NCBI RefSeq assembly: GCF_016623465.1
Contig: NZ_JAEDAJ010000009.1
Coordinates: 62,001-126,000, forward strand
Direction of reading: 5' to 3'
DNA from: Brachybacterium halotolerans
Lineage (GTDB): Bacteria > Actinomycetota > Actinomycetes > Actinomycetales > Dermabacteraceae
DNA length: 64,000 nucleotides
Position 1 is the first letter of the stretch. Each line of letters begins with the position of its first letter. Of this stretch, positions 1 to 64,000 are shown in pieces. The translations under genes were made by a program, and so were the position numbers. A model generated the notes under the pieces. That model worked only from the letters and a program-made list of their open reading frames with translations. It did no database searches and was not told the DNA's origin.

Positions 1-577
1 CCAGGCGATCGCGCAGGCTGCGGATGAGCGCGAGGATCTGCCGGGTCGTCGTCGGGTCGAGCGCGCTGGTGGGCTCGTCGCACAGCAGAACCTTGGGCTC
101 GGCGGCGAGGCCGCGCGCGATGCCCACGCGCTGGATCTGTCCGCCCGAGAGCTGCGCGGGATGGTTGTGCTCGCGCCCGGCGAGGCCCACGAGGTCCACG
201 AGCTCGGCGACGCGCGCGGAGCGCTGCTCACGGCCGACGCCGGCGATCTCGAGCGGGTGGGCGATGTTGCGGGCGGCGGTGCGGGAGTCCAGCAGGTTCG
301 CGTGCTGGAAGACCATGCCGATCTCGCGGCGCGCCGCGCGCAGGGCGGGGCCGTCGAGCGCGGCGATGTCGGTGCCGTCGATGCGGACGCTGCCGGACGT
401 GGGCTTCTCGAGCCCGGTGAGGCAGCGGATGAGCGTGGACTTCCCGGCGCCGGAGCGGCCGACGATCCCATGGATCTGGCCGGCGTCGACCGTCAGGTCG
501 ATGCCGTCGAGCGCGGTGACGGGGTCTCCCCCGCCCGGCGCGGGGAAGACCTTGGTGAGGCCTTCGAGAGTGATCAC
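1..577 (-). CDS. metN: MetN-like methionine ABC transporter ATP-binding protein (C-terminus beyond window)
   Basis: ATPase that would power import of methionine or a related substrate at the inner face of the membrane. The reverse strand reads an ABC nucleotide-binding domain from a GTG at 577: Walker A GRSGAGKST, the Q-loop region IGMVFQHANLL, the signature LSGGQIQRVGIARG and Walker B VLLCDEPTSALDP, in the usual order. The wording around LIRCLTGLEKPTSG and the LLCDEPTSALDP block is typical of the MetN/GlnQ branch. The C-terminal NIL/ACT domain that would confirm MetN lies left of the window, so a polar amino acid importer is possible. GTG 577 is the only good start after an in-frame TAG; a G-rich run lies about 17 nt upstream. 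It follows tadA on the same strand after a 119-nt gap in which I see no SAM riboswitch core. Confidence 0.78.
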   Translation of the reverse strand, partial: MITLEGLTKVFPAPGGGDPVTALDGIDLTVDAGQIHGIVGRSGAGKSTLIRCLTGLEKPTSGSVRIDGTDIAALDGPALRAARREIGMVFQHANLLDSRTAARNIAHPLEIAGVGREQRSARVAELVDLVGLAGREHNHPAQLSGGQIQRVGIARGLAAEPKVLLCDEPTSALDPTTTRQILALIRSLRDRL

Positions 578-696
578 AAGCAGAAGTAGAGCATCCCCCT
601 AGCGCACCTGCCGACCCCTGCGTTCACGAAACGTCATCTGACCGGGGGAGGCGTGGGAGGGATCACCGCGCGGGGCCGTGGCGTGTGGTGCGGGCC

Positions 697-1179
697 TCAG
701 CGCCTGCGGCGGGCCCGGAAGAAGCCGCGCAGCAGGTCCCCGCACTCCTGCTCCCGCACGCCCGTGGTGAGCTCGGCGCGATGGTTCAGCCGAGGCTCGC
801 GCACGAGGTCGTAGAGGGACCCGGCGGCTCCTGCCTTCGGGTCCGGGGCGCCGACCACGACGCGGGCGATCCGCGCGAGCACGATCGCACCGGCGCACAT
901 GGTGCACGGCTCGAGCGTGACGGCGAGGGTGCAGCCGGTGAGGTTCCAGCGTCCCGTCGCGCGGGCGGCCCCGCGCAGGGCGAGGATCTCGGCGTGCGCG
1001 GTGGGGTCCTCGTCGGCCTCCCGGCGGTTCCCCGCCCGCGCGATCACGCGGCCGGTCGGGTCCAGGACGACGGCGCCGATGGGGACGTCGGCCGGCTCGC
1101 GGTCCGCGGCCGCGCGCGCCTCGTCGAGGGCAAGGCCCATGAGGTCGTCGTCGGAGAGCCGCGGGGTGTCGTCGTCCAC
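697..1179 (-). CDS. tadA: tRNA-specific adenosine deaminase (A34 to I34)
   Basis: Zinc deaminase that converts wobble adenosine 34 to inosine in tRNA-Arg(ACG). The cytidine-deaminase fold is visible: HAE (zinc-ligand His and catalytic Glu, about residues 62-64) and PCTMC (two zinc-ligand Cys, about residues 92 and 95), with PIGAVV and LEPCTMCAGA in family order. Length of 160 aa fits the family. I chose GTG 1179 because a GGGGAG run lies about 10 nt upstream; a GTG at 1218 would add 13 residues and overlap the preceding gene, but has no visible ribosome binding site. A general nucleoside deaminase role cannot be excluded from sequence alone. Confidence 0.87.
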   Translation of the reverse strand: MDDDTPRLSDDDLMGLALDEARAAADREPADVPIGAVVLDPTGRVIARAGNRREADEDPTAHAEILALRGAARATGRWNLTGCTLAVTLEPCTMCAGAIVLARIARVVVGAPDPKAGAAGSLYDLVREPRLNHRAELTTGVREQECGDLLRGFFRARRRR

Positions 1180-1204
1180 GCCCCCATTCTCCCCGGCCGC
1201 GCCG

Positions 1205-1750
1205 TCAGCCGCGCGCACCCGTGACCGCGAAGCGCGCCTGGAGCAGGGCGCCGTTCCTCCCGAACTCGCGCAGCTCCAGCTCGAGCCGTCCTCCCATCAG
1301 GGGCTTCCCGCTTCCGAGCGTCACGGGGGCGATGGACACGAAGACCTCGTCGAGCATCCCGGCCTCCGCGAACGAGTGGGCGAGGTCCCCGCCGCCCACG
1401 ATCCAGACGTCCTTGTCGCCCGCGGCCTCCTCGAGCCGGGCGCGGTGCTCGGCAGGAGGCCCCGCGACGCGGGTGATGCCCGCGAAGTCCTCGGGCAGCT
1501 CCCGATGGGAGAAGACGAACGTGGGCTGGTCGTAGACCCAGGCATCCGCGACGGTCTCGAGGTGCCCCACCACCCAGTCGTACGTCGAGCGCCCGGAGAC
1601 CACCGCCCCGACCTCCTCGATGAAGTCGTCGTAGGGAAGGATGCTCTGCGCGGGGTCGGTGGGCTGGGAGAGCAGCCAGTCCAGGCTCTCGTGCTCGTCG
1701 GCGAGGAAGCCGTCGAGGCTGGTCGCGGTGAAGAAGCGATAACGGGCCAT
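1205..1750 (-). CDS. RibD C-terminal/dihydrofolate reductase family protein
   Basis: Putative NADPH-dependent reductase of the RibD_C/DHFR superfamily; the substrate is unknown. The 181-aa protein starts [18 protein letters not shown], the standard first strand of this family (S-L-D-G), and carries a nucleotide-binding segment [13 protein letters not shown] near residues 115-127 followed by [20 protein letters not shown], all characteristic of the small stand-alone members that are neither true FolA nor RibD. The start ATG has a GGAGG about 5 nt upstream. It lies 25 nt upstream of tadA on the same strand, so the two may be co-transcribed. Function beyond the fold is inference. Confidence 0.85.
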
Positions 1751-1859
1751 CGGGGCCTCCTGCGCGCCGGCGCAGCGCCGCGGGTCGGTCGCTGCGAGGT
1801 GTTGGTCCCAGTATTCGCCGGGGCTCCCCCGAACGGATCCCGCGCACAGAGGCGTCGGG

Positions 1860-1865
1860 TAGATT
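1860..1865 (+). promoter_or_regulatory. -10 element TAGATT, leaderless promoter of upp
   Basis: TAGATT ends 7 nt before the upp ATG, so transcription would begin at or next to the start codon. No Shine-Dalgarno sequence is visible. No clear -35 box. Confidence 0.5.
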
Positions 1866-1872
1866 CGGCGCC

Positions 1873-2511
1873 ATGCGCGTGCTCGAACTCGACCATCCCC
1901 TCGTCGCCCACAAGCTGACGGCGCTCCGCAAGGCCGAGACGCGGTCCTCGATGTTCCGCCTCCTGGCCGACGAGCTGGTGACCCTGCTGGCCTATGAGGC
2001 CACGCGCAACGTCGCGGTCGCCCCCGTCGAGATCCAGACCCCCGTCACCACGATGACCGGCACGCGCCTGACGGACCCCAAGCCCATGGTGGTCCCGATC
2101 CTGCGCGCGGGCCTGGGCATGCTCGACGGCATGACCCGCCTGCTGCCGACGGCAGAGGTCGGCTTCCTGGGCATGGTCCGCAACGACGAGACCCTCGAGG
2201 TCACGACCTACGCGAACCGCCTCCCGGACGACCTCACCGACCGCCAGTGCTTCGTGCTGGACCCGATGCTCGCGACCGGTCACACCCTCATCGCCTCCGT
2301 GAACTACCTGCACGAGCGCGGCGCGAAGGACATCACCTGCGTGACGCTGCTGTGCGCCCCCGAGGGCCTGAAGACCCTCGAGGAGCAGATCGATCCGGCC
2401 ATCGACCTCACCGTGGTCACCGCCGCGATCGACGAGAAGCTCAACGAGAAGGGCTACATCGTCCCCGGGCTCGGCGACGCGGGCGACCGCCTCTTCGGCG
2501 TCGTCGACTGA
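1873..2511 (+). CDS. upp: Uracil phosphoribosyltransferase
   Basis: Converts uracil and PRPP to UMP in pyrimidine salvage; cytosolic. The 212-aa length and the whole sequence fit the family: [10 protein letters not shown] near residue 20-29, [13 protein letters not shown] near 71-83, the PRPP-binding loop DPMLATGHT at 130-138, and the uracil-binding C-terminal stretch [16 protein letters not shown]. The gene stands alone, divergent from the RibD-like gene, with its own apparent leaderless promoter. No frame breaks or odd residues were seen. Confidence 0.97.
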
Positions 2512-2603
2512 GAGCACCCGACGACGGACGACGGCTCTCGCCGGGTCCCACCGAGTCCCACCGGACTCTGACCTCGCGCGTCCCAGGATGCGAACACCCG
2601 CTT

Positions 2604-2622
2604 GAGGCCGGCCATCGGCCTC
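2604..2622 (+). terminator. Hairpin downstream of upp
   Basis: GAGGCCG (2604-2610) pairs with CGGCCTC (2616-2622) around a 5-nt loop. There is no T run. It may end upp transcription or lie in the leader of the downstream small frame. Confidence 0.35.
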
Positions 2623-2626
2623 GGGC

Positions 2627-2746
2627 ATGATGGCCGACATGTTCACGAACGCTCCGAGCCGAGAGGTCGCCACGACGGCGGCCCGCTCGATGATGCGTTC
2701 GATGATGATGTGCATGTGCATGATGCACCGTCAGCCGAGCCTCTGA
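2627..2746 (+). CDS. Possible Met/Cys-rich leader peptide
   Basis: A 39-codon frame starting ATG ATG at 2627 and ending TGA at 2744-2746. Its C-terminal part reads MMRSMMMCMCMMHRQPSL: within about a dozen codons there are nine Met and two Cys. Such a run is very unusual in this GC-rich genome and recalls amino-acid-responsive leader peptides such as the Cys-rich actinobacterial uORFs. It lies 171 nt upstream of the winged-helix gene. Against it: there is no clear ribosome binding site, and the true start could be any of several ATGs. A non-coding ATG/CAT-rich stretch is the alternative. Confidence 0.3.
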   Translation: MMADMFTNAPSREVATTAARSMMRSMMMCMCMMHRQPSL

Positions 2747-2777
2747 GCGCTCGAGAATCCTCCGGGGTCGGCTGACA

Positions 2778-2820
2778 GGAGCCGGCCGGAAGGCGCGGGC
2801 TCCAGGTGCCGGCCGGGAGC
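2778..2820 (+). promoter_or_regulatory. Alternative hairpins (attenuator-like)
   Basis: The segment GGCTCC at 2798-2803 can pair with GGAGCC upstream (2778-2783), or its GCTCC (2799-2803) can pair with GGAGC downstream (2816-2820). The two stems exclude each other, as in a switch after a leader peptide. Seen directly in the sequence; function is inference. Confidence 0.3.
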
Positions 2821-2917
2821 ACACCCCAGCGATCCGCGAACCTGACGCGTCGATCGGAACTGGGATCCCGGGTCCCCACCCGTTGCACCAGGCGTGCACG
2901 AACCCGGAGAACGCATC

Positions 2918-3805
2918 ATGAGCATCACCCTGAACAGTCCTGTCACCCAGACCCGCACCCCGCAGAGCGTCGCCGGCCAGAGCCCGGCCGCCCGCGTCGA
3001 GCGCCCCGCGCACGACCGCGGACCCCGCGCCCTGCGTCCGCAGCACACCGCCCGTCCCGCCTTCCGCGCCCCGGGCGCCGCCGGGCAGTCCGCCGGCTCG
3101 TCCGCCCTGGCCGCCGCGCCGGAGTCCGACCAGGTCACGCTGACCCTCACGGTCACGCTGCCGGCCGGCACGCCCGACGTCGAGGCCGCCCAGATCGCCG
3201 ACGCGCTGCGCGCCAACGCCCGTCGCCTGACGGCCGGCCGCCGCGCCTCGGCGAGCGTGGGCGTGCGCTCCCCGCGCCCCTTCTCCCCCACCGGGGAGGC
3301 CGAGGCCGCGAGCACCGCACCCACCCTGCGGGCCCTCCCGCCGCGCACCCAGGACGGCGAGGCCGCGCAGCCCGAGCGCACGCGCCGCACCGGCGTCGTC
3401 TCGCCGAACTCCCCGGCCCGCCGGGACGCCGAGGCGGCACGCCAGCGCCTGCTGCGCGCCACCGCCGTGAGCCCGAACGTCGCCCCCTCCGCGAGCACGG
3501 ACTGCTCGCTGGTGATCGACCTCTTCGGCCGCCGCGTGCGCATCGACGGCGAGGACGTGGACCTCACCTACAAGGAGTTCGAGCTGCTGGCGCACCTGGC
3601 GCGCGGCGCCCGTCGGATCATCGGCCGCGACGAGCTCATGGAGTCCGTGTGGGCCGACGCCTCGTCCGAGACCGGTGAGCGCACCGTCGACGTGCACGTG
3701 CGCCGCGTGCGCGCGAAGCTCGGCCGCTACCGCCGCCTGATCTCCACCGTGCGCGGCGCGGGCTACCGCCTGGACACCGGAAGCGACGTCGCGATCCTCG
3801 ACTGA
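2918..3805 (+). CDS. Orphan winged-helix DNA-binding regulator (OmpR/PhoB-type output domain, no receiver)
   Basis: Putative DNA-binding transcription regulator. Residues about 198-288 form an OmpR-type winged helix: LVIDLFGRRVRIDG (antiparallel sheet), LTYKEFELLAHLARGARRIIGRDELMESVW (helix-turn-helix entry), RTVDVHVRRVRAKLG (recognition helix) and STVRGAGYRLD (wing). The first two thirds contain no phosphoacceptor receiver domain; instead there is a Pro/Ala/Arg-rich disordered region with a short ordered segment DQVTLTLTVTLPAGTPDVEAAQIADALRANA shown here only in outline (about residues 71-102). I start at ATG 2918 because GGAGA lies 7 nt upstream; an in-frame ATG at 2894 lacks one. A 14-bp hairpin follows the stop. 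It lies just upstream of a ParA-like gene, but what it controls is unknown. Confidence 0.82.
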   Translation: MSITLNSPVTQTRTPQSVAGQSPAARVERPAHDRGPRALRPQHTARPAFRAPGAAGQSAGSSALAAAPESDQVTLTLTVTLPAGTPDVEAAQIADALRANARRLTAGRRASASVGVRSPRPFSPTGEAEAASTAPTLRALPPRTQDGEAAQPERTRRTGVVSPNSPARRDAEAARQRLLRATAVSPNVAPSASTDCSLVIDLFGRRVRIDGEDVDLTYKEFELLAHLARGARRIIGRDELMESVWADASSETGERTVDVHVRRVRAKLGRYRRLISTVRGAGYRLDTGSDVAILD

Positions 3806-3849
3806 TCGCGCTCGTCTCCCGGTTCTACCGCAGACCCCCGCCCGAGGAC

Positions 3850-3887
3850 CATCGGCCCGGACGGGCAGCCGCTCGTCCGGGCCGATG
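3850..3887 (+). terminator. Perfect 14-bp hairpin after the winged-helix gene
   Basis: CATCGGCCCGGACG (3850-3863) and its exact complement (3874-3887) enclose a 10-nt loop. No U tract follows, which is common for actinobacterial terminators. It lies 45 nt after the stop codon. Confidence 0.6.
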
Positions 3888-3916
3888 CATTCGGTGACGA
3901 GCGCTCGTCGTCGTCC

Positions 3917-3984
3917 CAGGTCCGGGAAAGTCGAGGATCCGGGTGGCACGAGGATCCGGGACGAGTCAGAATCCGGGAAGAGCG
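3917..3984. repeat. Four 17-bp phased repeats with core TCCGGG
   Basis: Four consecutive 17-bp units start at 3917, 3934, 3951 and 3968. Each has TCCGGG in the same register and mostly a purine-rich AGGA lead-in. Nearly two helical turns per unit (17 bp) is suited to repeated binding by a protein. Units 2 and 3 share AGGATCCGGG exactly. Confidence 0.6.
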
Positions 3985-4035
3985 AACGGCCCGGAGCTCA
4001 CATCGACGCACTGTCGGGGCTCACGGGCCGTTCGC
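3982..4035. repeat. 11-bp inverted repeat with 32-nt loop
   Basis: GCGAACGGCCC at 3982-3992 is exactly complementary to GGGCCGTTCGC at 4025-4035. It directly abuts the 17-bp repeat block. It could be a hairpin or two operator half-sites. Confidence 0.45.
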
Positions 4036-4203
4036 GATGCCAGCCGTCCCTCAATGGTGGTGGGTGCGGACGACCAGGCAACACGGGTCCACCGATATCG
4101 GGGGGAACGTCGGAGGACCCGTTCGTCGCCTCCCGCGAGGGGGATCGAGGAGGCGACGTCCGGGACGATGCTACGGGTCGCGGCGCGCGGATGTAAACGC
4201 GAA

Positions 4204-4221
4204 CATGCAATGCTTTGCATG
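4204..4221. promoter_or_regulatory. AT-rich palindrome CATGCAA-N4-TTGCATG
   Basis: Two exact 7-bp half-sites around TGCT, in the least GC-rich patch of the region and about 80 bp upstream of the putative -10 of the ParA-like gene. It looks like a regulator binding site or small hairpin. Confidence 0.4.
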
Positions 4222-4298
4222 CTTTTGCGCGGCCATGACCAAGTCGGGATTGCCGTTGTCTCCGGCACGTGTCCACCGGTCAGGCGCTTGGCGTCTCG

Positions 4299-4304
4299 TA
4301 GAGT
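4299..4304 (+). promoter_or_regulatory. -10 element TAGAGT upstream of the ParA-like gene
   Basis: TAGAGT lies 61 nt before ATG 4366, giving a 5' leader of about 55 nt. An ATG just after it (4310) opens a 13-codon frame that ends (TGA 4349-4351) just before the GAGGGAGAG ribosome binding site of the main gene. Confidence 0.35.
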
Positions 4305-4365
4305 GGAGCATGGCCCCGCGCGCACCGCGGGTGTGTCGACCACCGCAGTGAGGGAGAGCCCATCC

Positions 4366-6114
4366 ATGATCGCGCAGGCGCGCATCGACTCCGACCGGTC
4401 CGCGACCGTCCACCTGGCCGATGAGGAGATCGGGATCCACGGGGAGCACATCTCCGAGGTGCGGGCGAACGTCAAGAGCGTGTTCATCGACGCCGCGCGT
4501 CGCGCAGGGCGCGACCTCGACGTCGTGATCGTCGAGCCCGACGCCACGCACCATCTGCGCGTGGAGCCCTCGGGCCGCATCAGCACCCGCGGGGCCGACG
4601 ACCGGCCGCTCTTCGGCCCGTCCGCAGGCGGCGCGGGTCACGGGGCGGAGTCCACCACCGCTCCCTCCTTCGCCGCGCACTCCTTCTCGGCGAGCTCCTT
4701 CGACGTCGCCTCGTTCGGGCAGCACGCCTTCGATCCCGAGGGCGACGTCGAGGCGACCGCCGTGCACCCCGCTGTCCCCGAGGGCTCCACCGCGGACAGT
4801 CCCTCCTGGATCCCGCCGTCGCTGCTCGGCGAGGAGACCCACGAGGCACACGAGGCGCAGGACGAGCAGGGCTCCCAGGACGAGCTCGTCGCTGCATCGG
4901 TTCCCTCGGCTGCGCCGACCACGACCTCCGCATCCGTCGCGCCGGCCGCGCGGACTTCCACTTCCGCATCCTCGGCCGAGCAGGCTCCCTCGGCGCCGGT
5001 CGCGCCGGCCCCCGCTCCCTCGGCCGCGTCGCCCGCCGAGCCCTCTGACCAGGCGGGCCCAGCGGCACGTCCCGGCCACGGCCGCCGCGCCGCGGCGACG
5101 ACGGCGCCGCAGTCCCCCGCCTCCGCGCCGGCGGCGGACGCGCCGCAGGTGGCGGACGCGCAGCCGTCGGGCGAGACCCGTCGGCCTACGCTCCAGGACC
5201 TCCAGTCGGCCGGTCGTCAGCCGTCGCCCGCCCCGGCGACCCGCGGCTGGCAGGGCACTCTCACGCGCCTGACCGGCGGTCGGATCTCCCCGCGTCCCGG
5301 CCGCGCCGAGCGCGAGGAGCGCGCCCAGCTGCAGCGCATCTCCCGCACCCTCGACGGCCCGAAGAACATCGCCGTCGTGAACCTCAAGGGCGGCGCCCAC
5401 AAGACCACCGCCTCGCTCATGATCGCTGCGACGCTGGGCATGGCCCGCGGCGGCGGCGTGCTGGCCTGGGACAACAACGAGACCCGGGGCACGCTGGGCT
5501 GGCGCGGCGCGCCCGCCGAGCACCACCGCACCGCGATCGACCTGCTGCGCGACCTCGACCAGCTGCGCACCGAGCAGGCCACCGTCTCGGACCTCGACCG
5601 CTACGTGCGCCGGCAGGAGGCCACCCGCTTCGACATCCTCGCCTCCGACGAGGATCCGGGCTCCTCCGCCCTCATCGACGACGCCGCCTTCCGCGAGCTC
5701 GACGAGACCCTCTCGCGGTTCTATCGCCTCAAGGTCATCGACACCGGGAACAACGTGCGCGCCTCGAACTGGCTGGCCGGCGTGCAGTCGGCCGATCAGC
5801 TGGTCATCATCTCGACCCTGCGCGAGGACACCTTCAACGCCGCCGCCTGGATGATCGACGAGCTGCGCGCGACCGGTCTGGCCGAGCAGGTCGACCACGC
5901 CGTGACGATCCTGTCGCACTCCTCCGGCAAGAAGATGGACCCCTCGCTGCGCACCCAGCTGCACAAGCACTTCGGCGCGCACACCCGCGCGATCGTCGAG
6001 GTCCCCTTCGAGGAGCAGTTCGTGGACGGCGCACCGCTGGACTTCTCGCGGATCCACCCGGAGACCCGGGCCGCGTGGCTGCGGGCGACCGCCGAGATCG
6101 TCGACGGCCTGTGA
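4366..6114 (+). CDS. ParA/MinD-like ATPase with N-terminal domain and long disordered linker
   Basis: Putative P-loop ATPase of the ParA/MinD superfamily. The deviant Walker A KGGAHKTT is at residues 341-348, preceded by GPKNIAVVNL and followed by LAWDNNETRGTLGWR, a wording found in an actinobacterial ParA-like subfamily of unknown partner. Further blocks KVIDTGNNVRASNW and QLVIISTLREDTFNAAAWM match the Walker B and switch regions. Residues 1-75 form a small separate domain (beta-rich, ending HHLRVEPSGRI). About 85-320 is an Ala/Ser/Pro-rich linker. No ParB gene is adjacent. ATG 4366 is preceded by GAGGGAGAG; a longer upstream frame exists but lacks a ribosome binding site. Chromosome segregation proper is unlikely; positioning of some other cargo is inference. 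Confidence 0.8.
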   Translation: MIAQARIDSDRSATVHLADEEIGIHGEHISEVRANVKSVFIDAARRAGRDLDVVIVEPDATHHLRVEPSGRISTRGADDRPLFGPSAGGAGHGAESTTAPSFAAHSFSASSFDVASFGQHAFDPEGDVEATAVHPAVPEGSTADSPSWIPPSLLGEETHEAHEAQDEQGSQDELVAASVPSAAPTTTSASVAPAARTSTSASSAEQAPSAPVAPAPAPSAASPAEPSDQAGPAARPGHGRRAAATTAPQSPASAPAADAPQVADAQPSGETRRPTLQDLQSAGRQPSPAPATRGWQGTLTRLTGGRISPRPGRAEREERAQLQRISRTLDGPKNIAVVNLKGGAHKTTASLMIAATLGMARGGGVLAWDNNETRGTLGWRGAPAEHHRTAIDLLRDLDQLRTEQATVSDLDRYVRRQEATRFDILASDEDPGSSALIDDAAFRELDETLSRFYRLKVIDTGNNVRASNWLAGVQSADQLVIISTLREDTFNAAAWMIDELRATGLAEQVDHAVTILSHSSGKKMDPSLRTQLHKHFGAHTRAIVEVPFEEQFVDGAPLDFSRIHPETRAAWLRATAEIVDGL

Positions 6115-6189
6115 GGACGGGGCCCTCCGGTTCGTTCCTCCCCACAGGGCTCCCGTCCACCGCGCGCCCCGGACGTCGGAGGATGCGCG

Positions 6190-6195
6190 TAGGTT
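6190..6195 (+). promoter_or_regulatory. -10 element TAGGTT, leaderless promoter of the SNF2 gene
   Basis: TAGGTT ends 7 nt before ATG 6203 and no Shine-Dalgarno sequence is present. Confidence 0.5.
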
Positions 6196-6202
6196 CGCCC
6201 TC

Positions 6203-9200
6203 ATGCCGCTGAACCGCCTGCACCTGGTCGTCGACGACGACCTGGGCCCCGCGCTGTGGGTGCGGGTGCAGGCCGAGGGCGGCGGCTCGCGGCCCGCCGC
6301 CGACCTCACGGCCCTGCTCGACGAGGCGCCGAGCGGTCTCTCCGATGCCCTCTCCCGCGCGCTCGGCCGGCACGAGGGCCCGCTGCGCCATCGCGTGCGC
6401 GTGCGCGGCCGCACGAGCGAGCATCGCGTGCCCGCGCTCCCGCTGGACGGGGAGGCGCTGCTGGACGTGGTCGGTGCGATCGGCGACCTCGTCGCCGCGC
6501 GCACGGGCGCGGGCGCGGAACCGACGGGGCCGACGGGGCCCAGTGGTCCGACGGGGTCCTCGGACACCGGGAGCGAGGTGGCCGCCGTGATCGGGCCGCT
6601 CGTGGAGGCCGGCACCTCCCTGCGACTGTCCGACCAGGTCATCGCCATGCCGGACCTGCTCACGGCCGTGGTGCTGGACCTGCATGCCGAACGCCTCGTC
6701 GCCGCGCGGCACGTGCGCGTGCGGATCCTCGAGCGCTTCGGCCGCCCCTGGGCGCGCTGGATGGCCCTCGAGGACGATGCCCAGCCGCTGCTGCACTCCA
6801 TCGTCGACGCCCGCGCGCGCGAGGCCTTCGCCCGGCACGTCGGCTCCCGGCGGCGCGCGGAGACGGAGACACCGGAGGACGACGCGGCGAAGGATCCGAC
6901 GGCTCTCATCTCCTCGCTGTCCGCCCCCTCCGCGGACACCCCTGTGCGCGCCGATGTCCCGACCCAGCGGCGCATGCAGTTGGCGCTCGATGCGTTCATC
7001 GACTCGGGGCGCGCCCGCGTGCACCTCTCCTCGACCGGCTCGGAGCTCGTGGTGCGCCTGCACGAACCGCCGCTGGGCACCGCGTGGCCGCTGCAGACCT
7101 GCCTGCGCGACGCGGACGGGACGGTGCGGCCGGTCGCCGACCTGCGCGCCGTGGGCGACGTGGGCGTCGAAGGGGCCGCGGAGGCGTCGGCCGAGGTCAT
7201 GCGGCTCGCACCGACCGTGCGGGAGGCCGCCGTCGACGACACCGGCGTGGACTGGCTGCTCACCACCGCGCAGGCCTCCGCCTTCCTCGCCCACGACACC
7301 GGCGCCCTCGAGGCCGCCGGCGTCACCGTGATGCTCCCGCGCGAGTGGACGAAGCAGAAGACCCGTCTGCAGGCCGTCGTCGGCGAGGAGGAGGCCGAGC
7401 AGGAGAAGACGGGCAGCGGCGTGGGCATGCAGGCCATGGCCCGCTTCGACTGGAAGATGTCGGTCGGGGACGTGGACCTCACCGAGGACGAGATCTCCGA
7501 GATCCGCGCCGCCCAGGCCGAGCTCGTGCAGCTGCGCGGCCAGTGGGTGCGCCTGGACTCCACGACGCTGCGCGCCGCCGAGCGGTTCCTCGACGCGTTC
7601 ACCGCGAAGAGGCGCGGGCGGGGCGACGGCGAGGGCGGGGCCGACGGCGGGGGCGCCGTCGACGGTGCGCGTCGGGCACCGACCCGTCGGCCCGACGCAC
7701 CCCGCGAGGCCGGGCGTCCCGAGCCGATCGCCGAGAGCGCCGGCAGCATGCACTGGGGCGAGATGTTCGCGCTGCTGGGCAGCGCCCAGGCCGAGGGCCT
7801 GCAGGTCCGCCTGCAGGCGGAGGATGCCGCGCCGGCGCCGCCGCATGCCGGCGCCCCGGCGCGCGGACGCTCCAACGGTCTGCGCAACCTCGTGCCCGGC
7901 GGCCCCGGTCCCCTCCCCCTTCCGCAGCCCGAGCGGCTGGACGCCTCCCTGCGCGGCTATCAGCTCGAGGGCCTGAACTGGATGTGGGCGCTGCACGAAC
8001 TCGGGCTCGGCGGGATCCTCGCCGACGACATGGGGCTCGGCAAAACCATGCAGGTCCTCGCGCTGCTGAGCCGTGAGCGGGAGCCCGATCCCGCCGCGGT
8101 CGCCCCCGAGGTGCGGCCTGCGCGGGTGCGCCCGCGCCCCGGGGCACGTTCGCGCACCCACGGAGCGGGCCCCGCTCCCGGGCCCACGCTGCTGGTGTGC
8201 CCGATGTCCGTCGTCGGCTCGTGGCAGCGGGAGGCCGCGCGCTTCGCCCCGGACCTCGCGGTGCACGTCCACCACGGCGGCGATCGCATCCGCGACGCCT
8301 CCTTCGCCGAGGGCGCGGCCGATGTGGACCTCGTGATCACCACCTACTCGCTGCTGGACCGGGACCTCGAGGTGCTCTCCCAGGTGCGCTGGCATCGGCT
8401 CGTGCTCGACGAGGCCCAGCACGTGAAGAACGCCGGCACGGCCGTGGCGAAGGCGGCGCGGGCGCTGCCCGCCCCGCACCGTCTGGCGCTCACCGGAACC
8501 CCGGTCGAGAACCGCCTGAGCGACCTGCACGCCCTCATGGAGACCGTGAACCCCGGCCTGCTGGGCAGCGCCGCCTCCTTCCAGGAGCACCTCGCGGGTC
8601 CGATCGAGAAGGACGGCGACGAGTCGGCGCTCGAACGTCTGCGCGCCCTGACCAGCCCGTTCGTGCTGCGACGCGTGAAGACGGATCCGAGCATCATCTC
8701 GGATCTGCCCGCGAAGATCGACATGGTGCGCACCGTGAACCTCACCCCCGAGCAGGCCGGGCTCTACGAGGCGCTCGTCGGCGAGCTCATGGCCCAGATC
8801 GACGGCGCCGACCAGAACCAGCGCCGCACGCTCGTCGTCTCCACGCTCACCAAGCTCAAGCAGGTCTGCAACCACCCCGCCCACTACCTCGGCGACGGCT
8901 CCGGCATCCTGCGCGACGGCGAGCACCGCTCAGGCAAGCTCGAGTACGTCGACGACCTGCTCGGATCGGCCTTCGCCGACGGCGAGAAGGTGCTGCTGTT
9001 CACCCAGTTCACGACGTTCGGGCACATGCTCGTCCCCTACTGGCGCGAGAGGTTCGGCCGCGAGATCCCCTTCCTCCACGGCGGGGTGAAGAAGGCCGAT
9101 CGCGACGCTATGGTCGCCCGCTTCCAGTCCACGCCCGGTGAACCCGGGGCGATGCTTCTGAGCCTGCGCGCGGGCGGCACGGGGCTCACGCTGACCGCAG

Positions 9201-9511
9201 CCAACCACGTCGTCCACCTGGACCGCTGGTGGAATCCCGCCGTGGAGAACCAGGCCACCGACCGCGCCTTCCGCATCGGCCAGACCAAGGACGTGCAGGT
9301 GCGCAAGCTCGTGGCCGCGGGCACCGTCGAGGAGCGCATCGACAACGTCCTCGCCGAGAAGCAGACACTCGCGGACCTCACCATCACGCCCGTCGAGAAC
9401 GCCCTGGTCAACATGGACGCGGCGCAGCTGTGGGGCATGCTCGCGCTGTCCGACGGGGACGCACCGGACGAGCAGACCCCGAACGATCCGGCGCAGGGAG
9501 GTGGACGATGA
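6203..9511 (+). CDS. SNF2-family DNA-dependent ATPase/helicase
   Basis: Large (1102 aa) bacterial SWI2/SNF2 ATPase that would translocate on double-stranded DNA and displace bound proteins. Motif I DDMGLGKT is at residues 608-615, motif II DEAQ at 736-739, motif III LTGTPVENRLSDLHALM follows, and the C-terminal lobe has SLRAGGTGLTLTAANHVVHLD and DRAFRIGQ (about 1020). The N-terminal 560 residues match the style of the bacterial SNF2-associated region (LAHDTGALEAAGVTVMLP, near 355-380). A GPTGPSGPTG low-complexity stretch interrupts the N-terminus near residue 110. The stop overlaps the start of the SWIM protein gene by 4 nt, so the two are coupled. Homologues of this pair are common in actinobacteria; roles in repair or defence are not settled. 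Confidence 0.93.
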   Translation: MPLNRLHLVVDDDLGPALWVRVQAEGGGSRPAADLTALLDEAPSGLSDALSRALGRHEGPLRHRVRVRGRTSEHRVPALPLDGEALLDVVGAIGDLVAARTGAGAEPTGPTGPSGPTGSSDTGSEVAAVIGPLVEAGTSLRLSDQVIAMPDLLTAVVLDLHAERLVAARHVRVRILERFGRPWARWMALEDDAQPLLHSIVDARAREAFARHVGSRRRAETETPEDDAAKDPTALISSLSAPSADTPVRADVPTQRRMQLALDAFIDSGRARVHLSSTGSELVVRLHEPPLGTAWPLQTCLRDADGTVRPVADLRAVGDVGVEGAAEASAEVMRLAPTVREAAVDDTGVDWLLTTAQASAFLAHDTGALEAAGVTVMLPREWTKQKTRLQAVVGEEEAEQEKTGSGVGMQAMARFDWKMSVGDVDLTEDEISEIRAAQAELVQLRGQWVRLDSTTLRAAERFLDAFTAKRRGRGDGEGGADGGGAVDGARRAPTRRPDAPREAGRPEPIAESAGSMHWGEMFALLGSAQAEGLQVRLQAEDAAPAPPHAGAPARGRSNGLRNLVPGGPGPLPLPQPERLDASLRGYQLEGLNWMWALHELGLGGILADDMGLGKTMQVLALLSREREPDPAAVAPEVRPARVRPRPGARSRTHGAGPAPGPTLLVCPMSVVGSWQREAARFAPDLAVHVHHGGDRIRDASFAEGAADVDLVITTYSLLDRDLEVLSQVRWHRLVLDEAQHVKNAGTAVAKAARALPAPHRLALTGTPVENRLSDLHALMETVNPGLLGSAASFQEHLAGPIEKDGDESALERLRALTSPFVLRRVKTDPSIISDLPAKIDMVRTVNLTPEQAGLYEALVGELMAQIDGADQNQRRTLVVSTLTKLKQVCNHPAHYLGDGSGILRDGEHRSGKLEYVDDLLGSAFADGEKVLLFTQFTTFGHMLVPYWRERFGREIPFLHGGVKKADRDAMVARFQSTPGEPGAMLLSLRAGGTGLTLTAANHVVHLDRWWNPAVENQATDRAFRIGQTKDVQVRKLVAAGTVEERIDNVLAEKQTLADLTITPVENALVNMDAAQLWGMLALSDGDAPDEQTPNDPAQGGGR

Positions 9512-10416
9512 GCATCCGCATGCGCTCGCGCCGCGGGCAGATCGGCGCCAGCTGGCAGGGCGCCGCCCTGCGCGAATCCCTCGAGAGCGTGATCAGCAGC
9601 GGCCGCAGGTCCTCCGGTCGGCGCCTCGCGCGCGCGGACCGCGTGCAATGGCTCGACGTCGCCCCGCGCCGCGCCCGCGCGGGGGTCCTCGACGACGACG
9701 GGACGATCTACGAGCCCGAGCTCGACGTCTCCGCCTTCGGCGCCGCCGACCGGCAGATCGTCGTCGACACGCTGCGCGCTCACCCCGAGCTGCCCGCGCT
9801 GCTGAGCAGCGGCACCTACCCGCGGGCGGTCGAGTCGGAGCTCGACGCGCACATGGCGACCCTGCTGCCGGGCAGCGCCTCCGAGGTCACCCACGACTGC
9901 ACCTGCCTGGACTGGCCCGGCCCGTGCGTGCACGTCGCCGCGCTCGCCTACGTGCTGGTCGAGGCGATCGACGAGGCCCCCGTGCACCTTCTGACCCTGC
10001 GCGGACTCACCCTCTCCGAGATCGCCCAGCCCGTCGCGACAGGCCGGGGTGCACGGGCCCTCGCCGAGACCGCCGGATCGTCGGACGCCGAGACCCCGCA
10101 GGGTGCTTCCGCTGCGGGGCGTTCGTCGGACGGGGTCGAGACGGACGGGGCCCCGACGGGAGGAGATGCGCCGGGGGCAATCTCGTCGGCCGGTTCTCCG
10201 TCGGCCGACGGCGCGGCGGACGGGTCAGCGGGCGAGAAGACAGCGGACGAGGAGACGGCGGGCGGCCGCCCCGCGAGTTTCGATCCGGCGATCGCCGATC
10301 CGACCCTGCTGCAGGATGCGCTGGGAGAGGAGGCATCCGCGATGCTCGCCTCGTTCTATGCCTCCGGTGCGGGATCCACGGGATCCGCGGCAGACGAGGC
10401 CGCCGGCGAGGACTGA
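9508..10416 (+). CDS. SWIM zinc-finger protein coupled to the SNF2 helicase
   Basis: The 302-aa protein has a SWIM motif CxCx6CxH at C131, C133, C140 and H142, a zinc-binding fold used for DNA or protein contacts. The N-terminal part has Arg-rich segments (RMRSRRGQIGASWQG) typical of SWIM partners of SNF2 ATPases. The last third is Ala/Gly/Ser/Asp-rich and probably disordered. ATG 9508 overlaps the helicase stop (ATGA), so translation is coupled and the proteins likely act together. Loading or substrate recognition for the helicase is inference. Confidence 0.87.
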   Translation: MSIRMRSRRGQIGASWQGAALRESLESVISSGRRSSGRRLARADRVQWLDVAPRRARAGVLDDDGTIYEPELDVSAFGAADRQIVVDTLRAHPELPALLSSGTYPRAVESELDAHMATLLPGSASEVTHDCTCLDWPGPCVHVAALAYVLVEAIDEAPVHLLTLRGLTLSEIAQPVATGRGARALAETAGSSDAETPQGASAAGRSSDGVETDGAPTGGDAPGAISSAGSPSADGAADGSAGEKTADEETAGGRPASFDPAIADPTLLQDALGEEASAMLASFYASGAGSTGSAADEAAGED

Positions 10417-10435
10417 TCCCCGCGCACCGCGCGTT

Positions 10436-10451
10436 CGGGGCCCGGGCCCCG
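10436..10451. repeat. 16-bp perfect palindrome
   Basis: CGGGGCCCGGGCCCCG reads the same on both strands. It lies 20 nt after the SWIM gene and just before a larger hairpin. Confidence 0.4.
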
Positions 10452-10460
10452 GAGAAGAAT

Positions 10461-10498
10461 CCGGGCCGGCGCGCAGAGGGGGTAGCGCGCCGGCCCGG
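10461..10498 (+). terminator. Perfect 14-bp hairpin after the SNF2-SWIM operon
   Basis: CCGGGCCGGCGCGC (10461-10474) pairs fully with 10485-10498 around a 10-nt loop. No U tract. Position 45 nt after the SWIM stop suits a terminator. Confidence 0.6.
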
Positions 10499-10674
10499 CA
10501 CTCAGGGAACCATCACGACACGACAGCTGTGCCGGATCGGGACGAGGGGGTGTCCGTCACGAGAATCATGGAACTCCTCCGACGTGGGAAACCACTGGTG
10601 CTTCCCTGTGCGTTCGCTATGTCGGGCGCTGCGCGGGCGCGCAACGGTGGGGCCTCGCGGCGTCACCCGCACCC

Positions 10675-10680
10675 TAGAGT
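10675..10680 (+). promoter_or_regulatory. -10 element TAGAGT before the serine hydrolase gene
   Basis: TAGAGT ends 7 nt before ATG 10688. The spacer GGGAGCC could be read as a weak ribosome binding site, but transcription from this -10 would start at the ATG itself. Confidence 0.45.
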
Positions 10681-10687
10681 GGGAGCC

Positions 10688-12322
10688 ATGCCCCTCACCA
10701 CGTCCTCGCATTCCCCTGCCTCCGTCGACTCCGCCGCCGTCCTGCCCGACGAGGCGATCTCGCAGATCGACCGCCTCGCGCGCGACGCCGTCGAGAGTGA
10801 TCGCACCGCCGGGGCGATCTGGGCGATCGTCGGCGGACACGATCATGAGACTGCTGTGCTGGCCGCCGGGGCAGCGGGTGAGCGCCGCCTGGCGGACGGC
10901 GAACGCGCCCCGGACTCCGCGCCCATGGACCCCGCGACGATCTCCCGGATCGCCTCGATGACGAAGTCCTTCACCACGGCGGCCGTGCTGCGCCTGCGCG
11001 ACGAGGGGCACGTGCGCCTGGACGACCAGATCTCCCGGCACGTGCCCGAGGCCGCGCACCTCGACCCCGTCACCCCGGACTCCCCCGCGATCACCGTGCG
11101 GGACCTGCTGAGCATGTCCGCGGGCCTGGTGACCGACAACCCGTGGGGCGACCGCCAGGAGGCCATGACCCGCGAGGAGTTCGCGGCGATGCTCGCGGGC
11201 GGACTCGGCCACGTGCACGCCCCCGGCACCGGCTTCGAGTACTCCAACACCGGCTTCGCGCTGCTGGGCCGGCTCATCGACGAGCTCACCGGCACCCCCT
11301 ACGACCAGTACATCGCCGAGACCTTCCTGCGGCCCCTGGGCATGGAGGACACCGCCTTCTCCCGCGAGGGCCTCGACGCGGCGCGCATCGCCACCGGTCA
11401 CCGCCTGGCAGACCGCGAGGACCGCACCCGCTTCGAGCCCGTCGACTTCGACTCCCCCGGCGTCTACGGGGCGATGGCGGGTCTGTACTCGACCGTCTCC
11501 GACGTGGCGACCTGGGTGCGCTTCCTCGCCGCGGCGGACGCGCCGGACGCCGCCGACCGCGACCAGTCGCTGCTGCGCACCTCCTCCCGCCGCGAGATGC
11601 AGCAGCTGCACCGCCTCCAGGACACGCCCTCGCTGCCCGCCGGGCCCGACGGCTCCTCCCCCGGATTCACCCACGTGCGCGGGTACGGCTTCGGGCTCGT
11701 CGTCGAGCGCTACCCCGACCTCGGCGAGATCGTCTCCCACTCCGGCGGCTACCCGGGGTACGGGTCGTTCATGGTGTGGCACCGCGACAGCGGCCTGGGC
11801 GTGGTGGTCCTCGCCAACAGCAAGTACGCGCCCGCGACGCGGATCGCGATGGACGCCCTGCGGGTCATCGACGCACAGGCCCCGCACCTGCTCGCGGCGC
11901 GTCTGCCGACGGCCGCGCCGCGCACCCTCGAGGCCGCGGCGGCCGCGCTGGACTGGCTGCGCGCGGGGACCGGGGCGGGCGTGACGCCGGACGACGGACG
12001 CTCCGACGACATCGCCGACGCCTGGTTCGCCGACAACATGGACCTCGACATCTCCCGCGAGGAGCGGCGCCGACGCCTCGAGACGGCCCTGCAGCGCGCG
12101 GGCCTGGGGGCAGGCGCCCTCGATGACCTGCGCGCCGAGGACGCCGAGGTGCTCTCGCGGGCGAGCGTGCGCTGGACCGTGCCGGGCGCCGCCGGCGACG
12201 ACTCCGCGGGGCGGCGCCGACTGCGCATCACGCTGCTCATGGACCCGCGGGCCGAGGCCCTCATCCAGTCCCTGGACACGCTGGCCCTCGACAGCACGGG
12301 CACGCCGGTCACCGCCGGCTGA
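10688..12322 (+). CDS. Beta-lactamase-fold serine hydrolase (class C/DD-peptidase-like)
   Basis: The 544-aa protein carries the three marks of the serine beta-lactamase/transpeptidase superfamily: SxxK as SMTK at residues 90-93, YxN as YSN at 185-187 and a KTG-equivalent HSGG at 351-354. The core (about 25-400) matches class C-like esterases and D-aminopeptidases. Residues 400-544 are an extra C-terminal domain of unknown role. There is no signal peptide or lipobox at the N-terminus, so it is probably cytosolic and more likely an esterase or amidase than a resistance enzyme. Substrate is not predictable. It converges on the kinase gene with a 26-nt gap. Confidence 0.88.
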   Translation: MPLTTSSHSPASVDSAAVLPDEAISQIDRLARDAVESDRTAGAIWAIVGGHDHETAVLAAGAAGERRLADGERAPDSAPMDPATISRIASMTKSFTTAAVLRLRDEGHVRLDDQISRHVPEAAHLDPVTPDSPAITVRDLLSMSAGLVTDNPWGDRQEAMTREEFAAMLAGGLGHVHAPGTGFEYSNTGFALLGRLIDELTGTPYDQYIAETFLRPLGMEDTAFSREGLDAARIATGHRLADREDRTRFEPVDFDSPGVYGAMAGLYSTVSDVATWVRFLAAADAPDAADRDQSLLRTSSRREMQQLHRLQDTPSLPAGPDGSSPGFTHVRGYGFGLVVERYPDLGEIVSHSGGYPGYGSFMVWHRDSGLGVVVLANSKYAPATRIAMDALRVIDAQAPHLLAARLPTAAPRTLEAAAAALDWLRAGTGAGVTPDDGRSDDIADAWFADNMDLDISREERRRRLETALQRAGLGAGALDDLRAEDAEVLSRASVRWTVPGAAGDDSAGRRRLRITLLMDPRAEALIQSLDTLALDSTGTPVTAG

Positions 12323-12348
12323 CGGGCCCTGGTCGGGTCGCGGAAGGG

Positions 12349-13719
12349 TCAGAAGAGGGTCACCAGGAGAACGGCCGTCGGCACCCCGATCACGACCGCG
12401 AGGACGGCGCCGACGCCCGCTCCCAGCAGGGTGGCGCCGCGGCCGCTCGGCCGGGGCGCCGGGGCGTGTCCCGGGGCCTGACGCGCGGACGTCCCCGCAG
12501 GAGCGCCTCCGTGGCCGACGGGCGCAGAGCCCGGCCGTTCACCGGTGCCGGCCGAGTGCGCACCCGGGGAGTGTGCGCCGGCCGAGCCGTGGGACGCGGA
12601 TGCCTGCCCCGCCGGTGCCTGCGGAGGACCATCCACGAGCCTCCGGCCCGCCGCGTTCCGCGGCGTGCCTCCGTAGGGGTAGGGGCCGAGGTCCTGCGGA
12701 CCCCGCTGCGGGGCGACCGTCGCGGCGTTCTGGCCGTGCCCCTGCGGTGGCACACGCTGCGGCATCTCCCCGGGCCGCGGGGTGAAGGCCTGCGAGACGC
12801 TGCCCTGGCGGATCTCCTCCATCGAGGGGCCGGTGCGCGCGGGCGCCTCGGGTCGCTTCGCGCCCGGGGCGTCGGGCGGGAGCGGCGGGAGGGTGTCGGA
12901 GATGTGCAGAGGCGCGCCGTCGGCGAAGCCGAGCGGCAGACCGGGCGGCACGCGCGGCAGGTCACGGCGCACGCTCGGGGCGTCCTGGTAGCGGCGCTCG
13001 GGCTGCGGGTCGAGCATCCGGCGGATCACGGCGGCGAGCTTCGGGGAGACCCCGCGCAGGCGCCGCGAGAGCTCCTCGGGCCGGAAGGCGCCGTCGCGCA
13101 GGGGGAAGGGCCCGTTCAGCGCGAACAGCGCGACGACCCCCGCCGCGTAGAGGTCGTGGCTGGGGTGCGGCTCGGCCATGGAGAACAGCTCGGGCGCCAT
13201 ATATCCGGGGGTCCCGTTGATCATGCCCACGCTCGTGAAGCGCACGTCGGTCTCGTGCACGGCGATCCCGAAGTCCGCCAGGCGCGAGTGCGGCACACCC
13301 GGCCCGGTGGACTCCAGCATGATGTTCGCGGGCTTCACGTCGCGGTGGATCCAGCCGTGGGAGTGGACGTGCGCGAGGCCGTCGAGCAGCTGGTCCAGCA
13401 GCACCACCACGGCGGGCTCGCCGAGCGGCCCCCGCGCACGGACCATCGACTCGAGGGTCCCGCCGCTGGCGAGCGGCATCGCGATCACCACGTGCTCGTC
13501 CTCGGCGCCCCAGCCGTAGGGGGTGAGCAGGTGCGGATGGTCGAAGCTCACGCCCTTCTCGCGCACGAAGCGCATGAGATCGGCCGAGTCCCGCTGACGC
13601 AGCACCTTCGCCGCGCACAGACGGCGGGTCTTGGAGTCCCAGGAGCGCCACACGGCGCCCGATCCGCCCTTGGCGATCAGGTCGATGAGCGCGAAGCGCC
13701 CCACGATGACGTCGGCCAT
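12349..13719 (-). CDS. Membrane-anchored Ser/Thr protein kinase (Hanks type)
   Basis: Phosphorylates proteins on Ser/Thr. The kinase domain (about 8-265) has the glycine loop GGSGAV at 18-23, the invariant Lys K38 in CAAKVL, the catalytic loop HRDVKPAN at 125-132, DFG at 149-151 and the APE motif as APELF. Residues 270-425 are a Pro/Gly/Ala-rich linker. A transmembrane helix sits at the very C-terminus (about 428-456) with almost nothing outside, so there are no PASTA or other sensor domains. ATG 13719 begins MADVIVGRFALID, the right beginning for the fold, after a GGAGAG. Partner and signal are unknown. Confidence 0.92.
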   Translation of the reverse strand: MADVIVGRFALIDLIAKGGSGAVWRSWDSKTRRLCAAKVLRQRDSADLMRFVREKGVSFDHPHLLTPYGWGAEDEHVVIAMPLASGGTLESMVRARGPLGEPAVVVLLDQLLDGLAHVHSHGWIHRDVKPANIMLESTGPGVPHSRLADFGIAVHETDVRFTSVGMINGTPGYMAPELFSMAEPHPSHDLYAAGVVALFALNGPFPLRDGAFRPEELSRRLRGVSPKLAAVIRRMLDPQPERRYQDAPSVRRDLPRVPPGLPLGFADGAPLHISDTLPPLPPDAPGAKRPEAPARTGPSMEEIRQGSVSQAFTPRPGEMPQRVPPQGHGQNAATVAPQRGPQDLGPYPYGGTPRNAAGRRLVDGPPQAPAGQASASHGSAGAHSPGAHSAGTGERPGSAPVGHGGAPAGTSARQAPGHAPAPRPSGRGATLLGAGVGAVLAVVIGVPTAVLLVTLF

Positions 13720-13784
13720 GCTCTCCGGTTCCCTCCGTGCTCCCGATCCGCGGCTCTGCCCACGGCGGGAGCGCAGGTCCACAG

Positions 13785-13790
13785 TACGAT
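13785..13790 (+). promoter_or_regulatory. Possible -10 TACGAT in the kinase/membrane protein divergent region
   Basis: TACGAT on the + strand lies about 190 nt before the small membrane protein gene; the overlapping reverse-strand TACTGT could serve the kinase gene. No -35 box is clear. Confidence 0.25.
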
Positions 13791-13980
13791 GGATCGTGCG
13801 CGAGGTCAGTGCACTCGGCGTGCCTGTGGACGTGCTCGCGCGACGCGCGACGGCATGGGGGCGACACCGTGCGGCACAGCACCGCACCGCACGGCCCTGC
13901 GCCGCCGGGCACCACCCAGCACCGCCTGGCACCGCGCAGAGCAGCACCGCACGACAGCGCACAGCGAGAGGGGACGTCAC

Positions 13981-14277
13981 ATGGACTGGCTCATGGACTG
14001 GTTGACCGACCCCTCCGAGTTCGATCCCCTGGTGTTCGTCGTGCTGGTCGCCCTCACGATCCTGCTCACCCTCGGGAGCATCGTCTGGCTCGTGCTCGAG
14101 CGCGAGGAGCCGTCGGCCCGGCGCGGCACCTCGGACGACGCCGCCGCGGCCGCGGAGTCCTCCTCGCCCCTCGCCCGGATCGCCGCGCGCAGCGAGCGGG
14201 AGGCCGCGCGCGTGCGGCGCGAGATGGACGCCGACGCCGGTCGTGGATCCGACGCCCGAGGGGGTGCGCGCCGATGA
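13981..14277 (+). CDS. Small single-pass membrane protein
   Basis: A 98-aa protein of unknown function. One transmembrane helix is obvious (about residues 17-40, LVFVVLVALTILLTLGSIVW), followed by a charged Ala/Arg/Glu-rich tail that may be helical. ATG 13981 has an AGAGGGGA ribosome binding site 7 nt upstream. The stop overlaps the start of the acetyltransferase gene by 4 nt, so they form a unit. I do not recognise the family. Confidence 0.7.
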   Translation: MDWLMDWLTDPSEFDPLVFVVLVALTILLTLGSIVWLVLEREEPSARRGTSDDAAAAAESSSPLARIAARSEREAARVRREMDADAGRGSDARGGARR

Positions 14278-14810
14278 GCGGCGATCCGGGGCCGGCCGCC
14301 GCTGCGTCTCCCGCCGCTCCCCCGCGCATCCGCCTGGCTCTCGCCGAGGACGCTCCCGTGGTGCTCGGCATCCGCGACGAGGCCATCCGCAGCTCCTCGG
14401 GCCTGTGGATCGACGAGGTCCCGGAGTCCGTGTCCTCCCGTGCCTGGTTCGACGCCCACCTGGATCGCGGCTCGATGCTCGTGGCCGCGGGGGCCGACGA
14501 CGAGGTGCTCGGATACGCGTGCTTCTCCCCGCTGCGCGACTACGCGGGCTACCGCTTCACCGGCGAGGACTCGATCTACCTGCTGCCCGCGGCGCAGGGA
14601 CGCGGGGTCGGCCGCGCGCTGCTCGGGGCGCTCGTCGCGCATGCCCGCGAGCACGGCATGCACTCCCTGGTCGCGCTCGTCGAGGCCGGCAACGTCGGCT
14701 CGATCCGCCTGCACGAGCGCTGCGGGTTCCAGGAGGTGGGTCGCATGCCCGAGGCCGGCTTCAAGTTCGACCGCTGGTGGGATCTGGTCACGCTCCAGCT
14801 GCTCCTCTGA
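14274..14810 (+). CDS. GNAT-family N-acetyltransferase (phosphinothricin acetyltransferase-like)
   Basis: Transfers an acetyl group from acetyl-CoA to an amine. The 178-aa protein has the acetyl-CoA pyrophosphate loop QGRGVGRALL and the later EAGNVGSIRLHERCGFQEVGRMPEAGFKFDRWWDLV block in outline, where the NxxSIxLH and GF...VG...KFDRWWD words are typical of the Pat/Bar/YncA subgroup. Start ATG overlaps the preceding stop. Its last 23 nt overlap the convergent YczE-like gene. The natural substrate is not known; methionine derivatives or phosphinothricin-like amino acids are possible by family. Confidence 0.85.
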   Translation: MSGDPGPAAAASPAAPPRIRLALAEDAPVVLGIRDEAIRSSSGLWIDEVPESVSSRAWFDAHLDRGSMLVAAGADDEVLGYACFSPLRDYAGYRFTGEDSIYLLPAAQGRGVGRALLGALVAHAREHGMHSLVALVEAGNVGSIRLHERCGFQEVGRMPEAGFKFDRWWDLVTLQLLL

Positions 14811-15450
14811 CTGCTCGGCGCCGCACCGGGATCGTCACGTGCGGGAGCACCCAGCCCACGATCGGGCCGATCGCGATCGCGTACACGAAGGTGCCCACGC
14901 CCACCGGCCCGCCCAGCAGCCAGCCCGCGACCAGCACCGTCGCCTCGATGCCGAAGCGCAGCGGGCCGACGGGCCGCCCGGTGCGATGGTGCAGGCCCGT
15001 CATCAGTCCGTCGCGGGGACCGGGTCCCAGATGGGCGCCGATGTAGACGGCGTCGCTCACGGCGTTCAGCAGCACGCCGCCGAGCATCATCGTGATCGCG
15101 AGCGGCAGGCCGTGCGCCGGCGGGACGACGAACAGCGTGAGGTCGGTGGCCACGCCGATCCACAGCGCGTTGGCGAGGGTGCCGATGCCGGGGTGCTGAC
15201 GCAGCGGGATCCAGGCCACCAGCACCAGGAAGCTCACCACGATGATCACCGTGCCCACGCTCAGCCCCGTGCGCTGGGCGATGGCCACGTGCAGCACGTC
15301 CCACGGATCCGCACCGAGCCCCGAGCGGATGAGCAGCGCGAGCGCCGCGCCGTACCCGGTGAGGCCGAGGAACAGGGACAGCAGGCGCAGCCCGATGCGG
15401 TCCAGGTGGAACTGGTCGCGCAGGCTGACGTTCTCGAGAGCGGCGGGCAT
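14788..15450 (-). CDS. YczE/YitT-like integral membrane protein
   Basis: A 220-aa protein with about five hydrophobic helices. The start of the fold (LRLLSLFLGLTGYGAALAL, then IRSGLGADPWDVLH) is the hallmark of the YczE/YyaS family, membrane proteins of unknown transport function. The central GPGPRDGLMTGLHHRTGRPV segment is also conserved in the family. ATG 15450 is preceded very closely by GGAGG. The 3' end overlaps the convergent acetyltransferase gene by 23 nt, which is unusual but common in such dense genomes. Confidence 0.82.
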   Translation of the reverse strand: MPAALENVSLRDQFHLDRIGLRLLSLFLGLTGYGAALALLIRSGLGADPWDVLHVAIAQRTGLSVGTVIIVVSFLVLVAWIPLRQHPGIGTLANALWIGVATDLTLFVVPPAHGLPLAITMMLGGVLLNAVSDAVYIGAHLGPGPRDGLMTGLHHRTGRPVGPLRFGIEATVLVAGWLLGGPVGVGTFVYAIAIGPIVGWVLPHVTIPVRRRAVRGAAGA

Positions 15451-15515
15451 GCCTCCAGCATGCCTGTGATGGGCCCGGCGACGCCGCGAGGACGCACGCT
15501 CACGGGCCGCGGAGG

Positions 15516-16493
15516 TCAGTGGGCGGCGGCGCGGCGGCCTTCGTTGACGGGGGCGTCGAAGGTGAGTGCGTCGCGCACGAAGCTGATCTGGGCGCGGCGG
15601 GCGCACTGGGCGGCGGGTCCGCGCCAGACCAGCGGGTAGCAGTGCCAGCCCCCGGGCTGCTCGAGGTAGGTGACATGGACGTCGGCGAGGCCGAGGGCGT
15701 CGCGCAGGCGCTGGGAATCACCGAGCAGAAGATCCTGGTCGCCGACGGTCAGGTGCACGGGAGGCAGGCCCTGGAGGTCGCCGCCGAGCGGGCTGAGCCG
15801 CGGGTCGTCGAGCGGGAAGCCGTCCGCGTACATCGCCGCGCAGCGCGCGAGCAGGTCCGGGCGCACCGCGGGGTCCTTCTCGATCTGCGCCGTGCGCCGC
15901 GGGTCCTCGCCCGTGAGGTCCGCCCACGGGGAGGTCAGCAGCAGCGCGGAGGGCAGGGACTCGCCGCGGTCGCGGAGTGCCTGGACCACGGCGAGCGCGA
16001 GTCCGCCGCCGGCGCTGTCGCCGGAGAGGACCCAGTTCGGGGAGACCGCGTCGAGGTCCTCGAGGATGCCGAGCACTCCCTCGACCGCATCGCCGTAGGC
16101 GGCGGGGAACGGCATCTCCGGCGCCATCCGGTAGTGCAGCATCGAGGCGGCCGCGCCGGTGCGTCGGCGCAGGTCCGACAGCCAGTCCCAGTGGTTCGGG
16201 CTCTCGCCGTTCACGTAGGCGCCGCCGTGGAGATGGATGACGAGCCCGGCGTTCGCGCGCGCACGATCGATCCAGGTCACGGGGATGCCGCGGTGGCGCG
16301 ATCGGGTCACCAGCGAGCGGTCGACGAGCTCGCGGTCGGGCTTCGTGGGGTGGTGGGTGCGGCGCACGTTGAGCTCGTAGAGGCCGATGGGCATCTGGGC
16401 GCTGATGAACGCGCCGACGCGCAGGGCGCGCGCCCCAGAGGCCTCCTCCTCGTCGACCTGCGGGACGGGGGTCTCGACGTGCATGGACTTCAT
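15516..16493 (-). CDS. Alpha/beta hydrolase, hormone-sensitive-lipase-like esterase
   Basis: Hydrolyses esters of short acyl chains by family. The 325-aa protein has an oxyanion-hole motif HGGAY at residues 89-93, the nucleophile elbow GDSAG with Ser160, an acidic residue in LTVGDQDLLLGDS, and the catalytic His in GGWHCY (about 284). This arrangement is the HSL/acetyl-esterase group. No signal peptide, so cytosolic. It lies 65 nt upstream of the YczE-like gene on the same strand and may share its transcript. True substrate unknown. Confidence 0.9.
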   Translation of the reverse strand: MKSMHVETPVPQVDEEEASGARALRVGAFISAQMPIGLYELNVRRTHHPTKPDRELVDRSLVTRSRHRGIPVTWIDRARANAGLVIHLHGGAYVNGESPNHWDWLSDLRRRTGAAASMLHYRMAPEMPFPAAYGDAVEGVLGILEDLDAVSPNWVLSGDSAGGGLALAVVQALRDRGESLPSALLLTSPWADLTGEDPRRTAQIEKDPAVRPDLLARCAAMYADGFPLDDPRLSPLGGDLQGLPPVHLTVGDQDLLLGDSQRLRDALGLADVHVTYLEQPGGWHCYPLVWRGPAAQCARRAQISFVRDALTFDAPVNEGRRAAAH

Positions 16494-16570
16494 GAGGGCA
16501 TCTTCGCATGCGCTCTCGACCGCGCGGTGCGGACACCGCGTGACGCCGCCCGATGCCGCGTGATGCCCGA

Positions 16571-16606
16571 CCCGTCGGCCCCGTCGGTCCCGTCGGCCCC
16601 GTCGGC
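16571..16606. repeat. Four 9-bp repeats CCCGTCGGY
   Basis: Four consecutive 9-mers (CCCGTCGGC or CCCGTCGGT) in the short gap between the esterase and MFS genes. The same 9-mer theme recurs inside several genes of the window. Confidence 0.55.
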
Positions 16607-16619
16607 CCCGCGTCGGATC

Positions 16620-18011
16620 TCAGGCGCGCTCGACGGCGTCGACGAGGTCGTCGTCCACGAGCCTGTTGGCGCTCGCCCGCCAGCCGGCCACTCCCAGCAG
16701 GACGGCGCTCGCCACCAGCAGCCACAGCACGAGCGTCATCGAGCCGGTCGCCTGCAGCAGCGCGCCCATCACGAGCGGGCCGACGCCCGCGAGCAGGTAC
16801 CCCACGGGCTGGACCATCCCCGAGAGCCTGGCCGTGATCGCGGGGTCGCGGGTGCGGCCGGGGATCATCGCGATCGCGGTCGGGAAGGCGAAACCGCCGA
16901 TGCCCAGCAGTGCCGCCCAGGCGACGGGCGCGGCGGCCGGCGCGATGATCAGGGCGAGGTAGCCGGCCGCGGTGAGCACGCCGAATGCGAGCGCGAACAC
17001 GCCCAGGCGCTGGGAGCGCGCGATCACCGTCGGCATCACCAGCCCGCCGATCATGCCCCAGGCGGCGACCTGCGAGACCGTCGCCCCGGCGGCGGCGCCG
17101 GAGAGTCCCGCGTCGGTGAGGATCTGCGGGAGGAAGCCGAACTGCGTGTACGCGTTCATCGACTGCAGACCGAACATGAGCGTGAGGAAGAGCGCGGTCG
17201 GCGAGCGCCGCAGGGGGACGCTGCGCGCCGCCACGCGGGCTGCGGCCCGGACCCGCGCGCGCTCCGTCGTGGCGTCGGGGGCCGCCGGGTCGGACGCGCC
17301 CTGCTCAGGGGGCAGGACGCCGTCGGCCGCGCGCGGGAAGTCGTTGCCGACCTTCGCGAGCACCACGAGGCCGACGAGCACCGGCAGCACCGCGAGCGCG
17401 GTCCAGGCCTGCAGAGAGAAGCGCCAGCCGCTGCCCCCGGAGGCGAGCGGGACGGCGATCGCCGGACCGACGGCCGCCCCGACCGAGAGCAGCATCGAAT
17501 AGGCGGTCATGAGCAGCACGGTGGAGCGTCCGCCGTGGTGCTTGACCCAGGCCGGCGTGACCACGTTGACGAGCGACGGACCCATCAGCGCGACCGCGCT
17601 GAGCAGCACGAACAGCCCGAACGAGCCGGAGAGCGGGCGCAGGATCAGCCCGATCGTCAGCAGCGAGAAGGCGAGCACGATCGTCCCGGTGAGCCCGATG
17701 CGCCGGGACAGGGGCACCGCGAGCAGGCCGAACGCGCCGAAGCACAGGCAGGGCAGGGCGGTGAGCAGGCCGTCGGCCCAGGCGCCCACGCCGTAGGCGC
17801 CGGTGATGTCCTCCATGAGCGGGCCCAGCCCGGACGCGGCGGGGCGCAGGTTCAGCGAGATCGTCACCACGAAGACGATCGCGAGCGCGAGCCCGACGGC
17901 GCCCGCGGTGCGGCCGGACGCGGCGGCACGGCCGGACTCGGCGGGGCGCGTCGAGGCCGTCGGGAGGTCGGGATCGGGGGTCGAGGAGGAAGGGGTGTCC
18001 GGGGACGTCAC
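16620..18011 (-). CDS. MFS transporter of the CynX/NimT type
   Basis: Twelve-helix major facilitator, probably a proton-coupled exporter or importer of small organic anions or nitroimidazole-like compounds by family. Helix 1 ends in SLNLRPAASGLGPLMEDI, close to the CynX/NimT signature NLRP...GPL. Both six-helix halves are present with a central loop of about 50 residues. I chose GTG 18011 because GAGGGGGAG precedes it by 9 nt; upstream frame belongs to the divergent gene. 463 aa fits. It is divergent from the hypothetical gene at 18069 with only 57 nt between. Confidence 0.88.
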   Translation of the reverse strand: MTSPDTPSSSTPDPDLPTASTRPAESGRAAASGRTAGAVGLALAIVFVVTISLNLRPAASGLGPLMEDITGAYGVGAWADGLLTALPCLCFGAFGLLAVPLSRRIGLTGTIVLAFSLLTIGLILRPLSGSFGLFVLLSAVALMGPSLVNVVTPAWVKHHGGRSTVLLMTAYSMLLSVGAAVGPAIAVPLASGGSGWRFSLQAWTALAVLPVLVGLVVLAKVGNDFPRAADGVLPPEQGASDPAAPDATTERARVRAAARVAARSVPLRRSPTALFLTLMFGLQSMNAYTQFGFLPQILTDAGLSGAAAGATVSQVAAWGMIGGLVMPTVIARSQRLGVFALAFGVLTAAGYLALIIAPAAAPVAWAALLGIGGFAFPTAIAMIPGRTRDPAITARLSGMVQPVGYLLAGVGPLVMGALLQATGSMTLVLWLLVASAVLLGVAGWRASANRLVDDDLVDAVERA

Positions 18012-18056
18012 CGGTCGATTCTCCCCCTCCTCACCCCCTCGCCGCGCATCGCCCCA

Positions 18057-18062
18057 TACGCT
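18057..18062 (+). promoter_or_regulatory. -10 element TACGCT, leaderless promoter
   Basis: TACGCT ends 6 nt before ATG 18069; no ribosome binding site is present. Confidence 0.45.
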
Positions 18063-18068
18063 GGACCG

Positions 18069-19073
18069 ATGGAACCGATCCCCCGCTTCTGGGCCTCGCG
18101 CACCACCACCGTCCCCACTCGTCGCCGCGGCGAGGTCCCCGTGGACGTGTGGGGGTGGTCGGACAGCTCCCGCGAGGACGCGCTCTCGCGCGCCGAGCGA
18201 CGGGCGCAGGACCTCGCGGCGCGCGGGATCGAGGACACGCGCGCGGCCGAGTACTACCCCGGTCGGCCCGTGCGCGAGGAGATCCTCGAGGAGGTGCGCG
18301 GCGACGACGGCGCGCTGCTCGCCGTGATCACCCGCAACCGCTACGGCGCCGCCGTGCTGAACACGGACGCCGTGCTCATCGCGGATGTTGACCTGCCGGC
18401 CTCGGCGCTGGCACGGGGCCGACGGGGATCCGGGCGCGGTGCGGGCCCGGCTGCGGGCGCGGGCGGGGAGCGCCCGTCCCTTCTGGGGCGTCTGTTCGGA
18501 CGGCGGGCGCAGGCGTCCGCCGCGGCGGCCGACGAGGCGGGCGCCGGGGCCGAGGCGCGCACGGGGACCGGGTCCGACGACGCACCGGGCGTGTCCGATG
18601 CGCTCGACGCGACGCCCGAGGCGACGGCCGTGCGCGAGAGGGTCGAGGCCTTCGCCGGCGCCCACCCGGACTGGGGCGTGCACCTGCACCGCACCGCTGC
18701 GGGGTTCCGCGTGCTGATCAGCGGGACGGGCGCGGCGCCCGCGAGCGAGCAGGCCCGCGGCATCCTCGACGAGCTCGGCTCGGATCCGCTGTACGTCAGG
18801 CTGTGCGCGGCGCAGGCCTCCTACCGGGCTCGGCTCGCGCCGAAGCCGTGGCGCGTGGGCCGCGCGGCGCTGGGTGTGCGCTGGCCGGCGGAGGGCCGGG
18901 CGGCCGACGAGTACGCGTCATGGGTGCGGGACTTCGAGTCCTCCTGCGCGGGCAGCGCCGCGTGCCGGCGCGTCTGGTGGAACGGCGTCGAGCCGACGAG
19001 CGATGCCGAGCGCCGGCTGCTGACCCTGCACGACGAGCGCTCCGGCGCCGACTCGGGCCAGGCGCTCGCATGA
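18069..19073 (+). CDS. Conserved hypothetical protein
   Basis: A 334-aa protein of unknown function. Conserved-looking words are IPRFWASRTTTVPTRRRG at the start, WGWSDSSREDALSRAERRAQ in outline, REEILEEV, ITRNRYGAAVLNTDAVLIADVD, and near the C-terminus DPLYVRLCAAQASYRARLAPKPW. I recall similar proteins, also in proteobacteria, annotated only as hypothetical. Residues about 118-175 are a Gly/Ala-rich insert that splits the two conserved halves. The stop overlaps the start of an acetyltransferase gene. No membrane segments or known catalytic motif. Confidence 0.75.
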   Translation: MEPIPRFWASRTTTVPTRRRGEVPVDVWGWSDSSREDALSRAERRAQDLAARGIEDTRAAEYYPGRPVREEILEEVRGDDGALLAVITRNRYGAAVLNTDAVLIADVDLPASALARGRRGSGRGAGPAAGAGGERPSLLGRLFGRRAQASAAAADEAGAGAEARTGTGSDDAPGVSDALDATPEATAVRERVEAFAGAHPDWGVHLHRTAAGFRVLISGTGAAPASEQARGILDELGSDPLYVRLCAAQASYRARLAPKPWRVGRAALGVRWPAEGRAADEYASWVRDFESSCAGSAACRRVWWNGVEPTSDAERRLLTLHDERSGADSGQALA

Positions 19074-19687
19074 GCGCCGACGTGCGCGCGGTTCGGGACG
19101 GGCCCGACGGTCCCGTCGGCCCCGAGCGGAGCACCGAGCGCCTCGACCTCCACGTGCCGCGGCTCTCCGATCTGCCCGAGCTGCACGCCCTGTACGAGGA
19201 CCCCCGGGTGTGGGCGCACTTTCCGCAGCTGCGGCACACGGACGAGCAGGACACGCGCACGATGCTCGAGCGTTGGATCGCCCAGTGGGAGCGCGATGGA
19301 CTGGGCACCTGGATCGTGCGCCCCCGCGGAGAGGACGAGCTGCTGGGCAACGCCGGCTGCTCGCTGCGCGGGGCGGCCGACGAGGCGGCGCAGGGCGCGC
19401 GCTTCTGGAACCTCGGCTACCGCTTCCGCCCGGAAGCGCAGGGGCAGGGCTTCGCCCGCGAGGCGGCGCGGGCAGCGATCGAGGCGGCCCGCGCGGCGGC
19501 CCCCGAGGTGCCGGTGGTGGCCTTCCTGCTCGAGCACAACGAAGCCTCCGCGGCGCTCGCACGGCGCCTGGGACTGGTGCAGCGCTACCGGGGACCCGAT
19601 GCGGGGAACCCCGATCCCTCGGCGATCCGGCTCGTCCTCTCCGACCGGGAGCTCAGCGACGAGGAGCTGGTCGAGACCCTGCGGTGA
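19070..19687 (+). CDS. GNAT-family acetyltransferase (RimJ/RimL-like)
   Basis: A 205-aa acetyltransferase. TERLDLHVPRLSDLPELHALYEDPRVWAHF in outline is the usual RimJ/RimL opening (residue pattern TERL.L...R..D...L). The acetyl-CoA loop reads EAQGQGFAREA, and LEHNEASAALARRLGLVQRYRG is the conserved end. ATG 19070 overlaps the preceding stop by 4 nt. The target may be a ribosomal protein N-terminus or another amine. A DGPDGPVGP stretch near the N-terminus is one more copy of the GTCGG-type repeat. Confidence 0.85.
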   Translation: MSADVRAVRDGPDGPVGPERSTERLDLHVPRLSDLPELHALYEDPRVWAHFPQLRHTDEQDTRTMLERWIAQWERDGLGTWIVRPRGEDELLGNAGCSLRGAADEAAQGARFWNLGYRFRPEAQGQGFAREAARAAIEAARAAAPEVPVVAFLLEHNEASAALARRLGLVQRYRGPDAGNPDPSAIRLVLSDRELSDEELVETLR

Positions 19688-19716
19688 GCGTCCCGTCCAC
19701 GTGACAGGGTCGACTT

Positions 19717-20970
19717 TCAGTCGCCGAGCAGAGCGAGAGGGACGACGGCGACCCCGTCCGCGCGCCGGTAGGCCTCGGGTCCCGTGGTGAGGACGACGAG
19801 GTCGGCGACGTCGTCCCCGAGCTTCTCCCGCAGCCACAGCAGGTGGCGCACGTCGTGGTCGTCGACCGACCTCGCGAGCTTCACCTCGATGCCCACGATC
19901 CGCCCGTCGGGCCCTTCGACGATGAGGTCGACCACGCGATCTCCGTTCCGGGTGCGCAGATGGCCCACGTGCGCATCGGCCGCAGTGGCCGACGCGCGGA
20001 CGGACAGCGTGGCGAGCGATTCGAACAGCGGTCCCGCCATGTGCGCGCCCCGCGGGCCCATGAGCGTCTTCGCGCTCATCCCCAATGCCCTCAGAGCGAG
20101 GGCGGGATCCACGAGCTGGTGTTTGGGGGCCTGCTGCAGTCGTCCCAGCGAGATCCGTACGGGCTCCCACGCGGGTACGGGGTCGAGCACCCACAGCTGC
20201 GTCAGATGCTCTCGGTACGCGATCGTCGTCGTCTTCGCCGGCTGCGTCCCATCACCGCCCGTCGTGGCATCCATGATCTTGGCGTACGCGGTGGTCGACG
20301 ACGACGCCGCCGCGTAGGCGGCGATCCATCGGCGAAGCACTCCCGGGCGTCGCACCTTCAGTCCGACCTCGGGAAGGTCTCGATCGATGATCCTCAGGAG
20401 GTAGCTGTCCAGCAGGACGCGTCCGGCCCTCGCCTCGGCCCCCATGACTCCCGGGAAGCCGCTGCGCGAGAGGGCCTCCGCGTAGTCGGACGTCGTCCAG
20501 TCCGTCATCCCGGTGACCTTGGCGTCCCCCTCGCCGTCCATCATCGCTGCAAGGCTGACGGTCGGCTCGACGACACCTCTCTCGTGCACTGCCATGGGCC
20601 GCATCCGGAGCGAGACGATCCGGCCCGCACCACTGTGCGTCCCCTGCGCAGCGGACTCCGAGGCACTGCCGGTGAGGAGGAACCGGCCCGGGCGTGCCCC
20701 GGAATCCACTCGGCGCCGCACGACATCCCACACCTCCGGCAGCCATTGCCACTCGTCGAGAAGGACCGTGCCCTGGTCACCGTTCAGCAGCGACGGATCG
20801 GATGCCAGGAGCTCGCGCTGCGCGGGATCATCCAGCAAGTAGGCGCGGGATGCCCTCCGCAGGGCCGTGCCCGACTTCCCGACGCCTTTGGCCCCGTCGA
20901 TCGCGATCGCGGGCAACGAAGGCATCAGCGCGTCGAGCGAGCTGTCGAGACTTCGTCGTCTGTATCCCAC
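19717..20970 (-). CDS. AAA ATPase with DUF4143-type C-terminus
   Basis: A 417-aa ATP-binding protein of the archaeal-ATPase-like family. Walker A GAKGVGKS is at residues 26-33, Walker B VLLDEWQW about 69-76, and a sensor segment FLLTGSAS follows. The second half (DUF4143) ends with VVDLIVEGPDGRIVGIEVK, which resembles the D...ExK core of a restriction-type nuclease fold and may be non-catalytic. Such genes are widespread, patchy and of unknown cellular role. The start is a GTG preceded by GGGGG. Three 23-bp repeats lie just upstream. It converges on the acetyltransferase gene. Confidence 0.87.
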   Translation of the reverse strand: MGYRRRSLDSSLDALMPSLPAIAIDGAKGVGKSGTALRRASRAYLLDDPAQRELLASDPSLLNGDQGTVLLDEWQWLPEVWDVVRRRVDSGARPGRFLLTGSASESAAQGTHSGAGRIVSLRMRPMAVHERGVVEPTVSLAAMMDGEGDAKVTGMTDWTTSDYAEALSRSGFPGVMGAEARAGRVLLDSYLLRIIDRDLPEVGLKVRRPGVLRRWIAAYAAASSSTTAYAKIMDATTGGDGTQPAKTTTIAYREHLTQLWVLDPVPAWEPVRISLGRLQQAPKHQLVDPALALRALGMSAKTLMGPRGAHMAGPLFESLATLSVRASATAADAHVGHLRTRNGDRVVDLIVEGPDGRIVGIEVKLARSVDDHDVRHLLWLREKLGDDVADLVVLTTGPEAYRRADGVAVVPLALLGD

Positions 20971-21014
20971 GATTCCCCCCTGACGTGCACATCTGACGCC
21001 ACATGGCCGCGCGT

Positions 21015-21083
21015 ACGCTACCTTCAGCAGGACTTTTACGCTACCTTCAGCACGGATTCGACGCTACCATCAGCACGAGAAGG
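21015..21083. repeat. Three 23-bp direct repeats upstream of the DUF4143 ATPase
   Basis: ACGCTACCTTCAGCA occurs at 21015, 21038 and (as ACGCTACCATCAGCA) 21061, an exact 23-bp spacing. The spacer sequences differ, so the 15-bp core is conserved. The array starts 45 nt upstream of the ATPase start codon. Confidence 0.7.
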
Positions 21084-21204
21084 ATCTGCAGGACACCCGC
21101 ACAGGAGCGAGCCCCCGCTCCACGAAGATTCCGGGCACGCAGGCGTGCATCCCGGCTCGCCATCCTCATGTCTACGGCGGCGCTCAGTGCCGCCGCGCCA
21201 CCGC

Positions 21205-22584
21205 TCACCCGCCGGTGAAGCCGCCGCCTCCGGGCATGTCCTTGAAGCGCGAGTAGTGGCCCTCGAAGGCCACGGCGATGGTGCCCACGGCGCCGTTGCG
21301 GTGCTTGGCGAGGATGAGGTCGGCCTCGCCGGCGCGCTGGGACTCCTTCTCGTAGTAGTCCTCGCGGTGGATGAGCACGATGAGGTCGGCGTCCTGCTCG
21401 ATCGAGCCGGACTCGCGCAGGTCGCTCATCATCGGCTTCTTGTCCTGGCGCTGCTCGCTGCCGCGGTTCAGCTGGGAGATCGCGATCACCGGGACCTCGA
21501 GCTCCTTGGCCAGCAGCTTGAGCGCACGGGAGAACTCGCTGACCTCCTGCTGCCTCGACTCCACGCGCTTGCCGGAGCTCATGAGCTGCAGGTAGTCGAT
21601 GACCACGAGCTTGAGGTCGTGCTTCTGCTTGAGCCGGCGGCACTTCGCGCGGATCTCCATGAGCGACATGTTCGCGGAGTCGTCCATGAACAGCGGCGCG
21701 TTGCCGATGCGGCTCATGGCGCGCGCCATCGCCTGCCAGTCGCGGTCGTCCATCGAGCCGTCGCGCATCTTGCCCATCGGCACCTGCGCCTCGGCCGAGA
21801 GCAGACGCATCGTGATCTCGGTCTTGTCCATCTCCAGGGAGAAGATGACGCTGGTCTGGCCGTTGTGGATCGACGCCGAGCGCAGCACGTCCATGCCCAG
21901 CGTCGTCTTCCCCATCGCGGGGCGGCCGGCGAAGATGATCATCTGGCCGGGGTGCAGGCCCTGCGTGATCTCGTCGAACTCGGAGAAGCCCGTGGGGATG
22001 CCGGTGACCTGGCCGCCGCGGTTCTGCGTGGCCTCGATGACGTCGATGGTGCCGCCGATGACCTCGGACAGAGGCAGGAAGTCCTCGCTCTGGCCGCGCT
22101 CGGTGACCGCGTAGACCTGCGCCTGCGCCTCGTTGATGACCTCCTCGACCTCGCCGCCGTCGGCCGCGTAGCCGAGCTGGACGATGCGGGTGCCGGCCTC
22201 GACGAGGCGGCGCAGGGTCGCGCGCTCCACGACGATGTCCGCGTAGAACCCGGCGTTCGCGGCGGTGGGGACCATGTCGATGAGGTCGGCGAGGTAGGCG
22301 CCGCCGCCCACGCGCTGCAGCTCGCCGCGCTTGGTGAGCTCGTCGGAGACGGTGACCAGGTCAGCGGGCTCACCGCGCGAGTAGAGGTCGGTGATGGCGT
22401 CGAAGATGACCTCGTGCGCGGGGCGGTAGAAGTCCGAGCCGCGGGCCTTCTCGACGACGTCGGCGATCGCGTCCTTGGACAGCATCATCCCGCCCAGCAC
22501 GCCGCGCTCGGCGGCGAGGTCCTGCGGCGGGGTGCGCTCGAGTCCGCGATCGGGGCCGGGTTCGAAGGCGTCGTTCTGGGTCAC
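21205..22584 (-). CDS. dnaB: Replicative DNA helicase
   Basis: Hexameric 5'-3' helicase of the replisome. The N-terminal domain (about 15-120) reads DLAAERGVLGGMMLSKDAI and VGGGAYLADLIDMVPTAAN. The RecA-like domain has Walker A GRPAMGKTT at 220-228, a Walker B strand LKLVVIDYLQLM, and the DnaB words AISQLNRGSEQRQDKKPMMSDLRESG in outline. At 459 aa it is full length with no intein. GTG 22584 has TAGACT 6 nt upstream and no ribosome binding site, so the message is probably leaderless. Confidence 0.97.
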   Translation of the reverse strand: MTQNDAFEPGPDRGLERTPPQDLAAERGVLGGMMLSKDAIADVVEKARGSDFYRPAHEVIFDAITDLYSRGEPADLVTVSDELTKRGELQRVGGGAYLADLIDMVPTAANAGFYADIVVERATLRRLVEAGTRIVQLGYAADGGEVEEVINEAQAQVYAVTERGQSEDFLPLSEVIGGTIDVIEATQNRGGQVTGIPTGFSEFDEITQGLHPGQMIIFAGRPAMGKTTLGMDVLRSASIHNGQTSVIFSLEMDKTEITMRLLSAEAQVPMGKMRDGSMDDRDWQAMARAMSRIGNAPLFMDDSANMSLMEIRAKCRRLKQKHDLKLVVIDYLQLMSSGKRVESRQQEVSEFSRALKLLAKELEVPVIAISQLNRGSEQRQDKKPMMSDLRESGSIEQDADLIVLIHREDYYEKESQRAGEADLILAKHRNGAVGTIAVAFEGHYSRFKDMPGGGGFTGG

Positions 22585-22590
22585 CGGGAC

Positions 22591-22596
22591 AGTCTA
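22591..22596 (-). promoter_or_regulatory. -10 element TAGACT, leaderless promoter of dnaB
   Basis: On the reverse strand TAGACT ends 6 nt before the GTG start. Confidence 0.5.
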
Positions 22597-22780
22597 GGGA
22601 AGAGGGCCGACGCCGCCCGACGGGACTGTGGATCCACGCGGCTCGCGTGTGGAGTCGCACGCCGCCCTTCCCAAGTCTTTGATCTTTCCACTACCGTGGG
22701 CGGCCACCGCCCGACGCCGGACGCTCGCCGCGGCGGGCGCGGGCCCGGGTCGACCCCCGCATCCGACGGAAGGACCCCTC

Positions 22781-23233
22781 ATGGCCACCTCCACCGCACA
22801 GCGCCACTCGACCGCACGCGACCTCGGCCTGCTCGTCGCCCGCATCGTCCTGGGCGTCGTCTTCACGGCCCACGGCATCCAGAAGATCTCCGAGTGGGGA
22901 CTGGACGCGACCGCGCAGAACTTCGCGGGCATGGGCGTGCCGATGCCCGAGCTCGCCGCCCCGGTCGTGGCGATCCTCGAGCTCGCCGGCGGCATCGCCC
23001 TCATCCTCGGCGTGCTCACGCCGTGGGTCGGGATCCTGCTCGCGATCGACATGCTCGTCGCGGCTCTGCTCGTCCACGTGGGCTCGGGCGTCTTCGTCGA
23101 CGGCGGCGGCTGGGAGCTCGTGGGCGGCCTCGGCGCCGGTGCGCTGGCGCTGGCCGCGACCGGCTCCGGCCGCCTCTCGCTGGACCACCTCTTCGTGGGC
23201 CGGCGCTCGGGCCGCCGCTCGGCGCGCGCCTGA
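22781..23233 (+). CDS. DoxX family membrane protein
   Basis: A 150-aa four-helix membrane protein. LVARIVLGVVFTAHGIQKI in helix 1 and the repeating GG.ALILG pattern in helix 2 are the DoxX signature. Members act in membrane redox or sulfur-stress systems, but many are unassigned. The start has GGAAGG 10 nt upstream. It stands between dnaB (divergent) and the NmrA-like gene. No partner is evident. Confidence 0.87.
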   Translation: MATSTAQRHSTARDLGLLVARIVLGVVFTAHGIQKISEWGLDATAQNFAGMGVPMPELAAPVVAILELAGGIALILGVLTPWVGILLAIDMLVAALLVHVGSGVFVDGGGWELVGGLGAGALALAATGSGRLSLDHLFVGRRSGRRSARA

Positions 23234-23313
23234 GCCGCGCTCGCGCGACCACGCGACCAGCACGCGACCGATAGGACGACGGCCGACGGACCGACGGGCC
23301 ATCGGCGACGTCC

Positions 23314-23359
23314 ACGGGGCACGATGGGTGCGGAGCGATCCGCGCTCCTCGTGCCCCGT
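23314..23359 (+). terminator. Large hairpin between doxX-like and NmrA-like genes
   Basis: Outer arms ACGGGGCACGA (23314-23324) and TCGTGCCCCGT (23349-23359), continued by an inner 6-bp stem GGAGCG/CGCTCC with a 5-nt loop. It may end the doxX transcript or regulate the next gene. Confidence 0.45.
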
Positions 23360-23382
23360 CGCGTTGCAGGAGGTCCCGTGCC

Positions 23383-24246
23383 ATGGCAGGTTCCGCACGA
23401 TCCGAGCAGCCCGGCGAGCCTGTGCCCGCGACCGCATCCGCCCACGGGCCCGCGTCTGCCGCCCGCGTGGTCGTCGTGGGCGGGACGGGCACGATCGGCG
23501 CGAAGCTCGTGCGCCTGCTCGAGGCCGACGGCCATGAGGTGGTCGTCGCCTCGCCCTCGACGGGCGTGGACGCCGTGACCGGCGCAGGCCTCGAGGATGC
23601 CCTGCGCGGCGCGGACCTGGTGGTCGACACCTCGAAGCCCCGCTCCTTCGCGCCCGAGGCCCTCGAGGCCTTCTTCACGACCGGGATCCGCCGCCTGCTG
23701 GGCGCCGAGCGCGCCGCGGGCGTGCGCCACCACCTCTCGCTGTCCATCGTCGGCGCCGACCGCGCGCCCGACGTGCCCTTCTACCGGGCCAAGGCAGGCA
23801 TGGAGCAGGAGGTCCGCGACGGCGGGATCCCCTGGACGATCCTGCACGCCACCCAGTTCTTCGAGTTCGCACGCGGCATCGCCGAGGCCGCGGAGCGCGC
23901 GGACGGCCCGGGCGGGCCCGGCTCCACGACCCTGCTCCCGCCGATCCAGGTGCAGCCGATCGCCGGCGACGCGGTCGCCGCGCATCTCGCCCGGCTCGTC
24001 GCCCGGATCCTCGGGGCCGACGGGGAGAACGGCGGCGACCTAGATATCGCCGGTCTCCACCGGATGTCCCTCGCCGCGTTCGTGCGCACCGCCCTCGGGG
24101 ACGACGCGCCACCGATCCTCGAGTCATCCCGCGCCCCCTACTTCGGCGGCCTGATCAGCGAGGACACCCTTCTTCCGGGCCCGTCGGCCCGCCGGATCGG
24201 CCCCGCGCTGAGCGAGTGGACGGGCAGGGAGCGCGGCGTCTGCTAG
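23383..24246 (+). CDS. NmrA-like NAD(P)-binding Rossmann protein
   Basis: A 287-aa atypical short-chain dehydrogenase. The dinucleotide motif GGTGTIG is at residues 33-39. Later blocks ADLVVDTSKPRSF, HHLSLSIVGADRAPDVPFYRAKAGMEQ and PWTILHATQFFEF (in outline) follow the NmrA/NAD(P)H-binding pattern, with YRAK in place of the usual YxxxK. These proteins are oxidoreductases or NADP-sensing regulators; which applies here is open. GGAGGT lies 9 nt before ATG 23383. The 22 leading residues are probably disordered. Confidence 0.83.
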   Translation: MAGSARSEQPGEPVPATASAHGPASAARVVVVGGTGTIGAKLVRLLEADGHEVVVASPSTGVDAVTGAGLEDALRGADLVVDTSKPRSFAPEALEAFFTTGIRRLLGAERAAGVRHHLSLSIVGADRAPDVPFYRAKAGMEQEVRDGGIPWTILHATQFFEFARGIAEAAERADGPGGPGSTTLLPPIQVQPIAGDAVAAHLARLVARILGADGENGGDLDIAGLHRMSLAAFVRTALGDDAPPILESSRAPYFGGLISEDTLLPGPSARRIGPALSEWTGRERGVC

Positions 24247-24305
24247 GTCACGACGAGCGCGCACGGGTTTGTGCCCGGCGCGCAGCGGCGGCACCATGGC
24301 GGCCC

Positions 24306-25811
24306 GTGAATGCCACCCAGCACCCGGACCGCACCGAGGCGGTCCCCTCCCCAGCATCCGGCGATCCCGCGGCCCCGCACCACGGCGGCCGCACGTTCTT
24401 CGGACAGCCCTGGCCGCTGATGAACCTGTTCAGCCTCGAGATGTGGGAGCGCTTCAGCTTCTACGGCATGCAGGGGATCCTCGCGATCTACATGTACTTC
24501 GCGATGACCCAGGGCGGTCTCGGGATCGACCAGGGCGTCGCGACCTCGATCGTCGGCGCCTACGGCGGCGCCGTGTACGTGTTCTGCATCGTCGGCGCCC
24601 TCGTCTCCGACCGGCTCATCGGCCCCCAGCGCACCCTGTTCGCGAGCGCCGTCCTGATCATGCTCGGCCACATCTCCCTGGCGCTGCTGCCGGGCGTGCC
24701 GGGCCTGGTCACGGGCCTCCTGTGCGTCGCGATCGGCTCCGGCGGGCTCAAGGCCACCGCCGCGACCCTCGTCGGCTCGCTCTACGCGGTCGACGACCCC
24801 AAGCGCGACGCGGGCTTCTCGCTCTACTACATGGGCGTGAACATCGGCGGCCTGCTGGGCCCGCTCGTCACCGGCTTCCTCCAGCAGAACTGGGGCTTCC
24901 ACCTGGGCTTCGGCGCCGCCGCGGTGGGCATGGCCGTCGGCCTGGTCTGGTACGTCCTCACCCGCGGCTCCCTGCCCGCGAACGCGAACCGCGTGCCCGA
25001 TCCGCTGCCCCGCTCCCGCTTCGTCCTGTGGGGCGTCATCGCCGTGGTCGCCGTGCTGCTCGTCGTGATCCTGGTGCTCGCCGGCGTGATCAACCCCGGC
25101 AATCTCGCGAACATCGTGGTGGGGATCTCCGTGGTCGCCGCGATCATCATCTTCGCGATCATGCTGACCAGCTCCAAGATCACCGCGACCGAGCGCTCCC
25201 GCGTCATCGCCTTCATCCCGATGTTCATCGGCACCGCCGCGTTCTTCGCGCTCTTCCAGCAGCAGTTCACGGTGCTCGTCGTCTACGCCGACGAGCGGCT
25301 GAACCGCAGCATCCTGGGCTGGGAGATGCCGATCTCCTGGCCGCAGTCCTTCAACCCGCTGTTCATCCTGCTGCTCGCGCCCGTCTTCGCCGCCCTGTGG
25401 ACGAAGCTCGGCCGCCGACAGCCCGGCACCCCGGTGAAGTTCGCGATCGGCATCCTGCTGGTGGGGGTCGCCTTCCTGCTGTTCGTGCCGATGGCCCCGG
25501 TCGCCGGCGTCCCGGTGCTGTGGGTCGCGCTGATCCTGCTGGTCGCGACGCTCGGCGAGCTCTCGATCTCGCCCGTCGGCCTCTCGCTCGCGACCCGGCT
25601 CGCGCCCGCCGCGTTCCCGGTGATGATGATGGCGCTGTACAACCTGGCCGTCGCGCTCGGCACCGCCCTGTCCGGCTCGCTGTCCACGCTCTACTCGGTG
25701 GACCACGAGGTCGCCTACTTCGGCATCACGGGCCTTGTGACCATCGCGGTCGGCCTGATCATGCTCGCGATCGCGAAGCCCGTCACCCGCGGCATGGCCG
25801 GGGTGCACTGA
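24306..25811 (+). CDS. POT/PTR2-family proton-coupled peptide transporter
   Basis: Imports di- and tripeptides with protons. The family signature is clear: EMWERFSFYGM near residues 45-55 (ExxERF), then GAYGGAVYVFCIVGALVSDR, and YMGVNIGGLLGPLVTGFL in helix 5. About 14 hydrophobic helices fit POT. I start at GTG 24306 since the next upstream start overlaps the NmrA-like gene. The exact start is uncertain and no ribosome binding site is visible. A strong terminator hairpin follows the stop. Confidence 0.93.
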   Translation: MNATQHPDRTEAVPSPASGDPAAPHHGGRTFFGQPWPLMNLFSLEMWERFSFYGMQGILAIYMYFAMTQGGLGIDQGVATSIVGAYGGAVYVFCIVGALVSDRLIGPQRTLFASAVLIMLGHISLALLPGVPGLVTGLLCVAIGSGGLKATAATLVGSLYAVDDPKRDAGFSLYYMGVNIGGLLGPLVTGFLQQNWGFHLGFGAAAVGMAVGLVWYVLTRGSLPANANRVPDPLPRSRFVLWGVIAVVAVLLVVILVLAGVINPGNLANIVVGISVVAAIIIFAIMLTSSKITATERSRVIAFIPMFIGTAAFFALFQQQFTVLVVYADERLNRSILGWEMPISWPQSFNPLFILLLAPVFAALWTKLGRRQPGTPVKFAIGILLVGVAFLLFVPMAPVAGVPVLWVALILLVATLGELSISPVGLSLATRLAPAAFPVMMMALYNLAVALGTALSGSLSTLYSVDHEVAYFGITGLVTIAVGLIMLAIAKPVTRGMAGVH

Positions 25812-25820
25812 GCCGCGCAC

Positions 25821-25853
25821 CGACCCGCGGGCGCCTGGGGTGCCCGCGGGTCG
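25821..25853 (+). terminator. 12-bp terminator hairpin after the peptide transporter gene
   Basis: CGACCCGCGGGC (25821-25832) and its exact complement (25842-25853) enclose a 9-nt loop, 9 nt after the stop. Confidence 0.7.
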
Positions 25854-25910
25854 TCCGGGCCGCGCGGCGGGTCGACTGGGGCGCGCGGGTCGACTGCGCC
25901 GGGCCGCGGG

Positions 25911-26417
25911 TCAGGCGCGGGGGATGCCGGCCGCGTAGGCGGCCTGGCCCACGTGCTGGGCGGCGTCGTCGATGACGCTCACCAGACGCGCGCCGCGCGT
26001 GACCGGCGGATCCCAGGCATCGTCGATGACGACGCCGAGCTCGTCCTCGGAGAGGGTGCGCAGGTAGGCGATGAGCGCGTCGGTCGCGGCGCGCACGTAC
26101 TCGGCGAGCAGGGCGCCGTCGGTGACGACGACGGAGTGGGCCTGGTCGGAGCTCTGGCCGTAGCCGACGGCATCGCCCAGCTCACCGAGGTCGAAGCGCT
26201 CGCGGAAGCCGAGGCTGCGCCAGACCTCCTGGTCGCCGGACAGGTCAGCGAGCTGCACGTCGATCTCGCGTCCCGTGTGCCACAGCAGCCAGGCGATGGA
26301 GTTCGGGTGGCCGCCGGGATGCTGGACGAGCAGCTCGGGGGTGAGCGTGGGACGCAGGGCGTCGACGGCGTCCGCCGGGCGCGACGCGGCGTCGATGAGG
26401 ATGTCGATGGCGTTCAT
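25911..26417 (-). CDS. DinB-like (DUF664/TIGR03086-type) four-helix protein
   Basis: A 168-aa putative thiol-dependent transferase of the DinB superfamily, whose members use mycothiol or bacillithiol and a metal. The pattern HPNSIAWLLWHTGREIDVQLADL and, near the end, DDAAQHVGQAAYAAG gives the three histidines expected for the metal site. ATG 26417 is chosen because TAGCGT lies 7 nt upstream, suggesting a leaderless message; a GTG at 26426 would fall within the -10. Substrate unknown. Confidence 0.8.
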   Translation of the reverse strand: MNAIDILIDAASRPADAVDALRPTLTPELLVQHPGGHPNSIAWLLWHTGREIDVQLADLSGDQEVWRSLGFRERFDLGELGDAVGYGQSSDQAHSVVVTDGALLAEYVRAATDALIAYLRTLSEDELGVVIDDAWDPPVTRGARLVSVIDDAAQHVGQAAYAAGIPRA

Positions 26418-26424
26418 GTCCCTC

Positions 26425-26430
26425 ACGCTA
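26425..26430 (-). promoter_or_regulatory. -10 element TAGCGT, leaderless promoter
   Basis: Reverse-strand TAGCGT ends 7 nt before ATG 26417. Confidence 0.5.
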
Positions 26431-26459
26431 CGCCCCGGGTCCGACGGTCCGTCGGCCGA

Positions 26460-28583
26460 TCAGTGGGGGTCGGACGGGAGCGAGGGGCCCGCGTGGCGGG
26501 GTGCTCCGCCCGATGACCAGTGGGCGATCTCCTCGGCGATCCGCACCGCCTCGTCCTCGCGGCCCAGCTGGCGCCAGGCGCGCTCGGCGCGGCGCGCGGC
26601 CTTGAGCGCCCGTGAGCGGTCGCCGCGGGCGGCGAGCATCGCGGCGTGGCGGTCCTCGAGGTAGGCGCCCCAGTAGGAGGCGCGCGCCTCGTGGCCCTCC
26701 GGCACGCGCTCCAGGGTCGCCATGGCCTCGCGTCGGGCCTTCTCGTACGGGGTCCGGGTCTTCGCGGGCGCCTCGTCGGCGCCGCCGGTCCTGGGGGTCC
26801 CGTCGGCCCCACCGGTCCCGCCGGTCCCGCCGGGAGCACCGGCGTGCCTGTCGCCGGCGTCGGCTACTGCCCTGAGCTCGGCGGCGGCGCGCAGGCCCTC
26901 GGCGATCATCGCGCCGATGCGGGCGTCGGCCTCGTGGTCCCAGAGCAGCACATCGGGCAGGCTGCCCGTGCCGCGCTCGGAGCGGACGCGGCGGACGACC
27001 TCGCGGGACGCGGCGGCGGCCTCCGTCGGCCGTCCCAGGTCCAGGGCGTGGCGCAGCACGAGGGCCTCCGCGTCGAGCTCGGCGCGGATGAAGCGCGGCC
27101 GCTCGGCGAGCGGGGTGAAGAGGTCGTCGGCGACCCAGCGGGCGTCCGCGGCGGAGAGACGGAGCTGGTCGAGCGCCTCGAGCCCCTGCCCCTGTTCGTG
27201 GTGCAGACGGGCGAGCAGGCGCGTCGCCTCGAGGCGCGAGCGGCGATCGCGCAGCTGCGCGCTCAGGGACTGCACCTCGCTGAGGGCGACCATGGCCCCG
27301 TCGTAGCGGCGCGCGGCGACGCGCTGCGCGCCGACCGCGAGCAGCGGCTCGATCCTCTGCTCGTCGTGGGGGAGGGTGCGGGTGAGGGAGGCCAGACGAC
27401 CGGCGGTGAACGTCGCCTGATCCTGCAGGTCGCAGCGCACCAGCGCGCGCAGCAGATCGGTGATGAGGCCGACGCGCAGCGGCGGGTCCTCGACCTCGCG
27501 CAGACCCTCGAGGGCCGCGAGCGCATGGCCGACGGCCGCGAGCGGGTTCTCCTCGAGCAGCGTCCGGGCGAGCAGGGCGTGCGCGGAGACGGCCACGCGC
27601 GCGGCATCGGCGAAGCCGCCCTCGCGGGCCTCGAGACGGGAGGCCTCGTCGAGGACGTCGAGCGCGAGGCGCGTCGCCTCCGGCAGCCAGCCGATCGCCT
27701 CGAGATCCTGCGCGTAGCGCACGGCGAGCAGCGGCCCGGGATCGTCCACGAGCGGCACCTGCAGCTCCGGCAGGGCGACGAGGGCCTCGCGCAGCGCGCG
27801 CTGCTCGACGTCGACGGCGCCGGGCCGCGGGAGCTCGAGGCAGCCGACGACGGCGAGCAGACCGGACGGGATCGCGTCGCCATCGCGCCGACGGCGGTGG
27901 CGCCCGTGGGCTCGCGCGTCCCCGGAGGCTTCGGCCGCTGCGGGGGACGACGCGACGGGGGACGACGAGACGGCACCGGAGCGGCTCGACGCCGCCGAGC
28001 CATGGCGGGTCGGGGCGGCCAGGCGACGCAGGTGGGCGCCGAGCACCTCGAGGGTCGCGCCCGCCTGCTCGGGGGCGCCGGCGTCCTCGATGGTCCGGAC
28101 CATGTCCCGCACCAGCTCCTGCAGGGCGATCAGGTCCTGCGGGCCCGTCCGATCCTGCTCGGCGTGGCCCCCGCGCGCAGTGGACTGGTCCGGCCCGGGG
28201 AGATCGTCGCCCGCGCCTCGCTCCTCGTGCGCGGCGAGAGCCGCGGTGAGCTGGGCCCGCAGCAGCTCCAGCCGCTGGGACGGCGGCGCGGGGATGTCGC
28301 GGAACCGCTCGGCGACGTACAGGGCTTCGGCGAAGCGCTCGGCGTGGACCAGGTCGCGCACGCGGACGGCGGCCTCGCGGACCCCGCGGGGCGGCGGCAG
28401 CGGCGTCTCGGGGCCCCGCAGGGCCTCGCGCAGCCGGGCCAGCGAGGGCACCTGCACCGGGACCGCCGAGAGATCGGGGACGCTCTCGCCCGCACCGCCG
28501 GGTCGCGCACCGTCACCGGGTCGCGCGCCGTCACCAGGGTGCGCCGCTCCGGTCCCGGAGGACGCGGAGCGGGGAGCTGTCAT
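26460..28583 (-). CDS. Large helical-repeat protein of unknown function
   Basis: A 707-aa cytosolic protein with no motif I recognise. From about residue 60 it is almost entirely helical, rich in Ala, Leu, Arg and Glu. Recurring words (ALVALPELQ, LARTLLEENPLAAVGHALAAL, EALDQLRLSAADARW) have TPR-like spacing, so an alpha-solenoid scaffold is likely. The N-terminus (GDGARPGDGARPGG) and about 170-235 are low complexity, and a GGTGGTGGADG stretch lies near residue 590. TAAGTT 6 nt upstream of the ATG suggests a leaderless message. A regulator built of TPR-like repeats is one guess. Confidence 0.65.
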   Translation of the reverse strand: MTAPRSASSGTGAAHPGDGARPGDGARPGGAGESVPDLSAVPVQVPSLARLREALRGPETPLPPPRGVREAAVRVRDLVHAERFAEALYVAERFRDIPAPPSQRLELLRAQLTAALAAHEERGAGDDLPGPDQSTARGGHAEQDRTGPQDLIALQELVRDMVRTIEDAGAPEQAGATLEVLGAHLRRLAAPTRHGSAASSRSGAVSSSPVASSPAAAEASGDARAHGRHRRRRDGDAIPSGLLAVVGCLELPRPGAVDVEQRALREALVALPELQVPLVDDPGPLLAVRYAQDLEAIGWLPEATRLALDVLDEASRLEAREGGFADAARVAVSAHALLARTLLEENPLAAVGHALAALEGLREVEDPPLRVGLITDLLRALVRCDLQDQATFTAGRLASLTRTLPHDEQRIEPLLAVGAQRVAARRYDGAMVALSEVQSLSAQLRDRRSRLEATRLLARLHHEQGQGLEALDQLRLSAADARWVADDLFTPLAERPRFIRAELDAEALVLRHALDLGRPTEAAAASREVVRRVRSERGTGSLPDVLLWDHEADARIGAMIAEGLRAAAELRAVADAGDRHAGAPGGTGGTGGADGTPRTGGADEAPAKTRTPYEKARREAMATLERVPEGHEARASYWGAYLEDRHAAMLAARGDRSRALKAARRAERAWRQLGREDEAVRIAEEIAHWSSGGAPRHAGPSLPSDPH

Positions 28584-28589
28584 GGGGGC

Positions 28590-28595
28590 AACTTA
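28590..28595 (-). promoter_or_regulatory. -10 element TAAGTT, leaderless promoter
   Basis: Reverse-strand TAAGTT ends 6 nt before ATG 28583. Confidence 0.5.
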
Positions 28596-28875
28596 CCAAG
28601 GAGCGCCGCCCAGGGTCTTGTCGGCAAATGCGTCGACGGGACTCGCGGACGGGGCGCAAGCCACCTCCCACCCCATGTCCGCTTCGTCCGGTTCCGTCGG
28701 TGCGCCGCGCCGCCGCGCGTCGGCCCTCGTCATGGGCGGATCACGCGGGGTCGGGGCGCCCCCGCGCGCCGCGTCGGCCGCTCACGGGGCCGACGGGTCT
28801 CCTGAGGCCCCGCCCGCCCCGACGTGGACCCGCTCACAGCGCCGCCCTGGATTCCCACGAGCACCCGGGCGTCAC

Positions 28876-28881
28876 TAGGAT
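28876..28881 (+). promoter_or_regulatory. -10 element TAGGAT upstream of the ferritin-like pair
   Basis: TAGGAT with a possible -35 TTCCCA 18 nt upstream; the leader to GTG 29014 would be about 125 nt. Confidence 0.35.
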
Positions 28882-29013
28882 GGACGGGCATCCGCTCCCC
28901 CGTGGAGCCCGGGCCCGACCGCCGCGGTCCGCAGCGACGGCGTCCCGGACGTTCCGGCGACAACCGATGCTTCCGCGGCCCATCCCCTCGCGCGCCAGGA
29001 GGTTCCAGCACCC

Positions 29014-30186
29014 GTGAGCGCTCCCGCACGGCGCGGCTCCAGCACCCGGAGCCGCACCCCACGCCCGACGCCGCGCCCCGTCGCCTATCACGACGACGCG
29101 CCGCGCGAGGGCACGCGCGTCTTCTCCGACGGCTCCGTCGCTCCCGTGCTGCGCACGTCCTTCGACGTCAGCGCCTACACCATCGAGGTGCCCGGGAAGA
29201 TCGACGTCGACGCCGAGGAGATCGCGCGCACCGCCCGGGAGCTCACCGCGGATCCGCACGGCATCGAGGCCCGCGACCTCGAGGACCTGCGACGCGACCT
29301 GGCGTTCCTCCACTCCCTGGAGTCCACCGCGCTCACCGAGACCCGCACGATGTACAGCTCGTGGACGTCGAACGAGGCCCGCATCACCGCGTTCCTGGCC
29401 AGCTGGCTGTGGGAGCGCCACTGGTGGGCGCACGCCCTCCAGGAGATCGTCGAGGCCCTGCCCGGCGGCGGGCACGACGCCGACCGGCTCCACCTCCCGC
29501 ATCCGCGCCTTCCGCATCCTCATCTCCCGCACGCCGCCGCCGCGCTGCGCCACGCGTACGTCGAGCGCGCGCTGCCGATCGTCGGCCCGGGATGGACCTG
29601 GCTGGCCGGCGAGAAGGTCACCGCCGGCCACATGGCGCGCATGGCGATCCAGGAGGGCGGGCTGCGGGCGGCCGTCGACGCCCTCCTCCCCCGCGCCGCG
29701 CAGGTGCCCGAAGCGGGCCGCGTGCTCGGCGAGCTGCTCGCGCGCCGCACCCGCACCATGGAGTTCTTCCGCCTCGAGGCGATCGCCCGGATCACGCGCT
29801 CGCGCGGCGAGGCGATCGCCGCCCGCGCGGTCCTCGCCGTCGGCGGCGACCCGATGCGGCCGGCCGGACAGCACCTGCCGGGCGAGGAGACGGTGCTCCC
29901 CAGCATCTTCCGGCGCGCCTCCGACCGCGCCGCCCTGCGCTCGGCCCGCTTCGAGATCACGCGCCTGCTCCCCGGGCCCGACCTGCACGGTCTGCTCGGC
30001 CCGGCCCGCGCGATCCGTCGCGGCGTCGGACGCGCCGGCGGCGTCGTCGCCCACGCGGGCGGTGTCGTGGCGCAGGCGGGCGGCGCCGTCGCCCACGCGG
30101 GCGGTGCCGTGGCGCAGAAGGGCGCCGGGATCGTGCAGCAGGGCGTCGGACGAGCGGACGGAGGAGCCGATGGCATTCGACCTTGA
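29014..30186 (+). CDS. Ferritin-like/desaturase-like protein, probably degenerate, with C-terminal heptad repeats
   Basis: A 390-aa protein that resembles the next gene product. The segment SLESTALTETRTMYSSWTSNEARI and SWLWERHWWAHAL (about 101-141) can be aligned by eye to the helix pair of the neighbour, but the ExxH of the neighbour becomes RxxW here, so the diiron site looks incomplete. Residues 341-368 are four 7-residue repeats AGG(V/A)VA(H/Q), giving a short helix or beta arch of Ala/Val faces. AGGAGG lies 11 nt upstream of GTG 29014. The 3' end overlaps the next gene by 17 nt. Function unknown; a partner subunit for the neighbour is my inference. Confidence 0.65.
   Translation: MSAPARRGSSTRSRTPRPTPRPVAYHDDAPREGTRVFSDGSVAPVLRTSFDVSAYTIEVPGKIDVDAEEIARTARELTADPHGIEARDLEDLRRDLAFLHSLESTALTETRTMYSSWTSNEARITAFLASWLWERHWWAHALQEIVEALPGGGHDADRLHLPHPRLPHPHLPHAAAALRHAYVERALPIVGPGWTWLAGEKVTAGHMARMAIQEGGLRAAVDALLPRAAQVPEAGRVLGELLARRTRTMEFFRLEAIARITRSRGEAIAARAVLAVGGDPMRPAGQHLPGEETVLPSIFRRASDRAALRSARFEITRLLPGPDLHGLLGPARAIRRGVGRAGGVVAHAGGVVAQAGGAVAHAGGAVAQKGAGIVQQGVGRADGGADGIRP
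30034..30117 (+). repeat. Four 21-bp repeats encoding AGGxVAx heptads
   Basis: Four tandem 21-bp units, alternating exactly between units ending CAC (His) and CAG (Gln). They code for residues 341-368 of the ferritin-like protein. Confidence 0.7.
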
Positions 30187-30958
30187 GAAGTTCGCGGAGA
30201 CCTCCGAGCCCGTGGGCTGGGACGACCTCGACTTCGACACCTTCGAGACCCAACCGCTGGACGAGCCCACCCTGCGCTCCCTGCGCTACATGTGCGACGT
30301 CGAGTACCACACCTCCTGCTACCTGCGGGACATGCTGGTCACGCCCTCGCGGCGCGAGCACGCCACCGGCGGCTTCATGACCGTGTGGAACCGCGAGGAG
30401 TTCTGGCACGGCGAGGCCCTCGCCGCCGTCCTCCAGCGCCACGGGATCGTCGTCGACTACGACGAGCTGAAGTCCAAGCGCGTGAAGCTGGGCTGGACCC
30501 AGGCGCTCAGCCCCCTCAAGCAGTCCGCGCTCTCCAACCTCGCGGGCACCGACTTCGTGGCCGTGCACATGACCTGGGGCGCCGCGAACGAGCTCTCGGC
30601 CGTCGCCGCCTACCGTCGGCTCTCCGCGATGACCGACCACCCCGCGCTCAGTCCCCTGCTCAAGCGCATCGCCCAGCAGGAGACCCGGCACGTCGCCTTC
30701 TACACCACGCAGGGCCGCGAGCGCCTCGAGGCCTCCAAGAAGGCGCGCCTGGCCACCCGCCTGGCGCTCTCGAAGGCGTGGCGGCCCGTCGGCTCCGGCG
30801 TCATGAGCGACGACGAGGTCGTGCACGTCATGGGCCACCTCTTCGGCGGCCGCGGCGAGGAGCTCGACGCCCTCGACAAGAAGATCCAGAAGCTGCCGGG
30901 CCTCGACGACCTCACCATCTTCCGCAACGCCTTCGGACGGATGGGCATCGCCATCTGA
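30170..30958 (+). CDS. Ferritin-like diiron protein (acyl-ACP desaturase-like)
   Basis: A 262-aa helical protein with a full set of diiron ligands in order: E45, E77xxH80 (EFWH), E141 (ANELSAV) and E171xxH174 (ETRH). This E, ExxH, E, ExxH pattern is that of the ferritin/acyl-ACP desaturase/ribonucleotide reductase superfamily. It would activate oxygen for oxidation of an unknown, perhaps lipid-linked substrate. ATG 30170 has a strong GGAGGAG ribosome binding site 5 nt upstream and lies inside the end of the preceding gene, so translation is coupled. A long palindrome follows the operon. Confidence 0.83.
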   Translation: MAFDLEKFAETSEPVGWDDLDFDTFETQPLDEPTLRSLRYMCDVEYHTSCYLRDMLVTPSRREHATGGFMTVWNREEFWHGEALAAVLQRHGIVVDYDELKSKRVKLGWTQALSPLKQSALSNLAGTDFVAVHMTWGAANELSAVAAYRRLSAMTDHPALSPLLKRIAQQETRHVAFYTTQGRERLEASKKARLATRLALSKAWRPVGSGVMSDDEVVHVMGHLFGGRGEELDALDKKIQKLPGLDDLTIFRNAFGRMGIAI

Positions 30959-31360
30959 CCGGTGGCGGGCCCGCGGGAGGGTCCGGTCGCCGCAGGATCG
31001 CCGCAAGGGTCCGCCGCTGCTGGCTGGGGAGTCGTCATGGTCTGCGCCGAGCGCGGTCGGTGCGCAACATGGTCGGCGGCCGGCATGGTCGGCGGGCGTC
31101 ATGGAGCGGCGTATGCGGGACATCTCTGCCGTATATGGCAGAGACGTCCCGCATATACCGGTCGGTGACAGCAATGCGATGAGGCGCACCTCGGATGAAC
31201 CCGGTACGCGACTGTGCGGCTGTGCGCTGCTCGCGCCGCTGTCCGCTGGCCGCTCGCCGCTCGCCGCTCGCCGCGGGCCGTCGGTCCTCCCCATACCCGC
31301 TTGGTCCACATTCGGGCTGTCCCACCCCCACACCCGGGACGCAGCTGGTGGCATCGCCCC
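30959..31360. other. 402-nt intergenic region
   Basis: Contains the 23-bp-arm palindrome at 31108-31159 and a GCCGCTCG/CGCCGCTCG-rich low-complexity patch at about 31240-31275. No gene seen before the ATG at 31361. Confidence 0.5.
31108..31159. terminator. Imperfect 23-bp palindrome, related to 32419-32478
   Basis: Arms 31108-31130 and 31137-31159 pair at 20 of 23 positions around the loop GTATAT. Core words GTATGCGGG and CTCTGCC are shared with the palindrome on the other side of the nuclease gene. It also follows the ferritin-like operon and may terminate it. Confidence 0.65.
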
Positions 31361-32281
31361 ATGAAGATCCCCGGAGTCATCCGCAAGCCCCGGCTCCCGA
31401 GCATCGAGCCGGACCCGAACGTCCGGCGTCGACTGCTGCGCGACGGCGCCATGCGCTCCGCGGGCCAGTGGTACGTGACGCCCGAGGCACCGGACGACCT
31501 CGTCGCGCTGCTCGAGATGGACATGCGTCCCACCTGCCTGGACGCGGCCGCGCTGCATGGCCTCTGGGTCCCCGTCGGGCACGGCGTCCATGCGTTCTGC
31601 CCGCGGGTCACGTCGGCTCCCGCACCCCCGCCGATGTTGACGCAGATCCGCCGCAGGATCGATCCGAGGACCGGGCGACTCGCCCCACCTCCGCAGCCCG
31701 GACCCGGCGAACCCCGGCGCCCGCTGGAGCCGCTGATCCTGCACCGGCCCAGCCTGCGCACCTGGCCGGACGACGACCCGGTCCCTGACATCACCCTCAC
31801 GCTCGAGCACGCGGCCCGATGCCTGACGACCCTCGACGTCGCCATCCTCATCGAGTCCGCGCTCAACAAGGACGTGCTCAGCCGGCGACAGCTCGACGAC
31901 CTTCTGGCCGGACTCCCCCGCAAGAAGAGCGCGTCGCTCGGCCGGGTCCGCTCGGACGCCCAGTCCGGCACCGAGACGGCTGTGCGCTGGTGGCTCGAGC
32001 AGCGCCGCGTGCCCGTCCGCACGCAGGTGCGCGTGCTGCCCGGGATACGCGTCGACATCCTCATCGGCACGAATTGGCTGAACGAGTGCGACAGCAAACG
32101 TCTCCACGACGACCCCGAGCAGTACCACGAGGATCGTCGGCGCGACCTGACCCTCGCCGCTCTCGGCTACAAGGTCACGCGGCTGACCTGGGAGCAGGTG
32201 TTCCTCACCTGGGACAGGACCCCTGCCGTGCTCATGACGCTTCTCCAGCGCCGCCTGCACCGCAGGGCCCTGCCGGTGTGA
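31361..32281 (+). CDS. DUF559-type endonuclease-domain protein
   Basis: A 306-aa protein with a C-terminal PD-(D/E)xK-like (DUF559/Vsr-related) domain: E205 in the first helix, D232 in VDILIG and E242-C-D244 in WLNECDS, then EDRRRDLTLAALGYKVTRLTWEQV, the usual end of this family. The N-terminal half resembles the AbiEi-type/winged-helix region often found in actinobacterial homologues, which are commonly annotated as type IV antitoxin-like or endonuclease-domain proteins. No toxin gene is adjacent. The gene is bracketed by two related palindromes. Codon use is like that of its neighbours. Activity is unproven. Confidence 0.75.
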   Translation: MKIPGVIRKPRLPSIEPDPNVRRRLLRDGAMRSAGQWYVTPEAPDDLVALLEMDMRPTCLDAAALHGLWVPVGHGVHAFCPRVTSAPAPPPMLTQIRRRIDPRTGRLAPPPQPGPGEPRRPLEPLILHRPSLRTWPDDDPVPDITLTLEHAARCLTTLDVAILIESALNKDVLSRRQLDDLLAGLPRKKSASLGRVRSDAQSGTETAVRWWLEQRRVPVRTQVRVLPGIRVDILIGTNWLNECDSKRLHDDPEQYHEDRRRDLTLAALGYKVTRLTWEQVFLTWDRTPAVLMTLLQRRLHRRALPV

Positions 32282-32418
32282 CGGACAGGTTCGCGCTCGA
32301 CCGAGCTGTGCGGGGGCCCGCACCTCGGCCAGGCCGCGTCCCCGTCAGGGCCCGGCGAAGACAGCGCACGGCTGCGTCACGGCCCCGGCTGCGACAGCGC
32401 GGCGGGGCGGGTGTCGTG

Positions 32419-32478
32419 GAACGGCGTATGCGGGCTCTCTCTGCCATATTTGGCAGAGAGAGCCCGCATACGCCGTTC
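32419..32478. terminator. Perfect 28-bp palindrome downstream of the nuclease gene
   Basis: Arms 32419-32446 and 32451-32478 are exact complements around the loop TATT. It sits between two convergent genes and could terminate both. It shares GGCGTATGCGGG and CTCTGCC with the palindrome at 31108-31159. Confidence 0.7.
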
Positions 32479-32560
32479 GCCGACATCGACGAATCCACAG
32501 CAGTCGACCCGCACCCGCCCCGCGGCGGGACCGGCCGCCTCGCGGCGGGGCCTTCCCCGC

Positions 32561-35500
32561 TCAGCGGCGGAAGCGGTTCCGGATCCTGCGCAGCGGACCG
32601 CCGCGTCCCGACGAGCGTCGGGCTCCGGCCGACCCGGACTCCGCGCGACTCTCATCTGCGCCGCCACGGCCGGCGGCGTGCGCACCGCTCTCCCCTGAGG
32701 GAGCCGTGTGCGCGGGGCCGGGAGCCCGGTGCGAGTTGGCCGAGGTGTCGGAACCGGACGACGCGTCGGCGCTCGGTGAGGCACCGTCGGCCGCCCCCTC
32801 CGGCGATGTGCCGTCGGCCGCCCCCTCCGTCGCGGCGCCGGCGGGCGCCTCGGCCGGCGAGGCCGGGGAGACCGGCGCAGATGCCGAGCCCGCTGCCGCC
32901 GGGACGCCGGCCGACCGAGTGGACGCCGCCGGGGCCGAGGCCGCAGTATCGGCCGCCGCCCCAGGATCATCCGTCGCGGTGCCCGGCCCGGACGACGGGG
33001 ACTCAGGACCCGACGAGCCCGACGCCGCTTCCGACGCCGTTTCCGCCGCCGTGCCCGACGCCGCGGGCGCAGACGCCGCGGGCGCACCCGCCGCGCCCGT
33101 CGTCGCGCCCGACGCCGCGGGCGCAGCCGCCGCGGCCGCCGCGCGCTCGCCGAGCTCCTTGGACTGCGCCTCGCGCTTGGCCTGGGCGTCGCGCTCCGCC
33201 GTCTCGCGACGATCGCGCTCGGCGGCCTCGCGACGCAGGCGGCGACGCTCGCCCGGGCCCTCGGTGAGCCGGTAGAGCACCGGCACGATCACCAGGGTGA
33301 GCAGGGTCGACGTGACCAGGCCGCCGATCACGACCACGGCCAGCGGCTGGGAGATGAAGCCGCCCTTGCCGGTGATGCCGAAGGCCATCGGCAGCAGCGC
33401 GAAGATCGTCGCCGCCGCGGTCATGAGGATCGGCCGCAGACGCTTGGCGGCGCCCACATGGATCGCCTCGTCCAGGGCCATGCCCCCGCGCCGGTACTGG
33501 TTGACCAGGTCGATGAGCACGATCGCGTTGGTGACCACGATGCCGACCAGCATCAGCAGGCCGATCATCGAGGGCAGCCCCAGCGGGACGCCGGTGAGGA
33601 CCAGCAGACCCAGCGCGCCGGTCGCCGCGAACGGGATCGACACCAGCAGCACGAGCGGCTGCACGAGGGACTTGAAGATCCACACCAGCAGCACGTACAC
33701 CAGCAGGATCGCCGCGAGCATCGCGATGCCCAGCTGGCCGAACGTCTCGTCGATGTCCGAGGCCGAGCCGCCGAGCGATGCCTTCACACCGCTGGGCAGG
33801 TCCGCGTCGTCGATCGCCTTCTGCGCCGCCTGGGAGACCGCGCCGACGTTGTCGCTCGAGGTCGGGGCGAGGGAGACGGTGACCGTCTCGACGTTGTCCT
33901 GCGTCGCGATCGAAGGCCGGGACTCCTCCTCGCTGACCTTCGCGACGTCCGTGAGCGGCAGGCCCTCGGCGAGGTCGAGGTCCTTGAGCTTCTTGAGCGT
34001 GGTGACGTCGTCCTTCTGCTCGACGTAGATGTCGAGGTCCTCGTCGTCCAGGGTGATGGTGCCGACGGAGCCGGGGTTCATCTTCTGGGCGACCAGGCCG
34101 ACGACGGTCTGCTCGGTGAGGCCCTTCTCGGCGGCCTTCTTGCGGTCGACGGTCACCACGGCGGTGGGCTGGTCGCCCTCGAGGTCGCTCGTGACCTCCT
34201 TGACGCCGCTGGGGGCCGGGTCGAGCTGGTCGAGGATGGCGTCGTTCGCCTTCTTGCGGTCCTCGGCCGTGGGCCCCGTGATCTGGATGTCCACGGTGCT
34301 GGAGCCGGTCGCCGACGTCATGTCGGCCGCCTCAACGTCCCCGGGGTCGGGGAGGTCCTGCAGGGTTCGGACCATCTTCGTCTGCAGCGCCTGCTGGTCG
34401 GAGTCGGCGTCGGTGGTGATCGAGAAGCTGATCTCGTTCTCCCCGCCGCCTCCGGCGCTGAAGCCGCCGCCGTCGCCGCCGGAGCCGATCGTGGTCTGCA
34501 CGGTCTCGACGCCGTCGAGATCCATGAGGGCCTTCTCGGAGTCCTTCGCCTTCTTCGAGGAGTCCGCCAGGCTCGTCCCGGCGGGGAGGGTCTGGGTGAT
34601 CGAGGCGATGTTCTGCCCGGTGTCGCCGAGGAAGTTGATCTTCAGCAGCGGCGTGAGGAACACGGTGCCCACGAGCACGAGGATCGCGACGGCGACCGTG
34701 ATCAGGCGCCGCGGCAGCGAGTTCAGGGTCAGGCGCAGCACGGGCGCGTAGAGGCGGTGGAGCCAGGTGCGCTCCTCGCGCGCCTCGGCGGCCTCGCGCA
34801 CCTTCGCGACCTGCGCCTCGTCGTCCGGATCATCCGGCACCGGCTGCTTCTTGGGCGGGCGCAGGAACCAGTACGCGAGCACCGGAACGATCGTGAGCGC
34901 GACCAGCAGCGAGCTGAGCATCGCGATCGCGACGGTGAGGGCGAACGGTCGGAACAGCTCCCCGGCCATGCCGGCGACGATCGCGATCGGCAGGAACACC
35001 ACCACGGTCGCGAGCGTCGAGGCGGTGATCGCGCCCGCGACCTCCTTGACCGCGTCCAGGATCGCCCGTCTGCGGGTCTTGCCGTAGGCCAGGTGTCTGG
35101 TGATGTTCTCGATGACCACGATCGAGTCGTCGACCACGCGGCCGATGGAGATCGTGAGCGCCGCCAGGGTCAGCATGTTCAGCGTGTAGCCCGTGACGAG
35201 CATGCCGATGAACGCGATGAGCAGCGAGGTCGGGATCGAGATCGCGGTGACGAGCGTCGGACGCAGGCGCCGCAGGAACAGCAGGATCACGCCGACGGCC
35301 ATGACCAGGCCCAGCAGACCCTCCTCGGCGAGGGACACGATCGACTCGCGGATGAACGGCGCCTGGTCGAAGACCACGTCGCTCTTCGCGTCGCCGCCGA
35401 CCTCGGCCAGAGTGCTGTCGAGCTTGGAGGAGACATCCTTGGAGATGTCCACGACGTTGCCGTCCGAGGTCGCGGTCACCATCATCACGAGCGACTCGCG

Positions 35501-36559
35501 GCCGTTGGTGCGGGAGATCGAGGTGGGATCCTCGGTGGTCTCCTCGACCTTCGCGACGTCGCCCAGGGTGCTGACCTCCTGCTGACCCTGCTGGCCAGCC
35601 TGGCCCGACTGGCCCTGCTGACCCGACTGGTCCTGGCCCGACTGGCCCTGGTCGGTCGCGGCGCCCTGGTCGGCGCCCGCCTGGCCCTGCTGGCCCGCCT
35701 GACCCTGCTGACCCGACTGGCCTGCGGCGTCGCCGCCGGACGCGCCGTCGCTCGACCCGTCGGCCGATCCGCCGGAGGCACCGGAGGAGTCCGACGAGCC
35801 GGAGGACGCACCCTGCGAACTGGGCATGACGACCATGCCCTTGAGGTCGTCGATGCTGGTCATCTCGTGGCCGATGACCACGTCGATGCTCTGCTTCTTG
35901 TCGGTCACGCTGCCGCCGGGCAGGGAGAGGCCGTTCGCGTCGAGCGCCGTGGAGATGTCGTCGTCGGTGAGGCCGCGCTTCTTCATCTCGTCCTCGTCGG
36001 GCGTGATGCGCACGATCTTCTCGGGCGCACCGATCACCGCGACGGAGGAGACGCCGTCCACGCGCTCGAGCTCCGGGGTGACGCTCGTGTCGAGGCGGTC
36101 GGCGAGCTCGGACGGGTTCAGATCGGAGGAGACCGACAGCACCACGGCCGGCAGATCGCTCGTGCCGCCGGAGATGACCTGCGGGTCCGCGCCCTCGGGC
36201 AGCTGGTCGTCGATGCGCCCGATCGCGGCGTCGACCTGGTTGGTCGCGCGTGCGGTGTCGGTGCCGTAGGTGAGCTCGACGGTCACCACCGAGACGCCCG
36301 CCTGGGAGGACGACGAGGTCTTCTCGACGTCCTCGATGCCGGTGACCGCCTGTTCGACGGGCTTGCTGATCTGCTTCTGCACCTGCTCCGAGGAGGCCCC
36401 CGGCGAGGTGGTCATCACCTGGATCTGCGGGAGCGAGACGGAGGGGATCAGCTCCTGACGCATGGTCGTCATCGCGAAGATCCCGATGATCGAGACGGCG
36501 ATGCAGACCAGCGCGATGAACGGGCGATTGTTCAGGCTGAGCTTGGCCAGACGGTTCAT
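32561..36559 (-). CDS. RND-superfamily efflux permease with Gln/Gly-rich insert and long disordered tail
   Basis: Proton-driven exporter of the AcrB/HAE1-like RND group (1332 aa). Helix 4 carries the proton-relay pair in GRVVDDSIVVIENI, and two sets of helices flank large extracytoplasmic loops as expected. ATG 36559 follows AGGAGACTC. Two oddities: residues 248-328 of the first loop are a Ser/Gly- then Gln/Gly-rich insertion (SGQQGQAGQQGQAG and so on), and residues about 1101-1332 are a charged then Ala/Ser/Pro-rich cytoplasmic tail ending in basic residues. No adaptor (membrane fusion) protein gene adjoins, as usual for monoderm bacteria. Substrate unknown. Confidence 0.92.
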   Translation of the reverse strand: MNRLAKLSLNNRPFIALVCIAVSIIGIFAMTTMRQELIPSVSLPQIQVMTTSPGASSEQVQKQISKPVEQAVTGIEDVEKTSSSSQAGVSVVTVELTYGTDTARATNQVDAAIGRIDDQLPEGADPQVISGGTSDLPAVVLSVSSDLNPSELADRLDTSVTPELERVDGVSSVAVIGAPEKIVRITPDEDEMKKRGLTDDDISTALDANGLSLPGGSVTDKKQSIDVVIGHEMTSIDDLKGMVVMPSSQGASSGSSDSSGASGGSADGSSDGASGGDAAGQSGQQGQAGQQGQAGADQGAATDQGQSGQDQSGQQGQSGQAGQQGQQEVSTLGDVAKVEETTEDPTSISRTNGRESLVMMVTATSDGNVVDISKDVSSKLDSTLAEVGGDAKSDVVFDQAPFIRESIVSLAEEGLLGLVMAVGVILLFLRRLRPTLVTAISIPTSLLIAFIGMLVTGYTLNMLTLAALTISIGRVVDDSIVVIENITRHLAYGKTRRRAILDAVKEVAGAITASTLATVVVFLPIAIVAGMAGELFRPFALTVAIAMLSSLLVALTIVPVLAYWFLRPPKKQPVPDDPDDEAQVAKVREAAEAREERTWLHRLYAPVLRLTLNSLPRRLITVAVAILVLVGTVFLTPLLKINFLGDTGQNIASITQTLPAGTSLADSSKKAKDSEKALMDLDGVETVQTTIGSGGDGGGFSAGGGGENEISFSITTDADSDQQALQTKMVRTLQDLPDPGDVEAADMTSATGSSTVDIQITGPTAEDRKKANDAILDQLDPAPSGVKEVTSDLEGDQPTAVVTVDRKKAAEKGLTEQTVVGLVAQKMNPGSVGTITLDDEDLDIYVEQKDDVTTLKKLKDLDLAEGLPLTDVAKVSEEESRPSIATQDNVETVTVSLAPTSSDNVGAVSQAAQKAIDDADLPSGVKASLGGSASDIDETFGQLGIAMLAAILLVYVLLVWIFKSLVQPLVLLVSIPFAATGALGLLVLTGVPLGLPSMIGLLMLVGIVVTNAIVLIDLVNQYRRGGMALDEAIHVGAAKRLRPILMTAAATIFALLPMAFGITGKGGFISQPLAVVVIGGLVTSTLLTLVIVPVLYRLTEGPGERRRLRREAAERDRRETAERDAQAKREAQSKELGERAAAAAAAPAASGATTGAAGAPAASAPAASGTAAETASEAASGSSGPESPSSGPGTATDDPGAAADTAASAPAASTRSAGVPAAAGSASAPVSPASPAEAPAGAATEGAADGTSPEGAADGASPSADASSGSDTSANSHRAPGPAHTAPSGESGAHAAGRGGADESRAESGSAGARRSSGRGGPLRRIRNRFRR

Positions 36560-36729
36560 GAGTCTCCTGGGCCGATGGGCCGGGACGGTCGAGCGGGGCG
36601 TGCGGACTCGGCCGACGCGAGGCGGCCATCCTCGGGCATTCGACCACAGGTCGGACATCCCGAGCATCAGCCGAAGGTCGGAGCATCGGGTGTGATCCGC
36701 GCCCCGCCCGTCGACCCTGCGGCCCCTGG

Positions 36730-36735
36730 CACGAT
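36730..36735 (+). promoter_or_regulatory. -10-like CACGAT before the MATE gene
   Basis: CACGAT ends 6 nt before GTG 36742, which has no ribosome binding site. It fits the leaderless pattern, with a weaker hexamer. Confidence 0.35.
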
Positions 36736-36741
36736 GGATGC

Positions 36742-38154
36742 GTGCCCGACCCCTCGCCTGATCTTCCCCCCGACTCCTCCTCCGCCTCCTCGCGCGACTC
36801 CTCCCCCGCGCGGCCGCCCGAGCCCTCGCCCGCGGCGGCGCGGCGCTCGGTCGACCGCGAGATCCTGCGCCTCGCGCTGCCCTCGCTGGGCGCGCTCATC
36901 GCCGAGCCGCTGTTCGTCATCACCGACTCCGCGTTCATCGCGCGGGTCTCGACGACGTCGCTGGCCGGGCTCGGCCTCGCCTCGACCGTGCTGACGACGG
37001 TCGTCGGACTCTCCGTGTTCCTCGCCTACTCGACGACCGCGGCGGTCGCGCGGGCCGTCGGCGCGGGGCGCATGCGCGAGGCCATCGCCCGCGGGGTCGA
37101 CGCCGCCTGGCTCGCCCTGATGATCGGCGCGGGCTGCCTGCTCCTGCTGGTGGTCGGAGGCCCGGTGCTGCTCCCGCTGTTCGGGGCGGGGGCCGACGTC
37201 ACCGCCGAGGCCGCCGTCTACCTGCGGATCTCCGCGCTCGGCCTGCCCGCGATGCTCTCGGTGCAGGCGACCACGGGCCTGATCCGAGGGCTCCAGGACG
37301 CGCGCCTCCCGCTCGTCGTGGCCGTGGGCGGAGCGCTGCTGAACATCCCCCTGAACGCCGTGCTGATCTTCGGCCTGGGCCTGGGGATCGCCGGCAGCGC
37401 GACGGGCACGGTGATCAGCCAGTGGCTGATGGCCGGTGTGCTGCTGGGCGTGGTGGTGCGCCATGCGCGGCGCGAGGGCGTGGCGCTGCGGCCGCATCTG
37501 GGCTCGGTCGCCGCGACCGGCCGCGAGTCCTTCCCGATGCTCGTGCGCACGCTGAGCCTGCGCATCGTCACCCTCGTCACCGTGCTCGTCGCGGCGCGGC
37601 TCGGCGCGGTGCAGCTGGCCGCCCACCAGCTCGCGAGCACTGTTTTCATGCTGCTGTCCCTCGCGCTCGACGCTCTGGCGATCGCTGGCCAGGCCCTCAC
37701 CGGCAGACACCTGGGCGCGGCCGATACCACGACGGTCCACGCCGTGACCAGCCGCCTCACCCGGTGGGGCGTGGGCGGCGGGGCCGTGGTCGGTGTGGTG
37801 CTGCTCGCGGCGAGCTACGTGGTGCCGTCCTGGTTCAGCCCCGACCCGGCCGTGCAGGAGAGCCTGCGCGCGGCGCTGTGGGTGCTGGTCATCGCCCAGC
37901 CCGTCGCGGGCTACGTGTTCGTGCTCGACGGCGTCCTCATGGGCGCGGGCGACGCCCCTTACCTGGCCCGCGCGGGGATGCTCACGATGCTCGCCGTGAT
38001 GCCCGGCGCGATCGTCGTCTGGTTCTGGGCGCCGGCGGGTCCGCTGGGACTGGCCGCCCTCTGGGGCGCCACGAACCTGCTGTTCATGGTCGCCCGCGCC
38101 GTCGCCCTCGGGGTCCGCGTGCGCGGGGACGCCTGGATGCGCACGGGGGCGTAG
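36742..38154 (+). CDS. MATE-family multidrug/DinF-like exporter
   Basis: A 470-aa twelve-helix exporter driven by an ion gradient. The opening REILRLALPSLGALIAEPLFVITDSAFIARV (in outline) and the mirrored second half NIPLNAVLIFGLGLGIAGSATGTVISQW match the DinF branch of MATE. Residues 1-35 are a Ser/Pro-rich disordered leader. It is divergent from the RND gene across 182 nt and converges on the 1015-aa membrane protein, with a 30-bp palindrome between. Substrate unknown. Confidence 0.92.
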   Translation: MPDPSPDLPPDSSSASSRDSSPARPPEPSPAAARRSVDREILRLALPSLGALIAEPLFVITDSAFIARVSTTSLAGLGLASTVLTTVVGLSVFLAYSTTAAVARAVGAGRMREAIARGVDAAWLALMIGAGCLLLLVVGGPVLLPLFGAGADVTAEAAVYLRISALGLPAMLSVQATTGLIRGLQDARLPLVVAVGGALLNIPLNAVLIFGLGLGIAGSATGTVISQWLMAGVLLGVVVRHARREGVALRPHLGSVAATGRESFPMLVRTLSLRIVTLVTVLVAARLGAVQLAAHQLASTVFMLLSLALDALAIAGQALTGRHLGAADTTTVHAVTSRLTRWGVGGGAVVGVVLLAASYVVPSWFSPDPAVQESLRAALWVLVIAQPVAGYVFVLDGVLMGAGDAPYLARAGMLTMLAVMPGAIVVWFWAPAGPLGLAALWGATNLLFMVARAVALGVRVRGDAWMRTGA

Positions 38155-38240
38155 GGCGGCACGGATCCGGCGCGGGCGCGCACGGTGCGCGGCGCGCACC
38201 GAGGACCCCGCCGTGCCCCACGTGCCCTGCGGGAACACGC

Positions 38241-38301
38241 GACGATGACCAGGATCTATGACAGGAACGGGCCGTTCCTGTCATAGATCCTGGTCATCGT
38301 C
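38241..38301. terminator. Perfect 30-bp palindrome between convergent genes
   Basis: Arms 38241-38270 and 38272-38301 are exact complements about a single G. In the cell a small loop would form at the GGGCC centre. It could terminate both the MATE gene and the membrane protein gene. Confidence 0.7.
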
Positions 38302-38368
38302 AGGCGCAGGGGCCGGGGCCGACGGGCCGACGGGCTGGCGGGCCTGCGGGCCGACGGACCGCGGGGGC

Positions 38369-41300
38369 TCAGTACTCGCTGTACTGGACGGAGAGCTTCC
38401 CGTCGTCGTCCACGGTGACCGCGCCCGAGACCGTGATCGAGCTGTCGCTCGTCTCGTCGGTCGGCTTCTCGTCGTCCAGGAACGGCTCCTGCTTGTATGA
38501 GTAGACGGCGGAGCCGGCGTCCTCGTACCCGGTCGAGAAGTACCAGCCGTCCTCCTCCTCGACGGTGACCGTCGGGTAGTCCTCGATCTTCCACGAGCCG
38601 GAGTCGTCCACCTGGTCGTAGACGTACGCCTCGAAGGGGCAGTCCTCGGGAGCGGCGTCCTTGCTCGTGGCGCACTCGTCGATCCTGGCGTTCACCTGCT
38701 TCTGGACCTCCTTCAGACCTGCCTCGGAGAGCTGGTAGAAGGGGCTCGCGTAGGTGTCCTCGTCGCCGCTCGGCTCGACGAGCACCGGCACCTCGCTGTC
38801 CGTCACGGTGACGAGATCGGAGGCGGCGGGCAGCGACACGGTGTACGTGCCGGGCAGCGCCGGCAGGTCCACGTAGCCCGGCGACAGGTCCAGGTCGGAG
38901 ACGTCGACCTCCTGATCGTTCACGAGGATCGTGGACGTGCCCTGGTCGACCACGAGCCGGAGCGTCGAGTACTCGACGGCGCCCAGCCGCCACGACGGGA
39001 AGACGACGGCGGAGCGGCCCGCGCGCTCGACCGTGAAGGTCCGCTCGCTGGTGACGCCATCCTGCGTGATGCGTGCGGTGACCTGCGCGGATCCGTCGTC
39101 CTGCCGGTCGGTGGCCGTGATCTCGTGGGAGTCCGGACGCTGCGCCGCCGCGCCTGCGATCTCATCGGTCAGCAGCACCTGCTGAGCGGTGGGCACGTTC
39201 GCGGGCGCCAGCTCGGACGCCTGCGAGGCCGAGCCGTCCTCGAGGGCGGAGAGGTAGGCGTCCACGCTCTTCTCCGGTGCGTAGACGGTCCGGGCGATCA
39301 CGTTGTACGCGATGACGAGGCCGACGACCAGGACGCAGATCGCGCCGGCTCCGGCGAACCCGGCGATGAGGCGGCGCCGCGCCTTCTTCGAGAGCGGGCG
39401 TCGTTCCTGGGTCCCGGGCGCCGATCCCGACATGTCCACGGTCGTCGCGCCGCCGGCGGCGGCACCGCCGGCGAGGCCGGTCGCTGCACCAGCGGCGAGC
39501 CCGGTCGCTGCACCACCGCCGAGCGCGGCACTCCCGAACGGGGCGCCGGCCGGAACACCGGTCGGGGCACCGGTCGCGGTTCCCTCGGCGACTCCCGTCG
39601 CCGGGCTGCCGGGGCCGTTGGCGCCGGCAGACGCGTCGGCAGGCGCCAGGGGCCGGCGGAACCAGGAGAGCGCGCGGCGCGACAGAACGGGGACCAGCAG
39701 CGGGGCGAAGAACCGCGAGAGCACCTCGACGATCACCCCGGCCAGCAGCGCGAGGAACGGCGTCCACCAGGCGAGGCCGACGGAGCCGGACATCTGCTCG
39801 CCGCCGCCGAAGAATCCGCCCTCCACACCGACGGACACGGAGACCCGTGCCAGCACGAGCAGCACGATCCCGCCGGCGAAGTAGACCACAGGGAGCGCGG
39901 CCCAGGAGACGACGAGGGCGATGATGTTCCCGGGCACGATGCGCCGGCCGTGGTTCCACGGCAGCGAGACCACCAGCAGCACGCCGATCCCCACCAGGAT
40001 CGTGATCAGCCACGCGTACCAGGGCAGGTCGAAGACCGTAGCGCGGCCTGTGAAGCTCGAGGACGGCAGGAACTCGCCGAGGAGGTCGGGAGCGTTCGCC
40101 TTCGCCGTGAGCGAGGACAGCAGCGGCAGCCCGGTGAGCGCCGCGATCATCTGGCCGCCGAGCAGCGGCAGCAGGAGCACGAGCACGAAGACCGGCGGCT
40201 GCTTCCCGTCCGCGAGCGCCTGGATCGTGGTGCCGATGGCGCCGAGGACCCCGAGTGCGATGCCGATGACGAGCGCGTGGACGACGGCGAGCTTCGCAGC
40301 GGCCGGCAGGTCCGCGACCAGCGGCCACCAGGCCCAGCGTGCGCGCCGGCTCATCCGGCCGAGCCCGATCGCGAGGGTGATCAGCAGCAGCGAGCCGAAG
40401 AACGCATCGAAGCCCGCGGCGTGCACACGCAGGGAGAAGCCCTCGTCGAGCGGGACGGGCTGGGCGAGGACGAGGGCCGCGAGCACCGTGAACAGTGCGG
40501 TGGCGATGCCCGTGATCAGCGCGCTGACCCAGATGCCGAGGAGCCCCGTGCTGCGTCCGCGCTGGACGAAGCGGCCTCCGTAGAAGGCCAGCAGCACCAT
40601 CACGAGCGTGACGACGAACGGGAGCAGCCGCACGGAGGCCCGCAGGGCGACCCCCTCGAACTCCGCGTGCGTCCCCCAGGAGCCGAAGGATGCCATCGCG
40701 ACCAGCTGGAACGGCATGCGCACGATCATCGCGATCCCGCTCAGCGCGCCCTCGGGGTCGATGCCCGCGGAGTCCAGCTCGTCGCCGACCTCCCCGGTGC
40801 CCGCGGCTCCCACAGCCATCGCCGCCGCCGAGAGCAGCACCGCGACCAGCGAGGTGAGGAGCGCGCCGACATAGGCGACGCCGCCCACCGCGAGCGACCG
40901 CAGGGGGCTCTCCAGCCCCGCTCCCCGCAGCGTCGCGACCACCTGCTCCGTGCTCATCGACGACGAGGCGGTCGGCATCGCCTGCGGCCCGGCGGCCGCG
41001 GGCGATCCCTGGCCCGGGGCCGACGGCGACCCCTGGGCGGGGGCCGCGGGCGACTCCTGCCCGGGCGCCGCTCCGACGGGTGAGGCGGGTGCCGGCGATC
41101 CGGCGGAGGCCGAGGCCTGCTGCTGGTCGGTGCCCGCCGGGCCGTCGGCGGACCGGGTCGGGTCCTGCCCGGGCGCCGCTCCGACGGGTGAGGCGGGTGC
41201 CGGCGATCCGGCGGAGGCCGAGGCCTGCTGCTGGTCGGTGCCCGCCGGGCCGTCGGCGGACCGGGTCGGGTCCTGCCCGTACGAGCCGTACGAGCCGTAC

Positions 41301-41416
41301 GAATAGTCGGTGGTGCGCTGCTCGCCCTCGGGCGGGTTCGCGGCGGTGTGCTCAGGCGGCTGCGCGGACGGCGTCGTGCCGTCGGGCGCGGACGTGCCGT
41401 CATCGGGCGTCGTCAT
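38369..41416 (-). CDS. Large multi-domain membrane protein with extracytoplasmic C-terminal domains
   Basis: A 1015-aa protein of unknown function. Residues 1-155 are disordered, with SYGSYGSYG and then two perfect 36-residue repeats (48-83 and 84-119). About nine hydrophobic helices follow (175-575). A second Ala/Gly/Thr-rich linker (590-670) leads to a basic stretch and a last helix (685-707). The rest (710-1015) is outside and recalls the TcaA/YvbJ layout: a short helical unit SVDAYLSALEDGSASQASEL, then beta-rich domains with one Cys pair (ECATSKDAAPEDC). ATG 41416 has GAGGGGA upstream. Possible roles are cell-envelope sensing or assembly; this is inference. Confidence 0.72.
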   Translation of the reverse strand: MTTPDDGTSAPDGTTPSAQPPEHTAANPPEGEQRTTDYSYGSYGSYGQDPTRSADGPAGTDQQQASASAGSPAPASPVGAAPGQDPTRSADGPAGTDQQQASASAGSPAPASPVGAAPGQESPAAPAQGSPSAPGQGSPAAAGPQAMPTASSSMSTEQVVATLRGAGLESPLRSLAVGGVAYVGALLTSLVAVLLSAAAMAVGAAGTGEVGDELDSAGIDPEGALSGIAMIVRMPFQLVAMASFGSWGTHAEFEGVALRASVRLLPFVVTLVMVLLAFYGGRFVQRGRSTGLLGIWVSALITGIATALFTVLAALVLAQPVPLDEGFSLRVHAAGFDAFFGSLLLITLAIGLGRMSRRARWAWWPLVADLPAAAKLAVVHALVIGIALGVLGAIGTTIQALADGKQPPVFVLVLLLPLLGGQMIAALTGLPLLSSLTAKANAPDLLGEFLPSSSFTGRATVFDLPWYAWLITILVGIGVLLVVSLPWNHGRRIVPGNIIALVVSWAALPVVYFAGGIVLLVLARVSVSVGVEGGFFGGGEQMSGSVGLAWWTPFLALLAGVIVEVLSRFFAPLLVPVLSRRALSWFRRPLAPADASAGANGPGSPATGVAEGTATGAPTGVPAGAPFGSAALGGGAATGLAAGAATGLAGGAAAGGATTVDMSGSAPGTQERRPLSKKARRRLIAGFAGAGAICVLVVGLVIAYNVIARTVYAPEKSVDAYLSALEDGSASQASELAPANVPTAQQVLLTDEIAGAAAQRPDSHEITATDRQDDGSAQVTARITQDGVTSERTFTVERAGRSAVVFPSWRLGAVEYSTLRLVVDQGTSTILVNDQEVDVSDLDLSPGYVDLPALPGTYTVSLPAASDLVTVTDSEVPVLVEPSGDEDTYASPFYQLSEAGLKEVQKQVNARIDECATSKDAAPEDCPFEAYVYDQVDDSGSWKIEDYPTVTVEEEDGWYFSTGYEDAGSAVYSYKQEPFLDDEKPTDETSDSSITVSGAVTVDDDGKLSVQYSEY
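41056..41271. repeat. Perfect 108-bp tandem duplication inside the membrane protein gene
   Basis: Units begin at 41056 and 41164; a 9-nt partial third unit starts at 41272. The units appear identical and encode 36 residues each. Confidence 0.85.
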
Positions 41417-41534
41417 CGGAAGGTCCCCTCGTGCTGATCCGTGGTGTGCAGGATCGGATCCCGCCCGCACCGCTCGCGCCCACCATGAGGAGCCGATGAT
41501 CAGGGTCCGTGCGGGAGATCTTCACCCTGTTCTC

Positions 41535-41540
41535 AGATTA
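41535..41540 (-). promoter_or_regulatory. Possible -10 TAATCT for the large membrane protein gene
   Basis: Reverse-strand TAATCT lies about 120 nt upstream of ATG 41416. No good -35 box is seen. Confidence 0.3.
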
Positions 41541-41570
41541 GCCCCGCCCACCCACAGATCCAGGGAAATC

Positions 41571-41690
41571 CCGACGTGCGGACGCCCGATTTCCGGGCGC
41601 CCAATCCCGGGGCGCACGAATTCCGGGCACCCGATCTCCCGGCGCTCGATCTTCGGGCGACCGCATATCGGACGCTCGATCTTCGGGCGA
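41571..41690. repeat. Eight 15-bp degenerate tandem repeats downstream of metE
   Basis: Units of exactly 15 bp from 41571; theme CCGATYTCCGGGCGC. The units at 41646 and 41676 are identical (TCGATCTTCGGGCGA). The array ends 17 nt from the metE stop codon. Confidence 0.75.
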
Positions 41691-41707
41691 CCGCGCGGCC
41701 CGCCCCG

Positions 41708-44116
41708 TCAGCCGACCGGCAGACCCGCTCCCTCCCGCGCCGCCCGCTCGCGGACAGTGCGCGCGGCCTCGACGAGGTGCCGGAGGCTCTCGGTGGTCTC
41801 CTCGTAGCCGCGGGTCTTGAGCCCGCAGTCGGGGTTCGCCCACAGCCGCCCCTCCCCCACGCGGTCGAGCGCGGCCGAGAGCTGGGAGCGGATCTCCTCG
41901 GTGGCGGGCACGCGCGGGGAGTGGATGTCCCAGACGCCCGGGCCGATGCCGCGGGAGAAGCGCTCGGGATCGAGGGCCTCGAGGATCTCGCCGCGCGATC
42001 GGGCGGCCTCGATGCTGGTGACGTCGGCCCCCAGGGCGTCGATCGCGTCGACGACCTCGTTGAACTCCGAGTAGCAGAGGTGGGTGTGGATCTGGGTGGC
42101 GTCGGCCGCGCCGGAGGTGGCGAGGCGGAAGGAGTCGACGGACCAGCGCAGGTAGTCGTCCTGGTCGGAGGCGCGCAGCGGCAGCAGCTCGCGCAGCGCG
42201 GGCTCGTCGACCTGGACGATGCCGATGCCGGCCGCCTCGAGGTCCGTGATCTCGTCGCGCAGCGCGAGGGCGACCTGGTCGGCGGTCTCGCCGAGGCTCT
42301 GGTCGTCGCGCACGAACGACCAGGCGAGGATCGTCACGGGACCGGTGAGCATGCCCTTGACCGGCTTGTCGGTGAGCGACTGGGCGAAGGTCGACCAGCC
42401 CACGGTGATCGGCGCGGGACGCGACACGTCGCCGAAGAGGATCGACGGGCGCGTGCAGCGCGAGCCGTAGGACTGCACCCAGCCGTGCGCGGTGGTCGCG
42501 AAGCCGTCGAGGTGCTCGGCGAAGTACTGGACCATGTCGTTGCGCTCGGGCTCGCCGTGCACCAGGACGTCCAGGCCCAGCTCCTCCTGCAGCGCGACGA
42601 CGCAGCGGATCTCCTCGCGCATCGCCTTCTCGTAGGCGGCGTCGTCGATGCGCCCGGCACGGTGGTCGGCGCGTGCCCTGCGCACGCCCGCGACCTGCGG
42701 GAAGGAGCCGATGGTGGTGGTAGGCAGCACGGGCAGGCCGAGCCGCGACTGCTGGGCGGCGCCGCGCACCTCGAAGGCGGAGCGCTCGAGGTCCGCCGCG
42801 GTCAGGCCCGCGGTGCGCTCGCGCACATCGTTGCGGCGCACGCCCGCGAAATCGCGCGGCACGGAGCGGGGCCCGTCGACGGAGCCGGGGGCGACGGAGG
42901 AGCCCGCGAGGGCCACGATCTCGGCGATCTTCTCGTCGGCGAAGGCGAGGGTCGCCCGCAGGTCGGCGGGCAGATCGGTCTCGCGCTCGAGGGTGTGCGG
43001 GACGTGCTGGAGGGACACCGAGGTCGAGACGACGACGGCGCCGGGGTCCCCGCCGGCCTCGGCCACGCGCTCGCGCAGCAGGGCGAGACGGGCGGCGGCC
43101 GTGGGCAGCTCGGTGCGCCACACGGAGCGGCCCTCGACGAGGCCGGCGGCGATCACGGTGCGGCCGACGCCCGCGAGCTGCGTGGCGCTCGGGATCTCGC
43201 CGCGCGTGAGGTCGAGGTGGACGGCCTCGATGCCCGTGGCGAGCAGGCCGGGCAGCAGGTCGCCGATGCCGCCGTAGGGGGTGGTGACGAGGATCTGCGG
43301 ACGGTCCTCGGCCGACGCCAGGCGGCCCTCGGCGCGCTCGAGCAGCGCGGCGAGGCCCTGCGGGTCGATGCGCTGGTCGGCGGCGAGCGCGGGCTCGTCG
43401 AGCTGCACCCAGGTCGCGCCTGCCTCGTGGAGGCGGGCCAGCAGCTCGGCGTAGACGGCGACGACGTCGTCCAGGCGGTCCAGAGGGTCGAAGCCCGCCG
43501 GTGCGCCGTCCTGCGCCTTGGCGAGCAGGAGCAGGGTCAGGGGGCCGACGAGGACCGGTCGCGCGGCGGCGTCGGCACCGCCCTCGAGGCTCTCGCGGAA
43601 CAGGTCGATGACCTGGGTCGATGCGATGTGCAGGTCGGTGTCGGGGCCGATCTCCGGGACCAGGTAGTGATAGTTCGTGTCGAACCACTTGGTCATCTCG
43701 AGCGGCGGCTGCTCTGCCGTGCCGCGGGCCAGGGCGAAGTACCCGTCGAGGTCGATCGTCCCGTCGGCCGAGCCCGATCCGTCGGCCGAGCTCGCGCCGT
43801 CGGCCCCGAGGACGTCGGCGAAGCGGTCCGGGACGATGCCGACGGCGAGCGCGGCGTCGAGCACCTGGTCGTAGAGGGAGAACGTCTCGGGGATCGCGGC
43901 GGGGCCGGTGAGGCCGAGCTCGGCGAGGCGGGCGCGGGTCTCGTCGCGCAGCGCGCGGGTGCGCCGTGCGAACTCGGCGCGGTCGATGCGACCGGACCAG
44001 TAGGCCTCCTCGGCCTTCTTGAGCTCGCGGTCGGGGCCGATGCGCGGGTAGCCGACGGGCGTAGCGGCGGGCAGCGGGGCGCGGGCGGCGTCCGGGGTGC
44101 GGGGAGCGTTCGTCAT
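41708..44116 (-). CDS. metE: Cobalamin-independent methionine synthase
   Basis: Transfers the methyl group of 5-methyltetrahydropteroyl-triglutamate to homocysteine, the last step of methionine synthesis. At 802 aa it is full length: N-terminal barrel beginning GYPRIGPDRELKKAEEAYW, C-terminal barrel with TTTIGSFPQ, and zinc ligands in IHTHLCYSEF (His, Cys) and NPDCGLKTR (Cys). An Ala/Ser/Asp/Gly insert (GADGASSADGSGSADG, about 112-127) in the N-terminal half is another copy of the GTCGG-type repeat. ATG 44116 overlaps the metF stop by 4 nt. No B12 riboswitch is seen. Confidence 0.97.
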   Translation of the reverse strand: MTNAPRTPDAARAPLPAATPVGYPRIGPDRELKKAEEAYWSGRIDRAEFARRTRALRDETRARLAELGLTGPAAIPETFSLYDQVLDAALAVGIVPDRFADVLGADGASSADGSGSADGTIDLDGYFALARGTAEQPPLEMTKWFDTNYHYLVPEIGPDTDLHIASTQVIDLFRESLEGGADAAARPVLVGPLTLLLLAKAQDGAPAGFDPLDRLDDVVAVYAELLARLHEAGATWVQLDEPALAADQRIDPQGLAALLERAEGRLASAEDRPQILVTTPYGGIGDLLPGLLATGIEAVHLDLTRGEIPSATQLAGVGRTVIAAGLVEGRSVWRTELPTAAARLALLRERVAEAGGDPGAVVVSTSVSLQHVPHTLERETDLPADLRATLAFADEKIAEIVALAGSSVAPGSVDGPRSVPRDFAGVRRNDVRERTAGLTAADLERSAFEVRGAAQQSRLGLPVLPTTTIGSFPQVAGVRRARADHRAGRIDDAAYEKAMREEIRCVVALQEELGLDVLVHGEPERNDMVQYFAEHLDGFATTAHGWVQSYGSRCTRPSILFGDVSRPAPITVGWSTFAQSLTDKPVKGMLTGPVTILAWSFVRDDQSLGETADQVALALRDEITDLEAAGIGIVQVDEPALRELLPLRASDQDDYLRWSVDSFRLATSGAADATQIHTHLCYSEFNEVVDAIDALGADVTSIEAARSRGEILEALDPERFSRGIGPGVWDIHSPRVPATEEIRSQLSAALDRVGEGRLWANPDCGLKTRGYEETTESLRHLVEAARTVRERAAREGAGLPVG

Positions 44117-45114
44117 CGGGCATCTCCAGTGGTCGGGTCGATTGTGGTCGGGCCGGGTGCGGTCGGGCCGGATGTGGTCGGGGAGGGTGCGGTCGGGTCG
44201 GACCAGCGGTCCAGGTCGAGGAATTCGAGCACGTCGAGGGACTCGGCGTGGCGGTTGAAGGTGAACAGGTGCAGTCCGGGGGCGCCGGCGTCCAGGACGC
44301 GGGTGATGAGGTCGACCGTCCAGCGCACGCCGATGCGCCGCTGCTCGGACTCGTCGCGCGCGGTCTCCAGCGAGTGCATGAGGTCGCGCGGGAGCGGCAC
44401 GCCGGAGAGCTCGCCGAGGCGCTCGAGCCGGCGCGGGTTCGTGGCGGGCACGAAACCGGGGATCACGGGCATCCGCAGGCCGGCGTCGCGGGCCTTCGCG
44501 ATCAGTGCGCAGTACTCGGCGGGGTCGAAGAAGACCTGCGTGATCGCGAAGTCCGCGCCCGCGCGCTCCTTGGACAGCAGCACCTCCAGATCGTGCTGGG
44601 AGGTGGGCGACTCGGGGTGGCGGTGCGGATAGGCGGCCACGCCCACGCTCACGCGTCCTCCGGCCAGAGCCGCCGTGCGCTCGCGCTCGACCTCGCGGAT
44701 GAGGTCCACGAGCGGACGGGCGAAGGGGATCTCGTCGTCCTCGAGGTCGTGCCCCTCCTCCTGGTCCCCGCGCAGGGCGAGGATGCCGCGCACCCCGCGG
44801 TCCAGGAGGGCCTCGACGACGGTGCGCAGCTCGGCCCGGCTCGAGCCGATCGAGGTCACGTGCACGAGGGGCCGCAGATCGGTCTCGCGCAGCACGTGGT
44901 CGGTGAGCTCGAGGACGCGCGCGAGGTTCCGCTGGCCGGTGCGGCTGGTGACGGAGACGTAGTCGGGCGCGGTGGTCTCGAGCTGGGCGATGGTGTCGCG
45001 CAGTCGCTCGAAGGTGGTGTCGGTGCGCGCCGGGAACAGCTCGTAGCTGAGCGCGGGCCTTCGACGGGATGCCACCGTGCGCTCGAGCTCGGGCAGGGTC
45101 GTGGGCGCTGTCAT
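44113..45114 (-). CDS. metF: 5,10-methylenetetrahydrofolate reductase
   Basis: Reduces methylene-THF to methyl-THF and so supplies MetE. The 333-aa protein opens with LSYELFPARTDTTFERLRDTI, the MetF beginning in which E25 of SYELFPAR aligns with the catalytic Glu, and has LRGDQ, VGVAAYPHRHPES and DFAITQVFFD in order. The last 30 residues (DPTAPSPTTSGPTAPGPTT and on) are encoded by a 15-bp tandem repeat and are not part of the fold. TAGCTT lies 7 nt upstream of ATG 45114, so the metF-metE message is probably leaderless. Confidence 0.95.
   Translation of the reverse strand: MTAPTTLPELERTVASRRRPALSYELFPARTDTTFERLRDTIAQLETTAPDYVSVTSRTGQRNLARVLELTDHVLRETDLRPLVHVTSIGSSRAELRTVVEALLDRGVRGILALRGDQEEGHDLEDDEIPFARPLVDLIREVERERTAALAGGRVSVGVAAYPHRHPESPTSQHDLEVLLSKERAGADFAITQVFFDPAEYCALIAKARDAGLRMPVIPGFVPATNPRRLERLGELSGVPLPRDLMHSLETARDESEQRRIGVRWTVDLITRVLDAGAPGLHLFTFNRHAESLDVLEFLDLDRWSDPTAPSPTTSGPTAPGPTTIDPTTGDAR
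44129..44203. repeat. Five 15-bp repeats in the 3' end of metF
   Basis: Units start at 44129, 44144, 44159, 44174 and 44189, each with the theme GYGGTCGGGYCGGRT. They encode Pro/Thr/Ser/Gly pentapeptides at the MetF C-terminus. Confidence 0.75.
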
Positions 45115-45121
45115 GCCCGGG

Positions 45122-45127
45122 AAGCTA
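45122..45127 (-). promoter_or_regulatory. -10 element TAGCTT, leaderless promoter of metF-metE
   Basis: Reverse-strand TAGCTT ends 7 nt before ATG 45114. Confidence 0.5.
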
Positions 45128-45166
45128 CGGGAGGGAGCGGGCGGCCCCGAAGGACGGTGACCGTGT

Positions 45167-45182
45167 GTGAACCCGGTCTCAC
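45167..45182. promoter_or_regulatory. Palindrome GTGANNCCGGNNTCAC upstream of metF
   Basis: GTGAACCCGGTCTCAC matches its own complement at 12 of 16 positions, in the pattern GTGA-N2-CCGG-N2-TCAC. It lies about 40 bp upstream of the metF -10, where an activator or a repressor of methionine genes could bind. Confidence 0.35.
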
Positions 45183-45205
45183 GGAAGGCCTGGTGAGCGG
45201 GCCGG

Positions 45206-46294
45206 TCAGTCCTTCTGCGAGGCCGCGCGGCGGAGGACTGTGAACGCAGGCTTCGGGCTGCCGTCCTCCTGCAGGATCCCGAACCCGCTGCCGTCGGTGG
45301 AGCGGAGCTCGTAGAAGAAGGAGGCCAGCAGCGCGGGATCGTCGAGGACCTTCACGTACCGCGCGTACGCGTCCGCCTGGTCCGCCTCGTCGAACCGGTC
45401 GTCACCCGTGGGCAGGCCGATCTCGCCGATCATCATCGAGGCGCCGTACCGATCGGCCAGCCGCTTCGCGCGGGCCGGCAGGGCGTCGAGCGCCGCGGCG
45501 TCCAGGTCGGGATACGCGTCGACGGTCAGCACGTCCAGGCTCGGCGCGATGACGTCGAAGATCTCCCTCCAGCGGCGCTCCCGGGCGTCGTCCACCGGGT
45601 ATCCGTACAGGTTCGTCGTCACCCGTCCGTGGGGCGCATGCCGGTGCAGGGCCGCCTGCGCATCGCCGAGGGCGCGCGCGAGGAACGCGAGGTAGTCGGC
45701 CGTCGCCTCGCCCTCGAGCGGCTCCGTCGAGCGGGGATCCCAGCCGTCGGGCTCGTTGAAGACCTGCCACACGTACGACTGGTCGCCGACCGCCCGGGCG
45801 ATGGCGTCCCAGTACTCGCGCATGCGCCGCAGGAACACGGACTCGTCGACATCGTCGCCCGTGCGCGCGTCCACGAGCAGCAGGCAGACCTGGAGTCCGC
45901 GCTTCCGCGCATCGGAGACGTCGCGCGCGAGCGCCTCGAGCCCCTTCTCGTCCATCTCCACGGGACGCTCCGCATCGCCCCACGAGCGCAGCACGGACTC
46001 GGTGTCGACGCCGAAGCGGACCCAGCCCAGCCCGAGCTCGGTCGCGAGATCGAGCTCGCGCGCCATGCCCAGCCCGCCGTCGCGGGAACCGGCGATCGTG
46101 ACGCCGAACCGGCCCAGCGGCACGGCGGGCTCCGCGCGGGCCGAGCCCGAGGCCGTCAGGAGCACCCCGGCCCCCACGGCCGCCGCGCCCACGACCCGTC
46201 GCCTCGAGGGGAGCGCGCCCGGAAGGGCCGCGCCGACGTCGGTGTCGATGTCGGCGCCGACAGGGGCCTGACCAGGCGAGCTCCTGGGGGTCAT
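45206..46294 (-). CDS. Secreted (Tat) glycoside hydrolase, GH clan A type
   Basis: A 362-aa enzyme predicted to cleave a glycan outside the cell. A Tat-type signal is visible at about 30-54 (SRRRVVGAAAVGAGVLLTASGSARA). The TIM-barrel has the acid/base Glu181 in NEPD and the nucleophile candidate Glu291 in GEIGLP, at strand ends 4 and 7 as in GH5/GH39-like clan A. Families are not resolved by eye. ATG 46294 is selected for the signal peptide; TATCCT (46339-46344, reverse) is a likely -10. It is divergent from the polysaccharide cluster, so a role in trimming that polymer is reasonable inference. Confidence 0.82.
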   Translation of the reverse strand: MTPRSSPGQAPVGADIDTDVGAALPGALPSRRRVVGAAAVGAGVLLTASGSARAEPAVPLGRFGVTIAGSRDGGLGMARELDLATELGLGWVRFGVDTESVLRSWGDAERPVEMDEKGLEALARDVSDARKRGLQVCLLLVDARTGDDVDESVFLRRMREYWDAIARAVGDQSYVWQVFNEPDGWDPRSTEPLEGEATADYLAFLARALGDAQAALHRHAPHGRVTTNLYGYPVDDARERRWREIFDVIAPSLDVLTVDAYPDLDAAALDALPARAKRLADRYGASMMIGEIGLPTGDDRFDEADQADAYARYVKVLDDPALLASFFYELRSTDGSGFGILQEDGSPKPAFTVLRRAASQKD

Positions 46295-46630
46295 GGTGCG
46301 ATCCGGGACGCGGCGATCACGAAAGCGAGCACCGTTCCAGGATAGACGGGCGGGCGGATCGCGGCCGGGGCCGTCCGGCAGCGCGCGATGCCCGGCGTCC
46401 GATCCGCTGCACGACAGTCGGCCCGTCCCCCGCGCCGCCCCTCCTCGCCGCGGCGACCCCACCCCCGGGACCCGTGACCCGCCGCACAATGTCTTCGCGA
46501 ATCGGACAGAAGGGTGGATTCTGGTCATTCGGGGCAGTTACCGGCGGGTCATCGACGCGCCGACGCCCGGCGCTGCGGGGGACGTGCAGCGCATCAACGC
46601 CGTCGACGACTGCTGTCCAGGGGGAATGAC
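46295..46630. other. 336-nt divergent region of the polysaccharide locus
   Basis: Has a reverse-strand -10 candidate TATCCT at 46339-46344 for the hydrolase gene. For the cluster, the promoter is not clear; the AT-richer stretch at about 46487-46550 with a TTCGCGAA palindrome is the likely area. No gene seen. Confidence 0.45.
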
Positions 46631-47803
46631 ATGCACGCACGCTCCGTCGAGCGCGCCCCGGCAGACGTGCGCGTCCTGCACCTGATCCACGACACCACGG
46701 TCGGCGGCGTCGAGGCGATCGCCGCGCACCTGCAGGCGGCGCTCCGCACCCCGGAGCCTCTCGCGGCCGACGTGCGATACCGCGTGGCCTCCCTCGCGGG
46801 CGCGCCGGAGGGCCAGGAGGCCCTGGTCGCCGACGTCGAGGGCACCGGCGTGAACTCGCCCCTCTCCGCGCTCCGACTCCTCCGGGAGGCCCGTCGCCTG
46901 CGCCCGCAGGTCACCGTGACCTCGCTCTGGCGGGTCGTCGCGCTGGGCGCCCTGGCCCGCAGGCTCTCCGGCGGCCGATGGGCCGTCTGGGTGCACAGCT
47001 CCCGCTTCACCAACCGCTTCGACCGGGCCGTGCACCGCTGGGCGATCCCCCGCACGGACATGGTGCTGGTGGACTCCGCCTCGGCGTACGAGAACGTGGT
47101 GCGACCCGCACTGGCCCGCGCGGGGACGAGCGTCCCCCACGTGCTCGTGCACCCCCGCGCCTCGCCGATCTTCTCCGACGACGTCCCGCGCAGGGCACCG
47201 CGGACGGACGAGCCGCTGCGCCTCGTGTTCTGGGGGCGCCTGGCTCCGTCCAAGCGCCTGGACCGCATCGTCGAGCTCCTCGGCCGCGCGGATGCCCTCT
47301 GGCCCGGCGGCGCCCGGCTCGATCTGATCGGGCCGGACGACGGAGCGCTCGAGAGCGCCCTGGCCCTCGCCGCGTCCTACGGGCTCCGAGATCGCATCAC
47401 GCGTCACGGCGCGAGCGCGCGCGAGGAGATCGGCGCCCTCGCCGCCGCCGCGCACGTGTTCGTGCAGCTCTCGGACTTCGAGGGGTACGCCATGTCCGCC
47501 CACGAGGCGCTCTCCGCCGGCATGGTCTGCGCCCTCACGCCCGTCGGCGAACTCGCCACGGACACCGCCGACGGCGTCGACGCCCTGCTCGTGGGCGAGG
47601 ACACCGATTCCGCCGCCGAGCGGCTCATCGCCCTCGCCCAGGACCCCGAGGCCTTCGAGGCGATGGGCACCCGCGCGCGGTCACGCCACAGCGCATCGAG
47701 CACGGACATGGCCGAGGCCTTCGTGCAGGCCTGCCGCCGGCTCGCGGGAACCGAGCGGCCGGGATCCGGCGCGGCCCCGCGGCGAGGGACGGGCGCACGA
47801 TGA
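46631..47803 (+). CDS. Glycosyltransferase family 4 (GT-B), first gene of polysaccharide cluster
   Basis: Retaining glycosyltransferase, 390 aa. VRVLHLIHDTTVGGVEAI opens the N-terminal Rossmann lobe. RLVFWGRLAPSKRLDRIVELL opens the C-terminal lobe, and FVQLSDFEGYAMSAHEALSAGM contains the E..E donor-binding pattern (FEGYAMSAHEA) of GT4 enzymes. GGGGGAATGAC precedes the ATG. The stop overlaps the next start by 4 nt, beginning a run of coupled genes. Sugar donor and acceptor unknown. Confidence 0.9.
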   Translation: MHARSVERAPADVRVLHLIHDTTVGGVEAIAAHLQAALRTPEPLAADVRYRVASLAGAPEGQEALVADVEGTGVNSPLSALRLLREARRLRPQVTVTSLWRVVALGALARRLSGGRWAVWVHSSRFTNRFDRAVHRWAIPRTDMVLVDSASAYENVVRPALARAGTSVPHVLVHPRASPIFSDDVPRRAPRTDEPLRLVFWGRLAPSKRLDRIVELLGRADALWPGGARLDLIGPDDGALESALALAASYGLRDRITRHGASAREEIGALAAAAHVFVQLSDFEGYAMSAHEALSAGMVCALTPVGELATDTADGVDALLVGEDTDSAAERLIALAQDPEAFEAMGTRARSRHSASSTDMAEAFVQACRRLAGTERPGSGAAPRRGTGAR

Positions 47804-49053
47804 GGGGCCTCGGGAACCAGATCGCCGTCGTGCTCATGGCCGGCGCGGCGCTGCTCGCCGCTCCCGTCATGCGGTCGATCGTGCCGGAGCAGTTCGTGCT
47901 CGACGGCGGCCACATCGACCACTCCATCCACGGGCCCATTCTGGGCGACGCCCAGTCGTTCCGGCGCGTGGCCGCGATCTACACGGCGCTCGGCCTGGGC
48001 GACCAGCAGTCCCTGGCCGCGATGCTGGGCATCGCCCTGTTCATCGCCGCCATGTTCGCGGCGATCGGGTGGACGCGCATCCGCGACCTCTCGCTCGTCG
48101 GCCTCGCCGCGGTCGCCGCCTCCCTCGGCCTGGCGGCCGTGTACCTCGCCCAGTACTCCAAGGAGCACGTGACGCTCCTACTTGTCCTCCTGGTGCTCCT
48201 CCTGCCCCGCGGACGCCGCTGGGACCTCGCGGTCCCGCTGCTCTGCGTCGCCTACGGCGCGACGCTGCGGCCGTACTGGCTGCTCATCGCCGTCCTCTAC
48301 CTGGGGTGGCGGATCCTGCTCTCGCGCACTCGCAACCCGCTGGTGATCGTCGCCGCGCTGGCTCTCGTCTACGCGCTCCTGCAGCCCGCGTTCCAGATCG
48401 CGCTCGGGCAGACCCTCGAGGGGATGCGCACCTGGTCGAACGAGCAGCAGGCGAACGCGGACGTCGCCACCGTCATCGACTCGGCGTTCCCGGACGCCAC
48501 CGGCCCGCTCGGCGTGCTCTCGGCCCTCATCGCCCTGGTCTTCCTCGTCATCCCGGTCCCGCTGGGATCGACCGGCACGCCGTACTACGCGGTCAGCGCC
48601 CTGCTGATCATGGCGATCTGGGCCGTCGCCCTGCGTCCCGTCGTCAGGGGCGAGCTCATCACGACGGGCCGCGCATCCCGCGCCGGCGGAGCCCGGTGGG
48701 GCGCGGATCCCGCCCGTCCCGGCGCCGCCCCGATCGGGACCCCCGGCGCGTCCCAGGGCAGCGGCGTGCGCACCGCTCGGGCCGTGTCGCTGCTGCTCGC
48801 GCTGCTCGTGGTGCAGGCGATCTTCGAGCCCGACTACGGCTCCTATCTCAAGCATCTGACGCCGATGCTCCCGCTGGTCCTCGCCGCGCTGCCGAGCGGG
48901 ACCGACCGCTCGCACGCGGCCGCCGCGCTCTTCCCCGGTGCGCGCGCCGCACGACGGCAGGAGCGCTCGGCGCGGCACCGTCCGCCCGTCCGCGCGCACC
49001 GCCCCCGGCCGTCCGCCCCACCCGTGACCTCTCAGATCGGAGGGACCCCATGA
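47800..49053 (+). CDS. Polytopic membrane protein, Wzy-like polymerase candidate
   Basis: A 417-aa protein with about eight to nine hydrophobic helices, e.g. LAAMLGIALFIAAMFAAIGW and SLVGLAAVAASLGLAAVYLA. A long loop (about 190-225, ending SAFPDATG) carries charged residues, as is usual in O-antigen polymerases. No conserved family motif is recognisable; Wzy proteins are rarely similar to one another. A short hydrophilic tail follows. Coupled to the genes on both sides by 4-nt overlaps. Assignment as Wzy-like rests on context and topology. Confidence 0.68.
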   Translation: MRGLGNQIAVVLMAGAALLAAPVMRSIVPEQFVLDGGHIDHSIHGPILGDAQSFRRVAAIYTALGLGDQQSLAAMLGIALFIAAMFAAIGWTRIRDLSLVGLAAVAASLGLAAVYLAQYSKEHVTLLLVLLVLLLPRGRRWDLAVPLLCVAYGATLRPYWLLIAVLYLGWRILLSRTRNPLVIVAALALVYALLQPAFQIALGQTLEGMRTWSNEQQANADVATVIDSAFPDATGPLGVLSALIALVFLVIPVPLGSTGTPYYAVSALLIMAIWAVALRPVVRGELITTGRASRAGGARWGADPARPGAAPIGTPGASQGSGVRTARAVSLLLALLVVQAIFEPDYGSYLKHLTPMLPLVLAALPSGTDRSHAAAALFPGARAARRQERSARHRPPVRAHRPRPSAPPVTSQIGGTP

Positions 49054-50336
49054 CCCCCCGCACCGCTCCCGACAGCGCCGTTCCTGACGGCGCCCCCGGT
49101 CCTGGCGCCCCTGTGCGCGTCCTGCACGCGACCGACGCCTCGAGCTCGGGCGTGCTCGCCGCCGCGACCGCGATCGCCAAGGCCACGGCCGCACTCCCGG
49201 GGTTCGACGTCGCCTTCGCCTACGTCCCCCGCGCCGACTCCCCCTCCCGGGAGGAGATCGCCGCGATGATGGATGGACACGTCCGCGTCATCCGCCTCTC
49301 CCGCAGCCACCGCACGGCGGTCCCCGCGTTCGCCGTGGGGATCCTCGCGCTGCTCGCCCGCCGCCGGGTCGACCTCGTGCACCTGCACTCCTCGCGGGCG
49401 GGGATGCTGGGGCGCGCCGCGGCCCTGGTGACGGGCCATCGGAGCCGCGCGGTCTACAGCCCGCATTCCTTCGCCTTCGACCGCTCGGACGCCTCGGCGT
49501 CGTCGGTCGCCGTCCTGCGGGGGCTGGAGCAGATCGGCGCGGTCCTCGGCCCGCGCCTCGCGCTCGTCTCCGGCTCCGAGGAGCGCCTCGCCCGCCGCTC
49601 CCTGCGCGGCGTCCGCACCGCGGTGCTGCGCAACAGCGTGGACGCCGCGGCGCTCGCCCGCCCCGCGTCGCGACGGACCGGGCACGGCCCCCTGCGCATC
49701 GTGCACGTGGGACGCGTCGCCCCGCAGAAGCGCCCCGACGTCTTCGGCGAGATCGCACGCCGGTGGGAGCAGGAGCGCCGCACCGGGGACAGCGCCCTGC
49801 CCGTGGCGCGTTTCCGCTGGCTGGGCGACGGCGAGCGCCAGCTCCTCGGGGAGGGGGTCGAGGTCACGGGGTGGCTCTCCCCCGCCCGGCTGCGCGCGGA
49901 GCTCGCCGAGGCCGACCTCATGCTCTTCACCTCCGCCGGCGAGGGGATGCCGATCGCGCTCCTCGAGGCCCAGGCGATGGGCATCCCCTGCGTCGCCCAT
50001 CCCGTCACCGGCGTCACCGACATCCTCGTGGACGGCGAGAACGGGGTCCTCGACGGGACGGCCGACGGGCTGTTCCGCGCCCTCGCGTCCCTCGCGGCCG
50101 ACGCCCCGGCGCGTCGGCGGATGGGCGAGGCCGCCACCGCCCGGATCACCCAGGAGTTCGACCTCGCAGATCTGGCGAAGCGGACACTCGACGCATATCG
50201 TGCATTGGGTGTCCGCCCTCCCCTCGACACGCGCGTGCCCGGCGCCGGCGAAGCCGCCGAGCACGTGGAGGACGCCACGGGGGCTCCCCCCGCCCCGAGG
50301 CCCGACACAGCACACGAAGAAGGAGTCCGCTCATGA
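49050..50336 (+). CDS. Glycosyltransferase family 4 (GT-B)
   Basis: A 428-aa glycosyltransferase. VRVLHATDASSSGVLAAA starts the acceptor lobe. LHLHSSRAGMLGRAAALV is typical of GT4 transferases that act on lipid-linked sugars. RIVHVGRVAPQKRPDVFGEI and LMLFTSAGEGMPIALLEAQAMGIPCVAHPVTG (in outline) hold the E...E donor motif EGMPIALLEA. About 30 extra residues at the end are disordered. Coupled by 4-nt overlaps. Confidence 0.9.
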   Translation: MTPRTAPDSAVPDGAPGPGAPVRVLHATDASSSGVLAAATAIAKATAALPGFDVAFAYVPRADSPSREEIAAMMDGHVRVIRLSRSHRTAVPAFAVGILALLARRRVDLVHLHSSRAGMLGRAAALVTGHRSRAVYSPHSFAFDRSDASASSVAVLRGLEQIGAVLGPRLALVSGSEERLARRSLRGVRTAVLRNSVDAAALARPASRRTGHGPLRIVHVGRVAPQKRPDVFGEIARRWEQERRTGDSALPVARFRWLGDGERQLLGEGVEVTGWLSPARLRAELAEADLMLFTSAGEGMPIALLEAQAMGIPCVAHPVTGVTDILVDGENGVLDGTADGLFRALASLAADAPARRRMGEAATARITQEFDLADLAKRTLDAYRALGVRPPLDTRVPGAGEAAEHVEDATGAPPAPRPDTAHEEGVRS

Positions 50337-51406
50337 CCACAGCCGCCCTCTGGAGGACCCTGCGCGAGCGCTGGTGGCTGCTCGCCGCGGGCGCCGTCAT
50401 CGGACTGATCGGCGGACTGATCGTGAACGCCGCCCTGCCGCACTCCTACGAGTCCAAGGGCCAGATCCTGGTCGAGGCGGACGCCGCGCAGTCCGCGGAG
50501 GTCACGCAGAACCTCCCCACGTACCTCGAGCTCGCCACGGCCGACAGCACCGTCACGAAGATCTCGAAGCTCATGGGCGAGAGGATGGCCGCCGCCGACG
50601 TGGCGTCGTCCGTGTCCGTGACCTCCCCGGAGAACACCTCGATCATCGAGGTCACCGCCGAGGACGAGGATCCGGCGACCGCGCAGAGGCTCTCCTCCGC
50701 CGCGGCGACCGCGCTGTCGGAGAACATCGGCGACGGCAAGGACAAGGGGGTGTCCGCGTCGGTCGTGCTCAAGCCGGCCGTCCCCTCCAGCCCGTCCTCG
50801 CCCAACCCGGTGATCATCGCGCCGATCGGCCTGGTCGTCGGCCTGCTGGCGGGGCTCGTCGCCGCGCTGGCGCTGAACGGCCGCGACCGGCGCCCGCGCC
50901 GGATCGACGACGCCGCGGACGCCGCCGAGGCGCCCGTCCTCGCCGTCCTCGGCTCCTCCGAGCACGGGCTCGCCGCGGAGGCCGCGGAGCAGGGGCGCCC
51001 CCGCACGCTGCAGGGGCTCGCCGGCGCGATCCACGGCCTGGACGGGGCGCCCGGAGCACGGACGACGCTGCTCGGCATCGACGGCGCACCCGTCGGCCGG
51101 CTCGCGGAGGGGCTCTCGGAGGAGGGCCTCGCCGTGCGCACGATCGACCTCGACGCCGACGCCGACGTCCTCGTCGCGATGGGGGACGACGAGGCGACGA
51201 TCCTGGTCGGCGCGGCCGGCGCCCGGGTCAGCAGGTTCGCACGGGGGGCCGCGATGGCCCGTTGGAGGGGGAAGCGGCTCGACGGAGTGGTGATGCTCGC
51301 GGACGGGTCGGAAGAGCGCCTCGACGAGGTCGGGGAATCGGAGAAGCACGAGGCGGCGGGGGAACTGCCGCACGAGGGGGAAGAGAACGATGGCAGGCGC
51401 ATCTGA
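50333..51406 (+). CDS. Wzz-like chain-length protein with degenerate BY-kinase-like C-terminal domain
   Basis: A 357-aa membrane protein. Helix 1 (14-34), an extracytoplasmic region (35-158, with the PHSYESKGQILVEAD and TSIIEVTAEDEDPATAQ words of Wzz/BY-kinase modulators), and helix 2 (160-182). The C-terminal part (200-330) follows the strand order of a BY-kinase (RTTLLGID, AVRTIDLDAD, ATILVGAAGARVSRFARGA, LDGVVMLAD) but has no Walker A (GIDGAPVGR where GEGKST is expected) and only remnants of A' and B. So it cannot bind ATP in the usual way. It would set polymer length. Shares 17 nt with the next gene. Confidence 0.75.
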   Translation: MTTAALWRTLRERWWLLAAGAVIGLIGGLIVNAALPHSYESKGQILVEADAAQSAEVTQNLPTYLELATADSTVTKISKLMGERMAAADVASSVSVTSPENTSIIEVTAEDEDPATAQRLSSAAATALSENIGDGKDKGVSASVVLKPAVPSSPSSPNPVIIAPIGLVVGLLAGLVAALALNGRDRRPRRIDDAADAAEAPVLAVLGSSEHGLAAEAAEQGRPRTLQGLAGAIHGLDGAPGARTTLLGIDGAPVGRLAEGLSEEGLAVRTIDLDADADVLVAMGDDEATILVGAAGARVSRFARGAAMARWRGKRLDGVVMLADGSEERLDEVGESEKHEAAGELPHEGEENDGRRI

Positions 51407-53438
51407 AGCACTCGAGGACGAGCAGAACCGGGGCACCACGCTCTGGCCCCGCCGGTTCACGCAGGCGGGGATCGAGCGCAACACCCCGTGGGTGGTGGCG
51501 CTCGTGCTGGGCGCGTGCGATCTGGTGATGTGGGCGCTCGGCTGGCTGGTGGCCGATCTGCTGCTGCCGGGCGTCGTGCTCGTCCCGGCGCTCGTCCTCG
51601 CCCTGGTCTCGATCGCCGTGCAGTTCATCGCCGGTGCGCTGCTGGGCGTGTACCGGCACCGGTACATCGTCGGCTCCGTCGGCGAGCTGCGCACCGTCGC
51701 GCTGGCCTCGGCCATCTCGGCGATCGCGGCGGCCCTGGGCTCCCTCGCCTTCGCCGGCGACCGCTTCTTCGGCGGCGTCCTGCTGGCCTGGCTCGCGGCC
51801 CTGGTGCTCATGATCGGCGCCCGCCAGGCGCTCCGCATGGCCTTCGACCGCGAGCGCGCGCCGCGCGATGCGCAGGACGTGGTCATCGTGGGCGCCGGGA
51901 TCCTCGGCGCCTCGCTCATCGACCACCTGCTCAGCGACAAGCACAGCAAGTACCGCCCCGTCGCGCTCGTGGACGATGACCTCGCCAAGCGCGCCATGGT
52001 GGTCCGCGGCGTCCCCGTGCGGGGCCGCACCATGGACCTGGCCCGGGTCCTGGACGAGACCGGGGCCGACGGCGCGATCGTCGCGATCTCCGAGGCCGAC
52101 TCCGATCTGTTCTCCCGCCTGGCCGATCAGGTCGACACGAGCGCCCGCTGGGTGCGGACGGTCCCGACGTTCAGCGAGATGCTCACGCGCGACAGCATCG
52201 GCCGACTGGTCGATCTGGACGTGGAGGACCTGGTGGGCCGCCCGATCACTCCCCCGGACACCTCCGCCGCGCGCGAGGTGATCGCGGGCCGACGAGTGCT
52301 GGTCACCGGTGCCGGCGGCTCGATCGGGTCCGAGCTGTGCCGCCAGATCAAGAAGCTCGAGCCCGTGGCCCTGGTCATGCTCGATCGCGACGAGTCCGCG
52401 CTGCACGCTCTCTCGATGTCCCTGCAGGGCAGCGCCCTGCTCGACCAGCCCGAGTACGTGCTCGCGGACATCCGCGACCGCGAGGCCCTCGACGCGGTCT
52501 TCACCGAGCACCGCCCGGAGGTCGTCTTCCACGCGGCCGCGCTCAAGCACCTGCCGATGCTCGAGCGCTTCCCCGCCGAGGGATGGAAGACCAACGTGCA
52601 CGGCAGCCGCAACGTCATCGACGCCGCGGAGCAGCACGGCGTGGAGCGCTTCGTGAACGTCTCGACCGACAAGGCCGCGCGCCCCACGTCGATCCTCGGC
52701 GCCTCCAAGCGGGTCGCCGAGGGCCTCACCACCGACGCCGCCGACCGCACCGGTCGCCGCTACGTGAGCGTGCGCTTCGGCAACGTGATCGGGTCGCGGG
52801 GCTCCGCGATCCCCGCCTTCGGCCAGCAGATCCGCAACGGCGGCCCCGTCACCGTCACGCACAAGGACGTCACCCGCTACTTCATGACGATCCCCGAGGC
52901 GTGCCAGCTGGTGCTGTTCGCGCTCTCCGTGGGCCGCAGCGGCGAGACCCTCGTGCTCGAGATGGGCGAGCCGGTGAAGATCGTGGACATCGCCCGGCGC
53001 ATGATCTCCCTCGCCGGGGTCTCCTGCGAGATCGTCTTCACGGGCCTGCGCCCCGGGGAGAAGCTCGCCGAGGAGCTCTTCACGCCCGACGAGAACACTG
53101 TTCTCACCCGCAGCGGGCGCGTGTGGCACGTGCGCAACGAGCCGATCGCCGAGGGCGCCCTGCCCGCGCCGGCGGCGCCCGAGAGCGCCATCGACGCCTT
53201 CTACACGCAGGTGCTCGCCGAGAACGACCTGCACCAGGTCGTCGAGGGGTCGCCCGTCGTTCCGCCCGACGCCGACGCCGGCACGACGGCGCGCGCGCCT
53301 GAGCCGGCGCCCGCGCCCGCGCCGGCGCCCGGGCCCGCGGGCGCGCAGGTCGCGGTGCCCGAGACCCCCGCGACCGCGCGCACCCCGCAGATCGCCGCGG
53401 CGACGAGCGCCGATGGACCCCAGGAGATGACGAAGTGA
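51390..53438 (+). CDS. CapD/FlaA1-type nucleoside-diphosphate sugar dehydratase
   Basis: Membrane-bound UDP-sugar 4,6-dehydratase/epimerase (682 aa), likely making a 4-keto-6-deoxy sugar. Four N-terminal helices (30-150), a first Rossmann domain with VVIVGAGILGAS (about 168), then the catalytic SDR domain: GAGGSIG at 307-313, FHAAALKHLPMLE, and NVSTDKAARPTSILGASKRV (in outline), where TDKA and SK are the FlaA1-type catalytic block. RYFMTIPEACQLVL and LRPGEKLAEELF are family words. The last 70 residues are Ala/Pro-rich. GAGAACG precedes the ATG. Feeds the DegT aminotransferase next door. Confidence 0.93.
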   Translation: MAGASEALEDEQNRGTTLWPRRFTQAGIERNTPWVVALVLGACDLVMWALGWLVADLLLPGVVLVPALVLALVSIAVQFIAGALLGVYRHRYIVGSVGELRTVALASAISAIAAALGSLAFAGDRFFGGVLLAWLAALVLMIGARQALRMAFDRERAPRDAQDVVIVGAGILGASLIDHLLSDKHSKYRPVALVDDDLAKRAMVVRGVPVRGRTMDLARVLDETGADGAIVAISEADSDLFSRLADQVDTSARWVRTVPTFSEMLTRDSIGRLVDLDVEDLVGRPITPPDTSAAREVIAGRRVLVTGAGGSIGSELCRQIKKLEPVALVMLDRDESALHALSMSLQGSALLDQPEYVLADIRDREALDAVFTEHRPEVVFHAAALKHLPMLERFPAEGWKTNVHGSRNVIDAAEQHGVERFVNVSTDKAARPTSILGASKRVAEGLTTDAADRTGRRYVSVRFGNVIGSRGSAIPAFGQQIRNGGPVTVTHKDVTRYFMTIPEACQLVLFALSVGRSGETLVLEMGEPVKIVDIARRMISLAGVSCEIVFTGLRPGEKLAEELFTPDENTVLTRSGRVWHVRNEPIAEGALPAPAAPESAIDAFYTQVLAENDLHQVVEGSPVVPPDADAGTTARAPEPAPAPAPAPGPAGAQVAVPETPATARTPQIAAATSADGPQEMTK

Positions 53439-54592
53439 CCGCACGCATCCCCCTGTCGGTGCCCACGATCGGCACGCGCGAGCGCGAGCTGCTGCTGGAG
53501 GCCGTGGACTCGGGCTGGATCGCCCCCGCCGGGCCGCAGCTCGACGCCTTCGAGGCCGCGCTCGCCGAGCGCACCGGGAGGCGCCGCGCCGTGGCCCTCT
53601 CCTCGGGGACGGCCGCGATGCACCTGGCCCTGCGCGTGGCCGGCGTGGGCCCGGGCGACCTCGTGATCTGCCCCTCGCTGACCTTCATCGCCACGGCCAG
53701 CGGCATCGTCGCCTGCGGGGCGACACCCTGGTTCGTGGACTGCGACGAGACCGGCGTCCTCGACCCGGCCCTCGTCGAGCAGGCGCTCACGGAGGCGGAG
53801 TCGCGCGGCGCCCGCGTGCGGGCCGTCGTGCCCGTCGACCTCTACGGCCGGATCGCCGACCACGGGAGGCTCGGCGAGATCGCGCGCGCCCACGGCGCGC
53901 AGCTCGTCGTCGATGCGGCGGAGTCCCTGGGTTCGGTGCGCGAGGGCCGCCCGGCCGGGAGCGAGGGCATCACCGCGGCGCTCTCGTTCAACGGCAACAA
54001 GATCATCACGGCCTCCTCCGGCGGCGCCGTGGTCACGGACGACGACGCCCTCGCCGACCACGCCCGCAAGCTCGCCACGCAGGCCCGCGAGCCCGTCCCG
54101 TACTACCAGCACGAGGAGGTCGGCACGAACTACCGGCTCTCGAACATCCTGGCCGCGATCGGGCTCGCGCAGCTGGAGCGGCTGGACGAGTTCTGCGCGG
54201 TCCGCCGCGCGCACCGTGCGGCGTACGAGCAGATGGCCGCCGATCTCCCGGGCATCACCGTGCTCGGCGGCGGCGATCCCGGCAGCAACGCCTGGCTGAC
54301 CTCGATCGTCGTCGACGAGCAGGTCGCGGGGATCGACACCGCGGGCATCGGCGAGGCCCTCGCCGCCCACGACATCGAGTCGCGGCCCGTCTTCAAGCCG
54401 ATGCATCTGCAGCCGGTCTTCGCCGACGAGTCCGCGTTCCCCCGCACGATCACGGGGGTCGCCGAGCGCCTGTACCGCACCGGCCTCAGCCTCCCGAGCT
54501 CGCCCGCGTCCTCCGCCGACGACATCGCCGAGGTCTGCGAGCGCATCCGCGCGACGGTGCCCGCGCGTCCCGCGCGGTCGGCAGCCGTCTGA
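53435..54592 (+). CDS. DegT/DnrJ/EryC1/StrS-family sugar aminotransferase
   Basis: PLP-dependent transaminase (385 aa) acting on a keto-sugar nucleotide, so following the dehydratase it would give a 4-amino-4,6-dideoxy sugar, as in bacillosamine-type pathways. The PLP lysine is K189 in SFNGNKIITASSGG; D160 of VVDAAESLG contacts the ring. SGTAAMHLAL and GTNYRLSNILAAIGLAQL are conserved. GTG 53435 overlaps the dehydratase stop. An N-acetyltransferase for the product is not in the cluster. Confidence 0.93.
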   Translation: MTARIPLSVPTIGTRERELLLEAVDSGWIAPAGPQLDAFEAALAERTGRRRAVALSSGTAAMHLALRVAGVGPGDLVICPSLTFIATASGIVACGATPWFVDCDETGVLDPALVEQALTEAESRGARVRAVVPVDLYGRIADHGRLGEIARAHGAQLVVDAAESLGSVREGRPAGSEGITAALSFNGNKIITASSGGAVVTDDDALADHARKLATQAREPVPYYQHEEVGTNYRLSNILAAIGLAQLERLDEFCAVRRAHRAAYEQMAADLPGITVLGGGDPGSNAWLTSIVVDEQVAGIDTAGIGEALAAHDIESRPVFKPMHLQPVFADESAFPRTITGVAERLYRTGLSLPSSPASSADDIAEVCERIRATVPARPARSAAV

Positions 54593-55974
54593 TGCAGGAT
54601 TCCCGAACCTCCGATCCGTCCGTCGGGCCACCGGAGACCAGCAGGCCCGACACGGCGAGGAGCGGCGACATGCCAGAACAGGCCGACCCTCCGGGCCGCG
54701 GCAAGCCCGATTCCGCGAAGCGCGTGAGCACGGACGTGCTCGCCATCGGCCTGGGCTACCTCGCCTCGTTCGCCTACCCGCTGGTCTCGCTCCCGTACCT
54801 GGGGCGGGTGATGGGGGCCTCGGAGCTCGGCCACCTGATGTTCGCCCTGGCGGTCCTGCAGATCGTCAAGAGCGTCGTCGACTTCGGCTTCGACCAGTCC
54901 TCGCTGCGCAGCATCGCCGTCTCGGCGTCCACCGCCGAGCGCTCCCGCGTGGCGGCCGAGACCCTCGCGGCCAAACTGCTCATCTGGACGGCCTGCACGC
55001 TCGTGCTGATGTCCACGGTGCTGATCGTCCCCGGGCTGCGGGAGCGGTGGCTGATGTACGCCGTGGGCCTGCTCCTCATCGGACTCGGCGAGATGTACCC
55101 CAGCTGGTTCCTGCAGGGCACCGGGCGGGTCAAGGAGTTCGCACTGCTCACGGCGGTCTCCCGCCTGATCTCGCTGGGCCTGCTGCTGCTCACGGTGAAC
55201 TCCGCGGACGACATGGTCCTCGCGATGCTGTGGCAGCAGTTCCCCTTCGCCCTCTCCGCTCTCGTCGGCTGGTTCATGCTGCGGGTCGTGTGGAAGGAGG
55301 CGCACTGGGTCGTCCCCCGCTGGGCGGGAGTGAGCGGGACCATCCGGGACTCCTGGCCCCTGTTCATCTCGAGCGTCGCGTTCCTGCTGATGAGCACCGT
55401 GAACACCGTGGTGCTGGGCGTCCTCTCGACCTCCCGTCAGGTCGCGTTCTTCGGCGCCGGCGAGCGCTTCAGCAACGCGGCCCGCGGCGTGATGTACGGC
55501 GTCACCGGCGCGATGCTCCCGCGGATGACCCGCGAGGACGCGGGCGCCCGCTCGATCCAGCGCCTGATCAGCACGGGCATCGTCCTGGCGTACACGTGCG
55601 CCGGGATCATGCTCATCGTCGCCTCGCCCTGGTTCGTGCCGTGGTACCTGGGCGAGGGCTTCGACCCGACGATCACCGTCATGCAGCTGATGGGCATCGC
55701 GCTGCTCCCCGTGGGGCTGAGCTCGATGCTCGCGCTGCGCGCCACGGCCAACCATCGCTTCCGCGACGTCGGACGCATCTCCATGACCGGCGCCCTGCTG
55801 CACCTGGCGCTGCTGATCCCCGCCAGCTGGCTGTGGGGTGCGGTGGGCGCCTCGGCCGCACTCATCGCCTCCGAGGTGCTGCTGGCGGCCCTCTACATCC
55901 GCGACCTCGTCCAGCGGCGGCGCGCCGCCGCGAGCGCAGTGCCCGCCCCTGATCCTGAGGAGGATCCCTCATGA
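54592..55974 (+). CDS. Wzx-like polysaccharide flippase (MOP superfamily)
   Basis: A 460-aa protein with about 12-14 helices that would move the lipid-linked repeat unit across the membrane. LGYLASFAYPLVSLPYLGRVMGASELGHLMF (in outline) and the pairing of AFFGAGERFSNAARGVMYGVTGAMLPRM with WYLGEGFDPTITVMQLM are typical of the PST/Wzx family. The first 40 residues are disordered. The ATG shares one base with the preceding TGA. Confidence 0.9.
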   Translation: MQDSRTSDPSVGPPETSRPDTARSGDMPEQADPPGRGKPDSAKRVSTDVLAIGLGYLASFAYPLVSLPYLGRVMGASELGHLMFALAVLQIVKSVVDFGFDQSSLRSIAVSASTAERSRVAAETLAAKLLIWTACTLVLMSTVLIVPGLRERWLMYAVGLLLIGLGEMYPSWFLQGTGRVKEFALLTAVSRLISLGLLLLTVNSADDMVLAMLWQQFPFALSALVGWFMLRVVWKEAHWVVPRWAGVSGTIRDSWPLFISSVAFLLMSTVNTVVLGVLSTSRQVAFFGAGERFSNAARGVMYGVTGAMLPRMTREDAGARSIQRLISTGIVLAYTCAGIMLIVASPWFVPWYLGEGFDPTITVMQLMGIALLPVGLSSMLALRATANHRFRDVGRISMTGALLHLALLIPASWLWGAVGASAALIASEVLLAALYIRDLVQRRRAAASAVPAPDPEEDPS

Positions 55975-56948
55975 ACGACAAGCCCCGCGTCAGCGTCGTC
56001 ATCGCCGCCTACGAAGCCGGATCCGTGGTCGGCACCGCCCTGCAGAGCGTGCTCGACCAGACGATGGAGGACTTCGAGGTCCTCGTGATCGACGACGGGT
56101 CCACGAAGGATCCCGTCCCCTCCGATCTCTCCTCGGACCCCCGCGTGCGGCTCGAGTGGAAGCCGGAGAACGGGGGCCATCCGAGCGTCACGAACTGGGG
56201 CCTGGACCGTGCCCGCGGCGAGTGGATGACCTGGGTGGACGCCGACGACCAGATCGCTCCGCGCTTCCTCGAGGTGATGCTCGACGCCGGCGAGGCCGCC
56301 GGGGCCGACATCGTCGTCGCGCCCACCGCCTACGTGCGGGACGGCCACCAGGTGGGCGTCTCCCCGTGGGATCCCCCGGAGGGTCCGATCAGCGGCGCCG
56401 AGGCCCTGCGGCGCGCGATCCACGGGGAGTTCCCGCTCTCCCAGCACATCCTCTACCGCCGCCCGGTCACGCGGGCCGACGAGGGCCTCGTCTACGCGGA
56501 CTACCTCTTCGCCCGCGAGGAGCTGAGCCGCGCCGGGACGGTGGCGTTCACCGACGAGCCCTGCTACCGGTACGTCATCCACTCCGACTCGGTCACGGGC
56601 AGCCTCCGCGAGAGCATCTTCGACCTCCCGGCGCTGGTCGACATGGTCCAGCCGGTCCTGGTGCGTACCTTCGGCGAGCCCGAGGCCTCGGAGCTGCGCA
56701 CCGTGCACGAGCGGCACGTCGTCACCCACCTGCTGCACGCGGCGGCCCGCGAGAAGACGGACTCCCCCCTGCGCCGCCGGGTCCGCGCGTGGTGCCGCAG
56801 CCGCATGAGCGTCGCCGGCGTGCGCGCCCTCCTCGCCGAGGGACACCGCTCCGAGGCCGCCTCCTGGTCCCTCGCGCTGGTCTCCATGCCGCTGCACCAG
56901 GCGGCCTACGGCGCCTACGACCGCGTGAAGGACCTGCGGCGGCGCTGA
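55971..56948 (+). CDS. Glycosyltransferase family 2 (GT-A)
   Basis: Inverting glycosyltransferase, 325 aa. VSVVIAAYEAG starts the GT-A fold, with DDGS at 41-44 and the metal-binding DADD at 90-93 in TWVDADDQIAP. The C-terminal helices (LRRRVRAWCRSRM) are common in such transferases. The start overlaps the flippase stop. A 117-nt gap follows, so the coupled run ends here. Confidence 0.92.
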   Translation: MNDKPRVSVVIAAYEAGSVVGTALQSVLDQTMEDFEVLVIDDGSTKDPVPSDLSSDPRVRLEWKPENGGHPSVTNWGLDRARGEWMTWVDADDQIAPRFLEVMLDAGEAAGADIVVAPTAYVRDGHQVGVSPWDPPEGPISGAEALRRAIHGEFPLSQHILYRRPVTRADEGLVYADYLFAREELSRAGTVAFTDEPCYRYVIHSDSVTGSLRESIFDLPALVDMVQPVLVRTFGEPEASELRTVHERHVVTHLLHAAAREKTDSPLRRRVRAWCRSRMSVAGVRALLAEGHRSEAASWSLALVSMPLHQAAYGAYDRVKDLRRR

Positions 56949-57019
56949 CCCCTCCGGCCCCGGCGCGCCCGCCTCACCCCACTCCAGAACCCGTTCCTCC
57001 TCCATCCCCCGTCGCACCA

Positions 57020-57041
57020 GGAGCTCCACAGCCGGAGCTCC
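57020..57041 (+). promoter_or_regulatory. Hairpin GGAGCTCC-N6-GGAGCTCC before the PIG-L gene
   Basis: The 8-bp palindromic unit occurs twice (57020-57027, 57034-57041), so it can form a stem around ACAGCC. It lies just upstream of the AGAAAGG ribosome binding site. Confidence 0.35.
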
Positions 57042-57065
57042 GCACCCAGAGAAAGGCCCACCAGC

Positions 57066-57755
57066 GTGAGCAGCACCAGAGTCCTCGTCATCGCCCCGCA
57101 TCCGGACGACGAAGTGCTGGGCTGCGGCGCGACCATCGCCCGCCTCGCCGACGCCGGGGCCGAGGTCACCGTCGCGATCGTGTGCTCGAACCTTCCTCCG
57201 CTGTACGAGGAGGGCGTCGCGCCCCGGATCGAGGCGGAGGCCCGGCGCGCGCACGCCGTCCTGGGCGTCCACGAGTCCGTGTTCCTCGACCTCGAGGCCG
57301 TGGAGCTCGCCCGCAACTCCGTGGCCCAGCTCAACGCCGGCCTCCAGGCGATCGTGGACCGGGTGAAGCCCGAGCTCGCGCTGATCCCGTTCCCCGACCG
57401 GCACGTGGACCACAAGGCCGTGTTCGACGCCTCGATGGTGGTCACGCGTCCGGTCGGCGAGGGCCGGGGGATCCGCACCGTCGCCATGTACGAGACGATC
57501 TCCGAGACCTTCTGGAACGCCCCCGGCGCCGAGCCGACGTTCGCCCCGAACTGGACGGTGGACGTGACCTCGACGGTCCATCGCAAGACCGAGGCGTTCC
57601 GCTGCTTCGACAGCCAGATCCAGGAGTTCCCCTCCGCCCGCTCGACGGAGGCGCTCGAGGCGCTCGCCCTGATGCGCGGGAGCCAGTCCTCGGTGCCCTA
57701 CGCCGAGGCCTTCCAGATCGCCCGCATGCACACCCCGGCGTCGCTCGCGCTCTGA
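57066..57755 (+). CDS. PIG-L/LmbE-family deacetylase
   Basis: Zinc-dependent N-deacetylase (229 aa) by family; MshB and PIG-L remove acetyl from GlcNAc-inositol, others act on surface glycans. PHPDDE at 11-16 has the metal-binding His and Asp, and RHVDHKAVFDA (about 112-122) supplies the other His. A GTG start follows AGAAAGG. It sits at the end of the polysaccharide cluster, so deacetylation of a sugar in that polymer or precursor is likely; this is inference. Confidence 0.88.
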   Translation: MSSTRVLVIAPHPDDEVLGCGATIARLADAGAEVTVAIVCSNLPPLYEEGVAPRIEAEARRAHAVLGVHESVFLDLEAVELARNSVAQLNAGLQAIVDRVKPELALIPFPDRHVDHKAVFDASMVVTRPVGEGRGIRTVAMYETISETFWNAPGAEPTFAPNWTVDVTSTVHRKTEAFRCFDSQIQEFPSARSTEALEALALMRGSQSSVPYAEAFQIARMHTPASLAL

Positions 57756-57923
57756 GCCCGGGCGGACGAGCGCACGGGAGCCGGCCGGGTTCCGTCTCCT
57801 CCCCCGGTCTCGGAACGGTAACCGGCCCCGCCCGCCCCGTCGATGCGTCCGTTTCGTGGCGTACGCTCGATTCGTCGGCGCGCATCGAGAGTCGGGGAGC
57901 GCAGCCGCACCGGGAGGTGGCGC

Positions 57924-59011
57924 ATGCACATGCCATCCCGACCGGCCCGGATTCCGGACGACGCCGCATACCGGCACGAGGTGCTGCGCGCGCACGAGGA
58001 CCTGCCCGCGGCGACCTCCCCCGACAATGACCGTCGCATGGTCCGAGACCCCGTGCTCGAGTCCTGGCGGCGCTCCCTGGACCTGCTCTTCCGCGATGCG
58101 GCGTCGCCCGTGCGCGCCGGCCTCTCCGGGGCCGAGCTCGCCGAGGCCCGCCGGCGCCACGCGTTCAGCGCCGTCCTCCCCCTGCTCCAGGAGCGTCTGA
58201 TCGACCCGCGGTCGAGGACGGGATGCTGGTCGCCCTCGGTGACCAGCAGGGTCGTCTGCTGTGGCTCGAGGGTCCCTCGCGGCAGCGCACCCGCGCCGAG
58301 GACGTCGGCTTCACGGTCGGCGCCGACTGGTCCGAGGACGCCATCGGCACGAACGCCCCGGCGCTCGCCCTGGCGAGCGGCAGCGCGATCCAGGTGGCGG
58401 GTGCCGAGCACTACGTCGAGGCGATCCAGGGGTGGAGCTGCAGCGCGGTCCCCCTCCTGGACCCGGCGACCGGCGAGGTCCTGGGGGTCATCGACGTCAC
58501 CGGGGACGACTGCGCCGTCGGCCCGCTCGTGCTGCCCCTGCTGCGGGCCGCCGCCCGTGCCGTCCAGGCGGAGCTGCCGCAGCGCGAGGACGACGGCGCG
58601 GACACCGCCCCCGTGCCCCGATTCCAGCGGGCCGACGCGGACCCGCGCACCGGCGATCTCGAGCTGCTGATCACCGGCCGGCGTACGGCCCTGATCCGGC
58701 GCGGCCGCGTCACGGCGTGCCTGTCGGGACGGCACGCGGAGCTGCTGACCCTTCTGCACCTGCATTCCGACGGCATGGGGGCGGGCGAGCTCGCGGAGTC
58801 CCTGTACGGGTCGCTCGACGCCGTGGGCACGGTGCGCGCCGAGGTGCTGCGCCTGCGCCGCGTCCTCGAGGGTTTCACGGGCGATGCGCTGACGCTCGGC
58901 TCGCGCCCCTACCGCCTGCAGGGAGAGCTCGGCAGCGATCTGCTGCGCACGCGCGCCGAGGCCCTCAAGGCGGAGGGGCAGGAGGAGCGGACGGGCGCGG
59001 ACGTCCGCTGA
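57924..59011 (+). pseudogene. GAF-domain transcription regulator with a -1 frameshift
   Basis: The gene codes for a GAF-domain regulator of a type common in actinobacteria, but is split between two frames. The first reads MHMPSRPARIPDDAAYRHEV to about LLQERLIDP; the expected continuation (AVEDGMLVALGDQQGRLLWLEG) is in another frame. The join is at about 58206-58211, where CCCGCGGTC stands in place of a CCGGCGGTC-like sequence, so one G appears lost. After it: GAF part (GADWSEDAIGTNAPALALA, WSCSAVPLLDPATGEVLGVIDVTGDD) and a C-terminal winged-helix-like region (ACLSGRHAELLTLLHLHSDGMGAGELAESLYG). Restored length about 362 aa. GGGAGGTG precedes the ATG. A sequencing error is possible. Confidence 0.82.
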
Positions 59012-59251
59012 GATCCCGGAACCCGACCGCCACCGCCGCCGCACAAGGCCGTGACCAGCGGGAAGAGCGTCCTGTTGCTCTGCGTCACCCGGGCGATCAC
59101 GTCCGTGCAACCTTCGTGCAACGTGCCGCGGCATATGTTTCGAGCAACCGACGACGGCCGGCAGGCGCGCTGCCCCCGAAGCGCCCCAGCCACGCCCCCG
59201 CCTCAGCTGGACCCCCACCTGCGGCCGTCGTCGGAGCCCCCGAGGTCCGCC

Positions 59252-60703
59252 TCAGGCGTCGGTCCCGGCCACCCTCTCGCGCTTGCGGTCGACGACGCTG
59301 ACGCCGAGCGCCGCCATCGCCATCAGCATGATCACCGTGAGGGTGATGATGAAGGCCTCCACCCAGGGCGTGCCGTTCTCCGTGAGGGAGAACAGGATTC
59401 CGGGGATGAGGGCCGTGCCGACGGCCGCGCCGATCCTCTGGCCCAGCGACAGGATGCCTCCGGCGACGCCGCCGTAGCGCGGGTCCACCGCGTTCAGGGT
59501 GAGCGTCTGGTTCGGGGAGATCGTCATGCCCTGGCTGATGCCCACCAGCGTGAGCGGCACGGCCAGCGTCCAGAACGGCAGCACGCCGCTCTCCACGACC
59601 CCGGCCATGACCGCGACCAGGGCGAGGCCGACGAGGACGACGACGAAGCCCGCGATCACGAGGCGCCTGCCCAGGCGCAGCACGTAGCGCCCGCCCAGTT
59701 GCGAGGAGATCATCGCCGCGACCGAGGACGGCAGGCCGATGATGGAGGCCTCGAAGGGCGTGCGGTCCAGGTGCATCTGCAGGAACAGCGGCAGCACGAT
59801 CCAGATGCTCGTGGAGCCCAGGAAGTAGACGGTGACGATGATGATGCCGTTGCGGAAGGGCGGGCTGCGGAAGATGTCGGGGTCGACCATCGGCGGGCGT
59901 CCACCGCGGCGGTAGCGGTTCTCCCAGGTCACCCAGCCGAAGATGAGCAGCAGGCCCAGCGGCAGCAGCAGCCACACGAGCGCGGAGACCGAGCGCTCGA
60001 GGAACGGCAGCATGATCATGAGGATCGCGAGAGCGAGCAGGATGGTGCCGACGGGATCCAGGTCGGGCTTGGATTCCTTGGTGCGCAGCTTGTCGTTGGG
60101 GATCCACAGCAGCCCGAGCACGATCGCGAGGATGCCGATCGGGACGTTGGAGAAGAAGATCCAGCGCCAGCCCATGTCCTCGCCGAGGACCTGGATGAGC
60201 AGGCCTCCGATGACGGGGCCGATGGCGGTCGCGACGGCGACGGTGGTGCCGAACATCGCGAACGCCTTCGCGCGGGCCTGGCCGCGGAAGTTCATCTGGA
60301 TCAGCCCGATGGACTGCGGGTTCAGCAGTCCCGAGCCGAGGCCCTGGAGGATCCGCGAGAGGTTCAGGACGCCCACGTTGGGCGAGAGCCCGGCCATCAG
60401 CGAGCCCAGGGTGAACAGGCCGACGCCGAGCAGCAGGATGCGGCGCCTGCCGGTCGCATCGCCCACGCGCCCGGCGGGGACGAGCAGCACGGCGAAGGCG
60501 AGGGCGTACCCGGAGAGCACCCACTGCAGGCCCTCGGAGTCGGCCTTCAGGGAGTGGCCGATGGGCGTGAGCGCGACGTTGATGACCGAGACCGCGACCA
60601 GCGCCATGAACAGGGGAAGCAGGAGCACGAACAGCACCCGGCGGGGATGCGCGGGCGCCTGGGCGGTCGAGGCGGGACGGGTGCTGGGGTCGGGAGCGCT
60701 CAC
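59252..60703 (-). CDS. MFS drug exporter, DHA2 (EmrB/QacA) type
   Basis: A 483-aa proton-driven exporter. LFMALVAVSVINVALTPIG with N-V-A-L in helix 1, LSGYALAFAVLLVPAGRVGDATGRRRILL (motif A), and RILQGLGSGLLNPQSIGLIQ (motif C region helix 5) mark the DHA2 group; about 14 helices fit. GTG 60703 has TATCCT 7 nt upstream, and no ribosome binding site. It is divergent from the MauE-like gene with 101 nt between. Substrate unknown. Confidence 0.92.
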   Translation of the reverse strand: MSAPDPSTRPASTAQAPAHPRRVLFVLLLPLFMALVAVSVINVALTPIGHSLKADSEGLQWVLSGYALAFAVLLVPAGRVGDATGRRRILLLGVGLFTLGSLMAGLSPNVGVLNLSRILQGLGSGLLNPQSIGLIQMNFRGQARAKAFAMFGTTVAVATAIGPVIGGLLIQVLGEDMGWRWIFFSNVPIGILAIVLGLLWIPNDKLRTKESKPDLDPVGTILLALAILMIMLPFLERSVSALVWLLLPLGLLLIFGWVTWENRYRRGGRPPMVDPDIFRSPPFRNGIIIVTVYFLGSTSIWIVLPLFLQMHLDRTPFEASIIGLPSSVAAMISSQLGGRYVLRLGRRLVIAGFVVVLVGLALVAVMAGVVESGVLPFWTLAVPLTLVGISQGMTISPNQTLTLNAVDPRYGGVAGGILSLGQRIGAAVGTALIPGILFSLTENGTPWVEAFIITLTVIMLMAMAALGVSVVDRKRERVAGTDA

Positions 60704-60710
60704 CCGATCA

Positions 60711-60716
60711 AGGATA
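60711..60716 (-). promoter_or_regulatory. -10 element TATCCT, leaderless promoter of the MFS gene
   Basis: Reverse-strand TATCCT ends 7 nt before GTG 60703. Confidence 0.5.
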
Positions 60717-60792
60717 CGGACGGTGTCCAGGGTCGGGACGGCGCACGCACTCTCTCGTGTGCGGGGCATCTCGCGGACAGCAGCGGCTCGAG

Positions 60793-60798
60793 TACCCT
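60793..60798 (+). promoter_or_regulatory. -10 element TACCCT, leaderless promoter of the MauE-like gene
   Basis: TACCCT ends 6 nt before GTG 60805. Confidence 0.5.
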
Positions 60799-60804
60799 GG
60801 TCCG

Positions 60805-61887
60805 GTGCCGATCCTGCTGCTCACCGCCCAGCTGCTGGTCAGTCTGACGCTGCTGATCAGCGGTGCCGCGAAGCTCGGTGACAGGCGCGGGACACGGGAC
60901 GCGATGGTGTCCCTGCGCCTCCCTCTGCCCCGTGCCCATGCCACCGCGGCGCTGCTGCTGCCCGGTGCGGAGATCGTGCTCGCGCTCGGGATCTGGCTGC
61001 CCGTTCCTCTCGTGCCCCTCGCATTCTCCGTGCTCATCGTCGTGCTGCTCGTCCTCTACTGGGCGATCATCGCCCGGGCCCTCGGATTCGAGGAGGCCGT
61101 GTCCTGCTCATGCTTCGGGACCCTGGGCTCCCCGACGCTCTCCCGGACCACCCTCGTGCGCAACACGCTGCTGCTTGCGCTGGGGGCTCTCTCGGTGATC
61201 GGCACCGCCCGCTCTCTCCCCGCGCACGCGATCATGGGCGCACCAGGAGCCCTCGGGCAGCTCGTCCTCGCGGTGCTCCTCACGGGGCTCCTCGCCCTGC
61301 TCACCCTCGGGGGCACCTCGCGCAGGAGCGAGACCGGACAGGGCGCGGCCGTCGTCGGCGATCGCCCCTCCGCGCACGAGCCGTCGGACGCTGCGGACCC
61401 GCGAGCGGCCTCTGCGGACGATGCGGATCTCGACTACGAGCGCACGCCGACGCCGTTCGGCATGCTGCAGAGGAGTGGCGAGGAGCCCGTCTCCCTCGCG
61501 GCACTGACCGCCGAGCGCGCGGCGCTGCTGATCTGGGTGCGTCCCGGCTGCGGTCCGTGCGAAAGGGTGTTGAACGCGATCGGGGCCTGGCGCGCGGCAC
61601 TCGAGGAGACCGTGAGCGTGCACACGCTCGTCCGTGCGGATCCGGCGGGCCTCGCCCCGTCCGTGCGTGAGCGCGCCGGCGACAGCCTGGCGAGGGACAT
61701 CGAGGGCAACCTCGCGGTCTCGCTCCGGGCGACCTCCTCCCCTGCCGCCGTCCTGCTGGGGGCCGACGGACTGCTGGCAGGCGGTCCCGTCGCCGGCGCG
61801 GAAGGCGTGACTGCGTTCGTCGAGGAGATCATCGAGCAGATCGGGCAGGCGCGGGACCGAGGGGAGCTCATCTCGCCGTCGGCCTGA
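60805..61887 (+). CDS. MauE/DoxX-like membrane domain fused to a thioredoxin-like domain
   Basis: A 360-aa probable thiol-redox protein. Residues 1-165 have about four helices with SCSCFG (C101, C103) between, as in MauE/DoxX-like redox membrane proteins. A disordered acidic stretch (175-210) leads to a thioredoxin-like domain with the CxxC motif CGPC (249-252) in WVRPGCGPCERV, and ATSSPAAVLLGADG near the cis-Pro position. Electrons may pass between membrane Cys pair and CGPC. Topology is unclear: with four helices the second domain would be cytosolic. GTG 60805 fits a leaderless message. Substrate unknown. Confidence 0.78.
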   Translation: MPILLLTAQLLVSLTLLISGAAKLGDRRGTRDAMVSLRLPLPRAHATAALLLPGAEIVLALGIWLPVPLVPLAFSVLIVVLLVLYWAIIARALGFEEAVSCSCFGTLGSPTLSRTTLVRNTLLLALGALSVIGTARSLPAHAIMGAPGALGQLVLAVLLTGLLALLTLGGTSRRSETGQGAAVVGDRPSAHEPSDAADPRAASADDADLDYERTPTPFGMLQRSGEEPVSLAALTAERAALLIWVRPGCGPCERVLNAIGAWRAALEETVSVHTLVRADPAGLAPSVRERAGDSLARDIEGNLAVSLRATSSPAAVLLGADGLLAGGPVAGAEGVTAFVEEIIEQIGQARDRGELISPSA

Positions 61888-61920
61888 CCCCGGCGGATGC
61901 CGGATCCGGAAGCGGAGCGA

Positions 61921-63120
61921 TCAGGGAACGCACGCTTGCACGATGCAGCCGGAGCCTCGCACGCTGACGTCCCCCTCGGACGCGGGGATGAAGACAGCCT
62001 GCCCCGAGCGCACCGCGATGCTGCTGGTAGCCGACTCGAGGAGAAGATCCCCTTCGAGGCCGAGCACGATCCTCGGACCATTGCCCAGCATCGGCCGGGC
62101 CCCCCAGTGCGTCGCCTCGTCAAGAGCGGTGAAGGAGACTTCGAAATCATCGACCGGGGCGTAGTACGACTCGGTGATCTCGTTGCGTCGCTCAGGCGCT
62201 ATCCGGACCGGCGGTGCAGCGACCACGCTCACGCACTGCAGCAGCTCGTCGACATCCACGCGCTTCTCGGTCAGGCCGGCGCGGAGCACATTGTCACTCG
62301 CTGCAGTGACTTCGATCCCGAACCCGCTGAGGTACGCATGGAGCGTACCCGTGGGGATGAAGAGAGCCTCGCCCGGCTGCAGTGACACAGGGTTGAGCAG
62401 GAGTGCAGCGACCACGCCCGCATCGCCCGGATGGTGCTCCGCCAGCTCGACGACGATGCGATCGATGCGGGGCGACGGGGATGCACCGCGTCGCTCACGA
62501 TCACGGCAAGCATCGACGACCTGCTGCACGAGGGGTGGTCCGGGGCGGAGCGAAGGCGAGAGGAGTGCGCGCAGCGCCGCATGCATGCCGCGCGCATCGG
62601 GGTTCTCCAGCAGGAGCCGATGCAGACGATCCGAGAGATCCGTGCCCAGGCCCTCGAGGATCTCGGTGGCTCGGCGAGGTGCCCGGAATCCGCACAGCGC
62701 CGTGAACGGCTCCAGTGCGACGAGGAGCTCCGGTTTGTGCTTCGGGTCCCGATAGCTGCGCCGAGAAGACTCCAAGGGCAGTCCTGCGGCGTTCTCCGCG
62801 GCGAAGGACTCCTCAGCACGGTCCTGATCCGGATGCACCTGCAGTGAGAGTGGCCGCTCAGGCGCGATCGCCTTGAGGAGGAACGGGAGCTCACCACCGA
62901 AGCTGCGAGCGACACCGCCTCCGAGCTGCATCGGCGGATCGGAAGCCACGAGATCCATCAATGTCTGGCCATCGTCGAGGAGGGAAGGCGCCAGCGGATG
63001 ACTTCCGAACCACGCCTCGGCCCACGGCCTGCCGTCCGACGGCTGATCGAGGAAACGAGGCAGCCGTGTGTACGACCCCCACGCATAATGCTGGATCCGG
63101 CCGGCGATCGCGCGCATCAT
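61921..63120 (-). CDS. manA: Mannose-6-phosphate isomerase
   Basis: Interconverts mannose-6-P and fructose-6-P, the entry to GDP-mannose for surface glycans. The 399-aa protein opens with IAGRIQHYAWGS. Zinc ligands are Q94 and H96 in SLQVHPDQ, E131 in HKPELLVAL and H261 in PTGTLHAY. I start at ATG 63120 (GGAG 11 nt upstream); ATG 63144 or a GTG at 63168 overlapping the preceding gene are possible. Base composition is less GC-rich (about 65-68% in lines I counted) than its neighbours, which may mean a different origin. Confidence 0.92.
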   Translation of the reverse strand: MMRAIAGRIQHYAWGSYTRLPRFLDQPSDGRPWAEAWFGSHPLAPSLLDDGQTLMDLVASDPPMQLGGGVARSFGGELPFLLKAIAPERPLSLQVHPDQDRAEESFAAENAAGLPLESSRRSYRDPKHKPELLVALEPFTALCGFRAPRRATEILEGLGTDLSDRLHRLLLENPDARGMHAALRALLSPSLRPGPPLVQQVVDACRDRERRGASPSPRIDRIVVELAEHHPGDAGVVAALLLNPVSLQPGEALFIPTGTLHAYLSGFGIEVTAASDNVLRAGLTEKRVDVDELLQCVSVVAAPPVRIAPERRNEITESYYAPVDDFEVSFTALDEATHWGARPMLGNGPRIVLGLEGDLLLESATSSIAVRSGQAVFIPASEGDVSVRGSGCIVQACVP

Positions 63121-63157
63121 GCGGAGACGCGCTCCGTGACGCATCGCCCGATGGTCG

Positions 63158-64000
63158 TCATGCGACACCCTCGACCCGGTTCTCGACCTCCCGGGCGATG
63201 CGCGCGGCGGGCTCCTCCTCGGGCATCGCGGGCGCCGGGGTGGGCGTGCCGTGGCGGCGCATCCCGTAGCGGTGCCAGAACTCGTGCACCCAGCCGGGCG
63301 CGCCCGGCGCGTGCACCCACGCCTCTCCCCCACGGGCGGCGACCTCGAGGACCTCCGCCGCGAGGATCGAGACCACCGGCGCGCGCAGGGTCAGCGGGTC
63401 CGTGCCCGCGGGCAGCACCTCGATGCCCCGCCGCTCCCAGAGACGGTGCTGGGTGCGCGCGAGCCGCCCGGTCTCCTCCGCCTCGGGCAGATAGCGGGCG
63501 GCGCCGTCGCGGCAGAACGAGGAGGCCGCACGGGCGGCGAGTCGGCTCGGCAGCTCGATGCGCGAGAGCTGCCCCAGCACGACGGGCGAGGGCACGGACG
63601 TCGGGTCGGCGCGGTCCTCGGTCACGTCGGCCGACGGGTCGGTGGGCGCGTCGGTCGACGGGTCGGCGCCTTCGCCGGCCCTCGAGGCGGGATCCGCACT
63701 GGCCCTCGAGGCGGTATCCGCACTGCCCGGCGCCCCGTCCGCGGCGGGATCGTCCTCGCCACTGTGGTGCCCGAGCTGCCAGAGACGCTGGGAGCCGACC
63801 GCCAGCAGGGTGAGGTCCTCGCGCCCGGAGCGCCAGAAGTCGGCGTCGTCGGCGGACCAGGAGAGGACGGTCGCCTCCGTCGGCAGCGGCGCGGCGTACG
63901 GGGTGAGCACATCGGTCTGGACCACGAAGGACTGCAGGCCGCGGCGCTCGGCGACCGAGTGCAGGGCTGCGCCCGTCGGCCCGCCCTGACCGGCGGTGAC
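63158..64000 (-). CDS. Unrecognised protein, N-terminus beyond window
   Basis: The reverse frame is open from the right edge to a stop at 63158, over 280 codons. Words that look ordered are LQSFVVQTDVLTPYAAPLP, TVLSWSADDADFW, DLTLLAVGSQRLW and, at the end, AWVHAPGAPGWVHEFWHRYGMRRHG. The first group resembles parts of GT-B-like surface-polymer transferases, but that is a weak impression. A low-complexity Asp/Ala/Ser/Pro insert of about 55 residues (codons for ADTASRA, ADPASRA repeats) interrupts it. It directly precedes manA. Confidence 0.5.
   Translation of the reverse strand, partial: VTAGQGGPTGAALHSVAERRGLQSFVVQTDVLTPYAAPLPTEATVLSWSADDADFWRSGREDLTLLAVGSQRLWQLGHHSGEDDPAADGAPGSADTASRASADPASRAGEGADPSTDAPTDPSADVTEDRADPTSVPSPVVLGQLSRIELPSRLAARAASSFCRDGAARYLPEAEETGRLARTQHRLWERRGIEVLPAGTDPLTLRAPVVSILAAEVLEVAARGGEAWVHAPGAPGWVHEFWHRYGMRRHGTPTPAPAMPEEEPAARIAREVENRVEGVA

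Follow-up and report, generated by a model that had tools for sequence, protein, structure and literature searches.

A nuclease gene in a 64-kb stretch of Brachybacterium DNA (the window, by which we mean the whole stretch analysed) lies between two copies of a long palindrome whose relatives are dispersed through the same genome. With a little more confidence than doubt, we propose that this nuclease forms one co-evolving genetic system with a private family of long DNA elements of two-fold symmetry, similar to REP/RAYT and with homing-type chemistry. The host genome (3.85 Mb, 24 contigs) is called G000 and other G numbers designate further Brachybacterium genomes, 38 in all; a position on contig C24 minus 62000 gives the window position. 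The locus consists of the following features.

30170..30958, + strand: flanking gene, a conserved neighbour outside the cassette, without Pfam match, which we take to be ferritin-like
31097..31170, no strand: left 74-bp palindrome, family copy (G000:C24:93097-93170)
31361..32281, + strand: nuclease gene, 306 aa, ATG at 31361 and stop at 32281, with an AbiEi-like N-terminal region and a Vsr-fold C-terminal domain
31367..31960, + strand: AbiEi-like part, residues ~3-200 (AbiEi 6y8q: Z 6.1, 162 residues aligned, rmsd 5.1)
31958..32263, + strand: Vsr-like nuclease domain, residues ~200-301, homing-endonuclease-like
32412..32485, no strand: right 74-bp palindrome, family copy (G000:C24:94412-94485)
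32561..36667, - strand: flanking AcrB-type gene (PF00873), a conserved neighbour outside the cassette

Both palindromes described in the initial annotation were recovered at the positions it gave. The right one is a perfect 28-bp inverted repeat (32419-32446 with 32451-32478) within 35-bp arms that are 94 % complementary, and the left one pairs at 20 of 23 positions (31108-31130 with 31137-31159) within 36-bp arms (81 %). They rank first and third in a list of 22 inverted repeats from the 64-kb window, and a two-fold symmetry scan of the window reaches at least 24 of 33 matches at these two places only. The core CTCTGCCNTATNTGGCAGAG, allowing up to three mismatches, has four strand matches in the window, all within the two palindromes, for 0.06 expected; none of 100 shuffled windows contained four or more. 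A further perfect inverted repeat, with 30-bp arms and a 1-nt spacer, lies at 38241-38301 just 3' of a MATE gene, and its sequence is unlike the 74-bp family.

The AlphaFold model of the bracketed protein has a mean pLDDT of 85.4. Over its last ~100 residues it is most similar, among solved folds, to the homing endonuclease I-Bth0305I (3r3p: Z 12.0, 96 residues, rmsd 3.0), and the same residues also match Vsr (1cw0 with Z 10.2, another Vsr with 9.9) and TnsA (Z 6.3). The best Foldseek match is again I-Bth0305I, at an E value of just 8.3e-3, so that the assignment of the fold depends mostly on the second aligner. The gene had been labelled DUF559-type, which is roughly right because the protein scores higher with PF18741 (MTES_1575 REase; 28.8 bits, cut-off 38.2) than with DUF559 (PF04480; 13.9 bits, cut-off 20.6), both scores being below their cut-offs; the homologue L086 passes that of PF18741 with 39.6 bits. 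The PF18741 domain has been described as a Vsr-family nuclease (PMC3710099). Residues E205, D232, E242, D244, H249 and D258 are invariant across 27 aligned Brachybacterium nuclease sequences. Translation could alternatively start at an in-frame GTG at 31214. A Pfam scan of the adjacent genes, two without Pfam match, one AcrB-type and one MATE, gave no AbiEii toxin, and no second gene is called inside the window bracket. We rejected an anti-phage system as a candidate: PADLOC returned nothing for the window protein or for L067, and a single weak 'homing endonuclease' match (E 0.006) for L126.

Relatives of the nuclease are present in 103 of 248 genomes and 36 of 85 genera of the order sampled, Brachybacterium included, and 35 of the 38 Brachybacterium genomes carry a homologue (E 1e-6). 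A symmetry scan with fixed arms failed to pick up imperfect repeats in other genera and was therefore replaced by a comparison of the 650 bp upstream with the 650 bp downstream at 83 distinct nuclease loci (four dropped for short flanks), with a threshold of 21.55 corresponding to the 99th percentile of 996 cross-locus control pairs. Left-right similarity exceeds this threshold at 47 of the 83 loci (32/49 in Brachybacterium, 15/34 in other genera of the order). When loci are grouped by their outer flanks using single linkage into 33 site clusters, 22 clusters pass (10/12 in Brachybacterium, 12/21 outside). None of the 28 ferritin-like control loci passes (30 minus two dropped for length), and among the 44 window genes the nuclease alone does, with 0/43 for the others.

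The remaining 36 of 83 nuclease loci have no significant left-right similarity. The cassette of G012 (L061) is among the loci below threshold, at 18.0, though both of its palindromes are plain, and some loci pass by a narrow margin, such as L230 (22.0), L080 (22.5), L064 (23.5) and L242 (24.5). The bracketing repeats vary in sequence from locus to locus, and the left and right copies within one locus agree. At some loci (L217, L218, L242, L245) the repeats are non-palindromic. At L098 a long G run lies upstream of the nuclease.

The initial annotation had proposed counting the palindromes across the genome. Scanning G000 with the shared core at up to three mismatches gives 20 places, the window pair included, and these form a family of near-perfect 74-bp palindromes. 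A covariance model built from the 20 copies recovers all of them on both strands with E values of at most 1.5e-8, and adds three matches at E 0.16-1.3. Nineteen copies are intergenic and the remaining one (L012) falls within a doubtful called frame; 11 copies lie between tandem genes, eight between convergent genes and none between divergent genes. For comparison, window spacers of at least 120 bp comprise ten tandem, six divergent and three convergent. In one copy (L009, G000:C2, ~76218) the element is broken by a run of N and G/C-rich sequence and is intact in G012; the interruption is probably an assembly problem at the hairpin.

Symmetry as a function of distance from the dyad is similar in four sets of copies (20 from G000, 12 from G005, nine from G034 and ten of a second family described below). 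A central AT pair is symmetric in 95-100 % of copies and the arms extend over ~27 bp. A less symmetric 6-nt spacer follows (20-60 % at most positions, with maxima of 90 % in the second family and 80 % in G000), and beyond it symmetry rises again at the outermost ends, where the terminal triplet, GTC..GAC or, in G005, GGC..GCC, is 90-100 % symmetric. These four sets came from searches favouring symmetric cores; in 42 bracketing palindromes chosen without regard to their centres the central pair is symmetric in 80 % and the terminal triplet in 66-78 %. The ends of the elements read NGTC/GACN in the window family, GGGC/GCCC in G005 and TGCA/TGCA in others.

The two arms also change together. Within the G000 family 45 cells are altered on both sides against 23.4 in shuffles (0/500), while two of the five covariation measures are weak (pairs changed on both sides, 13/500 shuffles; further pair types, 52/500). 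Between G000 and G012, 19 orthologous elements have changes on both arms at 20 positions, of which 14 remain complementary where 4.9 are expected (0/5000 shuffles), and 68 positions are altered on a single arm. Neutral template correction can also maintain the symmetry of palindromes.

The simpler reading offered by the initial annotation was that the palindromes are terminators. In a wider form, the elements would be intergenic terminators or RNA-stabilising hairpins of a repeat family and the nuclease would be bracketed by chance or be a passenger. The position of the copies downstream of genes is as this predicts, every copy can fold back, and in G034 the three positions beside the central pair are asymmetric (11-33 % symmetric) as in a hairpin loop. 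However, a T-rich tail (five T in eight) is found on either strand in 0/20 G000 copies, and no intrinsic terminator was found in window positions 30900-32700. A hairpin has no need of a symmetric terminal triplet past a weak spacer, matching flanks would not be expected at the nuclease alone of 44 window genes, and homologues are bracketed by quite different sequences. We therefore consider the terminator reading improbable. Known RNA families gave two matches, both to microRNA families below their gathering scores, which we take as chance matches to a hairpin.

Three typed cores were sought in the 38 genomes at up to three mismatches. The G005 core has 16 copies in G005 and is present in 0/37 others; the window core has ten copies in G000, eight in G012 and one in G034 (0/35 others); the second-family core has four, five and three copies in G000, G012 and G034, respectively (0/35 others). 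This second family is also made of 74-bp palindromes, with the core GAGGAGCCGTGGCGATAT, and is similar to the palindromes around a nuclease that G000 lacks at the corresponding, empty site. Its G000 copies, four by pattern, are as follows.

G000:C23:125906, C20:29622, C12:440352 and C18:201334: second-family copies (GAGGAGCCGTGGCGATAT), three of them in L262-L264

For 18 nucleases the bracketing palindromes, taken from one side in three cases, served as references for the dispersed elements. The best match is to the bracketing pair of the own or sister genome for 18/18 elements of G000 and for 5/5 compared in G012 (18 fetched), and to the own nuclease's palindromes for 12/12 compared in G005 (three more in L054 left out). 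In G010, G004 and G015 the one dispersed element compared in each matches its own, the covariance model finding ~4 or 5 per genome. In G034 six of ten are best with their own, L195 and L197 are near ties with G000 or G012, and L148 and L059 have their best match elsewhere. Copies in G025 (0/3) and G023 (0/1) are unmatched to the palindromes of the local nuclease; we infer that these, and the second family of G000, are orphans of lost nucleases. The palindromes track the nuclease gene in that dispersed copies usually carry the core of the local nuclease's pair.

The elements occupy old places and may carry new cores. Every one of the 20 G000 sites can be traced to G012, through both flanks for 19 and through one for L025, and has an element there as well. 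No insertion polymorphism of solo copies was found between these two genomes, and the solo copies look old. Nine of the 12 fetched G034 elements sit at G000 sites. Seven solo sites could be aligned between G034 and G000, and at six of them G034 has a different core (CCGTGC type), L018/L059 being the sole site where G034 has a G000-type core. Two of 13 fetched G005 solo loci share a G000 site (1.5-kb flanks), each with another core.

The nuclease itself is divergent in the same comparison. Its dS between G000 and G034 is 0.49, where the three nearest genes have values of 0.14, 0.10 and 0.18 and the MATE gene 0.30; between G000 and G012 the nuclease dS is 0.11. Identity with G034 is 90-100 % in the genes on both sides and falls to 22-91 % over ~30900-33200, a stretch that takes in the low-complexity end of the AcrB-type gene as well as the cassette. 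With G012, identity dips in the intergenic parts of this stretch and the nuclease keeps 81-99 %. From the nuclease dS and the local drop in identity in G034, we conclude that the cassette allele was exchanged in one of the two lineages; most of the elements examined elsewhere differ in type between them as well. Such an exchange between G000 and G034 would be compatible with homing-type cutting of gene-less alleles followed by copying-in. Intergenic DNA around the palindromes is much more variable between species than the adjacent genes, as seen in L053 compared with window 30900-33200.

The strongest rival is a reading without cutting. The palindromes would be sites of a regulator or nucleoid organiser bound through the AbiEi-like region, the nuclease domain would serve defence or be little used, and sites and protein would co-evolve by selection, without cutting or conversion. 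An AbiEi-like fold over residues 3-200, the reported binding of AbiEi antitoxins to inverted repeats (PMC7319586), the stable positions of orthologous elements and the site-like symmetry, with its terminal triplet and central AT, are all as expected for binding sites, and concerted core change could come from selection alone. Yet the acidic and histidine nuclease residues are invariant in the 27 Brachybacterium sequences, and 0/20 copies lie between divergent genes, where operators are expected. Moreover, G000 and G034 have different cores at six of the seven aligned sites although their neighbouring genes are separated by a dS of just 0.10-0.18, which is fast for selection acting on separate sites. 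We regard this rival as unlikely, though deserving serious weight.

The nuclease occupies several chromosomal sites. Of 30 loci examined, the AcrB/ferritin-like site holds it in four genomes (G000, G012, G034 and G005). One site cluster comprises 18 loci from 18 genomes: this site is empty in G000, G012, G034 and G006, where 90-106 bp replace ~2 kb, contains in G005 a solo palindrome of G005's own type, and measures 1.47 kb in G022. An empty site in relatives, which the initial annotation had proposed looking for, thus exists for one alternative nuclease site in four species. The G005 copy, at a site with no copy in G000, G012, G034 and G006, is the one case of presence and absence of a solo element. 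No recent transposition was seen among solo copies. The idea of a small cassette therefore holds as regards several alternative sites in the genus, one empty in four species, and not as regards mobility, since the solo copies look old and no movement was seen. The palindromes do follow many unrelated genes, which had been named beforehand as a point against a link with the nuclease; the companion point, a nuclease at one fixed site in all relatives, is not what we find.

These observations bear on a decaying insertion-sequence or MITE-like family, in which the palindromes would be terminal repeats or solo remnants and the nuclease a transposase, with or without a missing partner. Cassettes at several sites with an empty site in four species, TnsA among the fold matches and a second family in G000, G012 and G034 that is similar to the palindromes bracketing a nuclease missing from its site in these genomes would all fit. 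Against this, no target-site duplication was seen, the flanks being too variable to place the element ends, and the window bracket lacks a second called gene. Many species carry homologues at the same sites, and solo copies are common to several species. A transposon origin consequently seems to us a poor prospect.

Carriage by plasmids or phages was also rejected. It is represented by a single plasmid match (Tsukamurella, 35 %, 53 % of the query) and by one 4.9-kb 'Bacteriophage sp.' record, MT839994.1 (L274), which has a nuclease with similar flanks (score 26.0). This record is probably mislabelled bacterial DNA, given its 94-96 % identity with the L064 locus of Brachybacterium paraconglomeratum. 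In G000 a second nuclease homologue (L127, C12:307328-307882) has an internal stop and is bracketed by TGCACTTCGCGTAG-type repeats, which also flank a stop-free homologue in G034 (L123); L127 is probably a decaying paralogous system.

Returning to a nuclease that acts on its own elements, we infer that it binds the palindromes, cuts them and brings about conversion. Dimer binding, cutting and repair-driven conversion are proposed because I-Bth0305I reportedly dimerises on a long target and AbiEi binds inverted repeats (PMC3943268, PMC7319586). A nuclease dimer would bind the 74-bp element: arms and terminal triplet would be recognised by the AbiEi-like part, and the homing-endonuclease-like domain would cut close to the central AT. 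Cut elements would be repaired from other copies and thereby re-typed, resulting in concerted evolution, and repair might occasionally seed or lose a copy. The nuclease gene would persist by moves of the cassette among a few chromosomal sites. By analogy, the nearly 60-bp target of the I-Bth0305I dimer would suit a two-fold element of 74 bp. More tentatively, and with somewhat less than even confidence, we hypothesize that solitary homing-like nucleases keep and rewrite private genome-wide sets of palindromes, that a new allele, on arrival, converts the resident elements to the core it carries, and that such matched sets exist across many actinobacterial genera.

If correct, this system would do the work of REP/RAYT by a second and independent enzymatic means and represent a new route by which short bacterial repeats arise and are homogenised. 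Proteins owning matched palindrome sets would give a function to an orphan family. It is conceivable, as speculation, that this type of enzyme is a candidate for palindrome families reported without one, such as the CGTC REPs (PMC3733652). Matched nuclease-palindrome pairs would provide, as a natural library, long recognition sites with two-fold symmetry, and would make the cause of likeness among dispersed bacterial repeats directly testable.

In the titles and abstract starts of the open-access papers that we searched, DUF559, MTES_1575 or AbiEi nucleases are not tied to bracketing palindromes, and no role was found in these open-access texts for the combination of an AbiEi-like region with a Vsr fold. 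A Vsr-like Caulobacter protein has been tied to cytosine methylation, which may bear on the nuclease family (PMC12907096). With the AbiE toxin-antitoxin system the window protein shares the AbiEi-like N-terminal fold, inverted-repeat binding being known for AbiEi (PMC7319586). Unlike AbiE, it has a fused nuclease and no AbiEii toxin among the adjacent genes scanned.

The closest parallel in organisation is with REP/REPIN-RAYT systems (REPtrons), in which one chromosomal gene is likewise bracketed by a dispersed family of intergenic palindromes, the repeats lie mostly downstream of genes and the association persists for long (PMC3733652, PMC8049555). As in REP/RAYT, the repeats here fall between tandem or convergent genes (19/20 intergenic, 0/20 divergent). 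The likeness to RAYT suggested by the initial annotation thus stands for the bracketing palindromes, the dispersed copies and the tracking of the gene, and fails for the enzyme, which is a Vsr-fold nuclease with an AbiEi-like region and not a Y1 HUH transposase. We ruled out a RAYT origin: the Y1 (HUH) transposase domain PF01797 is present in 0/38 Brachybacterium genomes, with 5/14 control genomes positive, and the fold is Vsr-like. The window element also differs in its length of 74 bp and in having no GTAG tetranucleotide at its end, and its ~20 copies compare with 69-235 REPINs per E. coli genome (PMC8049555).

The CGTC-tagged REPs (Di Nocera 2013) resemble our elements in having CGTC, often TGTC, at one end and in occurring mostly as inverted dimers, and are reported without a dedicated transposase; they differ in being short units with stems of 8-9 bp found mainly in alpha-proteobacteria (PMC3733652). 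For the enzyme, the nearest relatives are the EDxHD homing endonucleases: among solved folds the catalytic domain comes closest to I-Bth0305I (Z 12.0), which reportedly binds a target of nearly 60 bp as a dimer (PMC3943268). Unlike I-Bth0305I, the nuclease described here carries an AbiEi-like DNA-binding region and resides on a bacterial chromosome, where its presumed target both brackets the gene and is dispersed.
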